Origin: Flavobacterium sp. Leaf82
GTDB lineage: Bacteria > Bacteroidota > Bacteroidia > Flavobacteriales > Flavobacteriaceae
NCBI RefSeq assembly: GCF_001422725.1
Contig: NZ_LMMA01000004.1
Coordinates: 28,852-92,851 of the forward strand
Direction: 5' to 3'
Length of the DNA stretch: 64,000 bases
The translations under genes were made by a program, and so were the position numbers. The notes under the pieces were generated by a model, which worked only from the letters and a program-made list of their open reading frames with translations, had not been told where the DNA came from and did not search any database. This document shows positions 1 through 64,000 of this stretch, piece by piece (position 1 is the stretch's first letter; each line of letters begins with the position of its first letter).

Positions 1-150
1 AAATTTATAGAATTTGAAATTTTAAGATATTCTTCAATGGGATTTATGTGCGTATTGTCAATAGTTTTCGTCCTTTTTCAAATTAATAAAGAAATAAATT
101 TGAAAAATATATTTATTTCGACTTTTAGAAATAACAACAATAGTTTTTAA
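1..150 (+). CDS. C-terminal end of a membrane protein, probably polysaccharide flippase or polymerase (partial)
   Basis: The first frame is open from base 1 to a TAA at 148-150 and gives 49 residues, so a gene enters from the left. The visible tail has a hydrophobic stretch (about residues 13-28, containing FMCVLSIVFVLF) followed by a short polar, Asn-rich end, as in the last membrane helix of an integral membrane protein. The next gene starts two bases after the stop, so the two are probably co-transcribed. Its place at the edge of a glycosyltransferase cluster suggests a Wzx-type flippase or Wzy-type polymerase. This is inferred from context only, because no diagnostic motif is visible. Confidence 0.6.
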   Translation, partial: KFIEFEILRYSSMGFMCVLSIVFVLFQINKEINLKNIFISTFRNNNNSF

Positions 151-151
151 T

Positions 152-886
152 ATGTACGATAAATTGAGATTAGTTTATCATCGATTTAAATTTTATTATT
201 CAGTAAACTGGACTAAAACGCTGTATTTTAATTTTAAAAAGTTTCCTTTTGACGTTGCAAAAAAACTTCCGGTATATTTTTATGGCAGGGTAAAATTTAC
301 TTCTATTGCAGGTAAAATTGAGATTAATGCCCCTATTCGAAAAGGTATGATTGGTTTTGGCCAGGCTTATGAAATGAATACAATTCATAAAGGAACTGCA
401 GAGATTAATATAACAGGAACATTAGTTTTTAATGGGCATGTACAATTTGGAAAAGATTACTTTGTCGTTGTAAAAACAAAGGGTTATTGTGAATTTGGTC
501 ATATGTCTTCTCTTGCATCCAATGGAAAATTAATATGTACAGATAAAATTATTTTAGGAGATTATGCACGATTAGGCTCAGAATGTCAATTGATAGACAC
601 CAATTTTCATCAGATGATTGATACTAAAAGTGGAGATATTTATAAAATGAGTGCCCCTATACAAATAGGAAATTATAATTTTATTAGTAATAGAGTTTCT
701 ATAATGAAAGGAACAACAACACCTGATTTTTGTACTATTGCTTCAAATAGTGTGTGTACAAAAGATTATTCTTCGTTTGGCGAAAATGTTCTCATTGGTG
801 GTATTCCTGTAAAGTTGATTAAAAATAATATTTCAAGAGATTGGCAAGGCGAAAAAGAAAGTTTAAACAAGTGGTTAATCATTTAG
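152..886 (+). CDS. hexapeptide-repeat (left-handed beta-helix) acyltransferase
   Basis: This 244-residue protein has the imperfect isoleucine/valine-glycine hexapeptide pattern of left-handed beta-helix acyltransferases from about residue 50 to 225. The end has IQIGNYNFISNRVSIMKG and the usual IGGIPVKLIKNN. A candidate catalytic histidine lies in DTNFH (about residue 151). The family O- or N-acetylates sugars, usually with acetyl-CoA, in the cytoplasm. Its place between a membrane-protein tail and glycosyltransferases suggests it decorates a surface polysaccharide. The start follows the upstream stop almost directly. The 3' end overlaps the convergent glycosyltransferase by 12 bases. The substrate cannot be read from sequence. 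Confidence 0.82.
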   Translation: MYDKLRLVYHRFKFYYSVNWTKTLYFNFKKFPFDVAKKLPVYFYGRVKFTSIAGKIEINAPIRKGMIGFGQAYEMNTIHKGTAEINITGTLVFNGHVQFGKDYFVVVKTKGYCEFGHMSSLASNGKLICTDKIILGDYARLGSECQLIDTNFHQMIDTKSGDIYKMSAPIQIGNYNFISNRVSIMKGTTTPDFCTIASNSVCTKDYSSFGENVLIGGIPVKLIKNNISRDWQGEKESLNKWLII

Positions 887-2017
887 ATTGTTTGATTTCC
901 AGATGTTTAAATATTTTTCGGCAATCTTTATATAATCATGTTCCTTTTCAATAAAAGTTCTCGCACGTTTACCTATTGCGATTATTTCTGATGGATTTTC
1001 AATTAGAAATGATAATTCCTGAACCAGATAATCAACATCAGGTAAAGCATTTACACAAACTTTTTCTGTTAGATTATAATGATTTGTAAATTCAGTTTCG
1101 GCACCTGTAAAAACTACTTTTCCTTGTGCCATTGCTTCTAGTGCATTATATCCCTGATCGTACGAAAAAACTTGATCAAGTACAATATGGGCATTTTTAA
1201 AAAGAGTTATATATATGTTATAAGGAGTGTTTTCAGTTTTAATAACACGGACTTTTTTGCCATATTTTTTCTGAATTATTTCAAGAGCTTCTTTAAAATA
1301 ACTAGTTCCTTTTTTTATCGCGCTTGTATTATTTTCACCTAAAAAAATAACCACTTCTTCAGCAATACTGAATGGTTGAAAACTAATTTTGTCTGTATTT
1401 ACAGGATTGGGAATTAAGGTTTTTTCAGATAACGGAATTTTATAATCTATATCAGAAACAATTATTTTGAAAACATTTGTTTCTATAAAAGCATATAAAT
1501 TTCTATAATTTTTTTGAGTATATTTTAAGGAAAAATGATAATATATTTTCAGTTTTGTGTCTTTTAAGAAAGGTGTTAGAATAGAATATTTTGCAGTATT
1601 CTTTAGCATGAAATCTATAATAGGAGTGTCTTCACCACAAACCAAAAGAAAACTTTTTTTATTTTGCTTAAAAAGTCTTTTTAATTGATATTTAGAGAAA
1701 AAAGGATAAGTTTCAATTGCATTTGAATTGATTAATTGAACAACATCATAATCTTTTAATTTTGGTAAAAAAAGCCAAAACCGAATTCCTTTTTCAAGCA
1801 ATTGTAAATCCAGTTTAAAAAGTCGGAATGATATTTTGTTTAAAAATACTAAAAATCGATTGTTGATAAAGTATCTCGGAAAAATAGAATAGTCTACAGG
1901 AAATTGTTTAAAACTGTCTCCAGTTGCAATAATTTTAACTTCATGCTGCAAACCCTCTAATCCTTCTTTTAAAGAATTATGTAATCTGCTATATTCTCCT
2001 ACCAAGAGTATTTTCAT
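875..2017 (-). CDS. GT-B glycosyltransferase, family 4-like
   Basis: This 380-residue protein has the two-domain outline of GT-B glycosyltransferases. It begins with MKILLVGEYSRLHNSL, a Rossmann-type strand with a donor/acceptor loop. The C-terminal half carries the nucleotide-sugar region, with LGENNTSAIKKGT (about 230-242) and GYNALEAMAQGKVVFTG (about 298-314). In the EX7E signature the second Glu is present (LEAMA), but the position where the first Glu is expected appears to read Asp-Gln (DQGYN), which departs from the consensus. It runs against its neighbours and overlaps the acyltransferase gene end by 12 bases. It probably adds one sugar to the surface glycan at the inner membrane; donor and acceptor are unknown. 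Confidence 0.82.
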   Translation of the reverse strand: MKILLVGEYSRLHNSLKEGLEGLQHEVKIIATGDSFKQFPVDYSIFPRYFINNRFLVFLNKISFRLFKLDLQLLEKGIRFWLFLPKLKDYDVVQLINSNAIETYPFFSKYQLKRLFKQNKKSFLLVCGEDTPIIDFMLKNTAKYSILTPFLKDTKLKIYYHFSLKYTQKNYRNLYAFIETNVFKIIVSDIDYKIPLSEKTLIPNPVNTDKISFQPFSIAEEVVIFLGENNTSAIKKGTSYFKEALEIIQKKYGKKVRVIKTENTPYNIYITLFKNAHIVLDQVFSYDQGYNALEAMAQGKVVFTGAETEFTNHYNLTEKVCVNALPDVDYLVQELSFLIENPSEIIAIGKRARTFIEKEHDYIKIAEKYLNIWKSNNLND

Positions 2018-2033
2018 TTGTGCTGGAAATATT

Positions 2034-2051
2034 TATATTTACGTAAATATA
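2034..2051. promoter_or_regulatory. 18-bp perfect palindrome, possible two-way promoter
   Basis: TATATTTACGTAAATATA is a perfect palindrome in the 42-base gap between two divergent glycosyltransferase genes. Each strand reads TATATTTA, one base from the Bacteroidota -7 box TAnnTTTG, placed 18 and 26 bases before the two start codons. It could serve both genes or bind a dimeric regulator. No convincing -33 element was seen. Confidence 0.35.
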
Positions 2052-2059
2052 TATGAAAA

Positions 2060-2887
2060 ATGCTAAATGTTTTTTCTGAAAAAGACTTCGAAATTTTAAT
2101 TGCTACTAAAGATAGAAGTAATTTAGATTTTTTGTTGTCAATGTTTCCCTTTGAGCATTTTTCAACTTTCAATATCCTTATTATAAATCAATCTTTGACT
2201 CAGGTTTTAAATTCTGATTTTGATTTAGTTAGAGTAATTAATGTTCCTGAAAAAGGATTGTCGAAAAGTAGAAATAAGGCAATTCAAAACGCATCAGCAA
2301 AATTATGTTTACTTGCTGATGATGATGTTGTTTTTGCAAAAGATTTCGATAAAAAAATTCTTTTCGCTTTTGAAAATCTTCCTCATGCGGATATTATTAC
2401 CTTCAATCATCAAAGAATTGGAGATTTACGACCTCATAAAAAACAGAATTCTTCCTTTTTACATGACAAAAAAAGTGTTTGGAATGTAAGTTCTATTGAA
2501 ATTGTATTTAAACTCGATGAAATAAGAAAGAATAATATCTTTTTTGACGAGCATTTTGGGCTCGGTTCTTTTTTTGAAACAGCTGAAGAGTTTTTATTTT
2601 TAAGATCAGCATTGCTTCAAAAGCTGAAACTTTATTTTAACCCTGAAATTATTGTTTCTCATCCGTCTTTTTCTTCAGGTAATGATGTAAGTTCAGATAC
2701 GTTAATTTATGCCAGAGCTGCATTGTATTATAAATTGCATGGAAATTTTTCCTTAGTATTACTCGTAAAATATATGTTTTTTTTAATTAGAAAAAAGTAC
2801 ATTCGCTTTCCGGAATTAGGGAAAAAATATAAAATTGGATTAGCAGGAATTGCAAAATTCAAACAAATAACCAAAAACAAACTATGA
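2060..2887 (+). CDS. GT-A glycosyltransferase, family 2-like
   Basis: This 275-residue protein has a GT-A-like start (FEILIATKDRSNLDFL), the GLSKSRNKAI segment typical of GT2 enzymes (about residues 69-78) and the metal/nucleotide-binding DDD of LLADDDVVF at about 90-98. A later ETAEEF segment may be the acceptor-side acidic motif. No membrane helix is evident, except perhaps a hydrophobic stretch near 228-240 (LVLLVKYMFFLI) that could tether it to the membrane. The stop overlaps the next start as ATGA, so it is translationally coupled to the cupin ketoisomerase. The sugar it transfers cannot be told. Confidence 0.8.
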   Translation: MLNVFSEKDFEILIATKDRSNLDFLLSMFPFEHFSTFNILIINQSLTQVLNSDFDLVRVINVPEKGLSKSRNKAIQNASAKLCLLADDDVVFAKDFDKKILFAFENLPHADIITFNHQRIGDLRPHKKQNSSFLHDKKSVWNVSSIEIVFKLDEIRKNNIFFDEHFGLGSFFETAEEFLFLRSALLQKLKLYFNPEIIVSHPSFSSGNDVSSDTLIYARAALYYKLHGNFSLVLLVKYMFFLIRKKYIRFPELGKKYKIGLAGIAKFKQITKNKL

Positions 2888-3288
2888 CTACAAATACTGA
2901 TGTTCAGTTAATAGAGATTCCAAAAATTCAGGATAGACGAGGAAATCTCTCGGTTATAGAAGGAACAACAATTCCCTTTAATTCAAAGCGTGTATATTAT
3001 CTCTATGATGTCCCAAGTGGGAGTAAACGTGGAGGACATGCCCATAAAAAACAGCAGGAATTTTTGATCGCTTTAAGCGGAAGTTTTGATGTAGTTTTAA
3101 AAGACGGAAAATCAACTCAGACCGTTACGCTAAACAGACCAAATTTAGGGTTATTAATTGTAGATGGAATTTGGCGCGAATTGTGTAATTTTTCTTCTGG
3201 AGCCGTTTGTTTGGTTTTGGCTTCAGACGAATTTGATGAAGATGATTATATAAGAGAATATAAAAATTTCAAATTATTTAAAAACTGA
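2884..3288 (+). CDS. FdtA/QdtA-type cupin, sugar-nucleotide 3,4-ketoisomerase family
   Basis: This 134-residue single-domain cupin has the WxcM/FdtA signature: DRRGNLSVIE near residue 18, then KRVYYLYDVP and RGGHAHKKQQEF (49-60). His52 and His54 fit the catalytic histidine pair of this family. Known members turn dTDP-4-keto-6-deoxyglucose into its 3-keto isomer before an aminotransferase makes Fuc3N or Qui3N. Neither the aminotransferase nor the rml genes are in the window, so partners must lie elsewhere or the substrate differs. It overlaps the upstream glycosyltransferase by four bases (ATGA) and the convergent next gene by 15 bases. Confidence 0.85.
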   Translation: MTTNTDVQLIEIPKIQDRRGNLSVIEGTTIPFNSKRVYYLYDVPSGSKRGGHAHKKQQEFLIALSGSFDVVLKDGKSTQTVTLNRPNLGLLIVDGIWRELCNFSSGAVCLVLASDEFDEDDYIREYKNFKLFKN

Positions 3289-4200
3289 TGAACCAAAACC
3301 TAAATTTGCCAATTTAAGTTTTACCTGAATTAGAAATTGAAGTAAATAGGGCGGAAGATGTAATAAAAATCTTTTTTTAGTACCAATTTTTTTTAAGTCA
3401 ATACCATTATAATAGTAATCAAAAAGCGATTTATTAGATAATAATTTGCTCTTAATGGCAAGTGAAAACCGATTTAAATCTAAAAAATATTTTAGTTCTG
3501 CATTTGTTTTTTCAAGCTCGATAAATTTTGAAAAATCCATTTTGGATGTTATCAAATTTTGATCCTTAGAAAGACTATTTTCATCGTGTATGTAGCGTAC
3601 CAATATTTTCCAAATAAATAGAATTGGATATTTTAATCCAATTCTAATCCATAAATCAGTGTCTTGTCCGCTTTTTATTTTTGGATCAAAAACGCCAATT
3701 TTATCAAAAATCTTTTTGTTGAAAACTGCGCTGGATGTTAAAATAGCAGACTCTTTTATACTTGCTTTAAAGTAATTTACAAACTCAAACTCAAACTCTT
3801 TATTTATAGAATATTTTGCCGGAAATATTTTTTTTGATGTTTCAATTTCTATTGCTGCTGCAAATACTTTTTGTTTAGGAAACAGAATGCAATATTCATG
3901 CATGACTTTTAAAAAATCCGGATACCAATAATCGTCAGCGTCAAGGAATGTAATAAAAGACGCATTTGCTAAAGAAATTCCCAAATTTCGTGTTAGAGAA
4001 ACTCCTTCGTTTTTTTTATTGTAATAGCGAATTCGTTCGTCTTTGAAATCTAATAATTTTTCTTCGCTCTTATCTGTTGAACCATCATTTATGACAATAA
4101 TTTCGAAATCCCCAAAAGTTTGATCCAATACACTTTGTATCGTATTTTTAATAAATTTTTCTTTATTATATAACGGAATTACTATAGAGAAAAATGCCAT
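3274..4200 (-). CDS. glycosyltransferase family 2
   Basis: This 308-residue enzyme has a classic GT2 N-terminus: FSIVIPLYNKEKFI, then IIVINDGSTDKSEE, GVSLTRNLGISLA and the DxD-type FLDADDYW at about 86-93. SGQDTDLWIRI (about 187-197) fits the acceptor/catalytic ED region. The C-terminal 60 residues are basic and hydrophobic and may associate with the membrane. Its start directly abuts the end of the upstream minus-strand glycosyltransferase (no spacer), so the two are almost certainly one transcript. Its 3' end overlaps the cupin gene by 15 bases. Confidence 0.88.
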   Translation of the reverse strand: MAFFSIVIPLYNKEKFIKNTIQSVLDQTFGDFEIIVINDGSTDKSEEKLLDFKDERIRYYNKKNEGVSLTRNLGISLANASFITFLDADDYWYPDFLKVMHEYCILFPKQKVFAAAIEIETSKKIFPAKYSINKEFEFEFVNYFKASIKESAILTSSAVFNKKIFDKIGVFDPKIKSGQDTDLWIRIGLKYPILFIWKILVRYIHDENSLSKDQNLITSKMDFSKFIELEKTNAELKYFLDLNRFSLAIKSKLLSNKSLFDYYYNGIDLKKIGTKKRFLLHLPPYLLQFLIQVKLKLANLGFGSSVFK

Positions 4201-5088
4201 TTATTTAGTTTTTAAAGTACAATAATAACCCAATCGATATACATCGAAAAGAAAAAGAGATGGTTTTTTACTTAGTAATTGCTTCAGGAAAAATGGTTTT
4301 AAGATTTTAAATCCAAAAGCAAATAAAGGCTGAAGATAGTATTTTTTTATAATTTGAAAGTATTGAGAAAGCCTGACATAATCAGAACTAATTAAACGAG
4401 AATCTACCAGGTTTTTTAATCCAATAACGGCTTCTTCTGATTTTCTTAAAAAGGTTTGACTGTCCTCAATTCCTAAATGGAAAACGGGATTGTCTATATG
4501 AACAACTTCAATTTTATTTTGCATCAATTCAAATGAAAACAAAGTATCTTCATGTCTGAGATTTGGAATATTTTCATTGAAACGTACTTTTAAAAAAACA
4601 CTTTTGGAAATTAAAAAATTCAAGGTTAAAAATGAAATGTATGGATTTTTATTTCGCTCTAAAGTTGGTAAAGCTTCACGTTTAGTACCATAAATCCAAC
4701 GTAAAAGCTGATCTGAAGAAGGTTTTGTGTTTTTATATAAGATTCCTCCGTAAATTACTTTTTCTGTATTCGTTATTTGTGAAATATAAGTAGAAATAAA
4801 GTCATTTTCAACCGGAATTGTATCAGCATCAAGAAAAAGTAAGTTTTCATAGATTGCTTTTTTTGCTAATAAATTCCGAATTGCACTTCTTCCAATATTT
4901 TTTTCTAAAATAAAATAAGTACAGTTTTCGAATTGATTTATCTTTTCGTTATCAGTTAGAAAAATTTCAGATCCATCATCTAAACAAATGATTTCGAAAC
5001 TAATATTACATCTTAAAACCTGATTGTATAAAGTTTCTGCAAGCGGAAAAATATTATAATTGTAAACCGGAATGAGGATCGAAAGCAT
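4201..5088 (-). CDS. glycosyltransferase family 2
   Basis: This 295-residue GT2 protein opens with MLSILIPVYNYNIFPLAE. It has ICLDDGSEIF, NIGRSAIRNLLA and the DxD segment LLFLDADTIPV at about 84-94. RHEDTLFSFELM (about 181-192) resembles the acceptor-side catalytic segment. The C-terminal region (from about 245) is hydrophobic and Lys-rich, suggesting membrane contact. It is the first gene of a two-gene minus-strand unit and diverges from the methyltransferase gene across a 105-base gap. It probably extends the same surface glycan; the sugar is unknown. Confidence 0.87.
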   Translation of the reverse strand: MLSILIPVYNYNIFPLAETLYNQVLRCNISFEIICLDDGSEIFLTDNEKINQFENCTYFILEKNIGRSAIRNLLAKKAIYENLLFLDADTIPVENDFISTYISQITNTEKVIYGGILYKNTKPSSDQLLRWIYGTKREALPTLERNKNPYISFLTLNFLISKSVFLKVRFNENIPNLRHEDTLFSFELMQNKIEVVHIDNPVFHLGIEDSQTFLRKSEEAVIGLKNLVDSRLISSDYVRLSQYFQIIKKYYLQPLFAFGFKILKPFFLKQLLSKKPSLFLFDVYRLGYYCTLKTK

Positions 5089-5105
5089 TACACGTTTTTT
5101 TAGAA

Positions 5106-5113
5106 TATATTTG
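5106..5113 (+). promoter_or_regulatory. candidate -7 box for the methyltransferase gene
   Basis: TATATTTG matches the Bacteroidota -7 consensus TAnnTTTG exactly and lies 80 bases before the methyltransferase start. No clear -33 element was found at the expected distance, so this is tentative. Confidence 0.35.
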
Positions 5114-5193
5114 TAAAGAAAATGTTTTTATTGAACAATTTCCCATGTTATTATAATTGATTCCAAATTTCTAAAAAAATATAAAAAGTCAAA

Positions 5194-6033
5194 ATGAATT
5201 TAAGATCTATTTATTATGCAATCTCTCCAAAATCCAGATTTTTAGTCAGAAAGCTATATTATTTACCAATTGATTTTTTAGGTTTTATTAGTAAATCAAA
5301 AAATAAAAATGTTCCTAATAAAGGCGATATTTTTATTGGTGGTGGTGATTTTGCGAAACAAGGAAAACACCTTTTAGACTTATTAAAAAAGTATGCTTTG
5401 TTAGATCCTGATCATGCTGTTCTTGATATTGGCTGCGGTATAGGCAGAGTTGCAGTGCCTTTGACTGAATATTTATCTAAATCAGGAAAATACGAAGGTT
5501 TTGATGTTGTTAAGAAAGGAATTGTTTGGTGTGAAAATCATATAGCAAAAGATTTTCCTAATTTTAGATTTCAATATACACCGTTAAATAATGATTTGTA
5601 TCATCTAACGGATAAAAGAGCTGAGGATTTTAAATTTCCTTATGAGGACAATTCTTTTGATACTATATTTTTATTTTCGGTTTTTACGCATATGCAGCCT
5701 CATGAAGTTCAAAATTATCTAAAAGAAATTTATAGAGTTTTAAAGCCAAATGGAAAATGTCTTTCAACTTTTTTTCTGTATGATGATAAGAATGAAAGTG
5801 AAATTTCGAAAAAAAACAGATCCTTTTCTTTTCCTTTCAATAAAGGAAATTATCGATTAATGAATGAAAAAGTTCCCTCAGCAAATATTGCTTTTAGCGA
5901 AGTTTACATCAATGAAATGATTGATATTAGTAATCTAAAATTAGAAAATAAAATATACGGACACTGGGCCAATAAGGCAACGGCTGATTTGTCTGACTAT
6001 CAGGATATTTTGGTTTTAGAAAAAAGTAAATAA
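5194..6033 (+). CDS. class I SAM-dependent methyltransferase
   Basis: This 279-residue protein has motif I of class I methyltransferases, AVLDIGCGIGRVAVPL (about 74-89), an acidic loop after it (YEGFDVVKKGI), and motif IV/post-motif IV EDNSFDTIFLFSVFTHM, followed by YLKEIYRVLKPNGKCL. This is the Methyltransf_11/25 pattern. It probably methylates a sugar or lipid-linked glycan, since it closes the polysaccharide cluster, but the acceptor is not visible. A ubiquinone-type small-molecule role cannot be excluded. The stop lies six bases from the convergent ftsE stop, so there is no room for separate terminators. Confidence 0.85.
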   Translation: MNLRSIYYAISPKSRFLVRKLYYLPIDFLGFISKSKNKNVPNKGDIFIGGGDFAKQGKHLLDLLKKYALLDPDHAVLDIGCGIGRVAVPLTEYLSKSGKYEGFDVVKKGIVWCENHIAKDFPNFRFQYTPLNNDLYHLTDKRAEDFKFPYEDNSFDTIFLFSVFTHMQPHEVQNYLKEIYRVLKPNGKCLSTFFLYDDKNESEISKKNRSFSFPFNKGNYRLMNEKVPSANIAFSEVYINEMIDISNLKLENKIYGHWANKATADLSDYQDILVLEKSK

Positions 6034-6038
6034 CGAAA

Positions 6039-6722
6039 TTACACGCTGCGTTGTACGACTTCAAAAATTCTTTCGTCTTCACATTTTAATGTTTTAGACG
6101 GGAATTTCATCAATAATGCATAATCGTGGGTTGCCATGATAACAGTTTTACCATTTGCGTTGATTTTTTTCAATACTTCAAGAACCTCAGAACTTGTTTG
6201 CGGATCTAAGTTTCCAGTTGGCTCATCTGCAAGGATAAATTCAGGATCATTAAGTAAAGCTCTTGCAATGGCAACACGTTGTTGTTCACCACCTGAAAGC
6301 TGATGCGGCATTTTATTAACGTATTCTTTCATGCCAACTTTGTCCAGAACTTCATCGATTTTACGTTCCATACCTTCTTTGTCAACCCAACCTGTGGCTC
6401 TTAAAACAAAAAGCATATTGTCTTTTACAGAACGGTCCGGAAGCAATTTGAAATCCTGAAATACAATTCCAATTTTACGTCTCAAATACGGAATATCTTT
6501 TTCTTTTAAAGTCGCTAAATCAAACTCAACGATATGAGCTTCACCTTCTGATAGGGGTAAATCTGCATATAAAGTTTTTAAAAAACTACTTTTTCCGGAT
6601 CCTGTTTTTCCAATGATGTAGATAAATTCACCATGGTTAACATCCAGATTAATATGAGATAAAATTTTTCTTCCTTCCTGATATATAGTGACTTCTTTGA
6701 GAGATAGTACGGTTTGTGACAT
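6039..6722 (-). CDS. ftsE: cell-division ABC transporter ATPase FtsE
   Basis: This 227-residue ABC ATPase has Walker A GKTGSGKSS (about 38-46), a Q-loop in IVFQDFKLLPDRSV, signature LSGGEQQRVAIARALL (about 143-158), Walker B FILADEPTGNLDP and the H-loop ATHDYALL. The FQDFKLLPDRSV segment and the length point to FtsE rather than LolD. FtsE works with membrane partner FtsX to control septal peptidoglycan hydrolases. FtsX is not adjacent. The genes either side (methyltransferase, TPR protein) give no functional link. Its promoter should lie in 6723-6800, but no strong -7 box was seen on that strand. Confidence 0.9.
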   Translation of the reverse strand: MSQTVLSLKEVTIYQEGRKILSHINLDVNHGEFIYIIGKTGSGKSSFLKTLYADLPLSEGEAHIVEFDLATLKEKDIPYLRRKIGIVFQDFKLLPDRSVKDNMLFVLRATGWVDKEGMERKIDEVLDKVGMKEYVNKMPHQLSGGEQQRVAIARALLNDPEFILADEPTGNLDPQTSSEVLEVLKKINANGKTVIMATHDYALLMKFPSKTLKCEDERIFEVVQRSV

Positions 6723-7031
6723 AATAAATTGATTTGATTGGTAAAAGTAATAAGATAACGCTTCGATTCAAAATAAATTTGAATCATTTCTGTGAGAAAT
6801 TTTCAAAAAGGTCCAATAGATTAAAAGGATTAGAAAGATTTTATGGATTTTTTAAAGAAAAATTAAATTTTCATCTGCACGAATCTGTAAAAGGAAGTTT
6901 GAGAACCAATATTTTGAAGTCAGTAAAGCTGTTTTATAACAAGCATTAAATTTTTTGTTTATAATAAAAGCTTGAAACGTTTCGTTATAAACGGTATAAA
7001 ATGATACATTTGAATACTAAATATAATTAAA
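6723..7031. other. intergenic region between ftsE and the TPR gene, with a candidate promoter
   Basis: This 309-base divergent gap has no convincing gene. A 71-codon plus-strand frame at 6734-6949 is basic, with no recognisable motif, and I do not call it. A candidate promoter for the TPR gene has -7 box TACATTTG at 7005-7012 with TTCG 20 bases upstream (6981-6984). Just before that lies a 10-bp palindrome, GAAACGTTTC (6974-6983), a possible operator. Confidence 0.4.
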
Positions 7032-10000
7032 ATGCGTAAACTTTCCTGGTTCTTTTTATTACCAATTATTCTTATTTCGACCATAGTTTCGGCACAAAAA
7101 TCAGCTATTTATACTTACGATCTAAAGGAGTTTGACAAAGCACTGGCTTTGTATAATGACAAACAATATGCATCGGCACAACTTATTTTCGAACATGTAA
7201 AAAACAATGCCACGACCGAAGAAGTTCAGTCAGATTGTGCTTATTACATCGCCAATTGTGCCATTAGAACCAATAAAGCAAATGCTGATGCTTTGATGGA
7301 GAAATTCGTAACCGATTATCCTACAAGTACTAAGCAAAATCAGGCTTATATAGAAGTTGCACAGTTTTTCTTTGAACAGGGAAATTATCCAAAAGCTTTA
7401 CAATGGTTTGATAAAGTGGATGAAAGTTATATGAGCAAATCAGATTCGGATAAATTTAATTTCCAAAAAGGATATGCTTATTTCAATGCTAAAAAGAAAA
7501 AAGAAGCCACAACTTATTTTAATAAAGTGGTGAATTCTCCTGAATTTGGTTCTCAGGCTAAATACTATTTGGGTTTTATGGCTTATGAAGGCGATGATTA
7601 TAAAGAAGCTACCAAATATTTTGATGAAGTTTCAGGCGAAGAAAAATACAAAGAAAAGCTTTCGTATTATCAGGCCGATATGAATTTCAAGCTAGGAAAT
7701 TTCCAGAAAGCAATTGACTTGGGGCAAAAAGCAATGGCCAAATCAAATGAGCTTGAAAAATCTGAATTAAATAAAATTATTGGTGAGAGTTATTTTAACC
7801 TAAAACAATACGACAAAGCAATTCCGTTTTTAGAGCAATATGCAGGAAAAAAAGGAAAATGGAATAATACTGATTTCTATCAATTAGGTTATGCTTATTA
7901 TGAACGAAAAGACTATGAAAAAGCAATTTCTCAATTCAATAAAATCATTGAAGGAAAAGATTTCGTAGCGCAAAATGCCTATTACCATTTAGGTTTAAGT
8001 TATTTAAATACAGGCAAAAAACAAGAAGCTTTAAACGCTTTTAAAAATGCTTCTGAAATGGATTTTAATGCACAAATTCAGGAAGATGCGGCTTTAAATT
8101 ATGCAAAAGTGAGTTATGATATCGGAAACGCTTATCAAACTGTTCCTGCGATTTTACTTGATTTCCTTAAAAAATATCCAAACAATTCAAGCAGATCTGA
8201 GATAGAAAAATTATTGGTAGATTCTTATATTTCGACTAAAAACTACAAAGAAGCTTTGGTTTTATTAGAGAAAAACAGATCAGCAGAAAATAAAGCAGCG
8301 TATCAAAAAGTACTTTTTTACAGAGGTTTAGAATTGTATAATGAATCGAATTATCAAGAAGCTGGAAAAATGCTTAAGAGCGCAATCAGCGAGCAAAAAA
8401 CACCTGAGTTTACGGCTCGTGCGACTTTCTGGAAAGCAGAAACAGAATATGTTACTGCAGATTTTCAGAACGCATTACTAACTTACAAACAGTTTGCCGG
8501 ACAAGCTGCTGCTAAAACAACTGATGAGTATAAAAATATCAATTACAATATTGGTTACACGTATTTTAAACTTAAAGAATACGATCAGGCAGCAAATTCT
8601 TTTCAGGCGCAAATCGATAATTCTAAAGGGGATAAAGTTCGTTTGAATGATTCGTATTTGCGTTTAGGAGATTGCCGTTTTGTGAGTTCAAAATACACTG
8701 CTGCAAATGAAGCTTATGCAAAAGCAATTGAGGCAAAAGGCGTAGATGCTGATTATGCTCAGTTTCAGAAAGCGATTTCTTATGGTTTTATGTCTAAAAA
8801 TGACAAGAAAGTCGATGAGCTGAATAATTTTCTTCAGATGTATAAAAAATCAGAATATCGCGACGATGCTTTATATGAATTAGGAAATACGTATGTAGCT
8901 GAGAAAAAGAATGACCAGGCTATTAAAACCTACGATCAGTTAATTGCTGAATATAAAAACGGTGCATTTACTTCAAAATCAATTTTAAAGCAAGGTTTGA
9001 TTTATTACAACTCAGATCGTGACGAACAAGCATTGGTTAAATTCAAAAAAGTTGCTGCTGATTTCCCAAAAACTCCCGAAGCTTTAGAAGCAGTTTCTAC
9101 AGCCAGATTAATTTATGTTGATTCAGGAAAAGTAGATGAATATGCTACCTGGGTTCGTACTCTAGACTTTGTTGCGGTTACAGATGCAGAGTTGGATAAT
9201 GATACTTATGATGCAGCTTTTAAGCAGTACAGTCAAAATAACAGCAAACAGGCAATTACTGGTTTTATTGGTTATGTAAATAAATTTCCGTCAGGACTTC
9301 ATTCGTTAGAAGCTAATTTTTATTTGGCACAATTGTATTATACTGAAGGTTCAGAGACTAAATCAGTTGCGAATTATCAATATGTAACCGATCAGCCAAG
9401 AAACGAATTTACAGAGCAATCGTTAATGAAATTAGCACAGATTTATCTAAAAGCCAAAGATTGTGATAAATCGATTCCGGTATTGAAACGTTTAGATGAT
9501 GAAGCAGATTCATCTCAAAATAAAAGCTTTGCACAAGCGAACCTGATGAAATGTTATTACGACAAGAAAGATTACGATAATTCGGTTACGTATGCTGACA
9601 AAGTATTGCAGAATGCAAAGTCTGATACAAATGTAAAAGCCGATGCGCAAATTATTGTAGCGCGTGCAGCAATGCAAACTGGAGATGAAGACAAGGCAAA
9701 AGCAGCTTACGCAAAATTATCAGCAACATCAAAAGGAGAATTAGCAGCAGAAGCGTTGTATTATGATGCTTATTTTAAAACGAAAGAAGGAAAATTTGAT
9801 GCTTCGAACGTATCTGTGCAAAAATTAGCAAAAAACTATTCGGCTTATAAATATTACGGGGCGAAGAGTTTGGTTTTAATGGCGAAAAACTTCTACGGAT
9901 TAAAAGACAGTTATCAGGCAACTTATATTTTAGATAACGTAATCAATAATTTTACCGATTATCCGGATGTTGTCGAAGAAGCTAAAAAAGAGCTGGCTGC

Positions 10001-10046
10001 TATAAAAGTAGAAGAAGCTAAAACAAATTCGTCGATTAATAAGTAA
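7032..10046 (+). CDS. large periplasmic TPR-repeat protein
   Basis: This 1004-residue protein starts with a signal peptide (MRKLSWFFLLPIILISTIVSAQ), so it is exported to the periplasm or the inner face of the outer membrane. The rest is one long array of TPR helices, with repeated A..YF..G.Y..A and YYLG...Y patterns (for example YHLGLSYLNTGKKQEAL and YELGNTYVAEKKNDQAI). Tetratricopeptide arrays bind partner proteins. No enzyme domain is visible. It is followed by a PhzF-family gene and an outer-membrane barrel gene on the same strand, so it may work with the barrel in envelope biogenesis. That partnership is inferred from position only. Start chosen at the ATG giving the signal peptide. Confidence 0.85.
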   Translation: MRKLSWFFLLPIILISTIVSAQKSAIYTYDLKEFDKALALYNDKQYASAQLIFEHVKNNATTEEVQSDCAYYIANCAIRTNKANADALMEKFVTDYPTSTKQNQAYIEVAQFFFEQGNYPKALQWFDKVDESYMSKSDSDKFNFQKGYAYFNAKKKKEATTYFNKVVNSPEFGSQAKYYLGFMAYEGDDYKEATKYFDEVSGEEKYKEKLSYYQADMNFKLGNFQKAIDLGQKAMAKSNELEKSELNKIIGESYFNLKQYDKAIPFLEQYAGKKGKWNNTDFYQLGYAYYERKDYEKAISQFNKIIEGKDFVAQNAYYHLGLSYLNTGKKQEALNAFKNASEMDFNAQIQEDAALNYAKVSYDIGNAYQTVPAILLDFLKKYPNNSSRSEIEKLLVDSYISTKNYKEALVLLEKNRSAENKAAYQKVLFYRGLELYNESNYQEAGKMLKSAISEQKTPEFTARATFWKAETEYVTADFQNALLTYKQFAGQAAAKTTDEYKNINYNIGYTYFKLKEYDQAANSFQAQIDNSKGDKVRLNDSYLRLGDCRFVSSKYTAANEAYAKAIEAKGVDADYAQFQKAISYGFMSKNDKKVDELNNFLQMYKKSEYRDDALYELGNTYVAEKKNDQAIKTYDQLIAEYKNGAFTSKSILKQGLIYYNSDRDEQALVKFKKVAADFPKTPEALEAVSTARLIYVDSGKVDEYATWVRTLDFVAVTDAELDNDTYDAAFKQYSQNNSKQAITGFIGYVNKFPSGLHSLEANFYLAQLYYTEGSETKSVANYQYVTDQPRNEFTEQSLMKLAQIYLKAKDCDKSIPVLKRLDDEADSSQNKSFAQANLMKCYYDKKDYDNSVTYADKVLQNAKSDTNVKADAQIIVARAAMQTGDEDKAKAAYAKLSATSKGELAAEALYYDAYFKTKEGKFDASNVSVQKLAKNYSAYKYYGAKSLVLMAKNFYGLKDSYQATYILDNVINNFTDYPDVVEEAKKELAAIKVEEAKTNSSINK

Positions 10047-10154
10047 GAATAAAGAGAATAGGATAAAGAGAATAGAAGCAAGATGCAAGAAGAAATATTG
10101 TTGAGAAATCTTTTCTCTTTGTTCTTTCATCTATTTTCTAAAAAAAAGAAAAAA

Positions 10155-11018
10155 ATGAGTTTACCCTTTTATATAATTGATGTTTTTGCTGAGGAAAAGT
10201 ATGCTGGTAATCAATTGGCAGTTTTTTTGGATGCAGAAAAATTAAGTTCAGCAGAAATGCAGCAGATTGCGCGCGAAATTAATTTTGCTGAAAGTACTTT
10301 TATAACCAAACTTGACAAAGAAAATAATAAAGCCGAGATAAAAATATTTACTCCGGCAAGCGAGATGCAATTTGCAGGACATCCTATAATTGGAACTTCG
10401 TGGGTTTTGATGAATCATGTGTTTAATGATTCTCCGGAGAATATAAAATTAAATGTGCCAATTGGACCAATTGCAATTCATCAATCTGAAGGTTTGATTT
10501 GGTTAAAAGCGGCTCAGCCGAAATTTTGGGATATTTTTTCGAAAGAAGATTTTGCAGTATTTAGCAATCTGAAAAATCATGATTTTGAAAATCAGTTTCC
10601 AATTCAGGAAGTAACAATCGGAAGTGCTTTTGTAATGGTTGGATTAAGTAGCAAAAGAGCGTTGGAAAACTTAGTTTTAGACAAAGATAAAACAAATGAC
10701 TGGCTGATAAAAAACTGTAAAACAGCTCACAGAGGTTTGTATTTTTATTACCTCGAAGGTTCGAAATTGTTTAGCAGAATGTTGTGTATAGAACACAATC
10801 AATTGGTAGAAGATGCAGCGACAGGAAGCGCAAGTACTTGTTTGCAGGCTTTTCTATTAAAATATCATAAACCTGAAATTGATTTAATTAACTATCAGGG
10901 AGATTATATCAACCGTCCGTCTCAAATTTATTTTAAAGGAAGTTTAAGCGAGAATGATTTTGATATTAAAATAGGAGGAAAGGCTCAGTTTGTTGCAAAA
11001 GGAGAATGGGAAGTTTAG
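10155..11018 (+). CDS. PhzF-family isomerase
   Basis: From ATG 10155 this is a 287-residue PhzF-family protein. It opens with LPFYIIDVFAEEKYAGNQLAVF, then has NFAESTFI with the catalytic Glu (about residue 45), the AGHPIIGTS motif (about 74-82) and, in the second half, EDAATGSAS. The family has two diaminopimelate-epimerase-like halves and isomerises small molecules without cofactor. Most genomic members have unknown substrates. An open frame extends 72 bases further upstream, but its residues are low-complexity (LFSLFFHLFSKKKKK) and come from the repeat leader, so I start at MSLPFY. The leader just before the ATG resembles that of the next gene. Confidence 0.87.
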   Translation: MSLPFYIIDVFAEEKYAGNQLAVFLDAEKLSSAEMQQIAREINFAESTFITKLDKENNKAEIKIFTPASEMQFAGHPIIGTSWVLMNHVFNDSPENIKLNVPIGPIAIHQSEGLIWLKAAQPKFWDIFSKEDFAVFSNLKNHDFENQFPIQEVTIGSAFVMVGLSSKRALENLVLDKDKTNDWLIKNCKTAHRGLYFYYLEGSKLFSRMLCIEHNQLVEDAATGSASTCLQAFLLKYHKPEIDLINYQGDYINRPSQIYFKGSLSENDFDIKIGGKAQFVAKGEWEV

Positions 11019-11197
11019 TTGAAAAGATAATAGAAGAAAGAGTCAGGAAGAAAGAATAAAGAGAATAGAGTCAGGAAGCTAGAGGAAAGAGCAAAGACTA
11101 AAAAATATAATAGAATAAAGAAATAGAGAAAATCCAGAAATAAGAGAGAAGTCTTTGGTCTTTGCTCTTTATTCTATTCTCTAAAAAAAGAAAATAT
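11019..11197 (+). repeat. purine-rich intergenic repeat with inverted arms
   Basis: This 179-base gap is a run of A/G-rich words. AGAGTCAGGAAG occurs twice (11039-11050 and 11067-11078). AAAGAGCAAAGAC at 11086-11098 is the exact reverse complement of 11158-11170. The last 45 bases closely match the 45 bases before the PhzF-family start at 10155 (CTCTTT, TCTATT, CTAAAAAAAGAAAA in the same order). It looks like a mobile or amplified leader/terminator repeat. Confidence 0.6.
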
Positions 11198-12949
11198 ATG
11201 AAAATTAATTGCCAGAATAAAATCATCATTTTGCTAGTATTGTTTGTTGTACAGGTTTCATTTGCCCAAAAGAAAAATGAAAGTATTGGTACAGAAACGG
11301 TAAACGTAGTAAAACCCTATTCGCCAACTATTTCAGATGCTTTTAAAGTGAAGGAAACCCCTTCGCTGGACGATACCGGAAATCAGCCAAAAGAAACTAT
11401 TAAGTATAGTATTTTGTCTGTTCCTGTAGCTTCTACATTTACACCATCAAAAGGAAAAGCTGAAGGTGTTGAGAAATCTAAAAGAGAAAAATTATTTAAT
11501 AATTACGCTACTTTGGGAGTGGGGAATTATGGGACTTTAAATGCTGAATTGTTTGTAAATCAGGATTTAGGAAACAACGATTATGTAGCCGGAATGTTTC
11601 GTCACCATTCTTCGCAAGGCGGAATTAAAGGGGTAGATTTAAATGATGAGTTTTATGATACAGCATTAAATGTGGCATATGGCGTAAACAATCGTGATAT
11701 GGCATGGAATGTTGAACTAGGATATCAAAATCAATTGTATAACTGGTATGGTTTACCTGCAGAATTTGGTTCGACTTTAGCGGGGCAAACGCGTGATGAT
11801 TTAATAAGAAGTATTAACCCGAATCATTCTTATAATACAATTTCTTTAGGCGGAAACATCGAGTTTAATGAAGGGATTTTTAGTAAAATTGCAACAAAAT
11901 TCACCCATTTTTCAGATAGTTTTTCCTCTTCCGAAAATCGTTTCTATGTAAAACCATCTTTCAAAGTAGAAGTGATGGATCAATCTATAAACACCAATAT
12001 TATTGTAGATCACGTTAGCGGATCTTTCGAGCATAATTATGCCAGAGATAATACAGAACCGTTAAAATACAGCTTAACTAATTTTGGGATTGAGCCAAGT
12101 TTTGTGATTCTTGAAAACGACTGGACATTAGAATTAGGAGCAGGATTATTCTACGGTTTAGATTCTGAAAACAGCGGAAACAAGTTTTACATCTATCCAA
12201 AAGTAAATGCTTCGTACAAATTGGTAGGCGATTTAATGATTTTCTATACCGGGGTAAATGGTGGTTTAGAGCAAAACTCATATGCTGATTTTGTAACAGA
12301 TAATCCGTTTTTATCTCCAACTTTAAATATGAAACCTACCAATAACCAATATACTGTTTTTGCAGGTTTAAAAGGTAAATTGGCAAACAATATCAATTAT
12401 AACCTGACGGGTTCTTATTTAAACGAAAAAGACAAAGCATTGTATAAAGGGAATGATTATACAGAAGATTTTTCGAATCAGAATTATGCTTTTGGAAACT
12501 CGTTTGGAGTGGTTTATGACGACGTAAGAACCTTCCGTTTTTACGGGGAGTTAAAAGCTGATTTTTCAAGAAATGTGTCTTTTGGAGTCAACGGTACTTT
12601 TAATAGCTATAAATACGATGGCTTGGAAGCATGGAATTTACCATCGATGAAAATAAGCTCAAATCTTGATGTAAACATTACAAAACAATGGTATGCAGGT
12701 TTGAATGTTTTCTTTGTAGGCGAACGTAAAGACATGCAATCGAATCTAAATTTAGGAACTGATCCTGTGATTATAACACTAAAAAGTTATTTTGATGCCA
12801 ATGCACATTTAGGATACAAATACAACGAGCGTTTGACTTTCTTTTTGAAGTTAAATAATATTGGAAATCAGGCTTACGAAAAATGGTTGAATTATCCTGT
12901 ACAAGGATTTCAGGTGTTAGTAGGAGGAAATTATAAATTCGATTTTTAA
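11198..12949 (+). CDS. outer-membrane beta-barrel protein (TonB-receptor-like, no plug seen)
   Basis: From ATG 11198 this is a 583-residue exported protein with signal peptide MKINCQNKIIILLVLFVVQVSFAQ. A short linker containing TETVNVVKPYSP, which resembles a TonB box, is followed by amphipathic beta strands up to a C-terminal FDF, the aromatic end expected of an outer-membrane barrel. The usual plug motifs of TonB receptors are not evident, and the length is short for that family. Such proteins are often labelled TonB-dependent receptor in flavobacteria. It follows a TPR protein and a PhzF protein. The upstream in-frame TTG at 11162 falls in repeat sequence and is not used. Confidence 0.75.
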   Translation: MKINCQNKIIILLVLFVVQVSFAQKKNESIGTETVNVVKPYSPTISDAFKVKETPSLDDTGNQPKETIKYSILSVPVASTFTPSKGKAEGVEKSKREKLFNNYATLGVGNYGTLNAELFVNQDLGNNDYVAGMFRHHSSQGGIKGVDLNDEFYDTALNVAYGVNNRDMAWNVELGYQNQLYNWYGLPAEFGSTLAGQTRDDLIRSINPNHSYNTISLGGNIEFNEGIFSKIATKFTHFSDSFSSSENRFYVKPSFKVEVMDQSINTNIIVDHVSGSFEHNYARDNTEPLKYSLTNFGIEPSFVILENDWTLELGAGLFYGLDSENSGNKFYIYPKVNASYKLVGDLMIFYTGVNGGLEQNSYADFVTDNPFLSPTLNMKPTNNQYTVFAGLKGKLANNINYNLTGSYLNEKDKALYKGNDYTEDFSNQNYAFGNSFGVVYDDVRTFRFYGELKADFSRNVSFGVNGTFNSYKYDGLEAWNLPSMKISSNLDVNITKQWYAGLNVFFVGERKDMQSNLNLGTDPVIITLKSYFDANAHLGYKYNERLTFFLKLNNIGNQAYEKWLNYPVQGFQVLVGGNYKFDF

Positions 12950-12958
12950 GGATTTTTA

Positions 12959-13108
12959 ACCGTAAAGTACGCAAAGTTTTTTTTTCTGGCGTTTCGTGCG
13001 TTTCGTATATAAAACACAAAGTTCGCAAAGCTAGTTCAATACAAAGCTTTGCGAACTTTGCGTTTGCTAAGCATGATCAAGGATAAAAATTTTTGCGTGC
13101 TTTGCGGT
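12959..13108. repeat. nested palindromic repeat of the CGCAAAG type
   Basis: The outer arms 12959-12975 and 13092-13108 pair with a few differences (ACCGTAAAGTACGCAAA against ACCGCAAAGCACGCAAA). Inside, CAAAGTTCGCAAAGCT at 13017-13032 is the exact reverse complement of 13045-13060. The transcript could fold into a long cruciform after the barrel gene. A further word, GTGTAATTCGTGGC, at about 13135-13148 recurs near 58387. There is no T-run, so it is not a plain terminator. Confidence 0.7.
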
Positions 13109-13214
13109 CAATTTTTTAGAATTAGTGAAAATTTGTGTAATTCGTGGCGAAAAATATTGTAGAAGTAAAAAACCTTTGCACCTTTGTAACTTAGCATCTC
13201 AGTACCTTAAAAAA

Positions 13215-13664
13215 ATGGAATTCAAACAAAAAATACATTCACATTACTTGCAAATGGTCCAGGACCGAATTGATGTTTTTAGGGACATGATTTCGGCTTT
13301 GACCGAAGATTCTAAAAACGATGCAAAAGGTTCTGCCGGTGATAAACATGAAACGGCTTTGTCAATGATGCATATCGAGCAGGAAAAATTGACCAATAAA
13401 CTAAAAGAAGCGATTACCCAAAAAGCAATTTTAGATAAAATTGACGCCACAAAAACTACTGAAAATATTATTTCTGGCAGTTTGGTAAAAGCTAACGGAA
13501 TTTACTTGTATGTAAGTGTAGCACTTCCTAAAATTACTATTGACGGAATAAATGTTATTGCACTTTCTCCGCAATCTCCTCTAGGTTCTCATTTAATGGG
13601 AAATAAAACAGGGTTTCAATTCGAAATAAATAAAACACATTATACTATTGAGAGTATTTTGTAA
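13215..13664 (+). CDS. small GreA/GreB-like protein
   Basis: From ATG 13215 this is a 149-residue protein. The N-terminal half is helical and charged (KIHSHYLQMVQDRIDVFRDM, then GDKHETALSMMHIEQEKL). The C-terminal part has SPLGSHLMGNKTGFQFEI, like the C-terminal domain of GreA/GreB transcript-cleavage factors (SPLGxALLGxxxGD). The acidic tip residues of true GreA are not obvious, and the N-terminal coiled coil is short. It may act on RNA polymerase as a Gre-fold regulator, but this is unproven. Similar small flavobacterial proteins sometimes carry the label 3-oxoacyl-ACP synthase, which nothing in the sequence supports. The start avoids 30 upstream codons that lie in repeat DNA. Confidence 0.7.
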   Translation: MEFKQKIHSHYLQMVQDRIDVFRDMISALTEDSKNDAKGSAGDKHETALSMMHIEQEKLTNKLKEAITQKAILDKIDATKTTENIISGSLVKANGIYLYVSVALPKITIDGINVIALSPQSPLGSHLMGNKTGFQFEINKTHYTIESIL

Positions 13665-13693
13665 CTTGTTTTTATTGACTTATCTCTTTTTTT

Positions 13694-13780
13694 TGTCATT
13701 TCGCCGTAAGGAGAAATCACCTCTAATATTCGGCAACAATGCTTACTTTGCTTGTTTGATTTCTTCTTACGTTGAAATGA
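13694..13780. repeat. inverted pair of the TCATTTCG...GAGAAATC dispersed repeat
   Basis: The left arm 13694-13718 (TGTCATTTCGCCGTAAGGAG then AAATC) and the right arm 13758-13780 pair with few mismatches. The same word recurs at 24424-24447, 37655-37680, 37765-37791 and, inverted, at 37876-37898. The rest of the 431-base gap (13665-14095) is AT-rich, with a terminator at 13912 and nothing else recognisable. Confidence 0.6.
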
Positions 13781-13911
13781 TAATATGAAGGAAAACAATA
13801 ATCCTTCAATCCTTTTCTTTCGTCTCATTATCAATTTCTCAATGATTTTTAAATATCGTAGAATTTACCTCAAATATCTCTTTAAAATTTTACATTTTGT
13901 ATTTTGATTAA

Positions 13912-13948
13912 GCTCAAAATTGAAATTTTCAAGTTTGAGCCTTTTTTT
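13912..13948 (+). terminator. rho-independent-type terminator
   Basis: GCTCAAAATTGAAA pairs with TTTTCAAGTTTGAGC, followed by CTTTTTTT. It lies about 250 bases after the GreA-like gene and about 150 before asnB, so it would insulate the two. Confidence 0.6.
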
Positions 13949-14095
13949 AATGCTAAAATTTTACATTTTATATGTAAAAACAAATTTATGGTTTAAAATT
14001 ATAACTAAAATTGATATATGTGTTTTTCAATTGTAACTGTTAACGCATCTTTGCCTTATCAAAATGAATTTTAAACAAATAAAAAATATATAATT

Positions 14096-15772
14096 ATGTG
14101 TGGAATCGTATGTGCCTTTGATCTAAAGCAAAAAGCTGAAACATTAAGACCTCAAGTATTAGAAATGTCTAAAATCATTCGTCACCGTGGACCGGACTGG
14201 AGCGGAATTTATAGCAATGATAAAGCAATTCTTTCTCATGAGCGTTTAGCAATTGTAGATCCGGCTTCAGGAAAACAGCCTTTATTTACAGAAGATAAAA
14301 AATTGGTTTTAGCTGCAAATGGTGAAATATACAACCACAGAGAATTACGTAAACAATTTGAAGGAAAATATAACTTTCAGACAGAAAGTGACTGTGAAGT
14401 TATCCTGGCTCTTTACAAAGAAAAAGGACCTCATTTTGTAGATGAAATGAACGGAATCTTTGGATTTGCAATCTATGATGTAGAAAAAGATGAGTATTTT
14501 ATTGCTCGTGACCACATGGGAATCATTCCACTTTATATTGGTTGGGATCAACACGGAACTTTCTACGTAGCTTCAGAATTGAAAGCTTTAGAAGGATACT
14601 GTACAAAAATCCAATTGTTTCCTCCGGGACATTATATGACAAGCAAAGACGGTGAATTTGTACAATGGTACAAAAGAGACTGGACAGATTATGATGCAGT
14701 AAAAGACAACGAAACAAGTATTCCTGCAATTAAAGAAGCATTAGAAGCTGCGGTTCACAGACAATTAATGAGTGATGTTCCTTACGGAGTTTTACTTTCG
14801 GGAGGTTTAGATTCGTCTATTACTTCGGCTGTAGCCAAAAAATTTGCACAAAAACGTATTGAGTCAGATGATACAACAGATGCTTGGTATCCGCAATTAC
14901 ACTCTTTCTCAGTAGGATTAGACGGTTCTCCGGATTTAGCAGCAGCTCAAATTGTTGCAAAACATATCGGGACGATTCACCACGAAATTAAATTTACGAT
15001 TCAGGAAGGTTTAGATGCAGTTCGTGATGTAATTTATAACCTTGAAACGTATGATGTAACGACTGTTAGAGCATCAACACCAATGTGGTTAATGGCGAGA
15101 GTTATTAAATCAATGGGAATCAAAATGGTTCTTTCAGGAGAAGGTGCAGATGAGTTATTTGGAGGATATTTATACTTTCATAAAGCACCAAATGCAAGAG
15201 AGTTTCACGAAGAAAACGTTCGTAAATTAAGTAAATTACATATGTATGACTGTTTGCGTGCTAACAAAAGTTTGGCAGCATGGGGAATCGAAGGTCGCGT
15301 ACCGTTCTTAGACAAAGAATTTATGGATGTTGCAATGCGCATCAACCCACAAGATAAAATGATCAACAAAGAGCACCCAATGGAAAAATGGGTTGTTCGT
15401 AAAGCTTTTGAAGATATGTTGCCGGAAAGTGTAGCATGGAGGCAAAAAGAACAATTCTCTGATGGAGTAGGATACAGCTGGATTGATACTTTGAAAGAAG
15501 TGGTAGCCAAAGAAGTTTCGGATGAGCAATTGGCAAATGCGAAATATAAATTCCCATTGCAAACTCCAACTTCTAAAGAAGAGTATTACTATCGTTCAAT
15601 CTTTGCAGAACATTTTCCTAGTGATGCAGCAGCTTTATGTGTTCCTCAGGAAGCAAGTGTAGCTTGTAGTACAAAAATCGCTTTAGAGTGGGATGAGGCA
15701 TTCAAAAACATGAATGATCCTTCAGGAAGAGCAGTTGCAAGTGTACATGATGACGCTTACGCCAAAGCATAA
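14096..15772 (+). CDS. asnB: asparagine synthetase B (glutamine-hydrolysing)
   Basis: This 558-residue enzyme makes asparagine from aspartate, ATP and glutamine in the cytosol. The N-terminal glutaminase domain is complete: the nucleophile Cys2 (MCGIVCAF), HRGPDWSG (30-37), Arg50 in HERLAIVD, Asn75 and Glu77 in NGEIYN, and Asp in SDCEVIL near 100. The synthetase domain has the ATP loop LLSGGLDSS (about 232-240), SGEGADELFGGYLYFHKAP and WRQKEQFSDGVGYSW. Length and motif wording are very close to E. coli AsnB. It has its own terminator (15813) and is followed by a paralogue that has lost the glutaminase residues. Confidence 0.96.
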   Translation: MCGIVCAFDLKQKAETLRPQVLEMSKIIRHRGPDWSGIYSNDKAILSHERLAIVDPASGKQPLFTEDKKLVLAANGEIYNHRELRKQFEGKYNFQTESDCEVILALYKEKGPHFVDEMNGIFGFAIYDVEKDEYFIARDHMGIIPLYIGWDQHGTFYVASELKALEGYCTKIQLFPPGHYMTSKDGEFVQWYKRDWTDYDAVKDNETSIPAIKEALEAAVHRQLMSDVPYGVLLSGGLDSSITSAVAKKFAQKRIESDDTTDAWYPQLHSFSVGLDGSPDLAAAQIVAKHIGTIHHEIKFTIQEGLDAVRDVIYNLETYDVTTVRASTPMWLMARVIKSMGIKMVLSGEGADELFGGYLYFHKAPNAREFHEENVRKLSKLHMYDCLRANKSLAAWGIEGRVPFLDKEFMDVAMRINPQDKMINKEHPMEKWVVRKAFEDMLPESVAWRQKEQFSDGVGYSWIDTLKEVVAKEVSDEQLANAKYKFPLQTPTSKEEYYYRSIFAEHFPSDAAALCVPQEASVACSTKIALEWDEAFKNMNDPSGRAVASVHDDAYAKA

Positions 15773-15812
15773 ATAAGAATTTTAGAATTAGTATATATTA
15801 TATTTCTTGAAA

Positions 15813-15839
15813 GACGTTCTCAATCCTGAGAGCGTTTTT
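15813..15839 (+). terminator. terminator after asnB
   Basis: ACGTTCTCA pairs with TGAGAGCGT (one G-U) around the loop ATCC, followed by TTTTT. The rest of the 313-base gap to 16085 is AT-rich. It probably holds the promoter of the second synthetase gene, but no clear TAnnTTTG was placed. Confidence 0.75.
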
Positions 15840-16085
15840 CTTGTCTAATAATGTTAAATTCTATTATTTCAGCCACTTGAAGATAATTATTTAAGTTTCT
15901 TTTTTATATTTGGCATTCGCCCGAAATAAAATTAAACCGCTTATATTGTAGCTGTTTAAGTACAGAAAAGAGTAGGTTTGTATTTGGTTTAGCTCAAAAT
16001 TAGAATAATATAATAGATTTTTATACTTAGAAAGCTTTTTATAGCTGTAAGTAAAAAAATATAATAAATAAAAAAATAGAATAGT

Positions 16086-17702
16086 ATGTCTGGATTATTG
16101 GCCGTTATTGGTAAAGGAAAAGACCCGCAACTCGTAAAAGAGCTTTCTACAAGAATGTCGCATCGTGGTCCCGATGAGAGTGATTTACATATTATGGAAA
16201 ATGGCAGCATTATTTGCCATGAAAGTTTGTCGATTATCGATTTGAAATCAGGCAAACAGCCTATTCAGGGAACTGGTAAAGCCTGGATGGTACATGATGG
16301 AGAAATTTATAATTATCAGGAATTAAAAGACACCGTTTTAAAAGATCACACTTTTAGAACAAAATCAGATTCTGAAGTAATCGTGCATTTGTACGAAGAA
16401 TTTGGATATAAGTTTTGTAATATGCTCGATGGAGATTTTGCTTTTGTGATTGTCGATGGAGACAATTATATTGCGGCAAGAGATGCAGTTGGTGTTAAGC
16501 CTTTGTATTACGGACTTGACGAAAGAGGCAGGATTTATTTTTCGTCAGAAATGAAATCTATTGCAGATCAATGTAAATCATTTTCGACTTTTCCTCCGGG
16601 ACATTATTATACAGGAAAAACAGGATTCGTAAAATATTATAATCCGGAATATGAAGATCATTCTAATGCTAATAAATCGTTAGATCTGGATCTTGTTCGG
16701 GAATCGTTAATCAATGCAACGCGTAAACGTTTAATGAGCGAAGTTCCGGTTGGGGTCTTACTTTCAGGAGGTTTAGATTCGTCATTAACATCTGCAATTG
16801 CGGCTCGATTATTAAAAGAAAACGGTAAAAAGCTAAAATCTTTTTCTATAGGTTTAGATGCAGATTCACCGGATAATATTGCAGCAAGAAAAGCAGCTGA
16901 ATTTTTAGAAACAGAACATCACGAAATACATTTTACAGTAGAAGAAGGTGTTGCTATTTTAGAAAAAGTAATCTATCATATTGAGACTTACGATATTATT
17001 TCGGTAAGATCAGGAGTTCCAATGTATTTGTTAGCAAAAGCAATCGCAGATCAGGGTGTTAAAGTAATTCTTTCCGGTGAAGGCGCAGATGAAGTTTTTG
17101 GAGGTCATTTGTATTTTAGAAATGCACCTTCTGCAGAGGAATTTCAGGATGAAACGATCGAAAGAGTGCAGAAATTATTTACTGCCGATTTATTGCGTGC
17201 CGATAAAACAACAATGGCACACGGATTAGAAGCAAGGATTCCGTTTTTGGACAAAGAGTTTTTAGATGTTTCAATTCGAATTAAAACAGAAGAAAAACAG
17301 CCAAAAACATACGATAATGTCGAGAAATACATTTTAAGAAAAGCATTTGATACGCCTGATAAACCATATTTACCAGCAGAAATTTTATGGAGACAAAAAG
17401 AACAGTTTTCTGATGGTGTAGGATACAATTGGGTAGATGAATTGATTGAATATTGTGCGGGACAAGTTTCGGACGAGCAATTAGCCGGAGCAAGCACTGA
17501 ATTCCCTTATAATTCGCCAACTACAAAAGAAGCTTATTTATACAGATCCATATTCCATAAATTTTATCCACAAGTCAGCGCTGCGCAAACAGTTCGAAAA
17601 TGGATACCAAAATGGCAGGAAAACCAGGATCCAAGCGGAAGAGCGAATGCTGCTCACGTAAAAGCAGATATAGAAATATCAAAAGCCGGAGTAACAGTTT
17701 AG
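16086..17702 (+). CDS. asparagine synthetase-like protein with inactive glutaminase domain
   Basis: This 538-residue paralogue of the preceding AsnB has the same two domains, but the glutaminase site is broken. The nucleophile is Ser2 (MSGLLAVI). The Arg of HERL is Ser47 (HESLSIID). The Asn of NGEIYN is Asp71 (HDGEIYN). Glu73 and the Asp of SDSEVIV remain. The synthetase half is intact: LLSGGLDSS (about 223-231), SGEGADEVFGGHLYF and WRQKEQFSDGVGYNW. It may therefore use free ammonia, borrow ammonia from its neighbour, act on another carboxylate, or be regulatory. The start is fixed by the domain beginning. Flanking terminators at 15813 and 17756 suggest a single-gene transcript. Confidence 0.9.
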   Translation: MSGLLAVIGKGKDPQLVKELSTRMSHRGPDESDLHIMENGSIICHESLSIIDLKSGKQPIQGTGKAWMVHDGEIYNYQELKDTVLKDHTFRTKSDSEVIVHLYEEFGYKFCNMLDGDFAFVIVDGDNYIAARDAVGVKPLYYGLDERGRIYFSSEMKSIADQCKSFSTFPPGHYYTGKTGFVKYYNPEYEDHSNANKSLDLDLVRESLINATRKRLMSEVPVGVLLSGGLDSSLTSAIAARLLKENGKKLKSFSIGLDADSPDNIAARKAAEFLETEHHEIHFTVEEGVAILEKVIYHIETYDIISVRSGVPMYLLAKAIADQGVKVILSGEGADEVFGGHLYFRNAPSAEEFQDETIERVQKLFTADLLRADKTTMAHGLEARIPFLDKEFLDVSIRIKTEEKQPKTYDNVEKYILRKAFDTPDKPYLPAEILWRQKEQFSDGVGYNWVDELIEYCAGQVSDEQLAGASTEFPYNSPTTKEAYLYRSIFHKFYPQVSAAQTVRKWIPKWQENQDPSGRANAAHVKADIEISKAGVTV

Positions 17703-17755
17703 AAATTCAAAAAAAATAAATTCTAAAATTATAATTTAGAGTCAAATAACAGAAG

Positions 17756-17794
17756 TCCGAAACTACATTTCAAGTGTTGGTTTCGGATTTTTTT
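17756..17794 (+). terminator. terminator after the asparagine synthetase paralogue
   Basis: TCCGAAAC at 17756-17763 pairs with GTTTCGGA at 17780-17787, followed by seven T. It ends the synthetase transcript before gyrB. Confidence 0.8.
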
Positions 17795-17941
17795 ATGTTA
17801 TTTCTATTTTTTGAATTTGGAATTTGTGAAAATTAGAATTTAAAGTTGGCTTTTGTCGTTTTTTATGTTTTTTTGCACAATAGTGTTAATAACTTAAGTG
17901 CTTTAAGTCGTATTTTAACGGATATATAATTTGCGTTTTTA

Positions 17942-17949
17942 TATATTTG
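17942..17949 (+). promoter_or_regulatory. candidate -7 box of gyrB
   Basis: TATATTTG fits TAnnTTTG exactly, 38 bases before the gyrB start. No -33 TTTG was found at the usual spacing, so the call rests on the -7 box and its position. Confidence 0.5.
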
Positions 17950-17957
17950 CGTGTTAG

Positions 17958-19928
<1,971 letters not shown>

Positions 19929-19942
19929 TAAATTTTAATCGT

Positions 19943-19988
19943 CAATTCGTTTAATTGTTTAAATTTACTTAGACGATTAAACGAATTG
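19943..19988. repeat. inverted repeat between gyrB and mdh
   Basis: CAATTCGTTTAATTGT at 19943-19958 pairs with ACGATTAAACGAATTG at 19973-19988 with one or two mismatches. No T-run follows. Related words (AACGAATTAACGATTAAACAA) occur at about 38610-38632 before valS, so this is probably a dispersed repeat. Confidence 0.55.
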
Positions 19989-20037
19989 TCAATTTATCAA
20001 ACAAACAAATTAATTAATAACCGATAAAGTATAAAAT

Positions 20038-20973
20038 ATGAAAGTTACCATTGTAGGAGCAGGAAATGTTGGAGCTACATGTGCAGATGTTATTTCTTAT
20101 AGAGGAATTGCAAGCGAAGTAGTGTTGTTGGATATTAAAGAAGGTTTTGCCGAAGGGAAAGCGTTGGATATTATGCAATGTGCGACAAATACAGGTTTTA
20201 ATACCAAAGTATCTGGCGTAACCAACGATTATTCTAAAACCGCTGGAAGTGATGTAGTAGTAATTACATCAGGAATTCCAAGAAAACCAGGAATGACTCG
20301 TGAAGAATTGATTGGTATAAACGCAGGAATTGTAAAAACAGTTGCTGAAAATGTATTGAAATTTTCTCCAAATACTATAATTGTTGTAGTTTCTAATCCA
20401 ATGGATACTATGACCTATTTAGCTTTGAAATCTACCGGATTACCAAAAAACAGAATTATTGGTATGGGTGGAGCGTTAGATAGTTCTCGTTTCAGAACGT
20501 ATCTTTCTTTGGCTTTAGATAAACCTGCAAATGATATCTCAGCAATGGTTATTGGTGGTCATGGTGATACGACTATGATTCCTTTAACTCGTTTGGCGTC
20601 TTATAACGGAATTCCGGTAACAGAATTTCTTTCAGAAGAAGTATTGCAAAAAGTAGCTGCTGATACAATGGTTGGCGGAGCTACCCTTACAGGTCTTTTA
20701 GGAACATCAGCATGGTATGCGCCAGGAGCTTCTGTTGCTTTCCTTGTAGATAGTATTTTAAACGATCAGAAGAAAATGATTGCATGTTCTGTTTTTGTTG
20801 AAGGAGAATACGGGCAAAATGATATATGTATAGGTGTACCGTGTATAATTGGTAAAAACGGAGTAGAAGAAATTTTAGACATCAAATTAAATGACCAGGA
20901 AAAAGCTTTATTTGCTAAAAGTGCAGATGCGGTTAGAGGCATGAATGATGCTCTAAAATCGATTTTAGTATAA
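20038..20973 (+). CDS. mdh: malate dehydrogenase
   Basis: This 311-residue NAD-dependent enzyme interconverts malate and oxaloacetate in the citric acid cycle. It starts with the Rossmann motif MKVTIVGAGNVGATCADVI, has an acidic LLDIKEG for NAD, and VVVITSGIPRKPGMTREEL, the mobile loop with the substrate arginines. VSNPMDTMTYLA, then GGALDSSRFRTYL and the catalytic GGHGDTTMIP (His about 175) follow. The wording matches the LDH-like MDH group common in Bacteroidota. It follows gyrB after a palindrome and is closed by a strong hairpin at 20993. Confidence 0.95.
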   Translation: MKVTIVGAGNVGATCADVISYRGIASEVVLLDIKEGFAEGKALDIMQCATNTGFNTKVSGVTNDYSKTAGSDVVVITSGIPRKPGMTREELIGINAGIVKTVAENVLKFSPNTIIVVVSNPMDTMTYLALKSTGLPKNRIIGMGGALDSSRFRTYLSLALDKPANDISAMVIGGHGDTTMIPLTRLASYNGIPVTEFLSEEVLQKVAADTMVGGATLTGLLGTSAWYAPGASVAFLVDSILNDQKKMIACSVFVEGEYGQNDICIGVPCIIGKNGVEEILDIKLNDQEKALFAKSADAVRGMNDALKSILV

Positions 20974-20992
20974 GGATTTTCGAAAAAAAAGG

Positions 20993-21022
20993 AAAAGACT
21001 GCACTTTTGCAGTCTTTTTTTT
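20993..21022 (+). terminator. terminator after mdh
   Basis: AAAAGACTGCA and TGCAGTCTTTT close a CTTT loop, followed by more T (to 21022). Confidence 0.85.
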
Positions 21023-21042
21023 AAGATTAATTAATAAATAAA

Positions 21043-21073
21043 TTGGTTAATCTTTTCGTTAATTATATATTTG
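21043..21073 (+). promoter_or_regulatory. secDF promoter
   Basis: TTG at 21043-21045 and TATATTTG at 21066-21073 are 20 bases apart and match the Bacteroidota -33/-7 promoter pattern. The leader to the ATG at 21201 would be about 120 bases. Confidence 0.6.
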
Positions 21074-21200
21074 CTCGGTTTAAAAAAAATGTGGTAATTC
21101 GTGATCTCGATTTTTTAGTTTTAAAAACTCATGTCAGGACTTATTTTATGGGACTTTAAAACAAAAACAAACAATAAAACATAATTAATTTTTAGTAATA

Positions 21201-24173
21201 ATGCAGAATAAAGGACTTATTAAATTTTTCGCAATTCTATTTGCATTGGTAAGTATTTACCAACTTTCTTTCACTTTTGTGGCAAATAACGTCAAAAGTG
21301 AAGCTAAAGCTTTTGCAGGAGATAATCCTGACAAGGAATTAAAATATTTAGATTCTATTGGTAAAGAAAAAGTGTTAAACCTTGGTTTTTCGGATTTTAC
21401 TTATAACGAAGTAAAAAACAAACAACTTAATAAAGGTCTTGACTTAGAAGGAGGAATCAACGTGATTCTTCAAATTTCTATTAAAGATGTTTTGAAAGGT
21501 TTAGCTAACAATTCTAAAAATCCGGTATTTAATAAATCATTAGCTGATGCATCTGCAAATTTAGAAGGAAACAAAACCTATTTAAATAAGTTTTTTGAAG
21601 CTTTTGAAGCGAATTCAAACGGAACAGTGAAATTAGCTTCACCTGATATTTTTGCAAACAGAAGTTTACAAGGAGAAGGTGGAATCGATTTTCAAATGTC
21701 TGATTCGCAAGTTCAAAAAGTAATTAAAAGAAAAGTTGATGAGTCTGTTGAAAGTGCTTACAAAGTATTGAGAGAGCGTATCGACAAATTTGGTGTTACA
21801 CAACCAAACATTCAAAAATTAGGAGAAACAGGAAGAATCTTAGTAGAGCTTCCAGGTGCGAAGGATGTTGATAGAATTAAAAAATTATTAGGTGGAAAAG
21901 CTCAATTAGAGTTCTGGGAAACTTATAAAGTTGAGGAAATTGGAAACTTTTTAGTTGCTTCTAACGAAGCTTTGAAAAAGACTGAAATCAAAAAAACAGA
22001 AACTAAAACTGTTGCTAAAGATTCATTGAATGCTTTATTAACTGATGCTAAAGATTCAGTTGAGACTAAAAAAGGAAACAACCCGTTATTTGACAAAATG
22101 TTAGGTCAGGGTGGTGGACCGGTTTTAGGTTATTTTGCAACAAAAGATACTGCTGCTGTAAACGCATATTTTAAAAGAGCAGACATAAGAGTTTTATTGG
22201 CTGCTGACCAACATAATGCAAAATTTGTTTGGAGTAAACCAACTACTATAAAAGATGCAAAAGGAAAAGATCTTGAAGCTGTAGAATTATATGCTTTAAA
22301 AGGTAACAGAGATAACGTTCCTGCAATGAGCGGTGGTGTTGTAACTGATGCAAAAGATACTTTTGACCAATTAGGAAAACCAGCTGTTTCTATGCAAATG
22401 AACAGTCAGGGTGCTAAAGTTTGGGAAGAATTAACAGGTAGAGCTTTCTCTCAAAAAGGATATATTGCTATTGTTTTGGATAACATCGTTTATTCTGCTC
22501 CTGGTGTTACAAGTGGACCAATTGCTGGTGGAAGATCTGAAATTACAGGTTCTTTTGATGTTGCTGAAACTAAAGATTTAGCTAACGTATTAAATGCAGG
22601 TAAATTACCGGCTTCTGCTGATATTGTTCAATCAACTGTTGTAGGACCATCTTTAGGTCAGGCTGCAATTGATGCAGGTACAATTTCATCTGTATTAGGA
22701 TTTTTATTAGTTTGTTTATGGATGGTATTCTATTATGGTAAAGCGGGTTGGTATGCTAACCTTGCATTATTATTGAACTTACTTTTCTTATTCGGGATTA
22801 TGGCAAGTTTTGGTTTTGTATTAACATTACCAGGTATTGCAGGTATCGTACTTACATTAGGTACGGCGGTAGATGCGAATATTATTATATTTGAAAGAGC
22901 AAAAGAAGAATTGCGTGAAGGTAAATCTTTAGCTGAAGCAGTTACAGAATCTTACGGATGGCATGGAGCAATGCGTTCTATTATTGATGCGAACGTAACA
23001 CACGTTTTAACTGGAGCAATCTTGTTTATTTTTGGAACAGGACCAATTAAAGGTTTTGCATTAACATTGCTTATTGGTATTGTAACGTCAATGTTTACAT
23101 CAATTTTTATCGCTAGAATTTTTATCGACAGAAATATTGCTGGAAAAGCTGATTTGACTTTCTCTACAAATATTACTAAAAACTGGTTTACTAATTTCCA
23201 CTTTGACTTTATTAAAATCAAAAAATTCACTTATATCTTCTCTTCTATTGTAGTTGTAGTAAGTTTAACTTCTATCTTCTTTGTTAACGGATTAGATGAA
23301 GGTGTTGATTTTGTTGGAGGAAGAACTTTCCAGGTTAAATTCGAAAAACCAATTGATGCTACAACAGTTTCAGATGAATTATCTGCAGCTTTTGGAACTC
23401 CGGTTGAGGCTAAGATTTTAGGTGATGATGATCAATTAAAAATCACTACAAAATATAAAATTAAAGAAGATGGTGTTGCTATCGACGAAGAAGTGAATCA
23501 AAAATTATACGCTGCTTTGCAAAAGTATTACCCAAACACTACTTACGATAAATTCATCAACTCATTTGATGGTAAAAGAATTGGTGTATTACAGGCTTCT
23601 AAAGTTGGAGCTTCTATCTCTGAGGATATCAAAACTAACTCATACTGGGCAGTTCTTGGTGCAATGGCGGCTATTTTCTTATACTTAATGGTATCTTTCC
23701 GTAAATGGCAATATTCATTAGGTGCGATCGCAGCTGTAGCGCATGACGTTATCTTTGTATTAGGTATCTACTCTTTATGTTATAAATTCATGCCTTTCCA
23801 CATGGAAATGGATCAGCACTTTATCGCTGCAATTCTTACCGTTATTGGTTATTCTATGAATGATACCGTAATTGTATTTGACAGGGTTAGAGAGTTCATC
23901 ATTGGTAACCGTAAAGGTACTTTCGAAGATATCGTAAATGCTTCTATTAATACTACTTTATCAAGAACGTTGAATACGTCATTAATGATGATCATTGTAT
24001 TATTGACAATGTTTATCTTTGGTGGAGAATCTATCAGAGGATTTATCTTCGCGATGTTAGTAGGTATTGTTGTAGGAACTTACTCTTCATTATTTATCGC
24101 TACACCAGTATTGGTTGATACGATTTCAAGTGATGAGAAACATACAATCGAAGAAAAACACAAACAAGCATAA
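21201..24173 (+). CDS. secDF: protein translocase subunit SecDF (fused)
   Basis: This 990-residue fusion has SecD in the first two thirds and SecF in the last third. It starts with a membrane helix (FFAILFALVSIYQLSFTFV), then the SecD motif LDLEGGINVILQIS (about 80-93) and a large periplasmic region. Next come a six-helix bundle with LTLGTAVDANIIIFERAKEE, a second anchor near 680, FVGGRTFQVKF of SecF (about 706-716), and another bundle with MNDTVIVFDRVREF (about 887-900). SecDF uses the proton motive force to help pull secreted proteins through SecYEG. The fused form is normal in Bacteroidota. It has its own promoter and terminator. Confidence 0.96.
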   Translation: MQNKGLIKFFAILFALVSIYQLSFTFVANNVKSEAKAFAGDNPDKELKYLDSIGKEKVLNLGFSDFTYNEVKNKQLNKGLDLEGGINVILQISIKDVLKGLANNSKNPVFNKSLADASANLEGNKTYLNKFFEAFEANSNGTVKLASPDIFANRSLQGEGGIDFQMSDSQVQKVIKRKVDESVESAYKVLRERIDKFGVTQPNIQKLGETGRILVELPGAKDVDRIKKLLGGKAQLEFWETYKVEEIGNFLVASNEALKKTEIKKTETKTVAKDSLNALLTDAKDSVETKKGNNPLFDKMLGQGGGPVLGYFATKDTAAVNAYFKRADIRVLLAADQHNAKFVWSKPTTIKDAKGKDLEAVELYALKGNRDNVPAMSGGVVTDAKDTFDQLGKPAVSMQMNSQGAKVWEELTGRAFSQKGYIAIVLDNIVYSAPGVTSGPIAGGRSEITGSFDVAETKDLANVLNAGKLPASADIVQSTVVGPSLGQAAIDAGTISSVLGFLLVCLWMVFYYGKAGWYANLALLLNLLFLFGIMASFGFVLTLPGIAGIVLTLGTAVDANIIIFERAKEELREGKSLAEAVTESYGWHGAMRSIIDANVTHVLTGAILFIFGTGPIKGFALTLLIGIVTSMFTSIFIARIFIDRNIAGKADLTFSTNITKNWFTNFHFDFIKIKKFTYIFSSIVVVVSLTSIFFVNGLDEGVDFVGGRTFQVKFEKPIDATTVSDELSAAFGTPVEAKILGDDDQLKITTKYKIKEDGVAIDEEVNQKLYAALQKYYPNTTYDKFINSFDGKRIGVLQASKVGASISEDIKTNSYWAVLGAMAAIFLYLMVSFRKWQYSLGAIAAVAHDVIFVLGIYSLCYKFMPFHMEMDQHFIAAILTVIGYSMNDTVIVFDRVREFIIGNRKGTFEDIVNASINTTLSRTLNTSLMMIIVLLTMFIFGGESIRGFIFAMLVGIVVGTYSSLFIATPVLVDTISSDEKHTIEEKHKQA

Positions 24174-24197
24174 TTGCAAGTTTATATAAATTAAAAA

Positions 24198-24226
24198 AGA
24201 TCCAGCGAAAGTTGGATCTTTTTTTT
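24198..24226 (+). terminator. terminator after secDF
   Basis: AGATCCA pairs with TGGATCT around GCGAAAGT, followed by eight T. Confidence 0.85.
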
Positions 24227-24577
24227 ATGTTATAAAATATGATAAGTTCTAAATTTTAAACTCCAATTTACGGAATACGGAGGTAATAATTTAGTTTTGT
24301 TTATTAAGGCTTTCTATTTTGGTTATAGTAAAAGGTTCAATCTTGAAAGCTGATTTAATTTACATTTAGAGGTTGAAATCAAAATTGTGGGCAGCTTGTT
24401 TTTATACAAAACATCACAATCATTGTCATTTCAACAAAGGAGAATCTCGTCGAGGAACTGTTCTGATGATATCTTTATCAGGATATTCAATATATTATTA
24501 GTCCTGAATTACGGGTTTAGAGTATTCAATTTAAGAATAAAAACTTCGAAACAGGTTAGATGTTATCTATAAAGAAA
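24227..24577. other. intergenic stretch with one dispersed-repeat copy
   Basis: No gene is supported here. A 61-codon plus-strand frame at 24387-24572 is not convincing, because it runs through a copy of the TCATTTC...GGAGAATC repeat (24424-24447). The rest is AT-rich and featureless to my reading. Confidence 0.5.
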
Positions 24578-24606
24578 AAGCCCAATATCGTGAAGATATT
24601 GGGCTT
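24578..24606. terminator. terminator at the end of the cysS-yidD-lgt unit (could act both ways)
   Basis: AAGCCCAATATC at 24578-24589 pairs perfectly with GATATTGGGCTT at 24595-24606. On the minus strand it is followed by a T-rich run (CTTTTTCTTTAT). It lies 23 bases after the lgt stop. Confidence 0.85.
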
Positions 24607-24628
24607 TCTATATTTTGAATACTTTTTT

Positions 24629-25561
24629 TTATGATTCAGATAATGGGTTTCTTTGTGCTCTAATAACAAAGAATAGCCCAATAATGATAAAAGGAATACT
24701 CAGCCATTGTCCTGTTGAGAAAATGCCTAATTCGTTCTCAAAACCTCCCTGACTTTCTTTTACAAATTCTACTATAAAACGTACTACGAATAAAAGAACA
24801 AGGAAAGAGCCAAATAATAATCCTGATTTAAGTCTTGCATTTGTTTTCCAGTACATAAAGAAAAGAACTGCAAAAACAAAAATATAAGCGATTCCTTCGT
24901 ATAATTGAGTTGGATGTTTTGAAGGCACCTGAGCTAATAAATCAGCAAATTTAGGATCTGTAGCAATTGCTGTGTAAGCTGCTTTTGGATCTGCGATTTG
25001 TGTTGCATTTACAGCTTCTGATTTACTGAACTGATCGTGTAAAAAACGGATTCCAAATGCTGAATCAGTAGCTTTTCCTATGATTTCAGAATTAAAAAAG
25101 TTCCCTAAACGAACAAAGATAGCGCCACTTGCAACCGGAATTACAACACGGTCTAAAATCCATAATAAAGGACGTTTTAAGATCATTTTACTATAGTAAT
25201 ACATCGCAACAATAATCGCAATTGCTGCTCCGTGACTTGCTAATCCCTGAAAACCTGTAAACTCAAATTTTGGTTCAAATCTAACCGGTAAAAAGATTTC
25301 AAGTAAATGATTTCTAAAATATTCCCAGTCATAGAACAAAACATGTCCTAAACGTGCTCCTATCAAAGTAGCTAAAACAGTCCAGACAAATAAAGAATCT
25401 AATTTCTCTAGTGATTCATTTTCGCGTTCAAAAATCTTTTTCATTATGAACCAGCCTAAACCAAAAGCGATTACGAACATTAAACTGTAGTAACGAATCA
25501 TAAAAAATCCTAAATCGATTCCTTCAGAAGGATTCCAAATGATATTTGAGGAAAGTGTCAT
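24629..25561 (-). CDS. lgt: prolipoprotein diacylglyceryl transferase
   Basis: This 310-residue inner-membrane enzyme moves diacylglycerol from phosphatidylglycerol to the lipobox cysteine of prolipoproteins. About seven helices are visible. Motifs include RYYSLMFVIAFGLGW, GARLGHVLFYDW (about 78-89), GLASHGAAIAI, the signature RLGNFFNSEIIG (about 151-162) and HPTQLYEGIAY. Between RLGNFFNS and HPTQLYEG it carries a longer soluble loop (about 175-215, Ala/Asp-rich) than many Lgt proteins. It is the third gene of cysS-yidD-lgt on the minus strand, 63 bases after yidD. Lipoproteins with clear lipoboxes occur in this same window. Confidence 0.95.
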   Translation of the reverse strand: MTLSSNIIWNPSEGIDLGFFMIRYYSLMFVIAFGLGWFIMKKIFERENESLEKLDSLFVWTVLATLIGARLGHVLFYDWEYFRNHLLEIFLPVRFEPKFEFTGFQGLASHGAAIAIIVAMYYYSKMILKRPLLWILDRVVIPVASGAIFVRLGNFFNSEIIGKATDSAFGIRFLHDQFSKSEAVNATQIADPKAAYTAIATDPKFADLLAQVPSKHPTQLYEGIAYIFVFAVLFFMYWKTNARLKSGLLFGSFLVLLFVVRFIVEFVKESQGGFENELGIFSTGQWLSIPFIIIGLFFVIRAQRNPLSES

Positions 25562-25624
25562 ATTTTAAATTGTTTTTTGTGTGTAAAAATAAATATTAAA
25601 AGCAAAGAAGCTGTTTATATAAAG

Positions 25625-25864
25625 TTAATGTTTGTGTGAACATTTCTTTTCAGGAACAGGGTCATAACCGGTTCTTCCCCATGGATTACAACTCAAAATT
25701 CGTTTGATTCCCAGATATCCGCCATACAGTAATCCATGAGTTTGCAATGCCTGAATCATGTAAGTCGAACACGTAGGTTCGAATCTGCAGCTTGCCGGTG
25801 TAAAAGGCGAAATTGCAGTTTGATAAAAGCGAACTAATAAAACAAATGGAGTAGTTACTTTCAT
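25625..25864 (-). CDS. yidD: membrane protein insertion efficiency factor YidD
   Basis: This 79-residue protein has the full YidD pattern: [19 protein letters not shown] near the start, then [11 protein letters not shown] and [20 protein letters not shown]. The amphipathic N-terminal helix lies on the inner membrane and helps YidC insert proteins. It sits 22 bases after cysS and 63 before lgt, so the three are probably one transcript. The C-terminus is short and histidine/lysine-rich (EKKCSHKH). Confidence 0.93.
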
Positions 25865-25886
25865 GATTTATTAGAAAATGAATTGA

Positions 25887-27365
<1,479 letters not shown>

Positions 27366-27390
27366 TGTATAAATGTTTGTTGATGTTTTA

Positions 27391-27469
27391 GGAGCTAATC
27401 CTGCTATTCGCTATATCTTTTATGGTGAACCCCACCATAAAAGGATGTCGCTGCTATCAGGGCTAGGCC
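27391..27469. repeat. REP-like palindromic element between folE and cysS
   Basis: The element runs from GGAGCTAATCCTGCTATTCG to GGGCTAGGCC. Its core is a hairpin, CTTTTATGGTG (27417-27427) and CACCATAAAAG (27433-27443). The flanks, reading inwards, are GGAGCTA...TATTCGCTATAT and GGATGTCGCTGCTATCAGGGCTAG. It resembles a repeat form I recognise from flavobacterial intergenic regions. A diverged relative may lie near 48906-49025. The strong core stem may also act as the folE transcript end. Confidence 0.65.
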
Positions 27470-27498
27470 ATAAATATAATAGAAATTTTGTGTAAAAA

Positions 27499-28170
27499 CT
27501 AAAACTGTGTGTCTAACTTGATGTAATCTAAAAATTCTCTTTTAGTTTGAGGATCTTTAAATTTACCACCAAATTCAGAGGTTACAGTGCTGCTTTCGAT
27601 ATCTTTAATACCTCTTGAGTTTACACAAAGGTGTTTGGCATCGATCACGCAGGCAACATCTTCAGTACCTAAAGCTTTTTGTAATTCCTGAACAATTTGC
27701 ATAGTCAAACGCTCCTGAACCTGAGGTCTCTTTGCGTAATATTCTACGATTCGGTTCATTTTTGATAAACCAATAACTCTTCCGCTCGAAATATAAGCAA
27801 CGTGGGCGCGCCCTATAATTGGTAGTAAATGGTGTTCGCAGGTAGAATAAACGGTAATGTTTTTCTCGACTAACATTTCACCGTATTTATAATTATTATC
27901 AAAAGTAGACGCTTTTGGTTGTTTTGAAGGATTTAAACCACCAAAAATTTCCTTTACAAACATTTTTGCTACTCGGTTTGGAGTACCTTTAATGCTGTCA
28001 TCTGTTAAATCCATACCTAAAGTCTGTAGGATGCTTTCAACATCTTTTTTTATTCTTTCTATTTTTTCATCATCACTTAAGTCAAAAGCATCCTGTCTTA
28101 CAGGGTTTTGAGCGTTGCTGCTAAAATGATTGTCTCCTGTTTCGTCTAAAAAATCTTCGTTATTTATCAT
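27499..28170 (-). CDS. folE: GTP cyclohydrolase I
   Basis: This 223-residue enzyme opens GTP to 7,8-dihydroneopterin triphosphate, the first step of folate synthesis and of other pterin pathways. The catalytic core begins near residue 45. It has GTPNRVAKMFVKEIF, the zinc site Cys-His-His in STCEHHLLPIIGRAHVAYI (about 109-127), GLSKMNRIVEYYAKRPQVQE and the second zinc cysteine in HLCVNSRGI (about 179-187). The first 40 residues are acidic and variable, as in other members. It is followed by a REP-like element and cysS; no operon partner is implied. Confidence 0.95.
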   Translation of the reverse strand: MINNEDFLDETGDNHFSSNAQNPVRQDAFDLSDDEKIERIKKDVESILQTLGMDLTDDSIKGTPNRVAKMFVKEIFGGLNPSKQPKASTFDNNYKYGEMLVEKNITVYSTCEHHLLPIIGRAHVAYISSGRVIGLSKMNRIVEYYAKRPQVQERLTMQIVQELQKALGTEDVACVIDAKHLCVNSRGIKDIESSTVTSEFGGKFKDPQTKREFLDYIKLDTQF

Positions 28171-28317
28171 TAAAAACTACTATTAGTATGGGTATATCTT
28201 TTTAAGGCGGTAAAGATAATTAATAAAAAGCAAACCTTTTCTATGGTTTTTACTATTTAATTGATGGTTTTTAGATATAATTTAAATTAAAACCAAAATG
28301 CTGTTTTTTTAAAATAC

Positions 28318-28350
28318 AAAAGACAATAACATAGCGTGTTATTGTCTTTT
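28318..28350. terminator. terminator after the aminotransferase gene
   Basis: AAAAGACAATAACA (28318-28331) pairs perfectly with TGTTATTGTCTTTT (28337-28350). It lies 24 bases past the stop of the minus-strand aminotransferase gene and before folE. Confidence 0.8.
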
Positions 28351-28373
28351 TGAAAACTTTTATTATTTGTATT

Positions 28374-29570
28374 TTATTTTTTGTTATAGACCAAAAGTGC
28401 TTCTTTTAAAATGTTTACGGCACTTACTAAATCTTTTTTATTTAGCACATAAGCAATTCTGACCTGATTAAGTCCCATTCCCGGAGTCGAATAAAATCCG
28501 GCAGCAGGAGCAACCATAACCGTTTCGCCGTTAAGATCATAAGTTTCAAGAAGCCATTGTGCAAAATCATCAGCATTATCGATTGGCAATTGTGCAATGC
28601 AATAGAAAGCGCCTTTTGGTTTGGTAACAATTACACCTTCAATTTTATTCAATTCGGTAATCAGAGTATCACGGCGACCTTTATATTCGGCAATTACATC
28701 ATCAAAATAACTTTGCGGCGTATCTATAGCAGCTTCGCAGGCAATTTGCTCAATTGTAGGCGGACTCAAACGCGCCTGTGCAAATTTCATAACCGTTGCC
28801 AGCACCTCCTTATTTTTAGTAACCAGACAACCAATTCTTGCGCCACACATACTGTAACGTTTAGAAACAGAATCGACCATGATTACGTTTTGTTGCACAT
28901 CTTCAAGATTCATCACAGAATAGTGAACATCATCACCATCGTATAAAAACTCACGATAAACCTCGTCAGCAATTAAATACAAATCATGTTTTTTAATTAA
29001 ACCTGCTAATTGTTTTATTTCGGCTTCAGAATATAAATAACCAGTTGGATTACCGGGATTACAAATCAATATTGCTTTTGTTCTTGACGTAATCAACTTT
29101 TCGACAGTTTCGATACTTGGCAAAGCAAAGGCACTTTCGATAGTCGAAATTACCGGAACAACAGTTGCGCTCGTAGACGAGGCAAAGGCGTGATAATTAG
29201 CATAAAAAGGTTCCGGAATAATAATTTCATCTCCCGGATCTGTAATTGTGGCCAATGCAAACAATAAGGCTTCAGAGCCACCAGTAGTAATAATGATGTC
29301 TTCTGAGTTAACATTTACGTTTTGACGTTGGTAAAATTGAGCTAATTTTTTTCTATAACTTTCATATCCGGCAGACGGACTGTATTCGATAATAGTTTTG
29401 TCAATATTTTTTACCGCCTCGATGGCCACTTCGGGTGTCTTGATATCCGGTTGACCAATGTTTAAGTGATACACTTTTTTCCCTTTTTGTTTTGCAGCAT
29501 CTGCAAAAGGAGCAAGTTTACGTATCGGAGATTCGGGCATGTTTCTGCCTTTGAGTGAAATTGTTGGCAT
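28374..29570 (-). CDS. pyridoxal-phosphate aminotransferase, class I/II (aspartate aminotransferase-like)
   Basis: This 398-residue fold-type I aminotransferase has LNIGQPDIKTPEVAIEA (about 35-51), the cofactor region TTGGSEALLFAL, PEPFYANY, NPGNPTGYLYS and the PLP lysine in VDSVSKRYSMCGARIG (about 235-250). An Arg close to the C-terminus (NQVRIAYVL) binds the substrate carboxylate. The amino donor is not decided by these motifs; aspartate is the commonest guess. The open frame continues 41 codons upstream, but ATG 29570 (MPTISLKGRNMP) fits the family start and leaves a normal promoter gap to the divergent protease gene. TGCAAATTTGCA, a 12-bp palindrome at 29588-29599, lies in front. Confidence 0.9.
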   Translation of the reverse strand: MPTISLKGRNMPESPIRKLAPFADAAKQKGKKVYHLNIGQPDIKTPEVAIEAVKNIDKTIIEYSPSAGYESYRKKLAQFYQRQNVNVNSEDIIITTGGSEALLFALATITDPGDEIIIPEPFYANYHAFASSTSATVVPVISTIESAFALPSIETVEKLITSRTKAILICNPGNPTGYLYSEAEIKQLAGLIKKHDLYLIADEVYREFLYDGDDVHYSVMNLEDVQQNVIMVDSVSKRYSMCGARIGCLVTKNKEVLATVMKFAQARLSPPTIEQIACEAAIDTPQSYFDDVIAEYKGRRDTLITELNKIEGVIVTKPKGAFYCIAQLPIDNADDFAQWLLETYDLNGETVMVAPAAGFYSTPGMGLNQVRIAYVLNKKDLVSAVNILKEALLVYNKK

Positions 29571-29692
29571 GAGTTTAATTATTGAAGTGCAAATTTGCAT
29601 TTTTTTTTCGAATTTAACGTAAACATTACGGGTACTTATTAAAATGTAACAATTATCAATATTTTTAGTAATTTTATCATAAAATATTATCA

Positions 29693-31018
29693 ATGAAAAA
29701 ATATTTCATGTTGTTTTTTGGGCTTTTGGCATCTTTGCCAATGATGTCTCAAGTCGATTTCTTGATCGAAAACCACAGTAAGAAGGTTACAATTCCTTTT
29801 AAATTGATAAATAATCTTGTTTTTATTCCTATTAAAGTAAACGGTATCGAACTTAATTTCTTGCTGGATTCCGGTGTCGAGGAAACCATCTTGTTTAGTA
29901 TGGAAGAAAAACAGGAAGTTAGTTTTAAGAATGTAGAAAAAATAAAACTAAAAGGTTTAGGAAGCGAAGAAGAGATAGAAGGACTAAAATCTGCCAACAA
30001 CATTTTAGAAACCCATGGCTTAAAATCAAACAGCCAGTTGGTTTATATTATTTTAGATCAGAATTTTAATCTGTCGTCTCATATTGGTATTCCCGTAAAT
30101 GGTATTATTGGTTATAAATTTTTTAGAAATAATATTGTTGAAATCAATTACCAGAAAAAAAGACTGGTGGTTCATGCCAATAATGAAGAAACACGTAAAA
30201 GACTTCAGAAAAAATTTAGAGCAATACCAATAACCATAGAAAGATCCAAACCTTATATTTATACAACTGCTGTTGTTGATACTACTAGGGTCGAGGCAAA
30301 ATTACTAATTGATGTTGGTAATAGTGATGCTTTCTGGATTTTTGAAAATAATAAAATTAAATTGCCTAAAAAGAATTTTCCTGACTTCCTGGGCAAAGGT
30401 TTTAGTGGAGATATTGAAGGACATCGGGCTAAAATCGATAATTTTTTAATCGATGAATTTAACTTTAAAAAACCAATCGTTTCCTTTCCGGATTCAAGTT
30501 CCATTAAAAACGTAAAAATGGTTCCGGACCGTATTGGTTCTGTTGGCGGAGAGGTTTTAAAACGGTTTACAGTAGTTTTAGACTATGCAGATAAGATGTT
30601 ATATCTTAAAAAAAACAATAAATTTTCAGAACCTTTCAGTTATAATAAAAGCGGAATCACGATTCAGCACAACGGGCTTCAATGGGTTCAGGAAACCGTT
30701 CATTTAGAAACCGTAAAAGTCGTTACAACAATTGAAGAAACAGGGTATAATGATAAAAAAGATGGTAATTTTAAATATAAATTTTCATTAAAACCAATTT
30801 ATGAAATCGTAAATATCCGCAAAAATTCAGCTGCTGAAAAATGCGGATTACAAAAAGGAGATATTATTGTTAGAATAAATAATAATGTTCCTTATAAATA
30901 TTCTTTGCAGCAAATAAACGCCCTTTTAAAATCTGAAGAAGACATTTGGATTACCCTGGAAGTTGAACGAAATAGTCTTATTTTAAAATTTAGATTTAAG
31001 CTTGAAGATGAGCTGTAA
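29693..31018 (+). CDS. secreted retropepsin-like aspartyl protease with PDZ domain
   Basis: This 441-residue protein has signal peptide MKKYFMLFFGLLASLPMMSQ. It carries two retropepsin-like half-sites, FLLDSGVEETILF (Asp59) and KLLIDVGNSDAFWIF (Asp about 206), with hydrophobic flap strands. A C-terminal PDZ domain of about 70 residues has NSAAEKCGLQKGDIIVRINN (about 379-398). Motifs read DSG and DVG instead of the usual DTG, so catalysis is likely but not certain. The fusion resembles clan AA proteins with PDZ domains common in Bacteroidota; substrates are unknown. It is divergent from the aminotransferase gene, sharing a 122-base promoter gap. Confidence 0.83.
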   Translation: MKKYFMLFFGLLASLPMMSQVDFLIENHSKKVTIPFKLINNLVFIPIKVNGIELNFLLDSGVEETILFSMEEKQEVSFKNVEKIKLKGLGSEEEIEGLKSANNILETHGLKSNSQLVYIILDQNFNLSSHIGIPVNGIIGYKFFRNNIVEINYQKKRLVVHANNEETRKRLQKKFRAIPITIERSKPYIYTTAVVDTTRVEAKLLIDVGNSDAFWIFENNKIKLPKKNFPDFLGKGFSGDIEGHRAKIDNFLIDEFNFKKPIVSFPDSSSIKNVKMVPDRIGSVGGEVLKRFTVVLDYADKMLYLKKNNKFSEPFSYNKSGITIQHNGLQWVQETVHLETVKVVTTIEETGYNDKKDGNFKYKFSLKPIYEIVNIRKNSAAEKCGLQKGDIIVRINNNVPYKYSLQQINALLKSEEDIWITLEVERNSLILKFRFKLEDEL

Positions 31019-31177
31019 AATGCTCAGCTAGAATAATTTAAAATTTTAAAGTAAATGACACATTATTGCTATTTATTTTGAAAGATGTTTGAGTTTTGTG
31101 AAAATTTAACTATTAAATCATGTTTTTTGTTTAATGAACGTTATTATTTTATTATGTTTATAAAAAAATAACACTTT

Positions 31178-33805
31178 ATGGTTAAAAAATACTTTAATTT
31201 CTTACAATTTGTATTGTTTTTTATTTTTTTATCGGTTTTACCTTCACAAATGTCTGCACAATGTGCGGGAAATGATGGAAGCAAAGTAATTTGTGATATT
31301 GAGAATTCTGTAAACCAATCAATATCCTTATTTTCCTTATTAGGCGGAACACCAACTCCGGGCGGAACCTGGTCTGATGATAATAAATCAAGAGGACTAG
31401 ACATTACGACGGGAATCTTAAACGGACAACTTATACGCAGTGGTGGAATTTATCATTATACGTATACAGCTCCAGCTGTTGCCGGATGTACAGATAATAA
31501 ATCGACCGTTACAATCACAATAGGTGCATATCCGGGAGTTCCGGCTCCTTTTGCAACAGTATGTAGTTCTGAGAACACATTCAACCTTTTTACAGCATTT
31601 AACAGTACTGTAATGGGACCACACTCAAACGGAAGCTGGAAGAATAGTTCAGGAGGATCTGTAGATGCAGTAATTCCAATTACGGGTATGCAAGGATCGT
31701 TCGATTTTATTTATACAGTTCCTGCAGTTCCTGCCTGTGAAACAATACCGCCGTCGGTAACTGTAACAGTAACGATTTTTAAAGCACCAGAACCCGGAAC
31801 AGCGACTGATTTAGTATTATGCGGAGATACAGATTTAGGGGCTTATACTAATTTAGACCTGCACAGTTTACTTGCCGGAGAAGATTTGGGAGGCGAGTGG
31901 GATGGAACTGGATTAACTTCATTAACAGATCATGAGATAAATCTTCAGGAAGTATTTGACAATAATGGTCCCGGAGATTATATTTATACCTACACAGTTC
32001 GATCTTTTCCTGATAATAGAATTTGCCCTGATAAAAGCGTACCTATAACCATTACGCTCGAAAAAAGACTTGATTTTACAGGAGCAAAAATCGAATTATC
32101 GTCTGATATATGCGAGGATAAGATTCCTACAGCCACATATTCGGCTACAATTACGCGAGGACCAGAATTGGTTCCTGACGGAGAATATAAAATCACTTTT
32201 AATGTATCAGGACCAAATGGAGGATTAGAAACTGTAACTGCAAATTTTGTAAACGGTGTAGTTAGTTTTCCGGTTAAATCTTCTTATTTTCAACAAGTAG
32301 GTACCTATATAATAAATGTTACCGGAATTGCTGCCACGACTGGAAAGCAAGCCTGTAGAAATATTATCAATAATTTATCTGATGATTTAAAAATTAATGC
32401 ATTGCCTCATTTAGACGGTGCAGTTTTAACTGCAGAAACCGTTTGTCAGAATAAAAATTCAAGGGTTCAAATTACAAATGCATCACAATTAGCAAATGGC
32501 AATTATGATATTATTTATAATGTAACCGGAGATAATTTTGCAACAGGACTTTCTGCCAATATTCAGGTAACGGGAGGTAATTCGATTTTTGTTATTCCGG
32601 CAAGTGTCAATAGAAATAGCGGTACATCGACAATAACGATTATTAAAATAACCAATACGGCTACAGGTTGTACCAATGTTGCGAATGCTCAGGGCAATTT
32701 AATTATTAATCCTTTGCCCAATGCAGCAACTGTAAGTGTTCAGGTAAATAATTTTTGTTTAAATGATCCTGTTTCAGCTGTTGTTTCCGGATTAGGAAAT
32801 CTAACAGATGCAACACTTTCGTACACACTTTCAGATAGTAATTCTTCGACAGTACAAACGATTATTTTAGCTGTTACAAACGGAAGCGCCAATTTTGTGA
32901 TTCCTGCAGGTTTATTGCTTAACACAGGTTCTACAACGATTACAGCTAATAATTTAATAAACAATATAACAACTTGCGACGTTAATTTAAATAATGTCTT
33001 TGATACCTTTTTAATAAATCCTATTCCGGCTGCACCAGTTGCCGGAGATCAGGAATTTTGCAAAGTAGAGCGCGCATCGATAGCAAATTTAGTACCACGT
33101 GGTTCTCAATATAAATGGTATAATTCTGCAACATCTGTAACGGCTCTGGCAGATACTTATATTCTAAAAACAGAAAATTTGTATGTAAGAGAAACTTCCT
33201 CTTCAAATTGTACATCTGCGCCCACAATGATTTCGGTTTTAGTAAATGATACACCGGCTCCAACTTTAAATCAGGACGGACAAAATTTTTGCGGTCTTGC
33301 AAATCCTACGATTGCAGATTTATCAAATTCAACCAATGTACCTTCAACGGTTGCCTGGTACGATGCTGAAAACAACGGAAACTTATTAGCGTCTACATCT
33401 TTACTTGTTCATAATGCTACTTATTACGGATTTGATCTTTCGACTGTAACAGATTGTATATCTGATGCCAATCTTGAAGTAAAAGTTTCCTTAATTGATT
33501 GTGATGTCTCGCAATATGATTTTTTTATTCCTGACGGATTTTCGCCAAATGGAGATAATGTAAACGATACTTTCAAAATTCCGGATATCGAATATTTATA
33601 CCCCGATTATACAATTGAAATCTTCAACAGATATGGAAATGTAATGTTTAAAGGAAATGCAAATAAACCCAACTGGGACGGAAGAAATTCTGAATCGGCA
33701 GGTTTTGGAGACGGAATAGCGCCAAACGGAGTCTACTTTTATATTGTCAATTTTAATAAAGACAATAGAAAAGCGCAACAAGGGCGACTTTACCTAAATA
33801 GATAA
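31178..33805 (+). CDS. T9SS type-B sorted large surface protein
   Basis: This 875-residue exported protein starts with a signal peptide ending PSQMSAQ. The middle is a string of Ig/PKD-like beta repeats rich in Thr, Asn and Val, with regularly placed cysteines (for example VPACETIPPSVTVTV and VCQNKNSRVQI). The C-terminal about 95 residues are a gliding-motility type sorting domain (CHU_C): FIPDGFSPNGDNVNDTFKI, EIFNRYGNVMF, PNWDGR and GVYFYIVNF. Such domains direct export through the type IX system and attachment at the cell surface. It is likely an adhesin-like protein. It is followed by a PorP/SprF protein and an OmpA protein, the usual partners. Confidence 0.88.
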   Translation: MVKKYFNFLQFVLFFIFLSVLPSQMSAQCAGNDGSKVICDIENSVNQSISLFSLLGGTPTPGGTWSDDNKSRGLDITTGILNGQLIRSGGIYHYTYTAPAVAGCTDNKSTVTITIGAYPGVPAPFATVCSSENTFNLFTAFNSTVMGPHSNGSWKNSSGGSVDAVIPITGMQGSFDFIYTVPAVPACETIPPSVTVTVTIFKAPEPGTATDLVLCGDTDLGAYTNLDLHSLLAGEDLGGEWDGTGLTSLTDHEINLQEVFDNNGPGDYIYTYTVRSFPDNRICPDKSVPITITLEKRLDFTGAKIELSSDICEDKIPTATYSATITRGPELVPDGEYKITFNVSGPNGGLETVTANFVNGVVSFPVKSSYFQQVGTYIINVTGIAATTGKQACRNIINNLSDDLKINALPHLDGAVLTAETVCQNKNSRVQITNASQLANGNYDIIYNVTGDNFATGLSANIQVTGGNSIFVIPASVNRNSGTSTITIIKITNTATGCTNVANAQGNLIINPLPNAATVSVQVNNFCLNDPVSAVVSGLGNLTDATLSYTLSDSNSSTVQTIILAVTNGSANFVIPAGLLLNTGSTTITANNLINNITTCDVNLNNVFDTFLINPIPAAPVAGDQEFCKVERASIANLVPRGSQYKWYNSATSVTALADTYILKTENLYVRETSSSNCTSAPTMISVLVNDTPAPTLNQDGQNFCGLANPTIADLSNSTNVPSTVAWYDAENNGNLLASTSLLVHNATYYGFDLSTVTDCISDANLEVKVSLIDCDVSQYDFFIPDGFSPNGDNVNDTFKIPDIEYLYPDYTIEIFNRYGNVMFKGNANKPNWDGRNSESAGFGDGIAPNGVYFYIVNFNKDNRKAQQGRLYLNR

Positions 33806-33837
33806 TTCCTTTTTATATTATTTAATATAATTTTCAA

Positions 33838-34773
33838 ATGAAAAAAATAATACTTTTTATATCTTTTCTCTTCTATATAACATCAGCTTCAGCGCAGCAA
33901 GATCCGGAATACACACATTATATGTATAATATGAGTGTTGTAAATCCGGCGTATGCTACAGGAGTTCCTGCTATGTTAAATCTTGGAGGATTGTACAGAA
34001 CGCAATGGGTTGGAGCGATAGGAGCACCAAAAACATTTACCTTTTTTGGTCATACCGCCGTGACAGATAAAGTCGAAGTTGGACTTTCATTAATCTCTGA
34101 TGATATTGGTGATGGCGCAAAAAAGGAAAATAACTTTTATGCTGATTTTGCTTATGTCTTAAATCTTGGAGGAAAAAACAAACTTTCATTAGGATTAAAA
34201 GCTGGATTTACCTCGTTGCAAACCAATTTTAATGGTTTTGTTTTGGAGAGTGGAAATGCAAATACAGATTTGGCTTTCGCCGAAAATATAAACGTAACCA
34301 AACCAAACATTGGAGTAGGAGCGTATTATTTTAGAGATAATTTTTATGTAGGATTGTCTGCTCCAAATTTATTGAGTTCAAAACATATCGAAGAAAAGTC
34401 CGGAATCAATGCTTACGGATCAGAGAACATTCATACTTTTTTAACCGCCGGATATGTTTTTCAAATCAATGATATGGTCAAGTTAAAACCTGCATTTATG
34501 TCAAAATACGTAGCCGGAGCACCAATTTCTGTAGATGTTACGGCAAACGTTTTGTATAATAATAAATTTGAACTTGGTGCTGCTTACCGGGTAAATGATG
34601 CCGTAAGTGCTTTAATGAATATAAATGTTACACCATCGCTTAGAGTAGGTTATGCTTATGATCATACCCTTTCGAATATGGGGCAGTTTAATTCCGGAAC
34701 ACATGAAATTATGCTGCTTTTTAATTTAGATTTATTAGGAAAAGGATATGATAAATCACCAAGATTCTTCTAA
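33838..34773 (+). CDS. PorP/SprF family type IX secretion membrane protein
   Basis: This 311-residue outer-membrane barrel has signal peptide MKKIILFISFLFYITSASAQ and opens with QDPEYTHYMYNMSVVNPAYAT, the hallmark of PorP/SprF proteins. The rest alternates in beta strands (GLKAGFTSLQTNF, GYAYDHTLSNMGQFNSGTHEI). In F. johnsoniae SprF is needed for secretion of the adhesin SprB, and dedicated paralogues pair with other type-B sorted proteins. Position 32 bases after the large surface protein fits that role here. It ends two bases before the OmpA-family gene. Confidence 0.9.
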   Translation: MKKIILFISFLFYITSASAQQDPEYTHYMYNMSVVNPAYATGVPAMLNLGGLYRTQWVGAIGAPKTFTFFGHTAVTDKVEVGLSLISDDIGDGAKKENNFYADFAYVLNLGGKNKLSLGLKAGFTSLQTNFNGFVLESGNANTDLAFAENINVTKPNIGVGAYYFRDNFYVGLSAPNLLSSKHIEEKSGINAYGSENIHTFLTAGYVFQINDMVKLKPAFMSKYVAGAPISVDVTANVLYNNKFELGAAYRVNDAVSALMNINVTPSLRVGYAYDHTLSNMGQFNSGTHEIMLLFNLDLLGKGYDKSPRFF

Positions 34774-34774
34774 A

Positions 34775-36955
34775 ATGAAAAATATGAAAAAACTACTCGT
34801 TATTATATTCGTATTTTCAATACAGTTTATAAATGCACAGGATCTCGAATTGGCAAGAGCCAAGCGATTTTTTGATAAAACATATTACAGCGAAGCAATT
34901 GTTCTTTATGAAAAATTAGCCGAAAAGAAACCATCGCAGGAAATAATCAAAAATCTCGCAGATTCTTATTTCTATACCAATGATTTGATAAAAGCACAAA
35001 GATATTACAGGCTTTTGATTCAGAACTATAGCAATGATTTAGATCGAAATTATTATTTCAGATATGCTCAGACTTTAAAGGCAAGCAATAGTTATGACGA
35101 TGCAAATGCTGCCTTAAAAGAATATTATTCAAAATCTGCAAATGCTGATGATGTTGCCAATTTCGAAAACAATATCAAAATTTTAGAAAATGTATCGGCA
35201 ATTGGGCAGCGATTTGATATTAAAAATCTGGCGATAAACACGCCAAATTCAGAATTTGGAGCAGTTAAATACCATGATAATTTAGTTTTTGCAGGAGTAA
35301 AACTAAAGCCGGGATTGTTTGATAAAAAGTTCAAATGGGACAATGAAACGTATTTAAATTTAGTCGAAATTCCATTAAAAAATATTAATTCGGCGGATTC
35401 TACGGGACATTATTTTGCTAAAGAATTAAAAACCGGAATGCACGAATCGAATGCTGTTTTTACAAAAGATGGCAAAACGATTTATTTTACCCGTAATAAT
35501 TCTAAAAAAGGAAGCAAAAAAACAGACGACAAAAAAATCTCAAACCTTCAAATTTTTAAAGCAGAATTGGTCGATGGAAAGTGGACTAATATAACGTCGC
35601 TTCCTTTTAATAGTGCTAATTATTCAGTAGAACATCCTGCTTTAAGTTCAGATGAGAAAGTTTTGTATTTTGCATCTGATATGCCGGGAACATTCGGTTC
35701 ATTTGATATTTATTCTGTAAACATCAATAAAGGAGCTTTTGATACGCCTAAAAATTTGGGACCAATTATTAATACAGATAAAAGAGAACAATTTCCTTTT
35801 GTTTCAGATGATAATAAGCTTTATTTTTCTTCAGATGGACATTTGGGATACGGATCGCTGGATGTTTTTGTTTCGGATATTAACGGCAATGAATATACAA
35901 AACCTGTAAATGTAGGTTTGCCATTAAACTCCAATTTAGATGATTTCTCTTTTAATATCGATTCAGAAACCAAAGAAGGTTTTTTTGCATCGAATCGTGA
36001 AAGCGGAAAAGGAAGTGATGATATTTATTGGTTTAAAGAAATTAAAGAACTAATTGTAGAAGATTGCAAACAGTTTATTGCAGGAATAATTACAGATGTT
36101 GATACCAAATTAGCATTAGAAAATGCAATTGTGACATTGCAGGATTCAAATCAAAAAACGTTGAATACGGTTACGACAACCGCTGACGGAAAATTTAGTT
36201 TTACCGTTGCTTGCGAAAATTCGTTTACCGTTTTAGCTTCTAAAGAAAAATATACCAGCGAATCAAGATCATTATCTTCAGGAAAAACCAGAAATGCAAG
36301 CAATGATGCTTCGATGGCATTAAAATCTCTGGATGTTATAAAGCAAGAAGAGCAACAAATTGCTGAAACTAAAAAGAAAGAAGAGGAAATTGAAACTGCC
36401 CGTAAAAAAGAAAGAGAAGCTCTGGCTGTTATTACCCTAAAAGAAGCGCAGAAAAAAGCGAAAGCAGATCAAATTGTAGCGGCAGAAATCAAGAAGAAAG
36501 AAAAAGCAGCCGAAATTGCCGCTACGGAAGTCAAGAAAAAAGAAAAAATAAAACAGATTTTAATTGATGAAAAAGATGTTATAAGAGACAAGGACAGGCT
36601 TATTATAAAAACTGATCCTATTTATTTTGACTATAATATGTGGTACATCCGTAGAGAATCTAAAGTTGTTTTAGGACGTGTTGTAGAACTAATGAAAAAA
36701 TATCCGGATATGGTTATCGAAATTGGATCACATACAGATTCCAGAGGAAACGCGAAGTTTAACGAAGATTTATCTCAAAAAAGAGCCAATTCGACCAGAG
36801 AGTTTGTCATCCAGTCCGGAATTAATGCAAAAAGAGTTCAGGCAAAAGGTTACGGAGAATCTGTGCCGATTATAAAATGCAAGACAGACGATGCCTGTTC
36901 AGAAGAAGAACACGAATTAAACAGAAGATCTGAATTTGTGATTAAGAATCTTTAA
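34775..36955 (+). CDS. OmpA-family protein with TPR, PD40 and peptidoglycan-binding domains
   Basis: From ATG 34775 this is a 726-residue exported protein (signal peptide core KKLLVIIFVFSIQFINAQ). Order of domains: TPR helices (about 20-130), PD40/WD40-like propeller repeats with FTRNNSKKG and PALSSDEKVLYFASD (about 140-415), a carboxypeptidase-regulatory-like Ig fold (about 430-515), a Lys/Glu-rich coiled coil (about 525-600) and a C-terminal OmpA domain (IGSHTDSRGNAKFNEDLSQK, then GYGESVP). The last binds peptidoglycan. This architecture often follows PorP/SprF genes and is thought to anchor T9SS surface machinery. ATG 34784 is an alternative start; the frame starting at 34748 overlaps the previous gene and is unlikely. 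Confidence 0.88.
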   Translation: MKNMKKLLVIIFVFSIQFINAQDLELARAKRFFDKTYYSEAIVLYEKLAEKKPSQEIIKNLADSYFYTNDLIKAQRYYRLLIQNYSNDLDRNYYFRYAQTLKASNSYDDANAALKEYYSKSANADDVANFENNIKILENVSAIGQRFDIKNLAINTPNSEFGAVKYHDNLVFAGVKLKPGLFDKKFKWDNETYLNLVEIPLKNINSADSTGHYFAKELKTGMHESNAVFTKDGKTIYFTRNNSKKGSKKTDDKKISNLQIFKAELVDGKWTNITSLPFNSANYSVEHPALSSDEKVLYFASDMPGTFGSFDIYSVNINKGAFDTPKNLGPIINTDKREQFPFVSDDNKLYFSSDGHLGYGSLDVFVSDINGNEYTKPVNVGLPLNSNLDDFSFNIDSETKEGFFASNRESGKGSDDIYWFKEIKELIVEDCKQFIAGIITDVDTKLALENAIVTLQDSNQKTLNTVTTTADGKFSFTVACENSFTVLASKEKYTSESRSLSSGKTRNASNDASMALKSLDVIKQEEQQIAETKKKEEEIETARKKEREALAVITLKEAQKKAKADQIVAAEIKKKEKAAEIAATEVKKKEKIKQILIDEKDVIRDKDRLIIKTDPIYFDYNMWYIRRESKVVLGRVVELMKKYPDMVIEIGSHTDSRGNAKFNEDLSQKRANSTREFVIQSGINAKRVQAKGYGESVPIIKCKTDDACSEEEHELNRRSEFVIKNL

Positions 36956-36986
36956 AATTAAATTGAAGATAAAAGTCAAAAATAGT

Positions 36987-37021
36987 AAACCCGACAGTGT
37001 TTTTAAAAACCTGTCGGGTTT
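36987..37021 (+). terminator. terminator-like copy of the AACCCGACAG hairpin
   Basis: AAACCCGACAG (36987-36997) pairs with CTGTCGGGTTT (37011-37021), followed by GTTTTTT. It ends the T9SS module transcript. The same stem recurs at 37593 and 37704. Confidence 0.75.
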
Positions 37022-37114
37022 GTTTTTTAAAGTAAGATTTTAAGAAAGAAGCTTTTTTTTAGCATCTTTTTATTTAACTTTATAAGATAACAATCAATCT
37101 AAAAAATAATAATT

Positions 37115-37585
37115 ATGAGAAATCTGGTTATATCCTGTTTGCTTTTGTCTTTCGTTGGACTTCAAAGCTGTAAAAAGAATGAAGAACCAAAAAAAGTTGT
37201 CGATGCAGAAGCTGAAAAGCCTGTAAGTACTCAATGTTATAAAGCTGTTTATGAAAAAGATACTCTCAATCTAAAATTAAATACCCTGAAAAACGGTAAA
37301 ATTGCCGGAAATATGGTCATGAAAGTAGCAAGCGCAACAGAAAGAACCGGTGATATTACAGGAGAATTTCGTGGAGATACTTTGTTTGTAGATTATACTT
37401 TTGTTGAAGTAACCAATAAAAATAAAACGTTCAAAAACCCAATGGCATTTTTAAAACGAGACAATCAACTTATTTTAGGAAACGGAACCATGCAAACTAC
37501 AATGGGAGTAACTTATTTAGTAAAGGATAAACCAATTGACTTTGATCGTGTAAAATATAAATTTTCAACTGCTGATTGTAAATAA
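37115..37585 (+). CDS. lipoprotein of unknown function
   Basis: This 156-residue predicted lipoprotein has a signal peptide with lipobox LQSC (Cys19), so it should be lipidated and membrane-anchored. After a Lys/Glu-rich linker comes a small beta-rich domain (for example KNGKIAGNMVMKV, DITGEFRGDTLFVDYTF, LGNGTMQTTMGVTYLV), with Cys near residue 42 and a final Cys at 155 that might form a disulphide. I do not recognise the family. It stands alone between hairpin repeats. The +2 residue after Cys19 is Lys, which gives no clear sorting signal. Confidence 0.8.
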   Translation: MRNLVISCLLLSFVGLQSCKKNEEPKKVVDAEAEKPVSTQCYKAVYEKDTLNLKLNTLKNGKIAGNMVMKVASATERTGDITGEFRGDTLFVDYTFVEVTNKNKTFKNPMAFLKRDNQLILGNGTMQTTMGVTYLVKDKPIDFDRVKYKFSTADCK

Positions 37586-37592
37586 GATATTC

Positions 37593-37813
37593 AAACCCGA
37601 CAGGTTTAAAAAACCTGTCGGGTTTATTGGTTTTGCAGAAAAGTAGCCACAATTTTGTCATTTCGACCGAAGGAGAAATCTTCATAAGTAACTCCGCAAC
37701 GACAAACCCGACAGGTTTTAAAAACCTGTCGGGTTTATTGGTTTTACAAAAATTAACCACAATCTTGTCATTTCGACCGAAGGGAGAAATCGCACGCGTA
37801 ACTCAATAAACAT
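37593..37813 (+). repeat. two tandem 111-base repeat units, each with hairpin plus TCATTTCGACCGAAGG motif
   Basis: Unit 1 begins at 37593 and unit 2 at 37704, each starting with the 33-base palindrome AAACCCGACAGG...CCTGTCGGGTTT. Each goes on with TATTGGTTTT, then CCACAAT and TTGTCATTTCGACCGAAG with GGAGAAATC (37655-37680 and 37765-37791). The gap 37586-37983 holds only these repeats, an inverted copy and a terminator. Confidence 0.85.
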
Positions 37814-37875
37814 TGGCGATTTTGATCGTAGAATTTCTAGTGTGATTTACTTCGTCTGTTCGCTATCGCTCGGGT

Positions 37876-37898
37876 CTCCTTCGGTCGAAATGACAAAA
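37876..37898 (-). repeat. inverted copy of the TCATTTCGACCGAAGGAG repeat
   Basis: CTCCTTCGGTCGAAATGACA (and following AAA) is the reverse complement of the motif in the two tandem units just upstream, so a long hairpin is possible between them. It is preceded by TTCGCTATCGCTCGGGT, a word that recurs at about 58284. Confidence 0.75.
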
Positions 37899-37929
37899 TC
37901 ATAACAATAGCCTTAATTGATTTCATAAA

Positions 37930-37960
37930 AAAAGCCGTTCCTAATTAAGAAACGGCTTTT
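37930..37960. terminator. terminator for the DUF1573 gene
   Basis: AAAAGCCGTT (37930-37939) pairs with AACGGCTTTT (37951-37960), 24 bases after the minus-strand stop. Confidence 0.75.
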
Positions 37961-37983
37961 ACTATTTTTAGTTTTTTGTTTTA

Positions 37984-38364
37984 TTATAAAACTTCCCCTT
38001 TGATTTTAAGGGCAACTCTACCGTCAGGATAGTTTACGGCATTAGTTTCAACTGTAATTGTTTTACGAATTGGACCAGCTGCCATGTTATACTTTACATC
38101 AATTTTACCTTTTTTACCAGGCATAATTGCTGCTGCAGGTTTTGTAACAACAATAGAACTTACAGTAGATTCTGCGCCAGTAATTAAAAGTGGGGCATCA
38201 CCGGTGTTTGTAAATTCAAAGGAGCGAACTCCATTGTCACTTTTCGAAATTTTTCCATAATCGATCGTATTATCTTGGGCTGCAAATTCAATTTTTGGGC
38301 CGTTTTGTGCATAACCTATTGCGCTAAACAATACGACAGCAATAAAAGAGGCTACATTTTTCAT
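37984..38364 (-). CDS. DUF1573 domain protein, exported
   Basis: This 126-residue protein, from ATG 38364, has a signal peptide (MKNVASFIAVVLFSAIGYAQ) and one Ig-like DUF1573 domain. The visible pattern is TIDYGKISKSDNGVRSFEFTN, then TGDAPLLITGAESTVSS, PGKKGKIDVKYN and KTITVETNA. Domains of this type are extracellular or periplasmic and of unknown function, often reminiscent of ASH/MSP domains. The open frame continues 17 codons upstream, but those residues precede the obvious signal peptide, so I use the inner ATG. It diverges from valS across 277 bases. Confidence 0.85.
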   Translation of the reverse strand: MKNVASFIAVVLFSAIGYAQNGPKIEFAAQDNTIDYGKISKSDNGVRSFEFTNTGDAPLLITGAESTVSSIVVTKPAAAIMPGKKGKIDVKYNMAAGPIRKTITVETNAVNYPDGRVALKIKGEVL

Positions 38365-38455
38365 TTTAAATTTGTTTTTAAGTTGTAAGTAAATATACAT
38401 TCTTTTAATTAACACACAAATTATTAATTCGCTTTTTATAGTGTACTTAATTATT

Positions 38456-38463
38456 TACTTTTG
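38456..38463 (+). promoter_or_regulatory. candidate -7 box upstream of valS
   Basis: TACTTTTG fits TAnnTTTG, but it is 179 bases before the ATG, leaving a long leader. The leader contains repeat words such as AACGATTAA three times between 38580 and 38632. Confidence 0.3.
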
Positions 38464-38641
38464 CTGTCAGTTATAAATACAAAAATTGAACCAAAGTTTT
38501 TATGGTTTATTTGTTTAACTGTTTAGCCGGCTAATTGATTTATAAAATTTTGGTAATAAAGGACCATTAAAAACAAATCAACGATTAAGCAATTTAACGA
38601 TTTACCAAATCAACGAATTAACGATTAAACAACCTATTTAA

Positions 38642-41278
38642 ATGACAATTCCAGCACAATTTGACGCTAAGACGATTGAGAATAAATGGTATGATTACTG
38701 GATGAAAAACAATTATTTTCATTCTGAGCCAGATCATAGAACGCCGTATACTATTGTAATTCCGCCTCCAAACGTCACTGGTGTCTTGCACATGGGACAT
38801 ATGTTAAATAATACAATTCAGGATGTTTTAATTCGTAGAGCGCGTCTTAAAGGTTTCAATGCTTGTTGGGTTCCGGGAACGGATCACGCCTCTATTGCGA
38901 CTGAGGCAAAAGTTGTAGCAAAATTAAAAGCCGAAGGAATCAATAAAAATGATTTAACCCGTGAAGAATTTTTGGCACATGCCTGGGAATGGACGGATAA
39001 ATATGGCGGAACAATTCTGGAGCAACTTAAAAAATTAGGTGCTTCATGTGATTGGGAACGCACCAAATTTACTATGGATCCTGATATGTCAGCATCTGTA
39101 ATTAAATCATTTGTTGACCTATATAATAAAGGATTAATTTATAGAGGTTACCGAATGGTAAACTGGGATCCGGAAGCGAAAACTACTTTGTCTGACGAAG
39201 AAGTTATTTATGAAGAACAACAAGGAAAATTATTTTTCTTAAAATATAAAATTGAAGGATCTGAAGATTTCCTGACGATTGCAACAACTCGTCCGGAAAC
39301 TATTTTTGGAGATACAGCTATTTGTATTAACCCGAACGATGAACGTTTTACACATTTAAAAGGGAAGAAAGCAATAGTTCCTATTTGTGGACGTGTAATC
39401 CCGATTATCGAAGATGAATATGTAGATGTAGAATTTGGTACCGGATGTTTAAAAGTAACTCCGGCGCACGACATGAACGATAAAACGTTAGGAGAAAAAC
39501 ACAATCTTGAAATCGTTGATATTTTTAATGAAGATGCTACATTAAATAGTTTCGGATTGCATTATCAGGGAAAAGACCGTTTTGTGGTTCGTACCGAAAT
39601 TGCAAAAGAATTAGAAGAAATTGGATCTTTGGCAAAAACCGAAATCCACTTGAATAAAGTAGGAACATCTGAAAGAACTAAAGCTGTAATCGAACCAAGA
39701 TTATCAGATCAATGGTTTTTGAAAATGGAAGATTTAGTAAAACCGGCGATCCAATCTGTTTTGGTTGATGGAGATATTAAATTGCACCCAAAACGTTTTG
39801 AGAATACTTACGCACATTGGCTAAACAATATTCGCGATTGGAATATTTCCCGCCAATTATGGTGGGGACAACAAATTCCTGCTTTTTATTACGGAGACGG
39901 AAAAGAAGATTTTGTTGTAGCTGAAAACATCGAAGATGCATTAAAGTTAGCACAAGAAAGAACTTCAAACTTGAAACTTGAAACAAAAGATTTAAGACAA
40001 GATGTTGATGCATTAGATACCTGGTTTTCTTCCTGGTTATGGCCAATGTCGGTTTTTGGCGGAATCATGGATCCTGAAAGTGAAGATTTTAAATATTATT
40101 ATCCAACAAACGACTTGGTTACAGGTCCGGATATCTTGTTTTTCTGGGTTGCCAGAATGATTATTGCAGGTTACGAATATGCAGGCGAAAAACCATTTAC
40201 AAATGTGTATCTAACAGGTTTAGTACGTGATAAACAACGTCGTAAAATGTCTAAATCATTAGGAAATTCTCCTGATCCTTTAGACTTGATCGAAAAATTT
40301 GGTGCCGATGGAGTTCGTGTAGGATTGCTTTTAAGCGCGTCTGCAGGAAACGATATTATGTTTGATGAAGAATTATGTAATCAGGGAAAAGGGTTTTCTA
40401 ACAAGATTTGGAATGCTTTTAAATTGATTAAAGGATGGGAAGTTTCTGAAACAATTCCACAACCGGAATCATCAAAAGTAGCTATCGAATGGTACGAAGC
40501 GAAGTTGCAGCAAACTTTAGTTGATATTGAAGATAATTTCGAGAAGTACAGAATTTCTGATTCGTTAATGGCGATTTACAAACTAGTTTGGGATGATTTC
40601 TGTTCTTGGTTTTTAGAAATGATCAAGCCAGCGTATCAACAACCAATTGATAAAGCAACGTTTGATAAAGCAATCGAAATGTTAGAAAGTAACTTAAAAT
40701 TACTTCACCCATTTATGCCTTTCTTAACAGAGGAAATTTGGCATTTAATTGCTGAAAGAACTCCTGAAGAAGCTTTAATTGTTTCGACTTGGCCGGAATT
40801 AAAACCTTTTAACGCAAGTTTGATAACTGATTTTGAAAATACAATTGAAGTAATTTCAGGAATTAGAACCATCAGAAAAGATAAAAATATTCCGTTTAAA
40901 GATGCTATCGAATTAAAAGCAATCAACAGCGAGAATATCTCTGTTTATTTTGATACAATCGTAACAAAATTGGGTAATATTTCAGCTTTCGAATATGTTT
41001 CGGCTAAAGTTGATGGAGCGTTATCTTTCCGTGTAAAATCAAATGAATATTTCATTCCAATTTCAGGAGGAAATATTGATGTTGAGGCTGAAATTGCAAA
41101 ACTAACCGCAGAGTTGGTTTATACGCAAGGTTTCTTAAAATCTGTTCAGGCAAAACTATCAAATGAAAAATTTGTTGGCGGAGCACCAGAAAAAGTTTTG
41201 GCTAACGAAAGACAAAAAGAAGCTGATGCTTTAGCAAAAATTGCTACAATCGAGCAAAGTATTGCCGGTTTGAAATAA
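38642..41278 (+). CDS. valS: valyl-tRNA synthetase
   Basis: This 878-residue class I enzyme joins valine to its tRNA. It has the HIGH-type motif in PPPNVTGVLHMGHMLN (about 41-56), the editing (CP1) domain with TTRPETIFGDTAICINP (about 216-232) and GTGCLKVTPAHDMND, LDTWFSSWLWPMS, and the KMSKS loop in RRKMSKSLGNSPDPLDL (about 535-551). The end is a coiled-coil arm (EAEIAKLTAELVYTQGFLKSV...), which is typical of ValS. The length is normal. It stands alone with a terminator at 41303. Confidence 0.97.
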   Translation: MTIPAQFDAKTIENKWYDYWMKNNYFHSEPDHRTPYTIVIPPPNVTGVLHMGHMLNNTIQDVLIRRARLKGFNACWVPGTDHASIATEAKVVAKLKAEGINKNDLTREEFLAHAWEWTDKYGGTILEQLKKLGASCDWERTKFTMDPDMSASVIKSFVDLYNKGLIYRGYRMVNWDPEAKTTLSDEEVIYEEQQGKLFFLKYKIEGSEDFLTIATTRPETIFGDTAICINPNDERFTHLKGKKAIVPICGRVIPIIEDEYVDVEFGTGCLKVTPAHDMNDKTLGEKHNLEIVDIFNEDATLNSFGLHYQGKDRFVVRTEIAKELEEIGSLAKTEIHLNKVGTSERTKAVIEPRLSDQWFLKMEDLVKPAIQSVLVDGDIKLHPKRFENTYAHWLNNIRDWNISRQLWWGQQIPAFYYGDGKEDFVVAENIEDALKLAQERTSNLKLETKDLRQDVDALDTWFSSWLWPMSVFGGIMDPESEDFKYYYPTNDLVTGPDILFFWVARMIIAGYEYAGEKPFTNVYLTGLVRDKQRRKMSKSLGNSPDPLDLIEKFGADGVRVGLLLSASAGNDIMFDEELCNQGKGFSNKIWNAFKLIKGWEVSETIPQPESSKVAIEWYEAKLQQTLVDIEDNFEKYRISDSLMAIYKLVWDDFCSWFLEMIKPAYQQPIDKATFDKAIEMLESNLKLLHPFMPFLTEEIWHLIAERTPEEALIVSTWPELKPFNASLITDFENTIEVISGIRTIRKDKNIPFKDAIELKAINSENISVYFDTIVTKLGNISAFEYVSAKVDGALSFRVKSNEYFIPISGGNIDVEAEIAKLTAELVYTQGFLKSVQAKLSNEKFVGGAPEKVLANERQKEADALAKIATIEQSIAGLK

Positions 41279-41302
41279 GAAACGGCTTAGCTTTTTAATA
41301 TA

Positions 41303-41339
41303 AAAATCCCAATACTAAATTTTAGTATTGGGATTTTTT
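41303..41339 (+). terminator. terminator after valS
   Basis: AAAATCCCAATACTA pairs perfectly with TAGTATTGGGATTTT around AATTT, followed by further T. Confidence 0.85.
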
Positions 41340-41399
41340 CATTAACTAAATAACTAACTAACTTGAATTGAATGGGGCAAAAAAGATGATTTTTAGAGA

Positions 41400-44315
41400 T
41401 TAGTTTTTAATGATCTTTCTGGTAGTTACAATTCCATTATCAGAAATAAACTGAACAATATAAATTCCAGCATTTTGGTTTGCTATATTTACATTAAATT
41501 CCCTGTCTTTATTGGTTTTTTCTTCAAAAACAACACCGTTATAAATACTCGTTATTTTTAAAGTTCCCTGCTCAGCATTGTTAATGCTTATTTTAAATAT
41601 TCCGTTTGTAGGATTAGGATAAATAGTAAATACTCGTGATTCTTCCGTTTCTTTAAGCAGTATCTCTTCTGTTTTAGAATTTGGTTTTCCGGCTTTTACA
41701 AGGGCAAAACGTTCTCCGCCTTCCAATTCACCTCTTAGTGCATCTTCCTGAATAAGATCTAAAGTAATTTGTTCTTCGGCAGGAAAATCTTTCGCTACTC
41801 TGAAGTCAAAAGTTATTCCAAAAGTCTCTCCAATCTCGATAGGTAAATTTGTAATTGCAGCATCTCTCGAAGCAATTAGGATTTTATTTTTATCGATAAT
41901 TTTCACACCTCTTAAACTTCCGTTAGCTTGCGCTTTTTCGAATAAGCGTTCATCAAGAGTTGCTTCTATAGTTCCTCCCAATTCAAAGAAATTATTTTTA
42001 AGCTCTTCATTAAATCCTTTATCCACAAATCTAATGTTTACAGATTTAGATCTAATTCCTCTAATAAAAACAGCTGTTGGTGCAACAACATCAGTAGTAT
42101 TTAAATTATAAACACTTAAGTTTTTCCAGGCAATATTATTGTTGTTTTTGGCATTTGCACCAATACTAATATTGTTTACTTCATTAAACATAGGATCACC
42201 AAAAGCTTCAATTCTGGCAGTCAGACAAAAATGATGCTGATCATAAGTAAAATCTCCAGGATTTGGCGGATACCAAGGAATCATTACAATCGCGCTGCTG
42301 CCTGCTGTAATAGCAGGAATATTTACTTCGCCAATAAAATCACCATTTATTACGCCACCTACACTAAAATTCACGAAGTTGGTTGGCCATGTTAATCCAG
42401 ATGAAGCTTTGGCAAAATAAAGTTTTACTTTAGAGGCAGAACTAGAGGCAGTTCCTCTATTATAAACTCTGACATATACGGCATTAGGTGAACTTGTTTT
42501 ATACTCAGGGTTTTCATGTACAAGTCCTGCATCAATATTTTGGCGTACCCAAATATCATCGCTTATCCACATAGGTCCAGTATCTGAGTTTGGTTCAACT
42601 CCTGTATCATATGGTCTGTCTTTTATATAAAGATCAGCCAACGGAGGAACTATTCCCGTCACTATTACACTATATTTTTGATTACCGTTAACCAAACTTC
42701 CTTTATGAGAAACCGTTACCGTATAATTTCCTGCCGCTCCAACGATTCTAATTCTCTCAAACGGATCTTTGGTATTATCGCCTAATCCGTTTGTGGTGGC
42801 AGTTAATAATCGGTAAGGAAAAGTAGTTCCAGCTGAATTTGTTACTCGAATATCCAGATCGTTGATTAATTTGGCTGTACCAATATTAGCCGTACTTCCG
42901 GAATAAGCCACACCTGCGGGATCTGTCCAGGAGATAGAAGCAATTAAAGGATTCACCCCATCAGATGTTACTGTGAAACTATAATTAGTTCCATTATTGA
43001 GCGTGTTTTCGTCGATAATTGCATTTGTTCCCTTTTTTGTAATAGTTTCGGCTGCAAATTTTGCATTCAGTAAACCCCAGCCAAATATAGCATCAGGACC
43101 AACTGGACCGGCATCATCTGCGGTATGCAAAGCCAATCCTTTTAAGGTTGCGGCGCGCATAAAACCTCCTGTTTTATTTTTGTAATGCTGTTGTAATAAT
43201 AGCAATGTTCCGGTAACATTAGGAGACGCCATTGACGTTCCGGTTGCGTTTCCGTAACTGGTATTCGTTAATGGTGTTATTACGGATGTAAGTGTAGCAG
43301 TCGAATAAAGTGTAGTTCCGTTTCCGGTAAGATCAGGTTTAATTCTTAAATCGTCTGTTGGGCCCTGACTGCTTGAACTATTAATAGTAACACTTGTTAA
43401 TGCTCCTGAACTGTTTATTACAGCATCATTTGCATTAGCAATTACAAGATTATTTTTTGCAGTTGCATATCCTGTAAGTTTATCATAAGCAGTAAAACCT
43501 CCTAACGGACTTGTGTTTGCAGTGTTGTCATTACCATCATTACCGGCAGCTTTTACCATTAAATAATAAGGCGCATTAAACATTAAAAGATCCCAGTCTC
43601 TGGCAACAGATTCATATGCTCCAAATCTCCATGGTGCCATAACAACTGTCCCGGCTGCATTTCTTAATCCCCAGCCGTAAGAATGATTCGATATCAACAT
43701 TCCGTTTGCTGCTGCGGTTGTAGCTTCAGATAAATCAAAATCCCAATTATTGGTTCTTGCATTTCCCTGAAAAGCCATTCCTTTTGCCTGAGCGACTAAA
43801 CCTGCAGCAACGATAGTTCCGGTAACATGATTGGCATGCTGGCTATTGTTGTTTGTGGTGATAATAGTGGTAACGCCATCCGTAATAGTGACTCTTCCTC
43901 CAAATTCGTTATGGGTAGGAAGTGTGGCTCCGCCATCCCAAACATAAGCAGTCATATTTTGTCCGTTGAGTGCGAGACCTAATCCACCGCCGGAATTCAA
44001 ATAATTAGCGCGGGTTGATTTTGCCGCATCTGCATTTTCGGGTGTAAAATAAACAGGAGATTTTCCGTCTGGCGAAACATCCATTAGTTCACTTTGCGTA
44101 CCATCTTTATTAATAAATGTCAGAGCCCAGCCATTTGCCCGCGCAAGACTTATAGCTCTCTCTTTATTTTTAGCCGCTTCGTCTTTATATCTCACGCTTA
44201 AAGATTCCAGTTCTGTAACATTTGTACCGGACTTAATTGTTTCGATATCATTTTGAGTTTGGGAATACATCATTCCACTCACACAAAAGAAAATAATTTT
44301 GTATAGATTTTTCAT
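41400..44315 (-). CDS. subtilisin-like S8 serine protease with T9SS type-A sorting tail
   Basis: This 971-residue secreted protease starts with a signal peptide (MKNLYKIIFFCVSGMMYSQ) and a propeptide-like region. The S8 domain has catalytic Asp127 (AYVWDGGATLP), His160 (SQHANHVTGTIVAAG), an oxyanion Asn in KAAGNDGND and Ser about 360 in GTSMASPNVTG. Later Ig/P-domain-like beta regions follow. The last about 75 residues are a type-A sorting domain, with FTIYPNPTNGIFKISIN and GIYIVQFISDNG ending in a basic KIIKN. Export through the type IX system and cell-surface processing are expected. A 39-codon reading frame overlaps its start codon by ATGA. Confidence 0.92.
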   Translation of the reverse strand: MKNLYKIIFFCVSGMMYSQTQNDIETIKSGTNVTELESLSVRYKDEAAKNKERAISLARANGWALTFINKDGTQSELMDVSPDGKSPVYFTPENADAAKSTRANYLNSGGGLGLALNGQNMTAYVWDGGATLPTHNEFGGRVTITDGVTTIITTNNNSQHANHVTGTIVAAGLVAQAKGMAFQGNARTNNWDFDLSEATTAAANGMLISNHSYGWGLRNAAGTVVMAPWRFGAYESVARDWDLLMFNAPYYLMVKAAGNDGNDNTANTSPLGGFTAYDKLTGYATAKNNLVIANANDAVINSSGALTSVTINSSSSQGPTDDLRIKPDLTGNGTTLYSTATLTSVITPLTNTSYGNATGTSMASPNVTGTLLLLQQHYKNKTGGFMRAATLKGLALHTADDAGPVGPDAIFGWGLLNAKFAAETITKKGTNAIIDENTLNNGTNYSFTVTSDGVNPLIASISWTDPAGVAYSGSTANIGTAKLINDLDIRVTNSAGTTFPYRLLTATTNGLGDNTKDPFERIRIVGAAGNYTVTVSHKGSLVNGNQKYSVIVTGIVPPLADLYIKDRPYDTGVEPNSDTGPMWISDDIWVRQNIDAGLVHENPEYKTSSPNAVYVRVYNRGTASSSASKVKLYFAKASSGLTWPTNFVNFSVGGVINGDFIGEVNIPAITAGSSAIVMIPWYPPNPGDFTYDQHHFCLTARIEAFGDPMFNEVNNISIGANAKNNNNIAWKNLSVYNLNTTDVVAPTAVFIRGIRSKSVNIRFVDKGFNEELKNNFFELGGTIEATLDERLFEKAQANGSLRGVKIIDKNKILIASRDAAITNLPIEIGETFGITFDFRVAKDFPAEEQITLDLIQEDALRGELEGGERFALVKAGKPNSKTEEILLKETEESRVFTIYPNPTNGIFKISINNAEQGTLKITSIYNGVVFEEKTNKDREFNVNIANQNAGIYIVQFISDNGIVTTRKIIKN

Positions 44316-44431
44316 ATGATTATAGATTTTATGGGGTTAAATTTTATGAAACTTTCTTGTGGAGAAAAAGGAGGACTTCTGTCGCTGATGCTTCCTGAGA
44401 ATTCATGCAGCATGCTAAATTTCATTTTCAT
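44312..44431 (-). CDS. short ORF overlapping the protease start (ATGA), uncertain
   Basis: On the minus strand an ATG at 44431 opens 39 codons (MKMKFSMLHEFSGSISDRSP, then PFSPQESFIKFNP and KSIII) and stops at TGA 44314-44312. That TGA shares four bases with the protease start. Base composition in its middle is richer in G and C than the flanking non-coding DNA. It has no signal peptide and no known family to my reading. The coupling would allow it to act as a translated leader of the protease, but it may be chance. The remaining gap to 44809 holds a terminator at 44720 and nothing else that I can support. Confidence 0.4.
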   Translation of the reverse strand: MKMKFSMLHEFSGSISDRSPPFSPQESFIKFNPIKSIII

Positions 44432-44719
44432 AATTTTGAGTATTAAAAGGTTAATAAAAAAATACTTCTGAAAAATTAATCTGTCATTTTATTTACAAAA
44501 CACATTTTTTTTGTATGAAATTACTTTAAGGATAACAAAGCTCGTTAAAGTAAATGAAGTTGAATAGCGTATAAATACCTGATTTTTAATTAATTGTAAT
44601 TTTGTAAGAATAAATCATAAAATTGTAGGTAAATAAAGGGTGTGTCAGTTATTTTATACTGTTCTAAAGGGCTGGAATCGCGATTTTAGAATAAAATATT
44701 GATATAAAGCCACAAAAAA

Positions 44720-44747
44720 ACCGTCTCAATTTTTACATGGAGACGGT
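44720..44747. terminator. terminator after the APC permease gene
   Basis: ACCGTCTC (44720-44727) pairs with GAGACGGT (44740-44747). It lies 63 bases beyond the minus-strand permease stop and is flanked by A-rich sequence that becomes a T-run on that strand. Confidence 0.7.
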
Positions 44748-44809
44748 TGCTTTTTTGAAATTACAGCATGTATCTTATTTTGATAAATCCTGTGTAATTT
44801 AATATGTTG

Positions 44810-46120
44810 TTATACTTTTTTCTTTCTTCTTAATATTAAAAACAAAGGATAAGAAATTAAAGTAATAGCCACGATAATGATAAAACTTTTTGGATCACTG
44901 TAAACAAACCCAATTAATAATGCCAGCGAAGCTATAATTGCAATTATTGTTGTAAAAGGATACCAGGCAGATTTATAGGGTCTTGGTAAATGAGGTTCTG
45001 AAATTCTTAGTTTTATAAGAGAGCAATATGCCAATCCCCAAACAATAATAGAGGTAAAGGCGGCAAATGAAAATAAGACTTCAAAGGAACCAATACAAAT
45101 CAGGAACAAACTGAATAATGAGGAAACTAAAAGCGCCACAATTGGAGTTCCGCCTTTATTGACAGAAGTTCCTTTTTCGATAAAAAAACCATCGCGGCTT
45201 AATCCGTATAAAATTCTGGGCGGAATCATCATAAAGGCATTTAGAATGCTGATCAATGAAAATATAGAAATAACAGTAACTATTATAGCTCCGTTTTTTC
45301 CAAAAATGACATTGGCAACATCGGCGGCAGCCAAATTTGATTTTGCTATAGTTTCTATTGGTAAAACGTGAAAGAAAGCAACATTCAATAAAACATAAAT
45401 TGCGATTACCAGTAATACGCCGCTAAACAATGATTTTGGAATATTTTTACTTGGATCGTCATTTTCTTCTGCAAAAAAGCAAACGCTGTTCCAGCCATTA
45501 TACGTTCCGATGATAAGCTGAAGTGATTTAAAAAATCCAAATAATAAACCAATTTGTACGAGTGAATTATCTTTAGGAATTGGCGCTAATTTAACGCCTG
45601 AATACATAAAACACGCCACAAGCAAAGCAAAAAAGCAAATGACTTTTAGTAAACTGGTAATTTGCTGAATTAAGCTTCCGTTTTTTACGCCGCTTAAGTG
45701 TAATAATACAAAAGCAATTAATAACGAGATTGCCATTTGGGTTGAAAACTCCCGAAGGCCCGGAAATAAAATAATCATGTATTCACTGATAACAATACAG
45801 TAAAAAGCGGGCGGAATAACATTGGTAATATAATCAAACCAACCGGATAAGAAACCGGCATATTCGCCAAAAGCTCTTTTGATATAATTGTAAGATCCTC
45901 CGGCTTTAGGAAGCATTGTAGCAAGCTCTGCGTATGAATTGGCGCCTATTAAAACAAATAATCCGCCAAAAAGCCATGAAGCAATGACAAGCCAGTAATT
46001 ATCTAATAAACCTGCAATTGAACCCGGTGTTCTCAAAATTCCAACTCCTATTGTTCCACCAATTAATACGGCAATATTAAAACTTAATCCTAAACTTTTC
46101 TTTAATTGGTTTTTTGACAT
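44810..46120 (-). CDS. APC-family amino acid permease
   Basis: This 436-residue integral membrane protein has about twelve helices and the APC superfamily start: SLGLSFNIAVLIGGTIGVGI (about 10-29), with the unwound glycine-rich TM1. PKAGGSYNYIKRAFGEYAGFLSGW (split here: about 71-94) and the cytoplasmic FAEENDDPSKNIPKS loop (about 216-230) are typical of amino-acid/polyamine exchangers. The substrate is not decided by sequence. There is no neighbouring enzyme to suggest one. The gene lies between the protease and the iron-uptake island and has its own terminator at 44720. A basic tail (RRKKKV) fits a cytoplasmic C-terminus. Confidence 0.88.
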   Translation of the reverse strand: MSKNQLKKSLGLSFNIAVLIGGTIGVGILRTPGSIAGLLDNYWLVIASWLFGGLFVLIGANSYAELATMLPKAGGSYNYIKRAFGEYAGFLSGWFDYITNVIPPAFYCIVISEYMIILFPGLREFSTQMAISLLIAFVLLHLSGVKNGSLIQQITSLLKVICFFALLVACFMYSGVKLAPIPKDNSLVQIGLLFGFFKSLQLIIGTYNGWNSVCFFAEENDDPSKNIPKSLFSGVLLVIAIYVLLNVAFFHVLPIETIAKSNLAAADVANVIFGKNGAIIVTVISIFSLISILNAFMMIPPRILYGLSRDGFFIEKGTSVNKGGTPIVALLVSSLFSLFLICIGSFEVLFSFAAFTSIIVWGLAYCSLIKLRISEPHLPRPYKSAWYPFTTIIAIIASLALLIGFVYSDPKSFIIIVAITLISYPLFLILRRKKKV

Positions 46121-46202
46121 ATTTGGAATTTATTTTGATGGGGCAAAAAATATCTGCCCAACAAAAGTAATACAATTAGTAGACTTTATTTTGTGGAAAT
46201 AA

Positions 46203-46233
46203 AAAACCTCATTTAGTTTATAAATGAGGTTTT
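46203..46233. terminator. terminator after the siderophore receptor gene
   Basis: AAAACCTCATTT (46203-46214) pairs perfectly with AAATGAGGTTTT (46222-46233). It is 89 bases past the receptor stop and before the permease start. Confidence 0.75.
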
Positions 46234-46321
46234 ATAGTGTTTTAAAAACCAAAAACTTCTTCTGACTTTCAATAAAGAAAATGCAGAAAAAGCTTTGGAG
46301 GATAAAAATCTAATTCAATTT

Positions 46322-48616
46322 TTAAAATTTATATCTTAAGCTTGTCATAATCTGACGTGGCGCTATTGGGTTTACACTATAATTTTCGTGAACCGTATAA
46401 TTTAATTCATTTGTAATGTTTGACAATCTGCATAAGATTGAGATTTTTCTCCACTCATATCCTAAAGATGCATCGATAGTAGTATAACCTTTTAACGGAA
46501 TATCTCTGTCTCTGATTGTTACAATGTAAGCAGGATCCGGTTTTGGATTTGCAGTTGTAGGTTTAACAGCTGTCCATAAATAATCATCATTCCAACCACC
46601 TGTGCGATCACCAACATAGTTTGCAATGGCTCCAAATGATAATCCTTTTAATAAACCTTCAGGTAATTTGTAGAAAAAGCTCAAATTGGCAGTATTTTTT
46701 GGAGTTCTTGCTAATACATCACCAACGACAAGACTTCCGTTTGTTCCGGATGATTTTGATACTTTGGTTTCATTAAAACTATAACCTGCCATAATATTCA
46801 AACCTTCTACCGGAGTAGCTGTAATGTCTATTTCGACCCCTTTTCCTTTTGTTGCTCCTACTAATTCTTTTAATGTTGTAGTAGCGTTTTGTGTCACACC
46901 ATCTGCTAAAAACGGAGCTGTTTGTGCTAAATTATTATTAGATATTTGGTAAGCTGTAATATTGGTACTTAACAAACCTCTCCAGAAATCTTTTTTAATA
47001 CCAACTTCATATTGGTCAATAATCGACGGATCTAAAGGTTTTAAGTCTACTGTTGTTCCTGTATTAGGTGTAAAAGAGTTCGAGTAACTTGCAAACAAAG
47101 ACAAATCTTTAGTAGGTTGTATTACCAATCCTGCTTTTGGCGAATAAGCTCTGTTTAAAGTTTTAGCGCCAGTTACCGGTATTGAATTTTCAAGACTTGT
47201 TGTAATAACGTTTTTTTCTATTACTTCTTTAGACGTTTCAACTTCACTTTCCTGCCATGACCATCTTAAACCGGCTAAAACTTTTACATATTCTGTAACA
47301 GAGATTAAATCCTGAGCATAAGCACCAAAACGTTGTGTGTTTGTAGTAGCCAATTGAGTTGCTCTGGTTGGGTAAGGTATCGTAAGACTTTGTGTGCTGT
47401 AATCGTAATTGTAAAGATTTATCGCAGTAGCTTCTGTAGTGATAGCTGTTGTACCGTTTGGTGTTGCATAAAAACCATAAGTATAACTTGGAGCGATAGA
47501 ATTTTCGTAGTCAACTCCTGTAAATATTTGGTGTTTGATGCTTCCGGTATTAAAAGTTCCCTGTAAACTTAACTGATCACCAAATATTTGTTCAGCACCA
47601 TCAGATTTTGTTAATCCGCGTTTCCAGTTTCCATTAGCTTCAATGGTACTTAATTGCGCTGTTGAAGTTTGCGTTCTGCGGTAAGATTGGTAAGAAGAAT
47701 TAAAATTTAATTTCCAGTTTTTATTAAAATCATGATTTAATAATACCGATGCACTGGCAGATTTTGTATTTGCAGTTGACCAAAGTGCTCCAAAATATTC
47801 GTTACGTGGTAAATCTAATATTGTTTTTTCGTAAATTCCGGTACCAAAATCTGGAGTCCAGTCTGCACTTAAATAATCTCCTTGTACGGTAATTTGTGTT
47901 TGGTCTGAGATGTGAAATAAAAACGATGGATTGATATAAATACGTTCGTTTTTTACAAAATCCCTAAAGCTTTCTGAGTTTTCATAAGAAGCATTAAATC
48001 TGTATGCGATTGATTTATTTAATGGTCCATAAATGTCTAAAGATGGTTTGTAGAAAGCATAACTTCCTATTTGCATCGATAATTCACCGCCTTGTGTAAA
48101 TTTTGGTGTTTTGGTAACTAAATTCATGATTCCGCCGGGAGCAACATTTCCATATAATAAAGCCGAACCTCCTTTTAAGAATTCTACTTTTTCCAGAGAT
48201 GAAACTTCAGGTATTGAACCTGCATTATAACGAAAACCGTTTTTAAACATATTATTGGCAGACATATCATATCCTCTTGAGAAAAAAGATTCCTGCGCAC
48301 CACCACGAGCTGATCCTACATAAACTCCGTTTAGGTTTTTTACTACTTCGCTTAATCTAATCGCTTGTTGCTGTTCGATTACTTCATTACCTATGATTTG
48401 AACACTTTGTGGTAAATCCATTACTTTGATTCCTGAACGAGCTGCTTCAATAGGTTTTTTTGGTTTATTTGCTGTAATTAAAACTTCATTAAGAATTTCT
48501 CCTTTTTTATTTTTTACAGTATCATTTGCTGTAGAACCATTCTCTGTACTGGTATATTGCTGGCTGTAAGAGGCAAGGCTTATAAAAGATAAAACAAATA
48601 GTAAATTATATCTCAT
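46322..48616 (-). CDS. TonB-dependent siderophore receptor
   Basis: This 764-residue outer-membrane receptor has a signal peptide (MRYNLLFVLSFISLASYSQQ). A plug domain runs from about 45 to 165, with LPQSVQIIGNEVIEQQQA, GVYVGSARGGAQESFFSRGY and VEFLKGGSALLYGNVAPGG. A 22-strand barrel follows, ending in TSLRYKF. The plug wording is that of FhuA/FpvA-type siderophore receptors. The N-terminal carboxypeptidase-like extension found in the two neighbouring receptors is absent. It should import a ferric siderophore with TonB-ExbBD energy. The promoter region carries a -7 box and a palindrome shared with other genes of this island, so iron control is likely but not proven. Confidence 0.92.
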   Translation of the reverse strand: MRYNLLFVLSFISLASYSQQYTSTENGSTANDTVKNKKGEILNEVLITANKPKKPIEAARSGIKVMDLPQSVQIIGNEVIEQQQAIRLSEVVKNLNGVYVGSARGGAQESFFSRGYDMSANNMFKNGFRYNAGSIPEVSSLEKVEFLKGGSALLYGNVAPGGIMNLVTKTPKFTQGGELSMQIGSYAFYKPSLDIYGPLNKSIAYRFNASYENSESFRDFVKNERIYINPSFLFHISDQTQITVQGDYLSADWTPDFGTGIYEKTILDLPRNEYFGALWSTANTKSASASVLLNHDFNKNWKLNFNSSYQSYRRTQTSTAQLSTIEANGNWKRGLTKSDGAEQIFGDQLSLQGTFNTGSIKHQIFTGVDYENSIAPSYTYGFYATPNGTTAITTEATAINLYNYDYSTQSLTIPYPTRATQLATTNTQRFGAYAQDLISVTEYVKVLAGLRWSWQESEVETSKEVIEKNVITTSLENSIPVTGAKTLNRAYSPKAGLVIQPTKDLSLFASYSNSFTPNTGTTVDLKPLDPSIIDQYEVGIKKDFWRGLLSTNITAYQISNNNLAQTAPFLADGVTQNATTTLKELVGATKGKGVEIDITATPVEGLNIMAGYSFNETKVSKSSGTNGSLVVGDVLARTPKNTANLSFFYKLPEGLLKGLSFGAIANYVGDRTGGWNDDYLWTAVKPTTANPKPDPAYIVTIRDRDIPLKGYTTIDASLGYEWRKISILCRLSNITNELNYTVHENYSVNPIAPRQIMTSLRYKF

Positions 48617-48621
48617 GGTAT

Positions 48622-48659
48622 TTATTTAGATTGAATAAAAATAAGTTTTTGCAAATATA
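48622..48659 (-). promoter_or_regulatory. promoter -7 box and putative iron operator of the siderophore receptor
   Basis: On the minus strand TATATTTG (48659-48652) is a perfect -7 box, 36 bases before the start codon. Just downstream lies the imperfect palindrome TTATTTAGATTGAATAAAAA with TAA (48622-48644). Closely similar words stand before two other genes of the island, and a matching half-site before a third. Confidence 0.6.
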
Positions 48660-49127
48660 AGTTCACATATTTGTTTTAACAAAATTTATTGATAAGTTTT
48701 CGTACTTAAACCTTGCTTAGTTTTGTCTTAAGATTTGCTTAAGATTTTGTTTAAAACAATTTAATTATATATAAATAATGTGCTTTTGAGATGTTTAAAT
48801 AGCAGTTTTTTTCTTTTTAATGAAGTATTTTAGAATTGCTAAATTCGAAGCTTATGATAATCAGTCAATAAATATGGATTTTTTTAAATGAAATAATAAA
48901 TTTCTCATAACCTAAGTTTGCGTTAGGGATAGAAGCGGTATCTCGCAATTAGAAAAACAAGGTTTTTTTGCCGTAGTTTTACTTATTGGGAATTTAGCGG
49001 ATAGCCCGACCGAAGGGAACGCCCAAACAAAAAAACTACTTATTATAATCGTATTTTAATGTAAGGCATAAAAAAAACCTTGCTCAAAAAGAACAAGGTT
49101 TGTATTGTAAAGTAAGAAAGGAATAAA
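48660..49127. other. intergenic region with a degenerate repeat and a terminator
   Basis: Together with the promoter this makes a 511-base gap. It is AT-rich to about 48905. Between 48906 and 49025 there is sequence like a decayed REP element: GTTAGGGATAGAAGCGGTAT and later TTAGCGGATAGCCCGACCGA. A terminator for the DUF4198 gene lies at 49075-49101 (AAACCTTG.TC with GA.CAAGGTTT). No gene was supported. Confidence 0.5.
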
Positions 49128-49853
49128 CTATTTTACTGTAATTAAGTACGTAGCCATTTTCCAGATTTCGTCGTATTTTTTACCATTATGTTCTCCGGCA
49201 GCTTTTTCTGTATAAGCAAATTCTACCATATAGTTTCCTGGCCAGATTGGTGTAAACGAGATTTCTCCGTTTTCATTACTCCATAATTCTTTTTCCCATC
49301 CGTTAGGAGCGATAACTTTCATTTTTTGTTCTTTGGCAACTTTTGCTTCGTATAAAGCATTTACGTTCACCTTTGCTTTTTGTTTTGCAGTTGTTGCATC
49401 TTTAGAAAATAAACTGATGATATTTGTGTTTGCAGCAGCTTCATTTCCTTTTGCAGCATTACCAACAGTAACTGTTGCGCTTGAATTATAATCTAAAACC
49501 ATAGTTCCGTAAACATCTTTTACTTTATGGTGCATTGCGATTGTGTAAACTCCATCTTCATCCGGAGTAAAAAATGCTTGATATTTATTTTCTAAAGCGG
49601 TTGCAGTAAGTTTAATTTCTTTTTTTGATGGACTAATAACAACCAATGTAAAATCTTTTAAATCAGAAAACCACTTTGCAGCAGGCGTAATATCATTATC
49701 TGAAAATTCTCCAAAGAAAACTGAAATTTCTTGTGCTTTTCCTTTTGTTCCGGTTGCTTTAGTTTCGATCCAGAGAGCGTGAGCAAATAATTGCGGACTT
49801 GCAACTAACATTAAAAGTAAAAATGCCAGTGATTTTAAAGTTTTAGATTTCAT
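49128..49853 (-). CDS. DUF4198 periplasmic protein
   Basis: This 241-residue exported protein has signal peptide MKSKTLKSLAFLLLMLVASPQLFAHA, and the mature part begins with HALWIETKATG, the usual start of DUF4198 proteins. Two Ig-like beta halves follow (for example EDGVYTIAMHHKVKDVYG and NENGEISFTPIWPGNYMVEF), with EHNGKKYDEIWKMATYLI at the end. Family members often sit beside TonB receptors and metal-uptake genes and are thought to be periplasmic, possibly metal-binding; the His-rich first strand agrees. It is 117 bases after a TonB receptor and has its own -7 box and shared palindrome, so it is probably co-regulated rather than simply read through. Confidence 0.85.
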   Translation of the reverse strand: MKSKTLKSLAFLLLMLVASPQLFAHALWIETKATGTKGKAQEISVFFGEFSDNDITPAAKWFSDLKDFTLVVISPSKKEIKLTATALENKYQAFFTPDEDGVYTIAMHHKVKDVYGTMVLDYNSSATVTVGNAAKGNEAAANTNIISLFSKDATTAKQKAKVNVNALYEAKVAKEQKMKVIAPNGWEKELWSNENGEISFTPIWPGNYMVEFAYTEKAAGEHNGKKYDEIWKMATYLITVK

Positions 49854-49891
49854 AAGAGGAAGTTTAAATTTTATTAGTGATTTATATTTTA

Positions 49892-49926
49892 CAAACTTAA
49901 GGCTTATTTAGAATAATTAAAAATAA
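49892..49926 (-). promoter_or_regulatory. promoter -7 box and putative iron operator of the DUF4198 gene
   Basis: On the minus strand TAAGTTTG (49899-49892) fits TAnnTTTG. TTATTTAGAATAATTAAAAA with TAA (49904-49926) lies just upstream of it and matches the palindrome in front of both other receptor genes. Confidence 0.5.
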
Positions 49927-49970
49927 AAAGATAAAAAGAGACGTTAAAGTTTGAAGATTTATAATCATTT

Positions 49971-52427
49971 TTAAAATTTATAAGTAAAACTAGCCACAAC
50001 ATTTCTTGGTTTTTGAGGATTGATTGTAGACCAGCCTCCATTAAAATATTCTTTATTGGCAATGTTATTCATATTTAATGCAACTCTGAATTTGTTTACG
50101 TTATAAAAAACAGATGCATTTAGGACTGTATAGGACGGAATTACAAATTTTCCGGTAATCTGACTGTCCAAAATAGCATTTTCACTGGCATAATTTCCAC
50201 CAAAGCCCAAACCAAAATCTTTTAGCGTTCCGTAATCAAATTTATAAGTTGCCCAAAGATTGATTAAGTTTTCCGGTCCTGACCAGATTGGTCTTTTTCC
50301 GGTTTCTAACCAAACATTTGCTTCATCACCTTTTATGATTTTGCTGTCGTTATAACTATATCCTGCAATAATATTAAATCCCTTAAACGGATTTGCATTC
50401 AAATCAAACTCAAAACCTTTGCTTTGCGCTTCTCCGCCTTGCAGACTATTGTAAAAGTTATCCGGATCTGCCGTAACAAGATCTGCCACTTTTATATCAT
50501 AATAGCTTACAGTTGCATTTAATTTATCGCCCAAAAGATTGGCTTTTACTCCAAACTCAAACTGATTGGCGTGTTCCGGTTTAAACGATTTACTGGTCGG
50601 GTTGCTTCCGTCAGGATTAGCAGTTTGTCCGGGACCAATGTTTCTAAAACCGTTCATATAGTTGGCAAAAAAAGCCAATTTATCTTCTATAGGCTGATAC
50701 AATAAACCAAATTTTGGAGATAAAGCGGTTTGGTTATAATCATCAGTATCTGTTTTGATGTTGCCTTCGGTATCAAAATAATCCAGACGCAAACTTGCCA
50801 TTGCAACTAATTTTGGCGTAATATTAATGACATCAGAGGCATATGCGCTATACGTCGCATCTTTGATATTGTTGTTTTGTGCTCCGGTGGTCGATAGTAA
50901 ATCTTCGACAGAACTTTGGGTCAGAGAACGTTTTACAGTTGCTTCAGTTCCTGTTTCAGGATCAATATAATTGATGTCTCCCTGTGCATTTACATTATAA
51001 ATCCAGCCCCAGCCAGAACCGTTAAAAATGGTATTTTTAGAAAAATAATCTAAACCAATTACAAGACGATTGCGCATATTGCCAATTTTGAAATCGCCTA
51101 TAAAATTTTGCTGAATATCTGTTGTTGCAGTTTGGGATTGTTCTCTGGTTATGAAAATACTAAAATCACGCTTGCCATTTTCGTTGTCGTAGATATAGGA
51201 GTAATATCCGTTTGATTTTGTAGAACCTCTCGAAATTGCTGTTTGCGATGTCCATTGATCTGATATTTTATAATTCATCTGACCCTGCAAATTATATTTT
51301 GGATTTTTTATTGCTAAATCATTGCTGTAAAAAGAGAGTTTTGTATTGTAATTAAGATCGCCAACATTGGCATATTGCACTGGAGAATTTCTCCCTAAAA
51401 ATAACATCGAAGGAGTTGTTTTTTCTTCCTGCATAAACTCCGTATTAATCAGGAAAGATAATTTTTCGTTTACTTTATAAGACAAAACCGGTGCTACAAA
51501 AAAAGAAGTACGAAAACCGGCATCCTGAAAACTATTCTCTGTTTGATAAGCAGCATTAATTCTAATAGCTACATTATCAGTATCATCTACAGAGGTATTT
51601 ACATCTGCGGTAACTCTGTTTAAACCAAAACTGCCTGCAAGATAAGATACCTCAGCACCAAAACCGGAATAAGGTTTTTTGGTTACTGTATTTATAAGTC
51701 CGCCGTAACTAATCAGGCTGCTGCCAAATAAAGTTCCTGATGGACCTTTGATAACTTCAATTCTTTCGATATTGGCAGGATCTAGGCTTCCGTTTGATAA
51801 ACCCGGTAATCCGTTTACGATATTTGCCTGAGTTTCGAAACCACGCAAAGAATAATACGAACCTCCGTCGCTGCCACGACCTGTAGATTCCCATAATTTT
51901 TGAATTCCGGGAACGTTTTTCATCGCATCTTCATAATTTGTAATCGCTTGCTCTTTTAATAAATCAGCCGAAACGACATTGTAAACCTGTGGATTTTCGA
52001 TATTTTTTAATGGCATTTTAGAAACATAATTACTTTGCTTTGGGAAAAGTTTTGCTCTGTTATTGGTAATTATTACTTCTTTTAATTGCTTGTTGGATAC
52101 CTTCAATTGCAAATTAAGCGTTGTAGTTTCGTTGGCAGAAACAGCTACTTCCTGTTCTAAGGTTTCATAACCTGTTAATGAAACCTGCAATGTATAGGTA
52201 TTTGCTTTTACACGATTAAACTCAAAAGCTCCGTCTTCGTTACTGATTGTGCCGTATTTTGAATCCTTAAGAATAATGTTTACACCTACAGCCAGTTCAC
52301 CGTCAGATGTTGTGATTGTTCCTTTTATTTTACCGTTGTTTTGCTGAGCAAATAATGTTGATGTTGAAGCAAAAAATACAATGATGAGGTTTAAGAATTT
52401 GGATAATCTTAAATTAACGTAGGTCAT
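49971..52427 (-). CDS. TonB-dependent receptor with carboxypeptidase-like N-terminal domain
   Basis: This 818-residue outer-membrane receptor has a signal peptide to about residue 28. A carboxypeptidase-regulatory-like domain covers about 32-115 (GKIKGTITTSDGELAVGVN, GAFEFNRVKANTYTLQV). The plug runs about 120-255 (SADLLKEQAITNYEDAMKNV and IERIEVIKGPSGTLFGSSL), followed by the barrel and a C-terminal ASFTYKF. The plug resembles siderophore receptors. It is a close tandem paralogue of the frameshifted gene next to it: N-terminal domains are nearly word-for-word alike. The start codon lies inside a remnant of a PepSY gene, whose end holds a putative operator half-site. Ligand unknown; ferric siderophore most likely. 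Confidence 0.9.
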   Translation of the reverse strand: MTYVNLRLSKFLNLIIVFFASTSTLFAQQNNGKIKGTITTSDGELAVGVNIILKDSKYGTISNEDGAFEFNRVKANTYTLQVSLTGYETLEQEVAVSANETTTLNLQLKVSNKQLKEVIITNNRAKLFPKQSNYVSKMPLKNIENPQVYNVVSADLLKEQAITNYEDAMKNVPGIQKLWESTGRGSDGGSYYSLRGFETQANIVNGLPGLSNGSLDPANIERIEVIKGPSGTLFGSSLISYGGLINTVTKKPYSGFGAEVSYLAGSFGLNRVTADVNTSVDDTDNVAIRINAAYQTENSFQDAGFRTSFFVAPVLSYKVNEKLSFLINTEFMQEEKTTPSMLFLGRNSPVQYANVGDLNYNTKLSFYSNDLAIKNPKYNLQGQMNYKISDQWTSQTAISRGSTKSNGYYSYIYDNENGKRDFSIFITREQSQTATTDIQQNFIGDFKIGNMRNRLVIGLDYFSKNTIFNGSGWGWIYNVNAQGDINYIDPETGTEATVKRSLTQSSVEDLLSTTGAQNNNIKDATYSAYASDVINITPKLVAMASLRLDYFDTEGNIKTDTDDYNQTALSPKFGLLYQPIEDKLAFFANYMNGFRNIGPGQTANPDGSNPTSKSFKPEHANQFEFGVKANLLGDKLNATVSYYDIKVADLVTADPDNFYNSLQGGEAQSKGFEFDLNANPFKGFNIIAGYSYNDSKIIKGDEANVWLETGKRPIWSGPENLINLWATYKFDYGTLKDFGLGFGGNYASENAILDSQITGKFVIPSYTVLNASVFYNVNKFRVALNMNNIANKEYFNGGWSTINPQKPRNVVASFTYKF

Positions 52428-52452
52428 TTGGTTAAGATGTTAGGTTAGTAAT

Positions 52453-52623
52453 TAAATATGATTTCTAAATAATATGATTTTGTTTTTCTTCTTTATTTTC
52501 CACCAAACACAGAATCTGTATATAGGAAGAATCGCACATATAAAACTAATAAAAAAAGCTAATAACTTTCCAGGTAAGCGTAATATTCCGCCTGAATAAA
52601 TTACATAATTAGTAGATGAAGCT
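52453..52623 (-). pseudogene. remnant of a PepSY-associated membrane-helix protein
   Basis: Between the broken receptor and the next receptor a stop-free minus-strand stretch of 56 codons has no start codon. Its translation contains NYVIYSGGILRLPGKLLAF, then FFISFICAILPIYRF and VWWKIKKKNK. This matches the conserved end of PepSY transmembrane proteins (IHxGGxxGLPGK, a helix, then LPxTGFxxWW and lysines), with changes at the His and the TGF positions. Upstream, words such as RKKLDKLH appear in another frame, so frameshifts are likely. PepSY proteins often follow siderophore receptors, so this is probably the decayed partner of the broken receptor. Confidence 0.55.
52463..52473 (-). promoter_or_regulatory. 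half-site of the shared palindrome before the 818-residue receptor
   Basis: TTTCTAAATAA on the plus strand is the mirror half of TTATTTAGAAT seen at the other iron-island genes. The partner half is poor. It is 36 bases before the receptor start. No clear TAnnTTTG box was seen nearby. Confidence 0.35.
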
Positions 52624-52691
52624 TATCTAGTTTCTTTCGGTCACGGTAGCCTATATTTTATCTAATGAATTTTGATTCTTCTTTTTATTAA

Positions 52692-52718
52692 AAAAACACC
52701 TCTAACAGAGGTGTTTTT
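52692..52718. terminator. terminator after the broken receptor gene
   Basis: AAAAACACCTCT and AGAGGTGTTTTT close a three-base loop (AAC), only 15 bases after the minus-strand stop. The stem is perfect. Its presence means the PepSY remnant is now beyond the terminator. Confidence 0.85.
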
Positions 52719-52732
52719 GATATAATTTTGGC

Positions 52733-55056
52733 TTAAAACTTTAATGTTAGGTTTACCAGAAAGTTTGTAGGTGCTTGAGAATTTCCATAAAAATCCCAAT
52801 ATTTTTCATTTGATATATTATTGAATTTTACTCCAACTCTCCAAGTTGGCTGGTCATAAAATACCGTAGCATTATAAGTCGTGTAAGACGGAATATAGAA
52901 AACATTATCTTCGAACATATAATTTTTATCTACATAATTGGCTCCAGCACCAAAACCTAAACCTTTTAGCTGGTTTTGCAACGTATAGGTCGCCCAGAAG
53001 TTTGCCACGTTTTCAGGAGAACTTGTAGCCCTGTTTCCTTGTATAGATTCGTCTGACGCTTTTACGATACGATTGTCATTATAGGCATATCCTGCGACTA
53101 CACTTAAACCTGAAAATGGATTAGCGACTACCTCAAGATCAAGACCTTTACTTACTTGTAACCATCCTGAACCGTAAAACTATCTGCAGTTGCTCTTGTA
53201 GCATTATCAATTCTAATGTTGTAATAACTTGCAGTAGCGCTTAATTTTTTATTGAAAGCTTCTGCTTTTATACCACCTTCAAATTGTACAGCATATATAG
53301 GATCCAAAACTAATCTGGTTGCATCTGGCTGCGTAACCGGAGCAGAATTTTGGAATCCGTTCATGTAATTTCCAAATACCGAAACCTGATCTTTAACCAA
53401 CTCATACACTAATCCTAGTTTTGGTGATAATGCTGTTTGATGATATCCTTCTGTACCTTCAACTTCAGGACGATTAAAACTGTCGATACGCAAACTCAAC
53501 ATAGTCGAAAGCCTGTCTGTAAAATTAATTACATCAGATGCATATACGCTAAAAGTATCAGTACCATCTGTAGGATAGGTAGTTTGTGTTAATACAGCAT
53601 CTACCGCTTTTCGTCTTAACGGAGTATAAGTACCAGTTACATCAACAGTATCCAAATAAGGGGTTACACCAGACGAAAAGCCACTTTTATTGAAACTGTA
53701 ATTTGCTCCAATAAGTAATTTATGTTTGATGCTTCCTGTTGAAAACTGCCCGTTAATATTTTCCTGAATATTGGTATAATTATCATAAATAGGTCCCCAA
53801 TTACCAACTCTTCTGGATGCCATAGTTGGAGAAGTCCAAAGTAAATAAGTCTGGTAACTGCGATCTACATTTTCTCCCACAAAAGAAAATAAGGTAGTTG
53901 ATCTCCAGTTTTCAGAAATTTGATATTCTCCCTGAGCGAAAATTTTATTTGCCGAAGTCTTAGCATCATTATCGTCATAAAACAAGCTTTTTCTATATCC
54001 AATTTTTAAATCTCCGGGATTCGTAATTCCTGACGCAGCATCGTATCTGTTGTAAGTACGTCTCGTATTATTGGAATTAATTAATTCAGCATCAATATTA
54101 AAAGTCAGCTTATCACTTGCTTTAAAAGTAAGGCTGGGAGTAATGGCAAATGTTTTACTAAAGCCATAATCCAGAAAGCTTTTCTCTGTACTGGCAGCCA
54201 TATTTACTCTGAATAAAACCGTTTTATCTTCGTTTAATGGCGTGTTAACATCAGCCGTAAGACGGTTTTGACCAAAACTTCCCATAGTATAAGATACTTC
54301 TGCTGCGGTTGTTGCAAACGGTTTTTTAGTTACTAAATTCACAACACCTCCAAAAGAAGAAACCGTTGAACCAAATAAAGTTCCTGACGGACCTTTTAAT
54401 ACTTCGATACGTTCTACGTTTGCCAAATCTACAGAGGAGCGATTTGTTGCTGTTTCCATACCGTTTCTGGCATTGATTCCTGTTGTAAAACCCCTAAAAG
54501 TGATTCCAACTCCTCCTGACGGATAACTTACAGGTACAGCACCCGGGGAGTTTTGCGTGGCACTTTTAATATCTATTGCTATTTGTTCCTGCAAAAGTTC
54601 TTTATGAATCACACTGTAAACCTGTGGATTTTCAAGGTTTTTTAGCGGCATTCTTGCAACATAATCTGTTTTTTTTGATAAAATACTTTTTTTGCCATTA
54701 ACCACAACTTCATGCAGTTCTTTGTTAGAAACTTTTAATTGCAAGTTAATAGTTGCCGTTTCGCTTTCGGTTACAAGAACATCTTGTTCAGTAGTTTCGT
54801 AACCTGTTAAGGATATTTGTACCGTATACGTATTTGGTCGTACTCTGTTCAGTTCAAAACTACCGTCATCATTTGTTGTAGTTCCATATTTTGAGTTTTT
54901 AAGAATAACATTTACGCCTGCAGCAGCATCTCCGTCTGATGTAGTGATTGTTCCTTTTATTTTTCCGAAGTTTTGTTGCGCAAATGAACAAAAAACAGAG
55001 AATAGCAAACTGATTGTAAATAGAAAACGATACGTTTTCACAATAGGATATTTCAT
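52733..55056 (-). pseudogene. TonB-dependent receptor interrupted by one frameshift
   Basis: Read from 55056, the frame gives 634 residues: signal peptide, carboxypeptidase-like domain (about 30-115), plug with VERIEVLKGPSGTLFGSTV, and most of the barrel. It then stops after DSFTVQDGYK. The homologous sequence carries on in the next frame: VSKGLDLEVVANPFSG, NDNRIVKASDES, then VANFWATYTLQN to a final NLTLKF. A single missing base near 53164 explains it: one more T gives QDWLQVSKG. With the base restored it would encode about 774 residues, a normal receptor. Its tandem paralogue (818 residues) is intact. A sequencing error is possible, but the decayed PepSY neighbour makes real loss plausible. 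Confidence 0.88.
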
Positions 55057-55085
55057 TTTTAAATTAAATTTGGTTAAGTTTATTT

Positions 55086-55118
55086 TTATTTAGAATGAAT
55101 AAAAACAGTGCAAATGTA
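55086..55118 (-). promoter_or_regulatory. promoter -7 box and putative iron operator of the broken receptor
   Basis: On the minus strand TACATTTG (55118-55111) fits TAnnTTTG. TTATTTAGAATGAATAAAAA (from 55086) lies between it and the start, in the same order as at the siderophore receptor (48622-48659). Confidence 0.6.
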
Positions 55119-55301
55119 AAAATTATTCTTTCCTTAACAATATTATTTAACTTGATTTAATGTAGTTTTTGTTATAATTTTTCCGCAATTTTTTTACCTC
55201 ACGGAATAAAGTATTCCCCAATAAATTCAGAGGGTCATTAAAAAACTTGAAAAGGGTAGAAGTTACACTTCAAAAGACTTAATTTTGTGCGCTTAAAATG
55301 A

Positions 55302-56471
55302 ATGATGCTCATGATTTTACCCTTTTTTAAAAAAATACAAAACTCACCTAAAGGATTTCGTATAGCAAATACTGTGTTTTTTTTTGTTTCCGGATTTGGA
55401 TATTCTTCCTGGGTATCGCGAATTCCACACATACAAGCACAATTACATTTATCCGAAGCTGAGTTTGGAGCCGTTTTATTTGCTTTTCCAATTGGTTTAA
55501 TGCTTACAATGCCTTTTACAGGAATGTTATTAAATAAATACAGCAGCAGGTATATCATGCTGTTAGGAGCAATCATGTTTAATATTGCCTTGTCTTTGCC
55601 GGGCTTAGCCGCTTTTGTATGGCAGTTGGTTTTGATACTTTTAATTTTTGGTGCTTCTCGTAATATTTTTAATTTATCTATTAATGCACAATCTCTTGAA
55701 GTTCAAAAACTATATCCAAAATCAATTATAACACGTTTTCATGCCGTTTGGAGTATAGCCGTTTTTTCAGGAGCAGGTTTAGGATATGTAATGGTTACAC
55801 AGCAAATTTCGCCATCGTATCATTTACTGGGAGTTAGTATTTTTATGATGGGACTTACGGCTTGTTTTTATCCACTTAGTATTCATAATCAGCCCGTACC
55901 CGTTAAGAAGAAGTTCTTTTCGATGCCTGAAAAAAATCTGGTTAAGTTTGCCCTGATTTGTTTTGTATCGATGGCTTGCGAAAACACGATGTACGATTGG
56001 AGCGGAATTTATTTTGAAAATATTTTGCATGCTTCGCCAAAGTTAACAAGTGCAGCATTTGTGTTTTTTGCAACCGCCGTAACTTTAGGACGTTTGTTTG
56101 GAGATTACGGAGTAATGAAATTTGGAACGAAACGAATCCTGCTTTACAGCGGAATTTTTATCACCGCTGGATTCTCGATCTGTTTTATCCTGCCGTATGC
56201 TTATCCAACAATTTTTGGTTATGTATTAATAGGTATTGGGGTTTCCTGCGTAGTTCCGTTAGTATTTAGTATTGCCGGAAGATCTTCAAAATTAAGCAGC
56301 GGTTCTGCATTAACTTCAATATCTACAATTGGTTATCTAGGGTTTTTATTGGTTCCGCCAATGGTGGGTTTTATCTCTGAATACTTAAGTATGAAATGGG
56401 CATTTTTGGTAATGGCACTTTTAGGGATACTAATGATTTTTATGGTAAATAAAATAGGGGAGAACGAATAG
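55302..56471 (+). CDS. MFS transporter
   Basis: This 389-residue membrane protein has about twelve helices in two halves. The first has FGYSSWVSRIPHIQAQLHLS and FGAVLFAFPIGLMLTMPFTG (about 27-72). The later half has LGRLFGDYGVMKFGTKRILLYSG (split: about 251-273), an MFS loop motif. The pattern resembles YbjJ/fucose-permease-like members; the substrate is unknown. It diverges from the broken receptor, and such MFS genes beside siderophore receptors may move siderophores, but this is only context. TAATTTTG at 55280-55287 is a good -7 box placed so close that the leader would be very short. Start ATGs at 55302, 55305 and 55311 are all possible. Confidence 0.82.
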   Translation: MMLMILPFFKKIQNSPKGFRIANTVFFFVSGFGYSSWVSRIPHIQAQLHLSEAEFGAVLFAFPIGLMLTMPFTGMLLNKYSSRYIMLLGAIMFNIALSLPGLAAFVWQLVLILLIFGASRNIFNLSINAQSLEVQKLYPKSIITRFHAVWSIAVFSGAGLGYVMVTQQISPSYHLLGVSIFMMGLTACFYPLSIHNQPVPVKKKFFSMPEKNLVKFALICFVSMACENTMYDWSGIYFENILHASPKLTSAAFVFFATAVTLGRLFGDYGVMKFGTKRILLYSGIFITAGFSICFILPYAYPTIFGYVLIGIGVSCVVPLVFSIAGRSSKLSSGSALTSISTIGYLGFLLVPPMVGFISEYLSMKWAFLVMALLGILMIFMVNKIGENE

Positions 56472-56577
56472 TTTTTTTTAAAGTTCCTAAGGTTGTAAGT
56501 TACTGAGTGTCTAAGGTTTTTGTACGGAATTAATTTATTGGCAGTTGAATATATTTTCGATCGTGTTTCCGAACTAA

Positions 56578-57117
56578 TCAAATGTTTTCTGAAATGTAAT
56601 TTTTGAAAACTATCATTTGTATTAAGCAACATCCAATTATTAAAATTCCAATACCTAAAAGGATCTTAGTATATTTTTTATCTGTAAGATTTCCGTATCG
56701 GCCTTCAAAATAACTTTTAAATCGAAACATTTGACCTTTTCCGGATTGATAAGGGATAAATTCTCTATTGTTTTTCTTCCAAAATAGTATTCTAATTACA
56801 TGATATAAAATAAAAGTTGATAGGGGAATTAATGAAAAAAAATAATTATCAATTAATAAAAGTAGAGAAAGTATTAACCAGATAATTGAAAAATAAATAT
56901 TTCTAAATCTCAATCCAAAAGGAGAGGAAATTGTTTGAAAACCAGCAGCAAAAGATATTATTAAAGAGATACCTAATTTGTATTCTGGATTGTATTTACT
57001 GGAATATAAATAGTATAAAACAGCCAGCAAATATGATATTAAATATAAATAATCAGAAATTATAAATTTTCTAATTTCCAATTTTCCAAATTTGAATTTT
57101 CGATTTGTTTCTTGCAT
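56578..57117 (-). CDS. small membrane protein of unknown function
   Basis: This 179-residue protein has about five hydrophobic helices (SDYLYLISYLLAVLYYLYSS, LGISLIISFAAGF, IYFSIIWLILSLLLLIDNY, FSLIPLSTFILYHVI and a last helix ILLGIGILIIGCCLIQMIV). The loops are basic and aromatic, with FWKKNNREFIPYQSGKG. I do not recognise the family. It is not clearly linked to its neighbours, being 107 bases from the convergent MFS gene. Its codon use is AT-rich like the polysaccharide region, and the adjoining lipoprotein gene is similar, so the pair may be accessory DNA. Confidence 0.65.
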   Translation of the reverse strand: MQETNRKFKFGKLEIRKFIISDYLYLISYLLAVLYYLYSSKYNPEYKLGISLIISFAAGFQTISSPFGLRFRNIYFSIIWLILSLLLLIDNYFFSLIPLSTFILYHVIRILFWKKNNREFIPYQSGKGQMFRFKSYFEGRYGNLTDKKYTKILLGIGILIIGCCLIQMIVFKNYISENI

Positions 57118-57142
57118 TCTTGTAATGTTCTAACTCTTGCAT

Positions 57143-57233
57143 CTGGACTAAAGTCCAGCTCTACAATATTTTTAGAATCTTCGGTTCTTTTTCTTTGGTT
57201 TAGAATTCAATATCAATTGATTATATTGTAGAG
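57143..57233. repeat. intergenic inverted repeat
   Basis: CTGGACTAAAGTCCAG at 57143-57158 is a hairpin of seven pairs. CTCTACAATAT (57159-57169) and ATATTGTAGAG (57223-57233) form an exact 11-base outer pair enclosing a 53-base loop. No gene was seen in the 169-base gap. Confidence 0.5.
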
Positions 57234-57286
57234 ATATTCTTTTAGACTTTTTTTGATTGGGATCATCCTTCTAAATTATATAATTT

Positions 57287-57730
57287 TTAATTTTCTGTAG
57301 GATCAAAGTCATACATGAAATTATTTAATTGACCATCAGAACTTTCAAGCCCAACAATATCCATAAGTTCTTCAAAATAGCTACAAATTCTTTCTCTATT
57401 TTCAGTATCTAAATCTAGATATATTGTAGAAAATCTTTTAAGTCCTATTTTAATTGCATTTTGATAATCTTCATCGCTTGAATGATTTGATTGGGCAACT
57501 TTTTTAAAATCATCTGAAGCTAAATTAATTTTATCTGTTAAAATTGGTTTTAGTTTTGGATCACCAATTCCAGGATAAAAAATAACATTATCTGTTACAA
57601 ATTTTTCTTTACTTTTAAATTCTTCAAATTTATTCATTGCATCAATTGGAGTTTTTATTTGACCTTGCCCACAACATAGAAACATGAGAGATACAGAAAT
57701 CAAAAATATTTTATTAATTACCTTTATCAT
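57287..57730 (-). CDS. lipoprotein of unknown function, DUF4844-like
   Basis: This 147-residue protein has a signal peptide with possible lipobox LCCG (Cys19/20; MFLCCGQGQ). The mature part is helical and charged: FEEFKSKEKFVTDNVIFYPG, LKPILTDKINLASDDFKK, then RERICSYFEELMDIVGLESS. The order EKFV..NVIFYPGI...L.PILT.KIN.A.DDF resembles what I recall of DUF4844 proteins, but this is a weak identification. It is four bases after the next gene up (DUF6265-like), so the two are likely co-transcribed lipoproteins. Confidence 0.65.
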   Translation of the reverse strand: MIKVINKIFLISVSLMFLCCGQGQIKTPIDAMNKFEEFKSKEKFVTDNVIFYPGIGDPKLKPILTDKINLASDDFKKVAQSNHSSDEDYQNAIKIGLKRFSTIYLDLDTENRERICSYFEELMDIVGLESSDGQLNNFMYDFDPTEN

Positions 57731-57734
57731 TAAA

Positions 57735-58211
57735 TTACTCCTTCGCCATTACAAACTTCTCCGTTGTAACTTTTCCGTCCAATTTTCCTGAAATCTCAGC
57801 TGTTATAGTATTATCAGCGCCTTTTGTATAAGTAATTTTTTGCGGATAATCATGTTTTGGATTTTCGAAAATCAGCTGTTTGTCGGATTCTGCAGTTGAT
57901 GGAAATGCTACAGGTTTATCATCATTTTGACCTTTTACGGTTGCAAAATACGTTAATGTTTCTCCTTTTTGAGCCAAAACAATGTTTTCGAAATGCAAAG
58001 TATCTTTTCCTTTTATAAAATAAGAAGCAGCGCTAAAAGTACTGTCGTTTAGTTTTATCCAGTTTTCAGAAAGTGCTCCATCGGGAGATTTGTTTTCCCA
58101 GTTTCCAATAAGCCAATCTGCGATTTTGATTTTATCTTTCTCTACAGATTCCTTTTTCTGACAAGATATTGCTACTAATACAAGGGCTAAAAGAGTAATT
58201 TTCTGAAACAT
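57735..58211 (-). CDS. lipoprotein with DUF6265-like domain
   Basis: This 158-residue predicted lipoprotein has a lipobox in LVAISCQ (Cys17). The domain starts with ADWLIGNWENKSPDGALSENW, a lipocalin-like opening, and continues with HFENIVLAQKGETLTYFAT, LIFENPKHDYPQKITYT and ISGKLDGKVTTEKFVMAKE. The WLIGNW...FENPKHDYPQKI pattern is that of DUF6265 proteins, whose function is unknown; small hydrophobic-ligand binding is a guess from the fold. The downstream lipoprotein gene follows after four bases. Confidence 0.8.
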   Translation of the reverse strand: MFQKITLLALVLVAISCQKKESVEKDKIKIADWLIGNWENKSPDGALSENWIKLNDSTFSAASYFIKGKDTLHFENIVLAQKGETLTYFATVKGQNDDKPVAFPSTAESDKQLIFENPKHDYPQKITYTKGADNTITAEISGKLDGKVTTEKFVMAKE

Positions 58212-58262
58212 ATGCGTAGATATTTGAAGTTAATTGAAAAGCTAAGATATTAAAAAAAGTTT

Positions 58263-58445
58263 GCCACGAATTTGCTTCGCCTATTCGCTATCGCTCGGGT
58301 TACGAATTTTCACGAATTGATTATGTTAATTGGAACGTAAATTTATGCCACAGATTATAAAGATTAAAAATTTGCGAAAATTTGTGAAATTCGTGGCAAA
58401 AGAAACCCAACGAAAAAAAAATCTTTTTAATCCTGTAATCTGTGG
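58263..58445. repeat. nested inverted repeats between topB and the lipoprotein genes
   Basis: GCCACGAATTT (58263-58273) pairs with AAATTCGTGGC (58387-58397). GCCACAGATTA (58347-58357), followed by a related AAGATTAAAAA, pairs with TAATCTGTGGC (58435-58445), preceded by TCTTTTTAATCCTG. The pairs interlock. TTCGCTATCGCTCGGGTT (58284-58301) repeats a word from 37858-37876. A small part (GTGAAATTCGTGGC) matches about 13135-13148. Confidence 0.7.
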
Positions 58446-58455
58446 CTAAAAAAAA

Positions 58456-60759
58456 TTAAACGCTTTCGCTTAAAATCGAATAAACCAGTTCTTTAGTAGG
58501 TTTTTGATCTTTTAGTTTCGCTCTTACATCATCAAAAGTCACTTTAAAATTGCAACCTAATTTATAATCACCACAACCATAAGCAGTTTTTCCTTTCATG
58601 ATTGTTCCCTTTTTACATTTCGGACATGTCAGTGAATCTGATGTTTCGGCTTTTTTTGCTTTCGGAGCGGTTTTCTTGACTTCGAGTTTAAGTTTGTAGT
58701 TTTCTTCAAAACGAATTAAACCTTCAACACTTCCTTCATTGGTTTTAAAACCTTTAATATTTACGGTTGATCCTTTTTGGACTAATCTTAAATATTGATT
58801 CTCGGTTATTTTTTTCTCGGCAAAAGTATAAGGCAAAACAAAATCACAGCCTGCTTTATAATTACCACATCCGTAAGCCGATTTTCCTTTTATTAAAGTT
58901 GCTTTCTGGCATTTAGGGCAAGTTTCTGCCAGGATTCCATCTGCTTTCTTTTTCTCTGTTTTTACAACTTCTTTTTGAGTTGTGGCTGCATGCGAAATAT
59001 TGGCGTGCCTGGTTTCACTTCGAACCTCAGTAACCAAAGCCTCGACCATTCGCTTCATGTTTTTGATAAAAGCTCCAGCGGTGAAAGTTCCTTTCTCGAT
59101 ATCTTTCAATTGTTTTTCCCAAGAACCCGTAAGTTCAGCTGATTTTATCAGTTCATTCTGAATCGTATCAATAAGCTGAATCCCTGTAGGAGTTGGTAAA
59201 ACCTGCTTTTTATTTCGAACAATATATTGACGTTTAAACAGCGTTTCGATAATATTTGCTCGCGTAGACGGACGGCCAATACCATTTTCTTTCATTAATT
59301 CACGCAAATCCTCATCGTCGACTTGTTTTCCTGCAGTTTCCATTGCACGCAGTAAAGTTGCCTCGGTAAACTGATTGGGTGGTTTGGTTTCTTTTTCTAA
59401 AAACGAAGGTTCATGCGGACCTTTTTCTCCCACCACAAAACTCGGCAACAAATCAGCTTCTTTTTCTTTGGCATTAGGATCTTCAAATACAACACGGAAT
59501 CCTTTTTTAAGGATTTCTTTTCCGTTAGTTTTAAACATCACATCGGCAGCTTTTCCTACTACTGTAGTATTGGCAACCAAACAATCGTCGTAGAACACAG
59601 CAATAAAACGTTTGGTAATGATGTCATATACTTGCTGCTGATTGTATTGCAAATTGCTTTCTATTCCGGTTGGAATAATAGCATGGTGATCTGTAACTTT
59701 TTTATCGTTGAAAACCTTAGGTGATTTTTTAATCTTTTTTCCTAAAAGCGGTTGCGTTAATTCACTGTATTTTTTTAAGTTTTGCAGAATTCCCGGTACT
59801 TTTGGGTAAATGTCGTTTGGCAAAAACGTAGTATCAACTCTGGGATAGGTAACTACTTTTTGTTCGTACAGCGTTTGTACAATTTTAAGCGTTTCATCTG
59901 CAGAAAATCCAAACTTGGTATTGCAATAAACCTGTAAGCCAGTTAAGTCAAATAGTTTAGGAGCATATTCATTTCCGTTCTTTTTATCGACCGAAACAAT
60001 TTCGAACTCGCTTTCTTTGACTTTATTGGCGAGAAGTTCACCGTCTTCTTTTTTCAGGAAACGACCTTCTTCATAACTAAAAAGGGTTTCTCTGTATAAA
60101 GTCTGTAATTCCCAATAGGGTTGAGGTTTAAAGTTTTCGATTTCTTTCCAGCGATCGACAACCATTGCCAATGTTGGCGTTTGCACGCGCCCAATAGACA
60201 ATACTTGTTTGTAACCTCCATGTTTTACCGTATACAAACGTGTGGCATTCATACCCAATAACCAGTCGCCAATAGCTCTTGAAAATCCGGCGTAAAATAA
60301 ATTATCGTAGTTGGCAGAGGGTTTTAGATTTTCAAAACCTTCTTTTATAGCTTCGGTTGTTAAGGACGAAATCCATAAACGCTGAACTTCGCCTTTGTAA
60401 TGCGCTTCATTCATGACCCAACGCTGAATCAATTCTCCTTCTTGCCCGGCATCCCCGCAGTTTATAACCAACTCGGCTTTGTCGAATAAGCTTTTTACAA
60501 TTTTAAATTGCTTTTGGATTCCTGAATTCTGAACGACTTTGGTTTCAAATTTTTCCGGAAGCATGGGTAAGTTATTCAAATCCCAGCTTTTCCAATGAGG
60601 TTTGTAATCGTTAGGCTCTTTTAAAGTGCATAAATGTCCAAAAGTATAGGTAACAGCATAACCGTTTCCTTCATAATATCCATCGTGCTTGGTATTGGCT
60701 CCCAAAACGGTTGCGATTTCTCGTGCTACACTTGGTTTCTCGGCAATACAGACCTTCAT
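58456..60759 (-). CDS. topB: DNA topoisomerase III
   Basis: This 767-residue type IA topoisomerase passes single strands through a transient break. It has TOPRIM KVCIAEKPSVAREIA (about 2-16) and INCGDAGQEGELIQRW (about 99-114), SIGRVQTPTLAMVVDRW (about 188-204) and the active-site tyrosine in VVTYPRVDTTFLP (about 306-318). The C-terminal part has two zinc-ribbon-like blocks, CPKCQKATLIKGKSAYGCG and CPKCKKGTIMKGKTAYGCG. These two ribbons, plus an insertion of about 60 residues, make it longer than the basic 650-residue enzyme. It stands alone on the minus strand, between palindrome-rich gaps. Confidence 0.93.
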   Translation of the reverse strand: MKVCIAEKPSVAREIATVLGANTKHDGYYEGNGYAVTYTFGHLCTLKEPNDYKPHWKSWDLNNLPMLPEKFETKVVQNSGIQKQFKIVKSLFDKAELVINCGDAGQEGELIQRWVMNEAHYKGEVQRLWISSLTTEAIKEGFENLKPSANYDNLFYAGFSRAIGDWLLGMNATRLYTVKHGGYKQVLSIGRVQTPTLAMVVDRWKEIENFKPQPYWELQTLYRETLFSYEEGRFLKKEDGELLANKVKESEFEIVSVDKKNGNEYAPKLFDLTGLQVYCNTKFGFSADETLKIVQTLYEQKVVTYPRVDTTFLPNDIYPKVPGILQNLKKYSELTQPLLGKKIKKSPKVFNDKKVTDHHAIIPTGIESNLQYNQQQVYDIITKRFIAVFYDDCLVANTTVVGKAADVMFKTNGKEILKKGFRVVFEDPNAKEKEADLLPSFVVGEKGPHEPSFLEKETKPPNQFTEATLLRAMETAGKQVDDEDLRELMKENGIGRPSTRANIIETLFKRQYIVRNKKQVLPTPTGIQLIDTIQNELIKSAELTGSWEKQLKDIEKGTFTAGAFIKNMKRMVEALVTEVRSETRHANISHAATTQKEVVKTEKKKADGILAETCPKCQKATLIKGKSAYGCGNYKAGCDFVLPYTFAEKKITENQYLRLVQKGSTVNIKGFKTNEGSVEGLIRFEENYKLKLEVKKTAPKAKKAETSDSLTCPKCKKGTIMKGKTAYGCGDYKLGCNFKVTFDDVRAKLKDQKPTKELVYSILSESV

Positions 60760-60914
60760 TTTCTCTTTCTAATTTAAAAGCGAAATTAGGGATTTATTAT
60801 AAGAAAGTTGCTAAGAAGCAAATGTTCTAACAAGCTAAGTTTTTTGTATTGTTGTTAAGAAGCTGGATATGAAGTTTTTTAAGTTTTTTTAATTTGGCGA
60901 AGTCACAACGTTTT

Positions 60915-60977
60915 GCAAGGAACAAAGCAATCTCATTTAGTGGTCGATTTTTACCGTGAGATTGCTTTGTTCCTCGC
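60915..60977. repeat. 21-bp inverted repeat between monooxygenase and topB
   Basis: GCAAGGAACAAAGCAATCTCA (60915-60935, written in full as its 21 bases would exceed the limit by one) pairs with 60957-60977 at all but one position. The loop is 21 bases. No T-run follows. The remaining DNA is AT-rich. Confidence 0.7.
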
Positions 60978-61005
60978 AAGGACTTTGATTGTGGATTTAC
61001 TTTCG

Positions 61006-62166
61006 TTATTCAAATGCAAAAAATTCCAGCATTGTTGTTAATGAATTTTCTGAGTGCATTTTTTCGCCATTTTCAAGTGATTCCTGTGCTGCTTTTGAAG
61101 CTCTCTTACGCATAGAAATTTCATAATTTGAAATAGCTTCTTGTAACGAATGATATTGATCTGATGTTAAATATTCGCTTAATTCTAATGCATCTCGCAT
61201 CGCCATATTTGCACCTTCGCCAGCAAAAGGAGGCATTACATGCGCTGCATCGCCAATAATCGTTACGTTAGGCAAGGTTTTCCAGTCCTGATCTAAAGGC
61301 ATGCAATAAATAGGACGCGGAATAAAAGGTACAGACACATTCTCGAATAGCTCGTACCATATATTGCTCCATTCAGGATATTCTTTTTTAAACCATTCCA
61401 GTATTTGTGATTTATCAGTATAATCAAGACCATTTGTAACAGCCCAATTTTCAGGAGTTTTAAAACTTGCATAAAAACCAAGAGCGCCGTCTCCTTTTTG
61501 TCCCAGCAATATATTTTTTGCGTTTCCAAACGCCATGATTTTTCCGCCGTTTAATAAAGAATCGATAACAGGAGTAGCTTTTTTAGATTCATGAACATTG
61601 CCTTCAAGCATTGTAATGCCAGAGTAAAATGCTTTGATATCAGTAATGTAAGGTCGGATTTTAGAATTTGCTCCATCAGAACCAATTACAATATCGGCAT
61701 AAAATGATTCACCGTTTTTAAAGTTTAGCAACCAACCTTCGTTTTGCGGTTCCATCGAAATAAAATGACTGTTCCAAACTATCGTTTCTGGTTGTAAAGA
61801 TTCTAATAATATTTTGCGTAATGCACCGCGATCTATTTCAGGGCGAAAATATTCATTGCCGAAATCTTCCTCAACATTTGTTTCGTGATCGCTAAAAAAT
61901 ATTTTTGCGTTTTCGTCCAGAATCAGGGTTTTGTCTGCGCCAGGCATAAAATTATTCTTGAATTCCTCAAATAAATCAGCTTTATGAATTGCTGCCAATC
62001 CAGATTCGTCATGCAAATCAAGCGGAGAACCTTGTACTCGCGCATCTTTATTTAAATCTCTTTCGTAGACTTTTACGTTTGCGTTTTGTAATTGCAATAG
62101 TCTGGCTAAAGTAAGTCCGCCGGGACCGCCGCCTATAATGGCAACTTGTTTATTTTCTAGTAACAT
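61006..62166 (-). CDS. TetX-like FAD-dependent monooxygenase
   Basis: This 386-residue flavoprotein monooxygenase (group A fold) has the FAD motif VAIIGGGPGGLTLARLLQ (about 8-25), then VKVYERD, LDLHDESGLAAI (about 49-60) and the second FAD motif VTIIGDAAHVMPPFAGEGAN (about 302-321). The order and wording are close to Tet(X), more than to phenol or kynurenine hydroxylases. Several positions that I recall as tetracycline contacts (Arg213, Phe224, Asn226, His234 in Tet(X) numbering) look like Lys, Leu, Gly and Gly here. I therefore do not claim tetracycline resistance; the substrate is unknown. It lies 61 bases after an AraC regulator on the same strand. Confidence 0.85.
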   Translation of the reverse strand: MLLENKQVAIIGGGPGGLTLARLLQLQNANVKVYERDLNKDARVQGSPLDLHDESGLAAIHKADLFEEFKNNFMPGADKTLILDENAKIFFSDHETNVEEDFGNEYFRPEIDRGALRKILLESLQPETIVWNSHFISMEPQNEGWLLNFKNGESFYADIVIGSDGANSKIRPYITDIKAFYSGITMLEGNVHESKKATPVIDSLLNGGKIMAFGNAKNILLGQKGDGALGFYASFKTPENWAVTNGLDYTDKSQILEWFKKEYPEWSNIWYELFENVSVPFIPRPIYCMPLDQDWKTLPNVTIIGDAAHVMPPFAGEGANMAMRDALELSEYLTSDQYHSLQEAISNYEISMRKRASKAAQESLENGEKMHSENSLTTMLEFFAFE

Positions 62167-62227
62167 TCCTGTTTAAGTTTTAAATTAATTATTCCGTTTA
62201 GCTTTTCAGCTTATCGTCGGAACAAAA

Positions 62228-62983
62228 TTATTGCTCTTTCAGGACGGATAATAGTATAAATCGGTCATCTTTATTTTTTAATAACTCGCTGGGAACTACG
62301 CCGGAAAATTTTTTGATTTCTTTTATAAAATGATTCTGATCCGTGAAGTTTAATTCCGGAAAAAGTTTGCCTTTTGCTATATGTTCTAATGAAGCTTTGA
62401 AACGCAAAATTTTACAGAATGCATTTAACGAAAGTCCAAATTGTTTATTGAAATAACGGTTGATTTCACGGCTGCTCCAGGAAATTTCTTCAGAGAGTTG
62501 TTGTATTTTTATTTCGCCGTTTGATTCATAAACCAGTTTAAAAAGTTTACGTTTTCTTTCGTCGATTTTGGTGGGCAAAATTTCCTTTAGTTTTGTGTCT
62601 ATTTTAGAATGAAAGGATTCAAAATCTTTTAAATCTTCGTTGGTAATATTCCAAAAGTCTTTTGGTAAAACTTTGGCACTATTTAAAATATCGGCAATAG
62701 AAGTATGCAAAAGATATTCGGTTCCCAAAGGTTTAAAACTAATTTTGAAAGCCAGTGTATTTGCCGGAATAATTTGTTGCTCAGGCACATTTTCGAGACC
62801 AATAAGTGTAGCTTGAAAAGGCTCTGATTTTGATTGCATAAAAAACAAATCAATTCTTCCGTCTGGCATCAGGACGACTTCCATGCCTTTATCTGACTTG
62901 TTATGAAACATTCCAATATTTTCTACAAAGTCAAGAAGTGACTCGTCCGGTTCTATGGCTTTGTAGTAGAAATCGTTCTTCAT
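62228..62983 (-). CDS. AraC-family transcriptional regulator
   Basis: This 251-residue protein has an N-terminal sensor region (about 1-140, with LMPDGRIDLFFMQ and IGLENVPEQQIIPA, resembling DUF6597). The C-terminal AraC double helix-turn-helix covers about 150-250, with IQQLSEEISWSSREINRYFN as the first HTH and QNHFIKEIKKFSGVVPSELL at the second. Such regulators activate neighbouring genes. It precedes the TetX-like monooxygenase by 61 bases and follows an acyltransferase-3 gene by 35 bases, all on the minus strand, so it probably controls one or both. The inducer is unknown. Confidence 0.86.
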   Translation of the reverse strand: MKNDFYYKAIEPDESLLDFVENIGMFHNKSDKGMEVVLMPDGRIDLFFMQSKSEPFQATLIGLENVPEQQIIPANTLAFKISFKPLGTEYLLHTSIADILNSAKVLPKDFWNITNEDLKDFESFHSKIDTKLKEILPTKIDERKRKLFKLVYESNGEIKIQQLSEEISWSSREINRYFNKQFGLSLNAFCKILRFKASLEHIAKGKLFPELNFTDQNHFIKEIKKFSGVVPSELLKNKDDRFILLSVLKEQ

Positions 62984-63018
62984 TTTTTTTAATTAAGACT
63001 TAAATGGAAAAATTAAAA

Positions 63019-64000
63019 TTAAGCCTTTTTTCTTTTACCTGTTAGATATTTTCGAATTGGAGTATCATAAAAAACCATAGTCAAATACGCGATTCCAACT
63101 AAAAGAATTGTTCCTGTTATTACTACCAAAGTAAGCTCATTTGTTTCTGGTTTGTACTTGGTGTAATAGTTTGCAAATATCCACATTGCTGCATAATGCG
63201 TCATGTATAACGGATAAGATATATTTCCTAAAAACACACAAAGTTTTCTAAATCCTGGTTTTAATGTTGCTCCGGCTCCTAAAATTATTAATAACGGAAA
63301 ATACAACAAAACAATTATAGGTTCTGACAACCAATTAAAATTAGAAAAAGGTACAAAGAAAGCCAGCAATAGTAATATTGATAAACCTATAAATCCCAGA
63401 TTTGATTTAATAGTCCAGTTGGAACGATAGATAAGCATTCCTGCTAAAAACGAATACGAAATACGGGCAAAACCATCCCAAAAAGTTTCTCCGCTCCATC
63501 CGCCCAATAAAGAACCTCCGGCACGATAACTTACGAAACAAAGACCTATTGCAGCAAAAACAGTTAATAAAAAGAGCGAACGACGACTTAATTTATAAAG
63601 AAAAAGCGCGTATAAAATATTCGCTACATATTCCCAAAACAAAGACCAGCCAGGCGCATTTAAACCAAATAAATTAAAATAACGATCTGCCATAACCGGA
63701 AAAGGAACCAGAAAAACTGAAGCAAGAAAGATCAAAATTAGTTTGCCTGTTTCGTAGCTTTCCGGATGACCGCCAAATGGATCAAACAGAAAAGTCAATA
63801 AACCCAATACAGAACCAAAAACAACCAAAGGATGCAACCTGATTAAGCGCAATTTAAAAAAGTCGCTAATTTTCATTTTGTCAATACGATCGTGATATGC
63901 ATAAGCAATAACAAATCCGGAAAGACAAAAGAAAAAATCAACAGCAAGAAAACCATGCGCAATAAAATTTTCGCTTGGCGGATGAACGATTTCCATAAAA
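63019..64000 (-). CDS. acyltransferase-3 (OafA/YrhL) membrane protein, N-terminus outside the window
   Basis: A 327-codon frame is open to the right edge, so the gene continues beyond it. The visible part has AVDFFFCLSGFVIAYAYHDR (about 18-37), the acyltransferase-3 hallmark, then KISDFFKLRLIRLHPL and about nine hydrophobic helices, ending with a basic KYLTGKRKKA. The first helix with its catalytic His (LRGxAALxVxxxH) normally comes just before, and lies outside. The first in-frame ATG (63996) is therefore probably internal. The family O-acylates sugars or other envelope molecules. It is the first known gene of the acyltransferase-AraC-monooxygenase set. Confidence 0.88.
   Translation of the reverse strand, partial: FMEIVHPPSENFIAHGFLAVDFFFCLSGFVIAYAYHDRIDKMKISDFFKLRLIRLHPLVVFGSVLGLLTFLFDPFGGHPESYETGKLILIFLASVFLVPFPVMADRYFNLFGLNAPGWSLFWEYVANILYALFLYKLSRRSLFLLTVFAAIGLCFVSYRAGGSLLGGWSGETFWDGFARISYSFLAGMLIYRSNWTIKSNLGFIGLSILLLLAFFVPFSNFNWLSEPIIVLLYFPLLIILGAGATLKPGFRKLCVFLGNISYPLYMTHYAAMWIFANYYTKYKPETNELTLVVITGTILLVGIAYLTMVFYDTPIRKYLTGKRKKA

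Follow-up and report, generated by a model that had tools for sequence, protein, structure and literature searches.

The 64,000-nucleotide stretch of Flavobacterium sp. Leaf82 DNA analyzed here (the window) encodes, next to an asparagine synthetase B (AsnB) with an intact glutaminase triad, an AsnB paralogue in which the three glutaminase residues Cys, Arg, and Asn are replaced by Ser2, Ser47, and Asp71. This paralogue is a genuine variant within a known enzyme family, shared by a whole clade, and its new role is putative. The reading we favor, at a little below an even chance, is that the paralogue would be a ligase that is fed by ammonia and acts on aspartate or a close analogue of it, freed from asparagine duty beside AsnB. 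More tentatively, we propose that the slot between a gene with the working name duf150 and gyrB swaps asparagine modules, and that the displaced synthetase may have become either such a ligase or a ligand-sensing AsnB partner, through a three-residue switch-off of its glutaminase and a retuning of its acceptor side. The features of the locus, in window coordinates and all on the + strand, are:

13125..13664, +, duf150 (working name), left boundary gene of the asparagine slot
14096..15772, +, AsnB, 558 aa, open frame, glutaminase triad intact
15809..15840, +, hairpin with T-run, intrinsic-terminator-like, 3' of asnB (−18.9 kcal/mol, z −5.8)
16086..17702, +, AsnB paralogue, 538 aa, open frame, glutaminase site dismantled (Ser2, Ser47, Asp71)
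16089..16091, +, Ser2 codon TCT, replacing the Ntn nucleophile Cys
16224..16226, +, Ser47 codon AGT, replacing Arg50 of AsnB (human Arg-48)
16296..16298, +, Asp71 codon GAT, replacing Asn75 of AsnB (human Asn-74)
16998..17000, +, Ile305 codon ATT in the aspartate segment, corresponding to AsnB Thr322 and human mature Thr336
17751..17792, +, hairpin with T-run, intrinsic-terminator-like, 3' of the paralogue (−19.1 kcal/mol, z −6.2)
17988..19928, +, right boundary gene of the slot, which we take to be gyrB

With 20 residues fewer than the AsnB of the window, the paralogue is 44% identical to it over the aligned part. Both genes exceed the NCBIfam cut-offs for asparagine synthase B, the paralogue with 687.8 bits for NF006949 (curated cut-off 499) and 431.7 bits for TIGR01536 (curated cut-off 267.1), and a Pfam scan of the paralogue returned only PF00733, PF13537, PF13522, and PF12481. 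It matched E. coli AsnB (1CT9) with 466 bits over residues 18–504 and human asparagine synthetase (ASNS; 6GQ3) with 346 bits over residues 3–527. These two genes are the only full-length AsnB-type genes found in their genome (G000), the third match being short (E = 1.9e-4). An earlier note on this DNA had read the replacements as Cys2 to Ser2, Arg50 to Ser47 and Asn75 to Asp71, which is correct, and each triad change is reachable by one base from the codons of intact copies (TGT to TCT, CGT to AGT, and AAT to GAT). Gly72, Glu73, and Asp95 of the old glutamine pocket were retained in all 38 copies of the Ser/Ser/Asp set, from which the Cys, Arg, and Asn are gone. Serine is the nucleophile in some other Ntn enzymes, a point against the favored reading. 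An AlphaFold2 model of the paralogue (22 aligned sequences) had a mean pLDDT of 52.7 and was discarded as too poor for use.

Presence was called in a genus sample of 199 genomes, 167 of which were ≥90% complete and ≤5% contaminated, and the calls depend on this completeness. With matches under 1e-200 taken as paralogues, the paralogue occurred in 106 genomes, AsnB in 85, and both in 47. Paralogues in genomes without AsnB had the triad Cys/Arg/Asn in 59 of 59 cases, whereas the Cys was lost in 35 of the 47 genomes with both genes (12 Cys/Arg/Asn, 31 Ser/Ser/Asp, 1 Ser/Gly/Asp, and 3 Gly/Arg/Asn). Conversely, every Cys-less paralogue of the genus sample shared its genome with AsnB (35/35). Loss of the glutaminase residues is confined in the sample to genomes with AsnB, a confinement that represents very few independent events, with just two changes in AsnB presence along the tree of paralogues. 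A phylum sample of 392 genomes added 11 genus copies, of which six were Ser/Ser/Asp, each with AsnB just upstream, and five were intact; it contained no match above 60% identity outside the family of Flavobacterium. Within this family but outside the genus, the paralogue was found in 11 of 296 genomes, always with an intact triad. The best 80 matching named genomes comprised 64 with Ser/Ser/Asp and 16 with intact copies, so that the substitutions are not unique to one assembly, and an assembly error or chance was rejected as their origin. AsnB lay on the same stretch as the paralogue in 61 of these 64 genomes; in the remaining three, the stretch either starts at a contig edge (two cases) or has no AsnB nearby (L255). 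The view that the same substitutions recur next to asnB in other Flavobacterium also held: 40 of the 41 copies of the Cys-less clade (position 2 Ser in 38, Gly in 3) have AsnB as a same-strand neighbor, an adjacency that goes with a shared chromosomal slot. The exception is G099, where AsnB is on a different contig.

AsnA, present in nine of the 199 genomes, never co-occurred with the paralogue, and neither AsnA nor GatB was found in the 106 paralogue genomes; the genome of the window itself contained no AsnA and no PF03590. Asparaginyl-tRNA synthetase was present in all 20 genomes tested for it, seven of them paralogue-only. Therefore, where the intact paralogue is the sole candidate gene, it is likely the asparagine synthetase of its genome. 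Since the triad is intact in genomes without AsnB and was lost beside AsnB, the paralogue probably began as an intact enzyme whose glutaminase was lost later; we infer that a complete asparagine synthetase was released from its duty in genomes where AsnB adjoins it.

Phylogenetic trees were built with the three trait columns masked. All 41 Cys-less copies formed one clade, both in a tree of 127 rows (SH-aLRT 100) and in a careful tree of 53 rows (100/100), and the copies nearest to this clade were intact ones that already share a genome with AsnB (G004 and G760).

In three copies (L032, L146, and L148 from genomes G060, G184, and G066), the Cys alone is replaced, by Gly, and the Arg and Asn are retained. 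These were placed inside the Cys-less clade, beside G161. A clade of Ser/Ser/Asp and Ser/Gly/Asp copies that excludes them was 25 log units worse but was not rejected by the AU test (p = 0.082), which leaves their status between a retained intermediate and a reversal. In gyrB and asnB trees, the three genomes fall among the Ser/Ser/Asp genomes and are split, a disagreement between trees which suggests that these copies were exchanged between species.

The slot (positions 13665–17987 of the window, and its counterparts in relatives) contains AsnB, the paralogue, both, GatA with a GatB-AspRS fusion, or nothing. In paralogue-only genomes, the paralogue lies before gyrB at ≤6 kb in 49 of 59 cases, some contigs being too short, with duf150 ahead in 51; AsnB stood directly before gyrB in 19 of the 20 AsnB-only genomes examined (of 38). 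GatB_N occurred in 23 of the 199 genus genomes, and 21 of these were among the 46 genomes that lack AsnA, AsnB, and the paralogue. The other two have AsnB: G040 encodes a separate 488-aa protein, and G074 (75% complete) has a partial GatB_N match in a 911-aa frame. In the 21 genomes, the GatB_N frame has a length of 1069–1136 aa in 20 and of 782 aa in G062, and GatB_N starts 3.5–6.4 kb upstream of gyrB on the same strand in the 18 that have gyrB on the same contig. Fusion of GatB to a class II aspartyl-type tRNA synthetase with a GAD domain was seen by Pfam in G010 (GatB_N, GatB_Yqey, OB, tRNA-synt_2, and GAD, with a GatA-like amidase alongside in the slot), by similarity in G149 and G112, and, for G005 and G025, by a synthetase match within the same frame. 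In three loci that were read, GatA and then the GatB-AspRS fusion lie between duf150 and gyrB:

L289, 7372–10704 and 10704–12101, −, long GatB_N frame and GatA-like amidase as a pair (also in L312 and L313)
L289, 12103–12396, −, 97-aa ORF just before GatA, where a GatC subunit would lie

Together with GatA, the fusion is a candidate for tRNA-dependent asparagine formation by a single chain. Deinococcus and Thermus are known to have this route in the form of separate proteins (PMC4206432), and the literature searched contained no title on a GatB-AspRS fusion in Flavobacterium. AsnA was beside gyrB in none of its nine genomes (in four it lies on another contig, and in five at a distance of at least about 0.8 Mb on the gyrB contig), and the slot was empty in the three AsnA genomes read. 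The slot is thus common to alternative asparagine routes, and its contents were probably exchanged by recombination through the conserved flanks.

Other contents of the slot were noted as well. Neither AsnA, AsnB, the paralogue, nor GatB_N was found in 25 of the 199 genomes (for example G022, G027, G072, and G173), several of which are 99% complete; these could be asparagine auxotrophs or use another route. Among 15 of them that were read, the slot was empty in 11, held another ORF in three, and had another neighborhood in one. In a number of species, a protein of about 541–555 aa, which we take to be an amidohydrolase, precedes the paralogue or AsnB in the slot; it is missing there in the window. 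A 910–911-aa ORF, presumably an M16 zinc peptidase, lies between the paralogue and gyrB in the Ser/Ser/Asp genomes G054, G103, G120, G186, G099, and G657 and is absent at this place in the window. Examples are:

L184, 3408–5042, +, and L140, 8415–10082, −, slot protein of about 541–555 aa (also in L196 and L203)
L185, 7034–9766, +, 910-aa protein between the paralogue and gyrB

The earlier note had described the ATP loop and the aspartate/AMP region as kept word for word. This was true for LLSGGLDSS, SGEGADE, and WRQKEQFSDGVGY, which have the same letters in the paralogue and AsnB, but not for the aspartate segment, which reads ETYDIISVRSGVPMY in the paralogue vs ETYDVTTVRASTPMW in AsnB. Sixteen listed residues that bind ATP, pyrophosphate and the intermediate (Ser227, Gly228, Gly229, Asp231, and Ser233 of the PP-loop, Asp303, Arg308, five of SGEGADE, Asp368, Arg371, Asp389, and Lys438) were all unchanged in 38 of 38 copies of the Ser/Ser/Asp set, a conservation that, measured against the background, is no more than suggestive (p = 0.068); 19 of the 38 have Thr instead of Ser232 in the PP-loop. 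The residues matching human Glu364, Asp367, Glu368, Asp400, and Arg403, which hold the amino-acid head group, were likewise unchanged in 38/38. In contrast, all 41 sampled paralogues without the Cys have Ile in place of Thr322 (AsnB numbering), and the same clade has Val for Thr328 and His for the nearby Tyr358. Thr322 corresponds to human mature Thr336 by reading of the 6GQ3 alignment (human chain number minus one); this site is mutated in asparagine synthetase deficiency, and its T336I exchange almost abolished glutamine-dependent activity (PMC6748925). Because the same Thr-to-Ile change is nearly fatal to the glutamine-dependent activity of the human enzyme, the Cys-less paralogue may, by analogy, make no asparagine at all. 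Of the 12 intact copies that occur with AsnB in the genus sample, four have Ile322 and two more have Val328; neither residue occurs in the 59 intact copies without AsnB. With just four changes on the tree, the Cys-less clade counted, this association of the acceptor-segment change with AsnB is a pattern and not a test; an independent-pair test of AsnB presence against the acceptor-site change yielded 1–2 pairs on starred branches and had no power. As the aspartate segment changed in the clade that lost the glutaminase residues and also in some glutaminase-intact paralogues beside AsnB, the notion of one site lost and the other kept was too simple.

From these sequence features we infer a loss of glutaminase activity, retained adenylation, ammonia as nitrogen donor, and an aspartate-like acceptor. 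In the favored ammonia-fed ligase, a second AsnB-type enzyme, once an intact asparagine synthetase, would have dropped its asparagine duty where AsnB shares its slot. In one clade, the aspartate segment would have altered (Thr322 to Ile, Thr328 to Val, Tyr358 to His) and the glutaminase would have been turned off at three residues that bind and cut glutamine; the remainder of that domain was retained, as were the listed residues that serve adenylation or contact ATP, pyrophosphate, or the amino-acid head group. The paralogue would then adenylate aspartate or a close analogue for attack by free ammonia, without glutamine, and the AsnB beside it would make asparagine from glutamine. In the absence of AsnA from the genome of the window, the ammonia route would not be redundant. 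The favored reading also draws on the distribution of the triad and the single clade of Cys-less copies, on the 16 unchanged adenylation residues, on the low omega of the dead N domain and its switch at three positions, and on the relaxed C-domain tunnel residues (both see below). A new role, as the earlier note had argued, is plausible, because glutaminase residues were lost in a conserved and still constrained protein, although its premise of a loss limited to one site did not stand.

The main rival is a non-catalytic AsnB partner, which we consider clearly less probable but serious: a pseudoenzyme that makes no amide and tunes AsnB, either by sensing a ligand in its rebuilt pocket or by binding to AsnB in mixed dimers or filaments. 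It ranks first among the rivals because it best explains the strong constraint on the dead domain. Codon-model omega was estimated for the N and C domains of the Ser/Ser/Asp set (38 copies; N 0.035, C 0.058), intact copies without AsnB (26 chosen; N 0.035, C 0.041), intact copies with AsnB (14; N 0.046, C 0.048), and AsnB (19; N 0.021, C 0.017). Pairwise median omega values had the same direction (0.050 and 0.094 vs 0.048 and 0.051). A column bootstrap of the C/N ratio gave 1.58 [1.12–2.35] for the Ser/Ser/Asp set, from ten hand-picked disjoint pairs, and 1.24 [0.81–1.70] for intact copies from 13 pairs, the two intervals overlapping. Among 85 N-domain positions that are ≥97% conserved in triad-intact copies, only 2, 47, and 71 acquired a different residue that is fixed throughout the Ser/Ser/Asp set, and three others turned variable. 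Of the 156 conserved C-domain positions, four switched (270, 299, 315, and 341) and 19 turned variable; Ile305 falls outside this set, since Ile also occurs there in four intact copies with an AsnB neighbor. The dismantling of the glutaminase is therefore narrow, and the dead N domain is held as strictly as the N domain of intact relatives. This constraint, together with the N-domain tunnel residues that were kept (see below), seems to exceed the needs of a plain ammonia enzyme and speaks against the ammonia-fed ligase. An AsnB partner is further consistent with the invariable company of AsnB in the genus sample, the retained pocket residues, and the T336I-type change, and co-assembly of yeast Asn1p and Asn2p is a precedent for interacting paralogues (PMC13142944). 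The 16 unchanged adenylation residues, however, go beyond what a scaffold needs, and asnB and the paralogue have separate terminator-like hairpins.

Next in order, and unlikely, is a plain ammonia-dependent asparagine synthetase, a home-made AsnA substitute fully active on aspartate. The C1A form of E. coli AsnB has ammonia activity. This form is also known as a structure (PMC6748925, PMC11615228), and the mutual exclusion of AsnA and the paralogue among the 199 genomes, the lack of AsnA in the genome of the window, and the kept aspartate head-group residues fit such an enzyme. It is at odds with the invariant Ile322 and the human T336I result; moreover, the acceptor-side change is not part of a donor switch, because glutaminase-intact copies next to AsnB show it too. 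Amidation of an entirely different acceptor, such as a cell-wall residue, appears improbable. Other AsnB relatives do this, those of Listeria and Bacillus amidating meso-diaminopimelate (PMC8554201), and the aspartate segment of the paralogue is altered, but the head-group residues for aspartate are unchanged, which makes a very different acceptor less likely, and the protein is shorter than AsnB.

More improbable still is a heteromer in which AsnB would feed ammonia through a tunnel to the synthetase site of the paralogue, as the earlier note had suggested. The same-strand adjacency of the two genes, seen in 40 of 41 cases, would suit it, as would part of the tunnel, for which the human residues Val-119, Val-141, Arg-142, Leu-255, Met-344, Ala-404, and Leu-415 (PMC11615228) were mapped onto the paralogue by reading of the 6GQ3 alignment. 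N-domain positions were kept (Val137 in 37/38, Lys138 in 38/38, and Asp117 in 37/38 copies, the last varying among intact copies), which does not fit a simple abandonment of the tunnel. In the C domain, by contrast, all tunnel residues that are conserved in intact copies had relaxed (Leu225, Met313, and Ala372, the counterparts of human Leu-255, Met-344, and Ala-404, kept in 15, 33, and 30 of 38; hypergeometric p = 0.0016 in a test picked after inspection of the data), and the position of human Leu-415 is variable in both the intact and the Ser/Ser/Asp sets. The heteromer is also disfavored by the separation of the genes in G099, by the synthetase site that AsnB itself possesses, and by the transcription signals: each gene has its own strong hairpin, which suggests separate transcripts. 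Both hairpins were found by folding; a terminator pattern scan of positions 15700–18000 returned none, and Rfam gave no match over 13500–18200. A promoter pattern scan of 15700–18000 found 20 sites vs 9.1 expected and was discarded, the sites being spread over coding sequence and both strands. A decaying duplicate heading for loss, finally, is the least probable reading: although the synthetase domain is mildly relaxed (omega 0.058 vs 0.041) and Ser/Ser/Asp copies outpace the neighboring AsnB (median dN 0.062 and 0.127 vs 0.012 and 0.015 in 8 genomes), omega is far below 1 in both domains, the listed catalytic residues are untouched, and the frame is full-length (534–538 aa) in all 64 named Ser/Ser/Asp genomes, so decay was rejected.

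Lys138 (window 16497–16499), at the place of the human tunnel-gate Arg-142, is Lys in 128 of 128 aligned paralogues and Ile in AsnB. Since this holds for all 128, the whole paralogue family may gate its tunnel like the human enzyme.

The locus offers a natural experiment in which a two-site enzyme was taken apart, with intact, partly (Gly/Arg/Asn) and fully dismantled forms in related species and the same neighborhood. This makes the purpose of a glutaminase-dead domain and shifts of acceptor specificity in AsnB-type ligases testable. Caution is advised with the family-level annotation of NCBIfam, which names the paralogue asparagine synthase B. We found no work on the Cys-less Flavobacterium paralogue in the open-access literature searched, a scope outside which most subscription journals fall.

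Among known systems, beta-lactam synthetase and carbapenam synthetase are relatives of AsnB that have no working glutaminase in their N-terminal domain; with 61 (1JGT) and 57 bits (1Q15), they are far more distant from the paralogue than 1CT9 with 466 bits. AsnA would share the nitrogen donor, if the ammonia-fed ligase is the right reading, but belongs to the unrelated family PF03590, which the paralogue lacks in the Pfam scan. In AsnB that amidates meso-diaminopimelate, the aspartate-binding D and R are lost and an extra loop is present (PMC8554201). The paralogue has Asp368 and Arg371, which may correspond to that D and R, in 38/38 copies and is shorter than AsnB. The AsnB enzymes 1CT9 and 6GQ3 resemble the paralogue in their long homology, the scores above the NCBIfam cut-offs and the listed adenylation residues, and differ from it by the glutaminase Cys, Arg, and Asn, the Thr at the place of Ile, and a tunnel wall that is partly relaxed in the paralogue. 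The intact Flavobacterium paralogue of the 59 AsnB-less genomes is of the same family, lies mostly in the same slot and has 60–80% identity, but retains Cys/Arg/Asn and Thr322.
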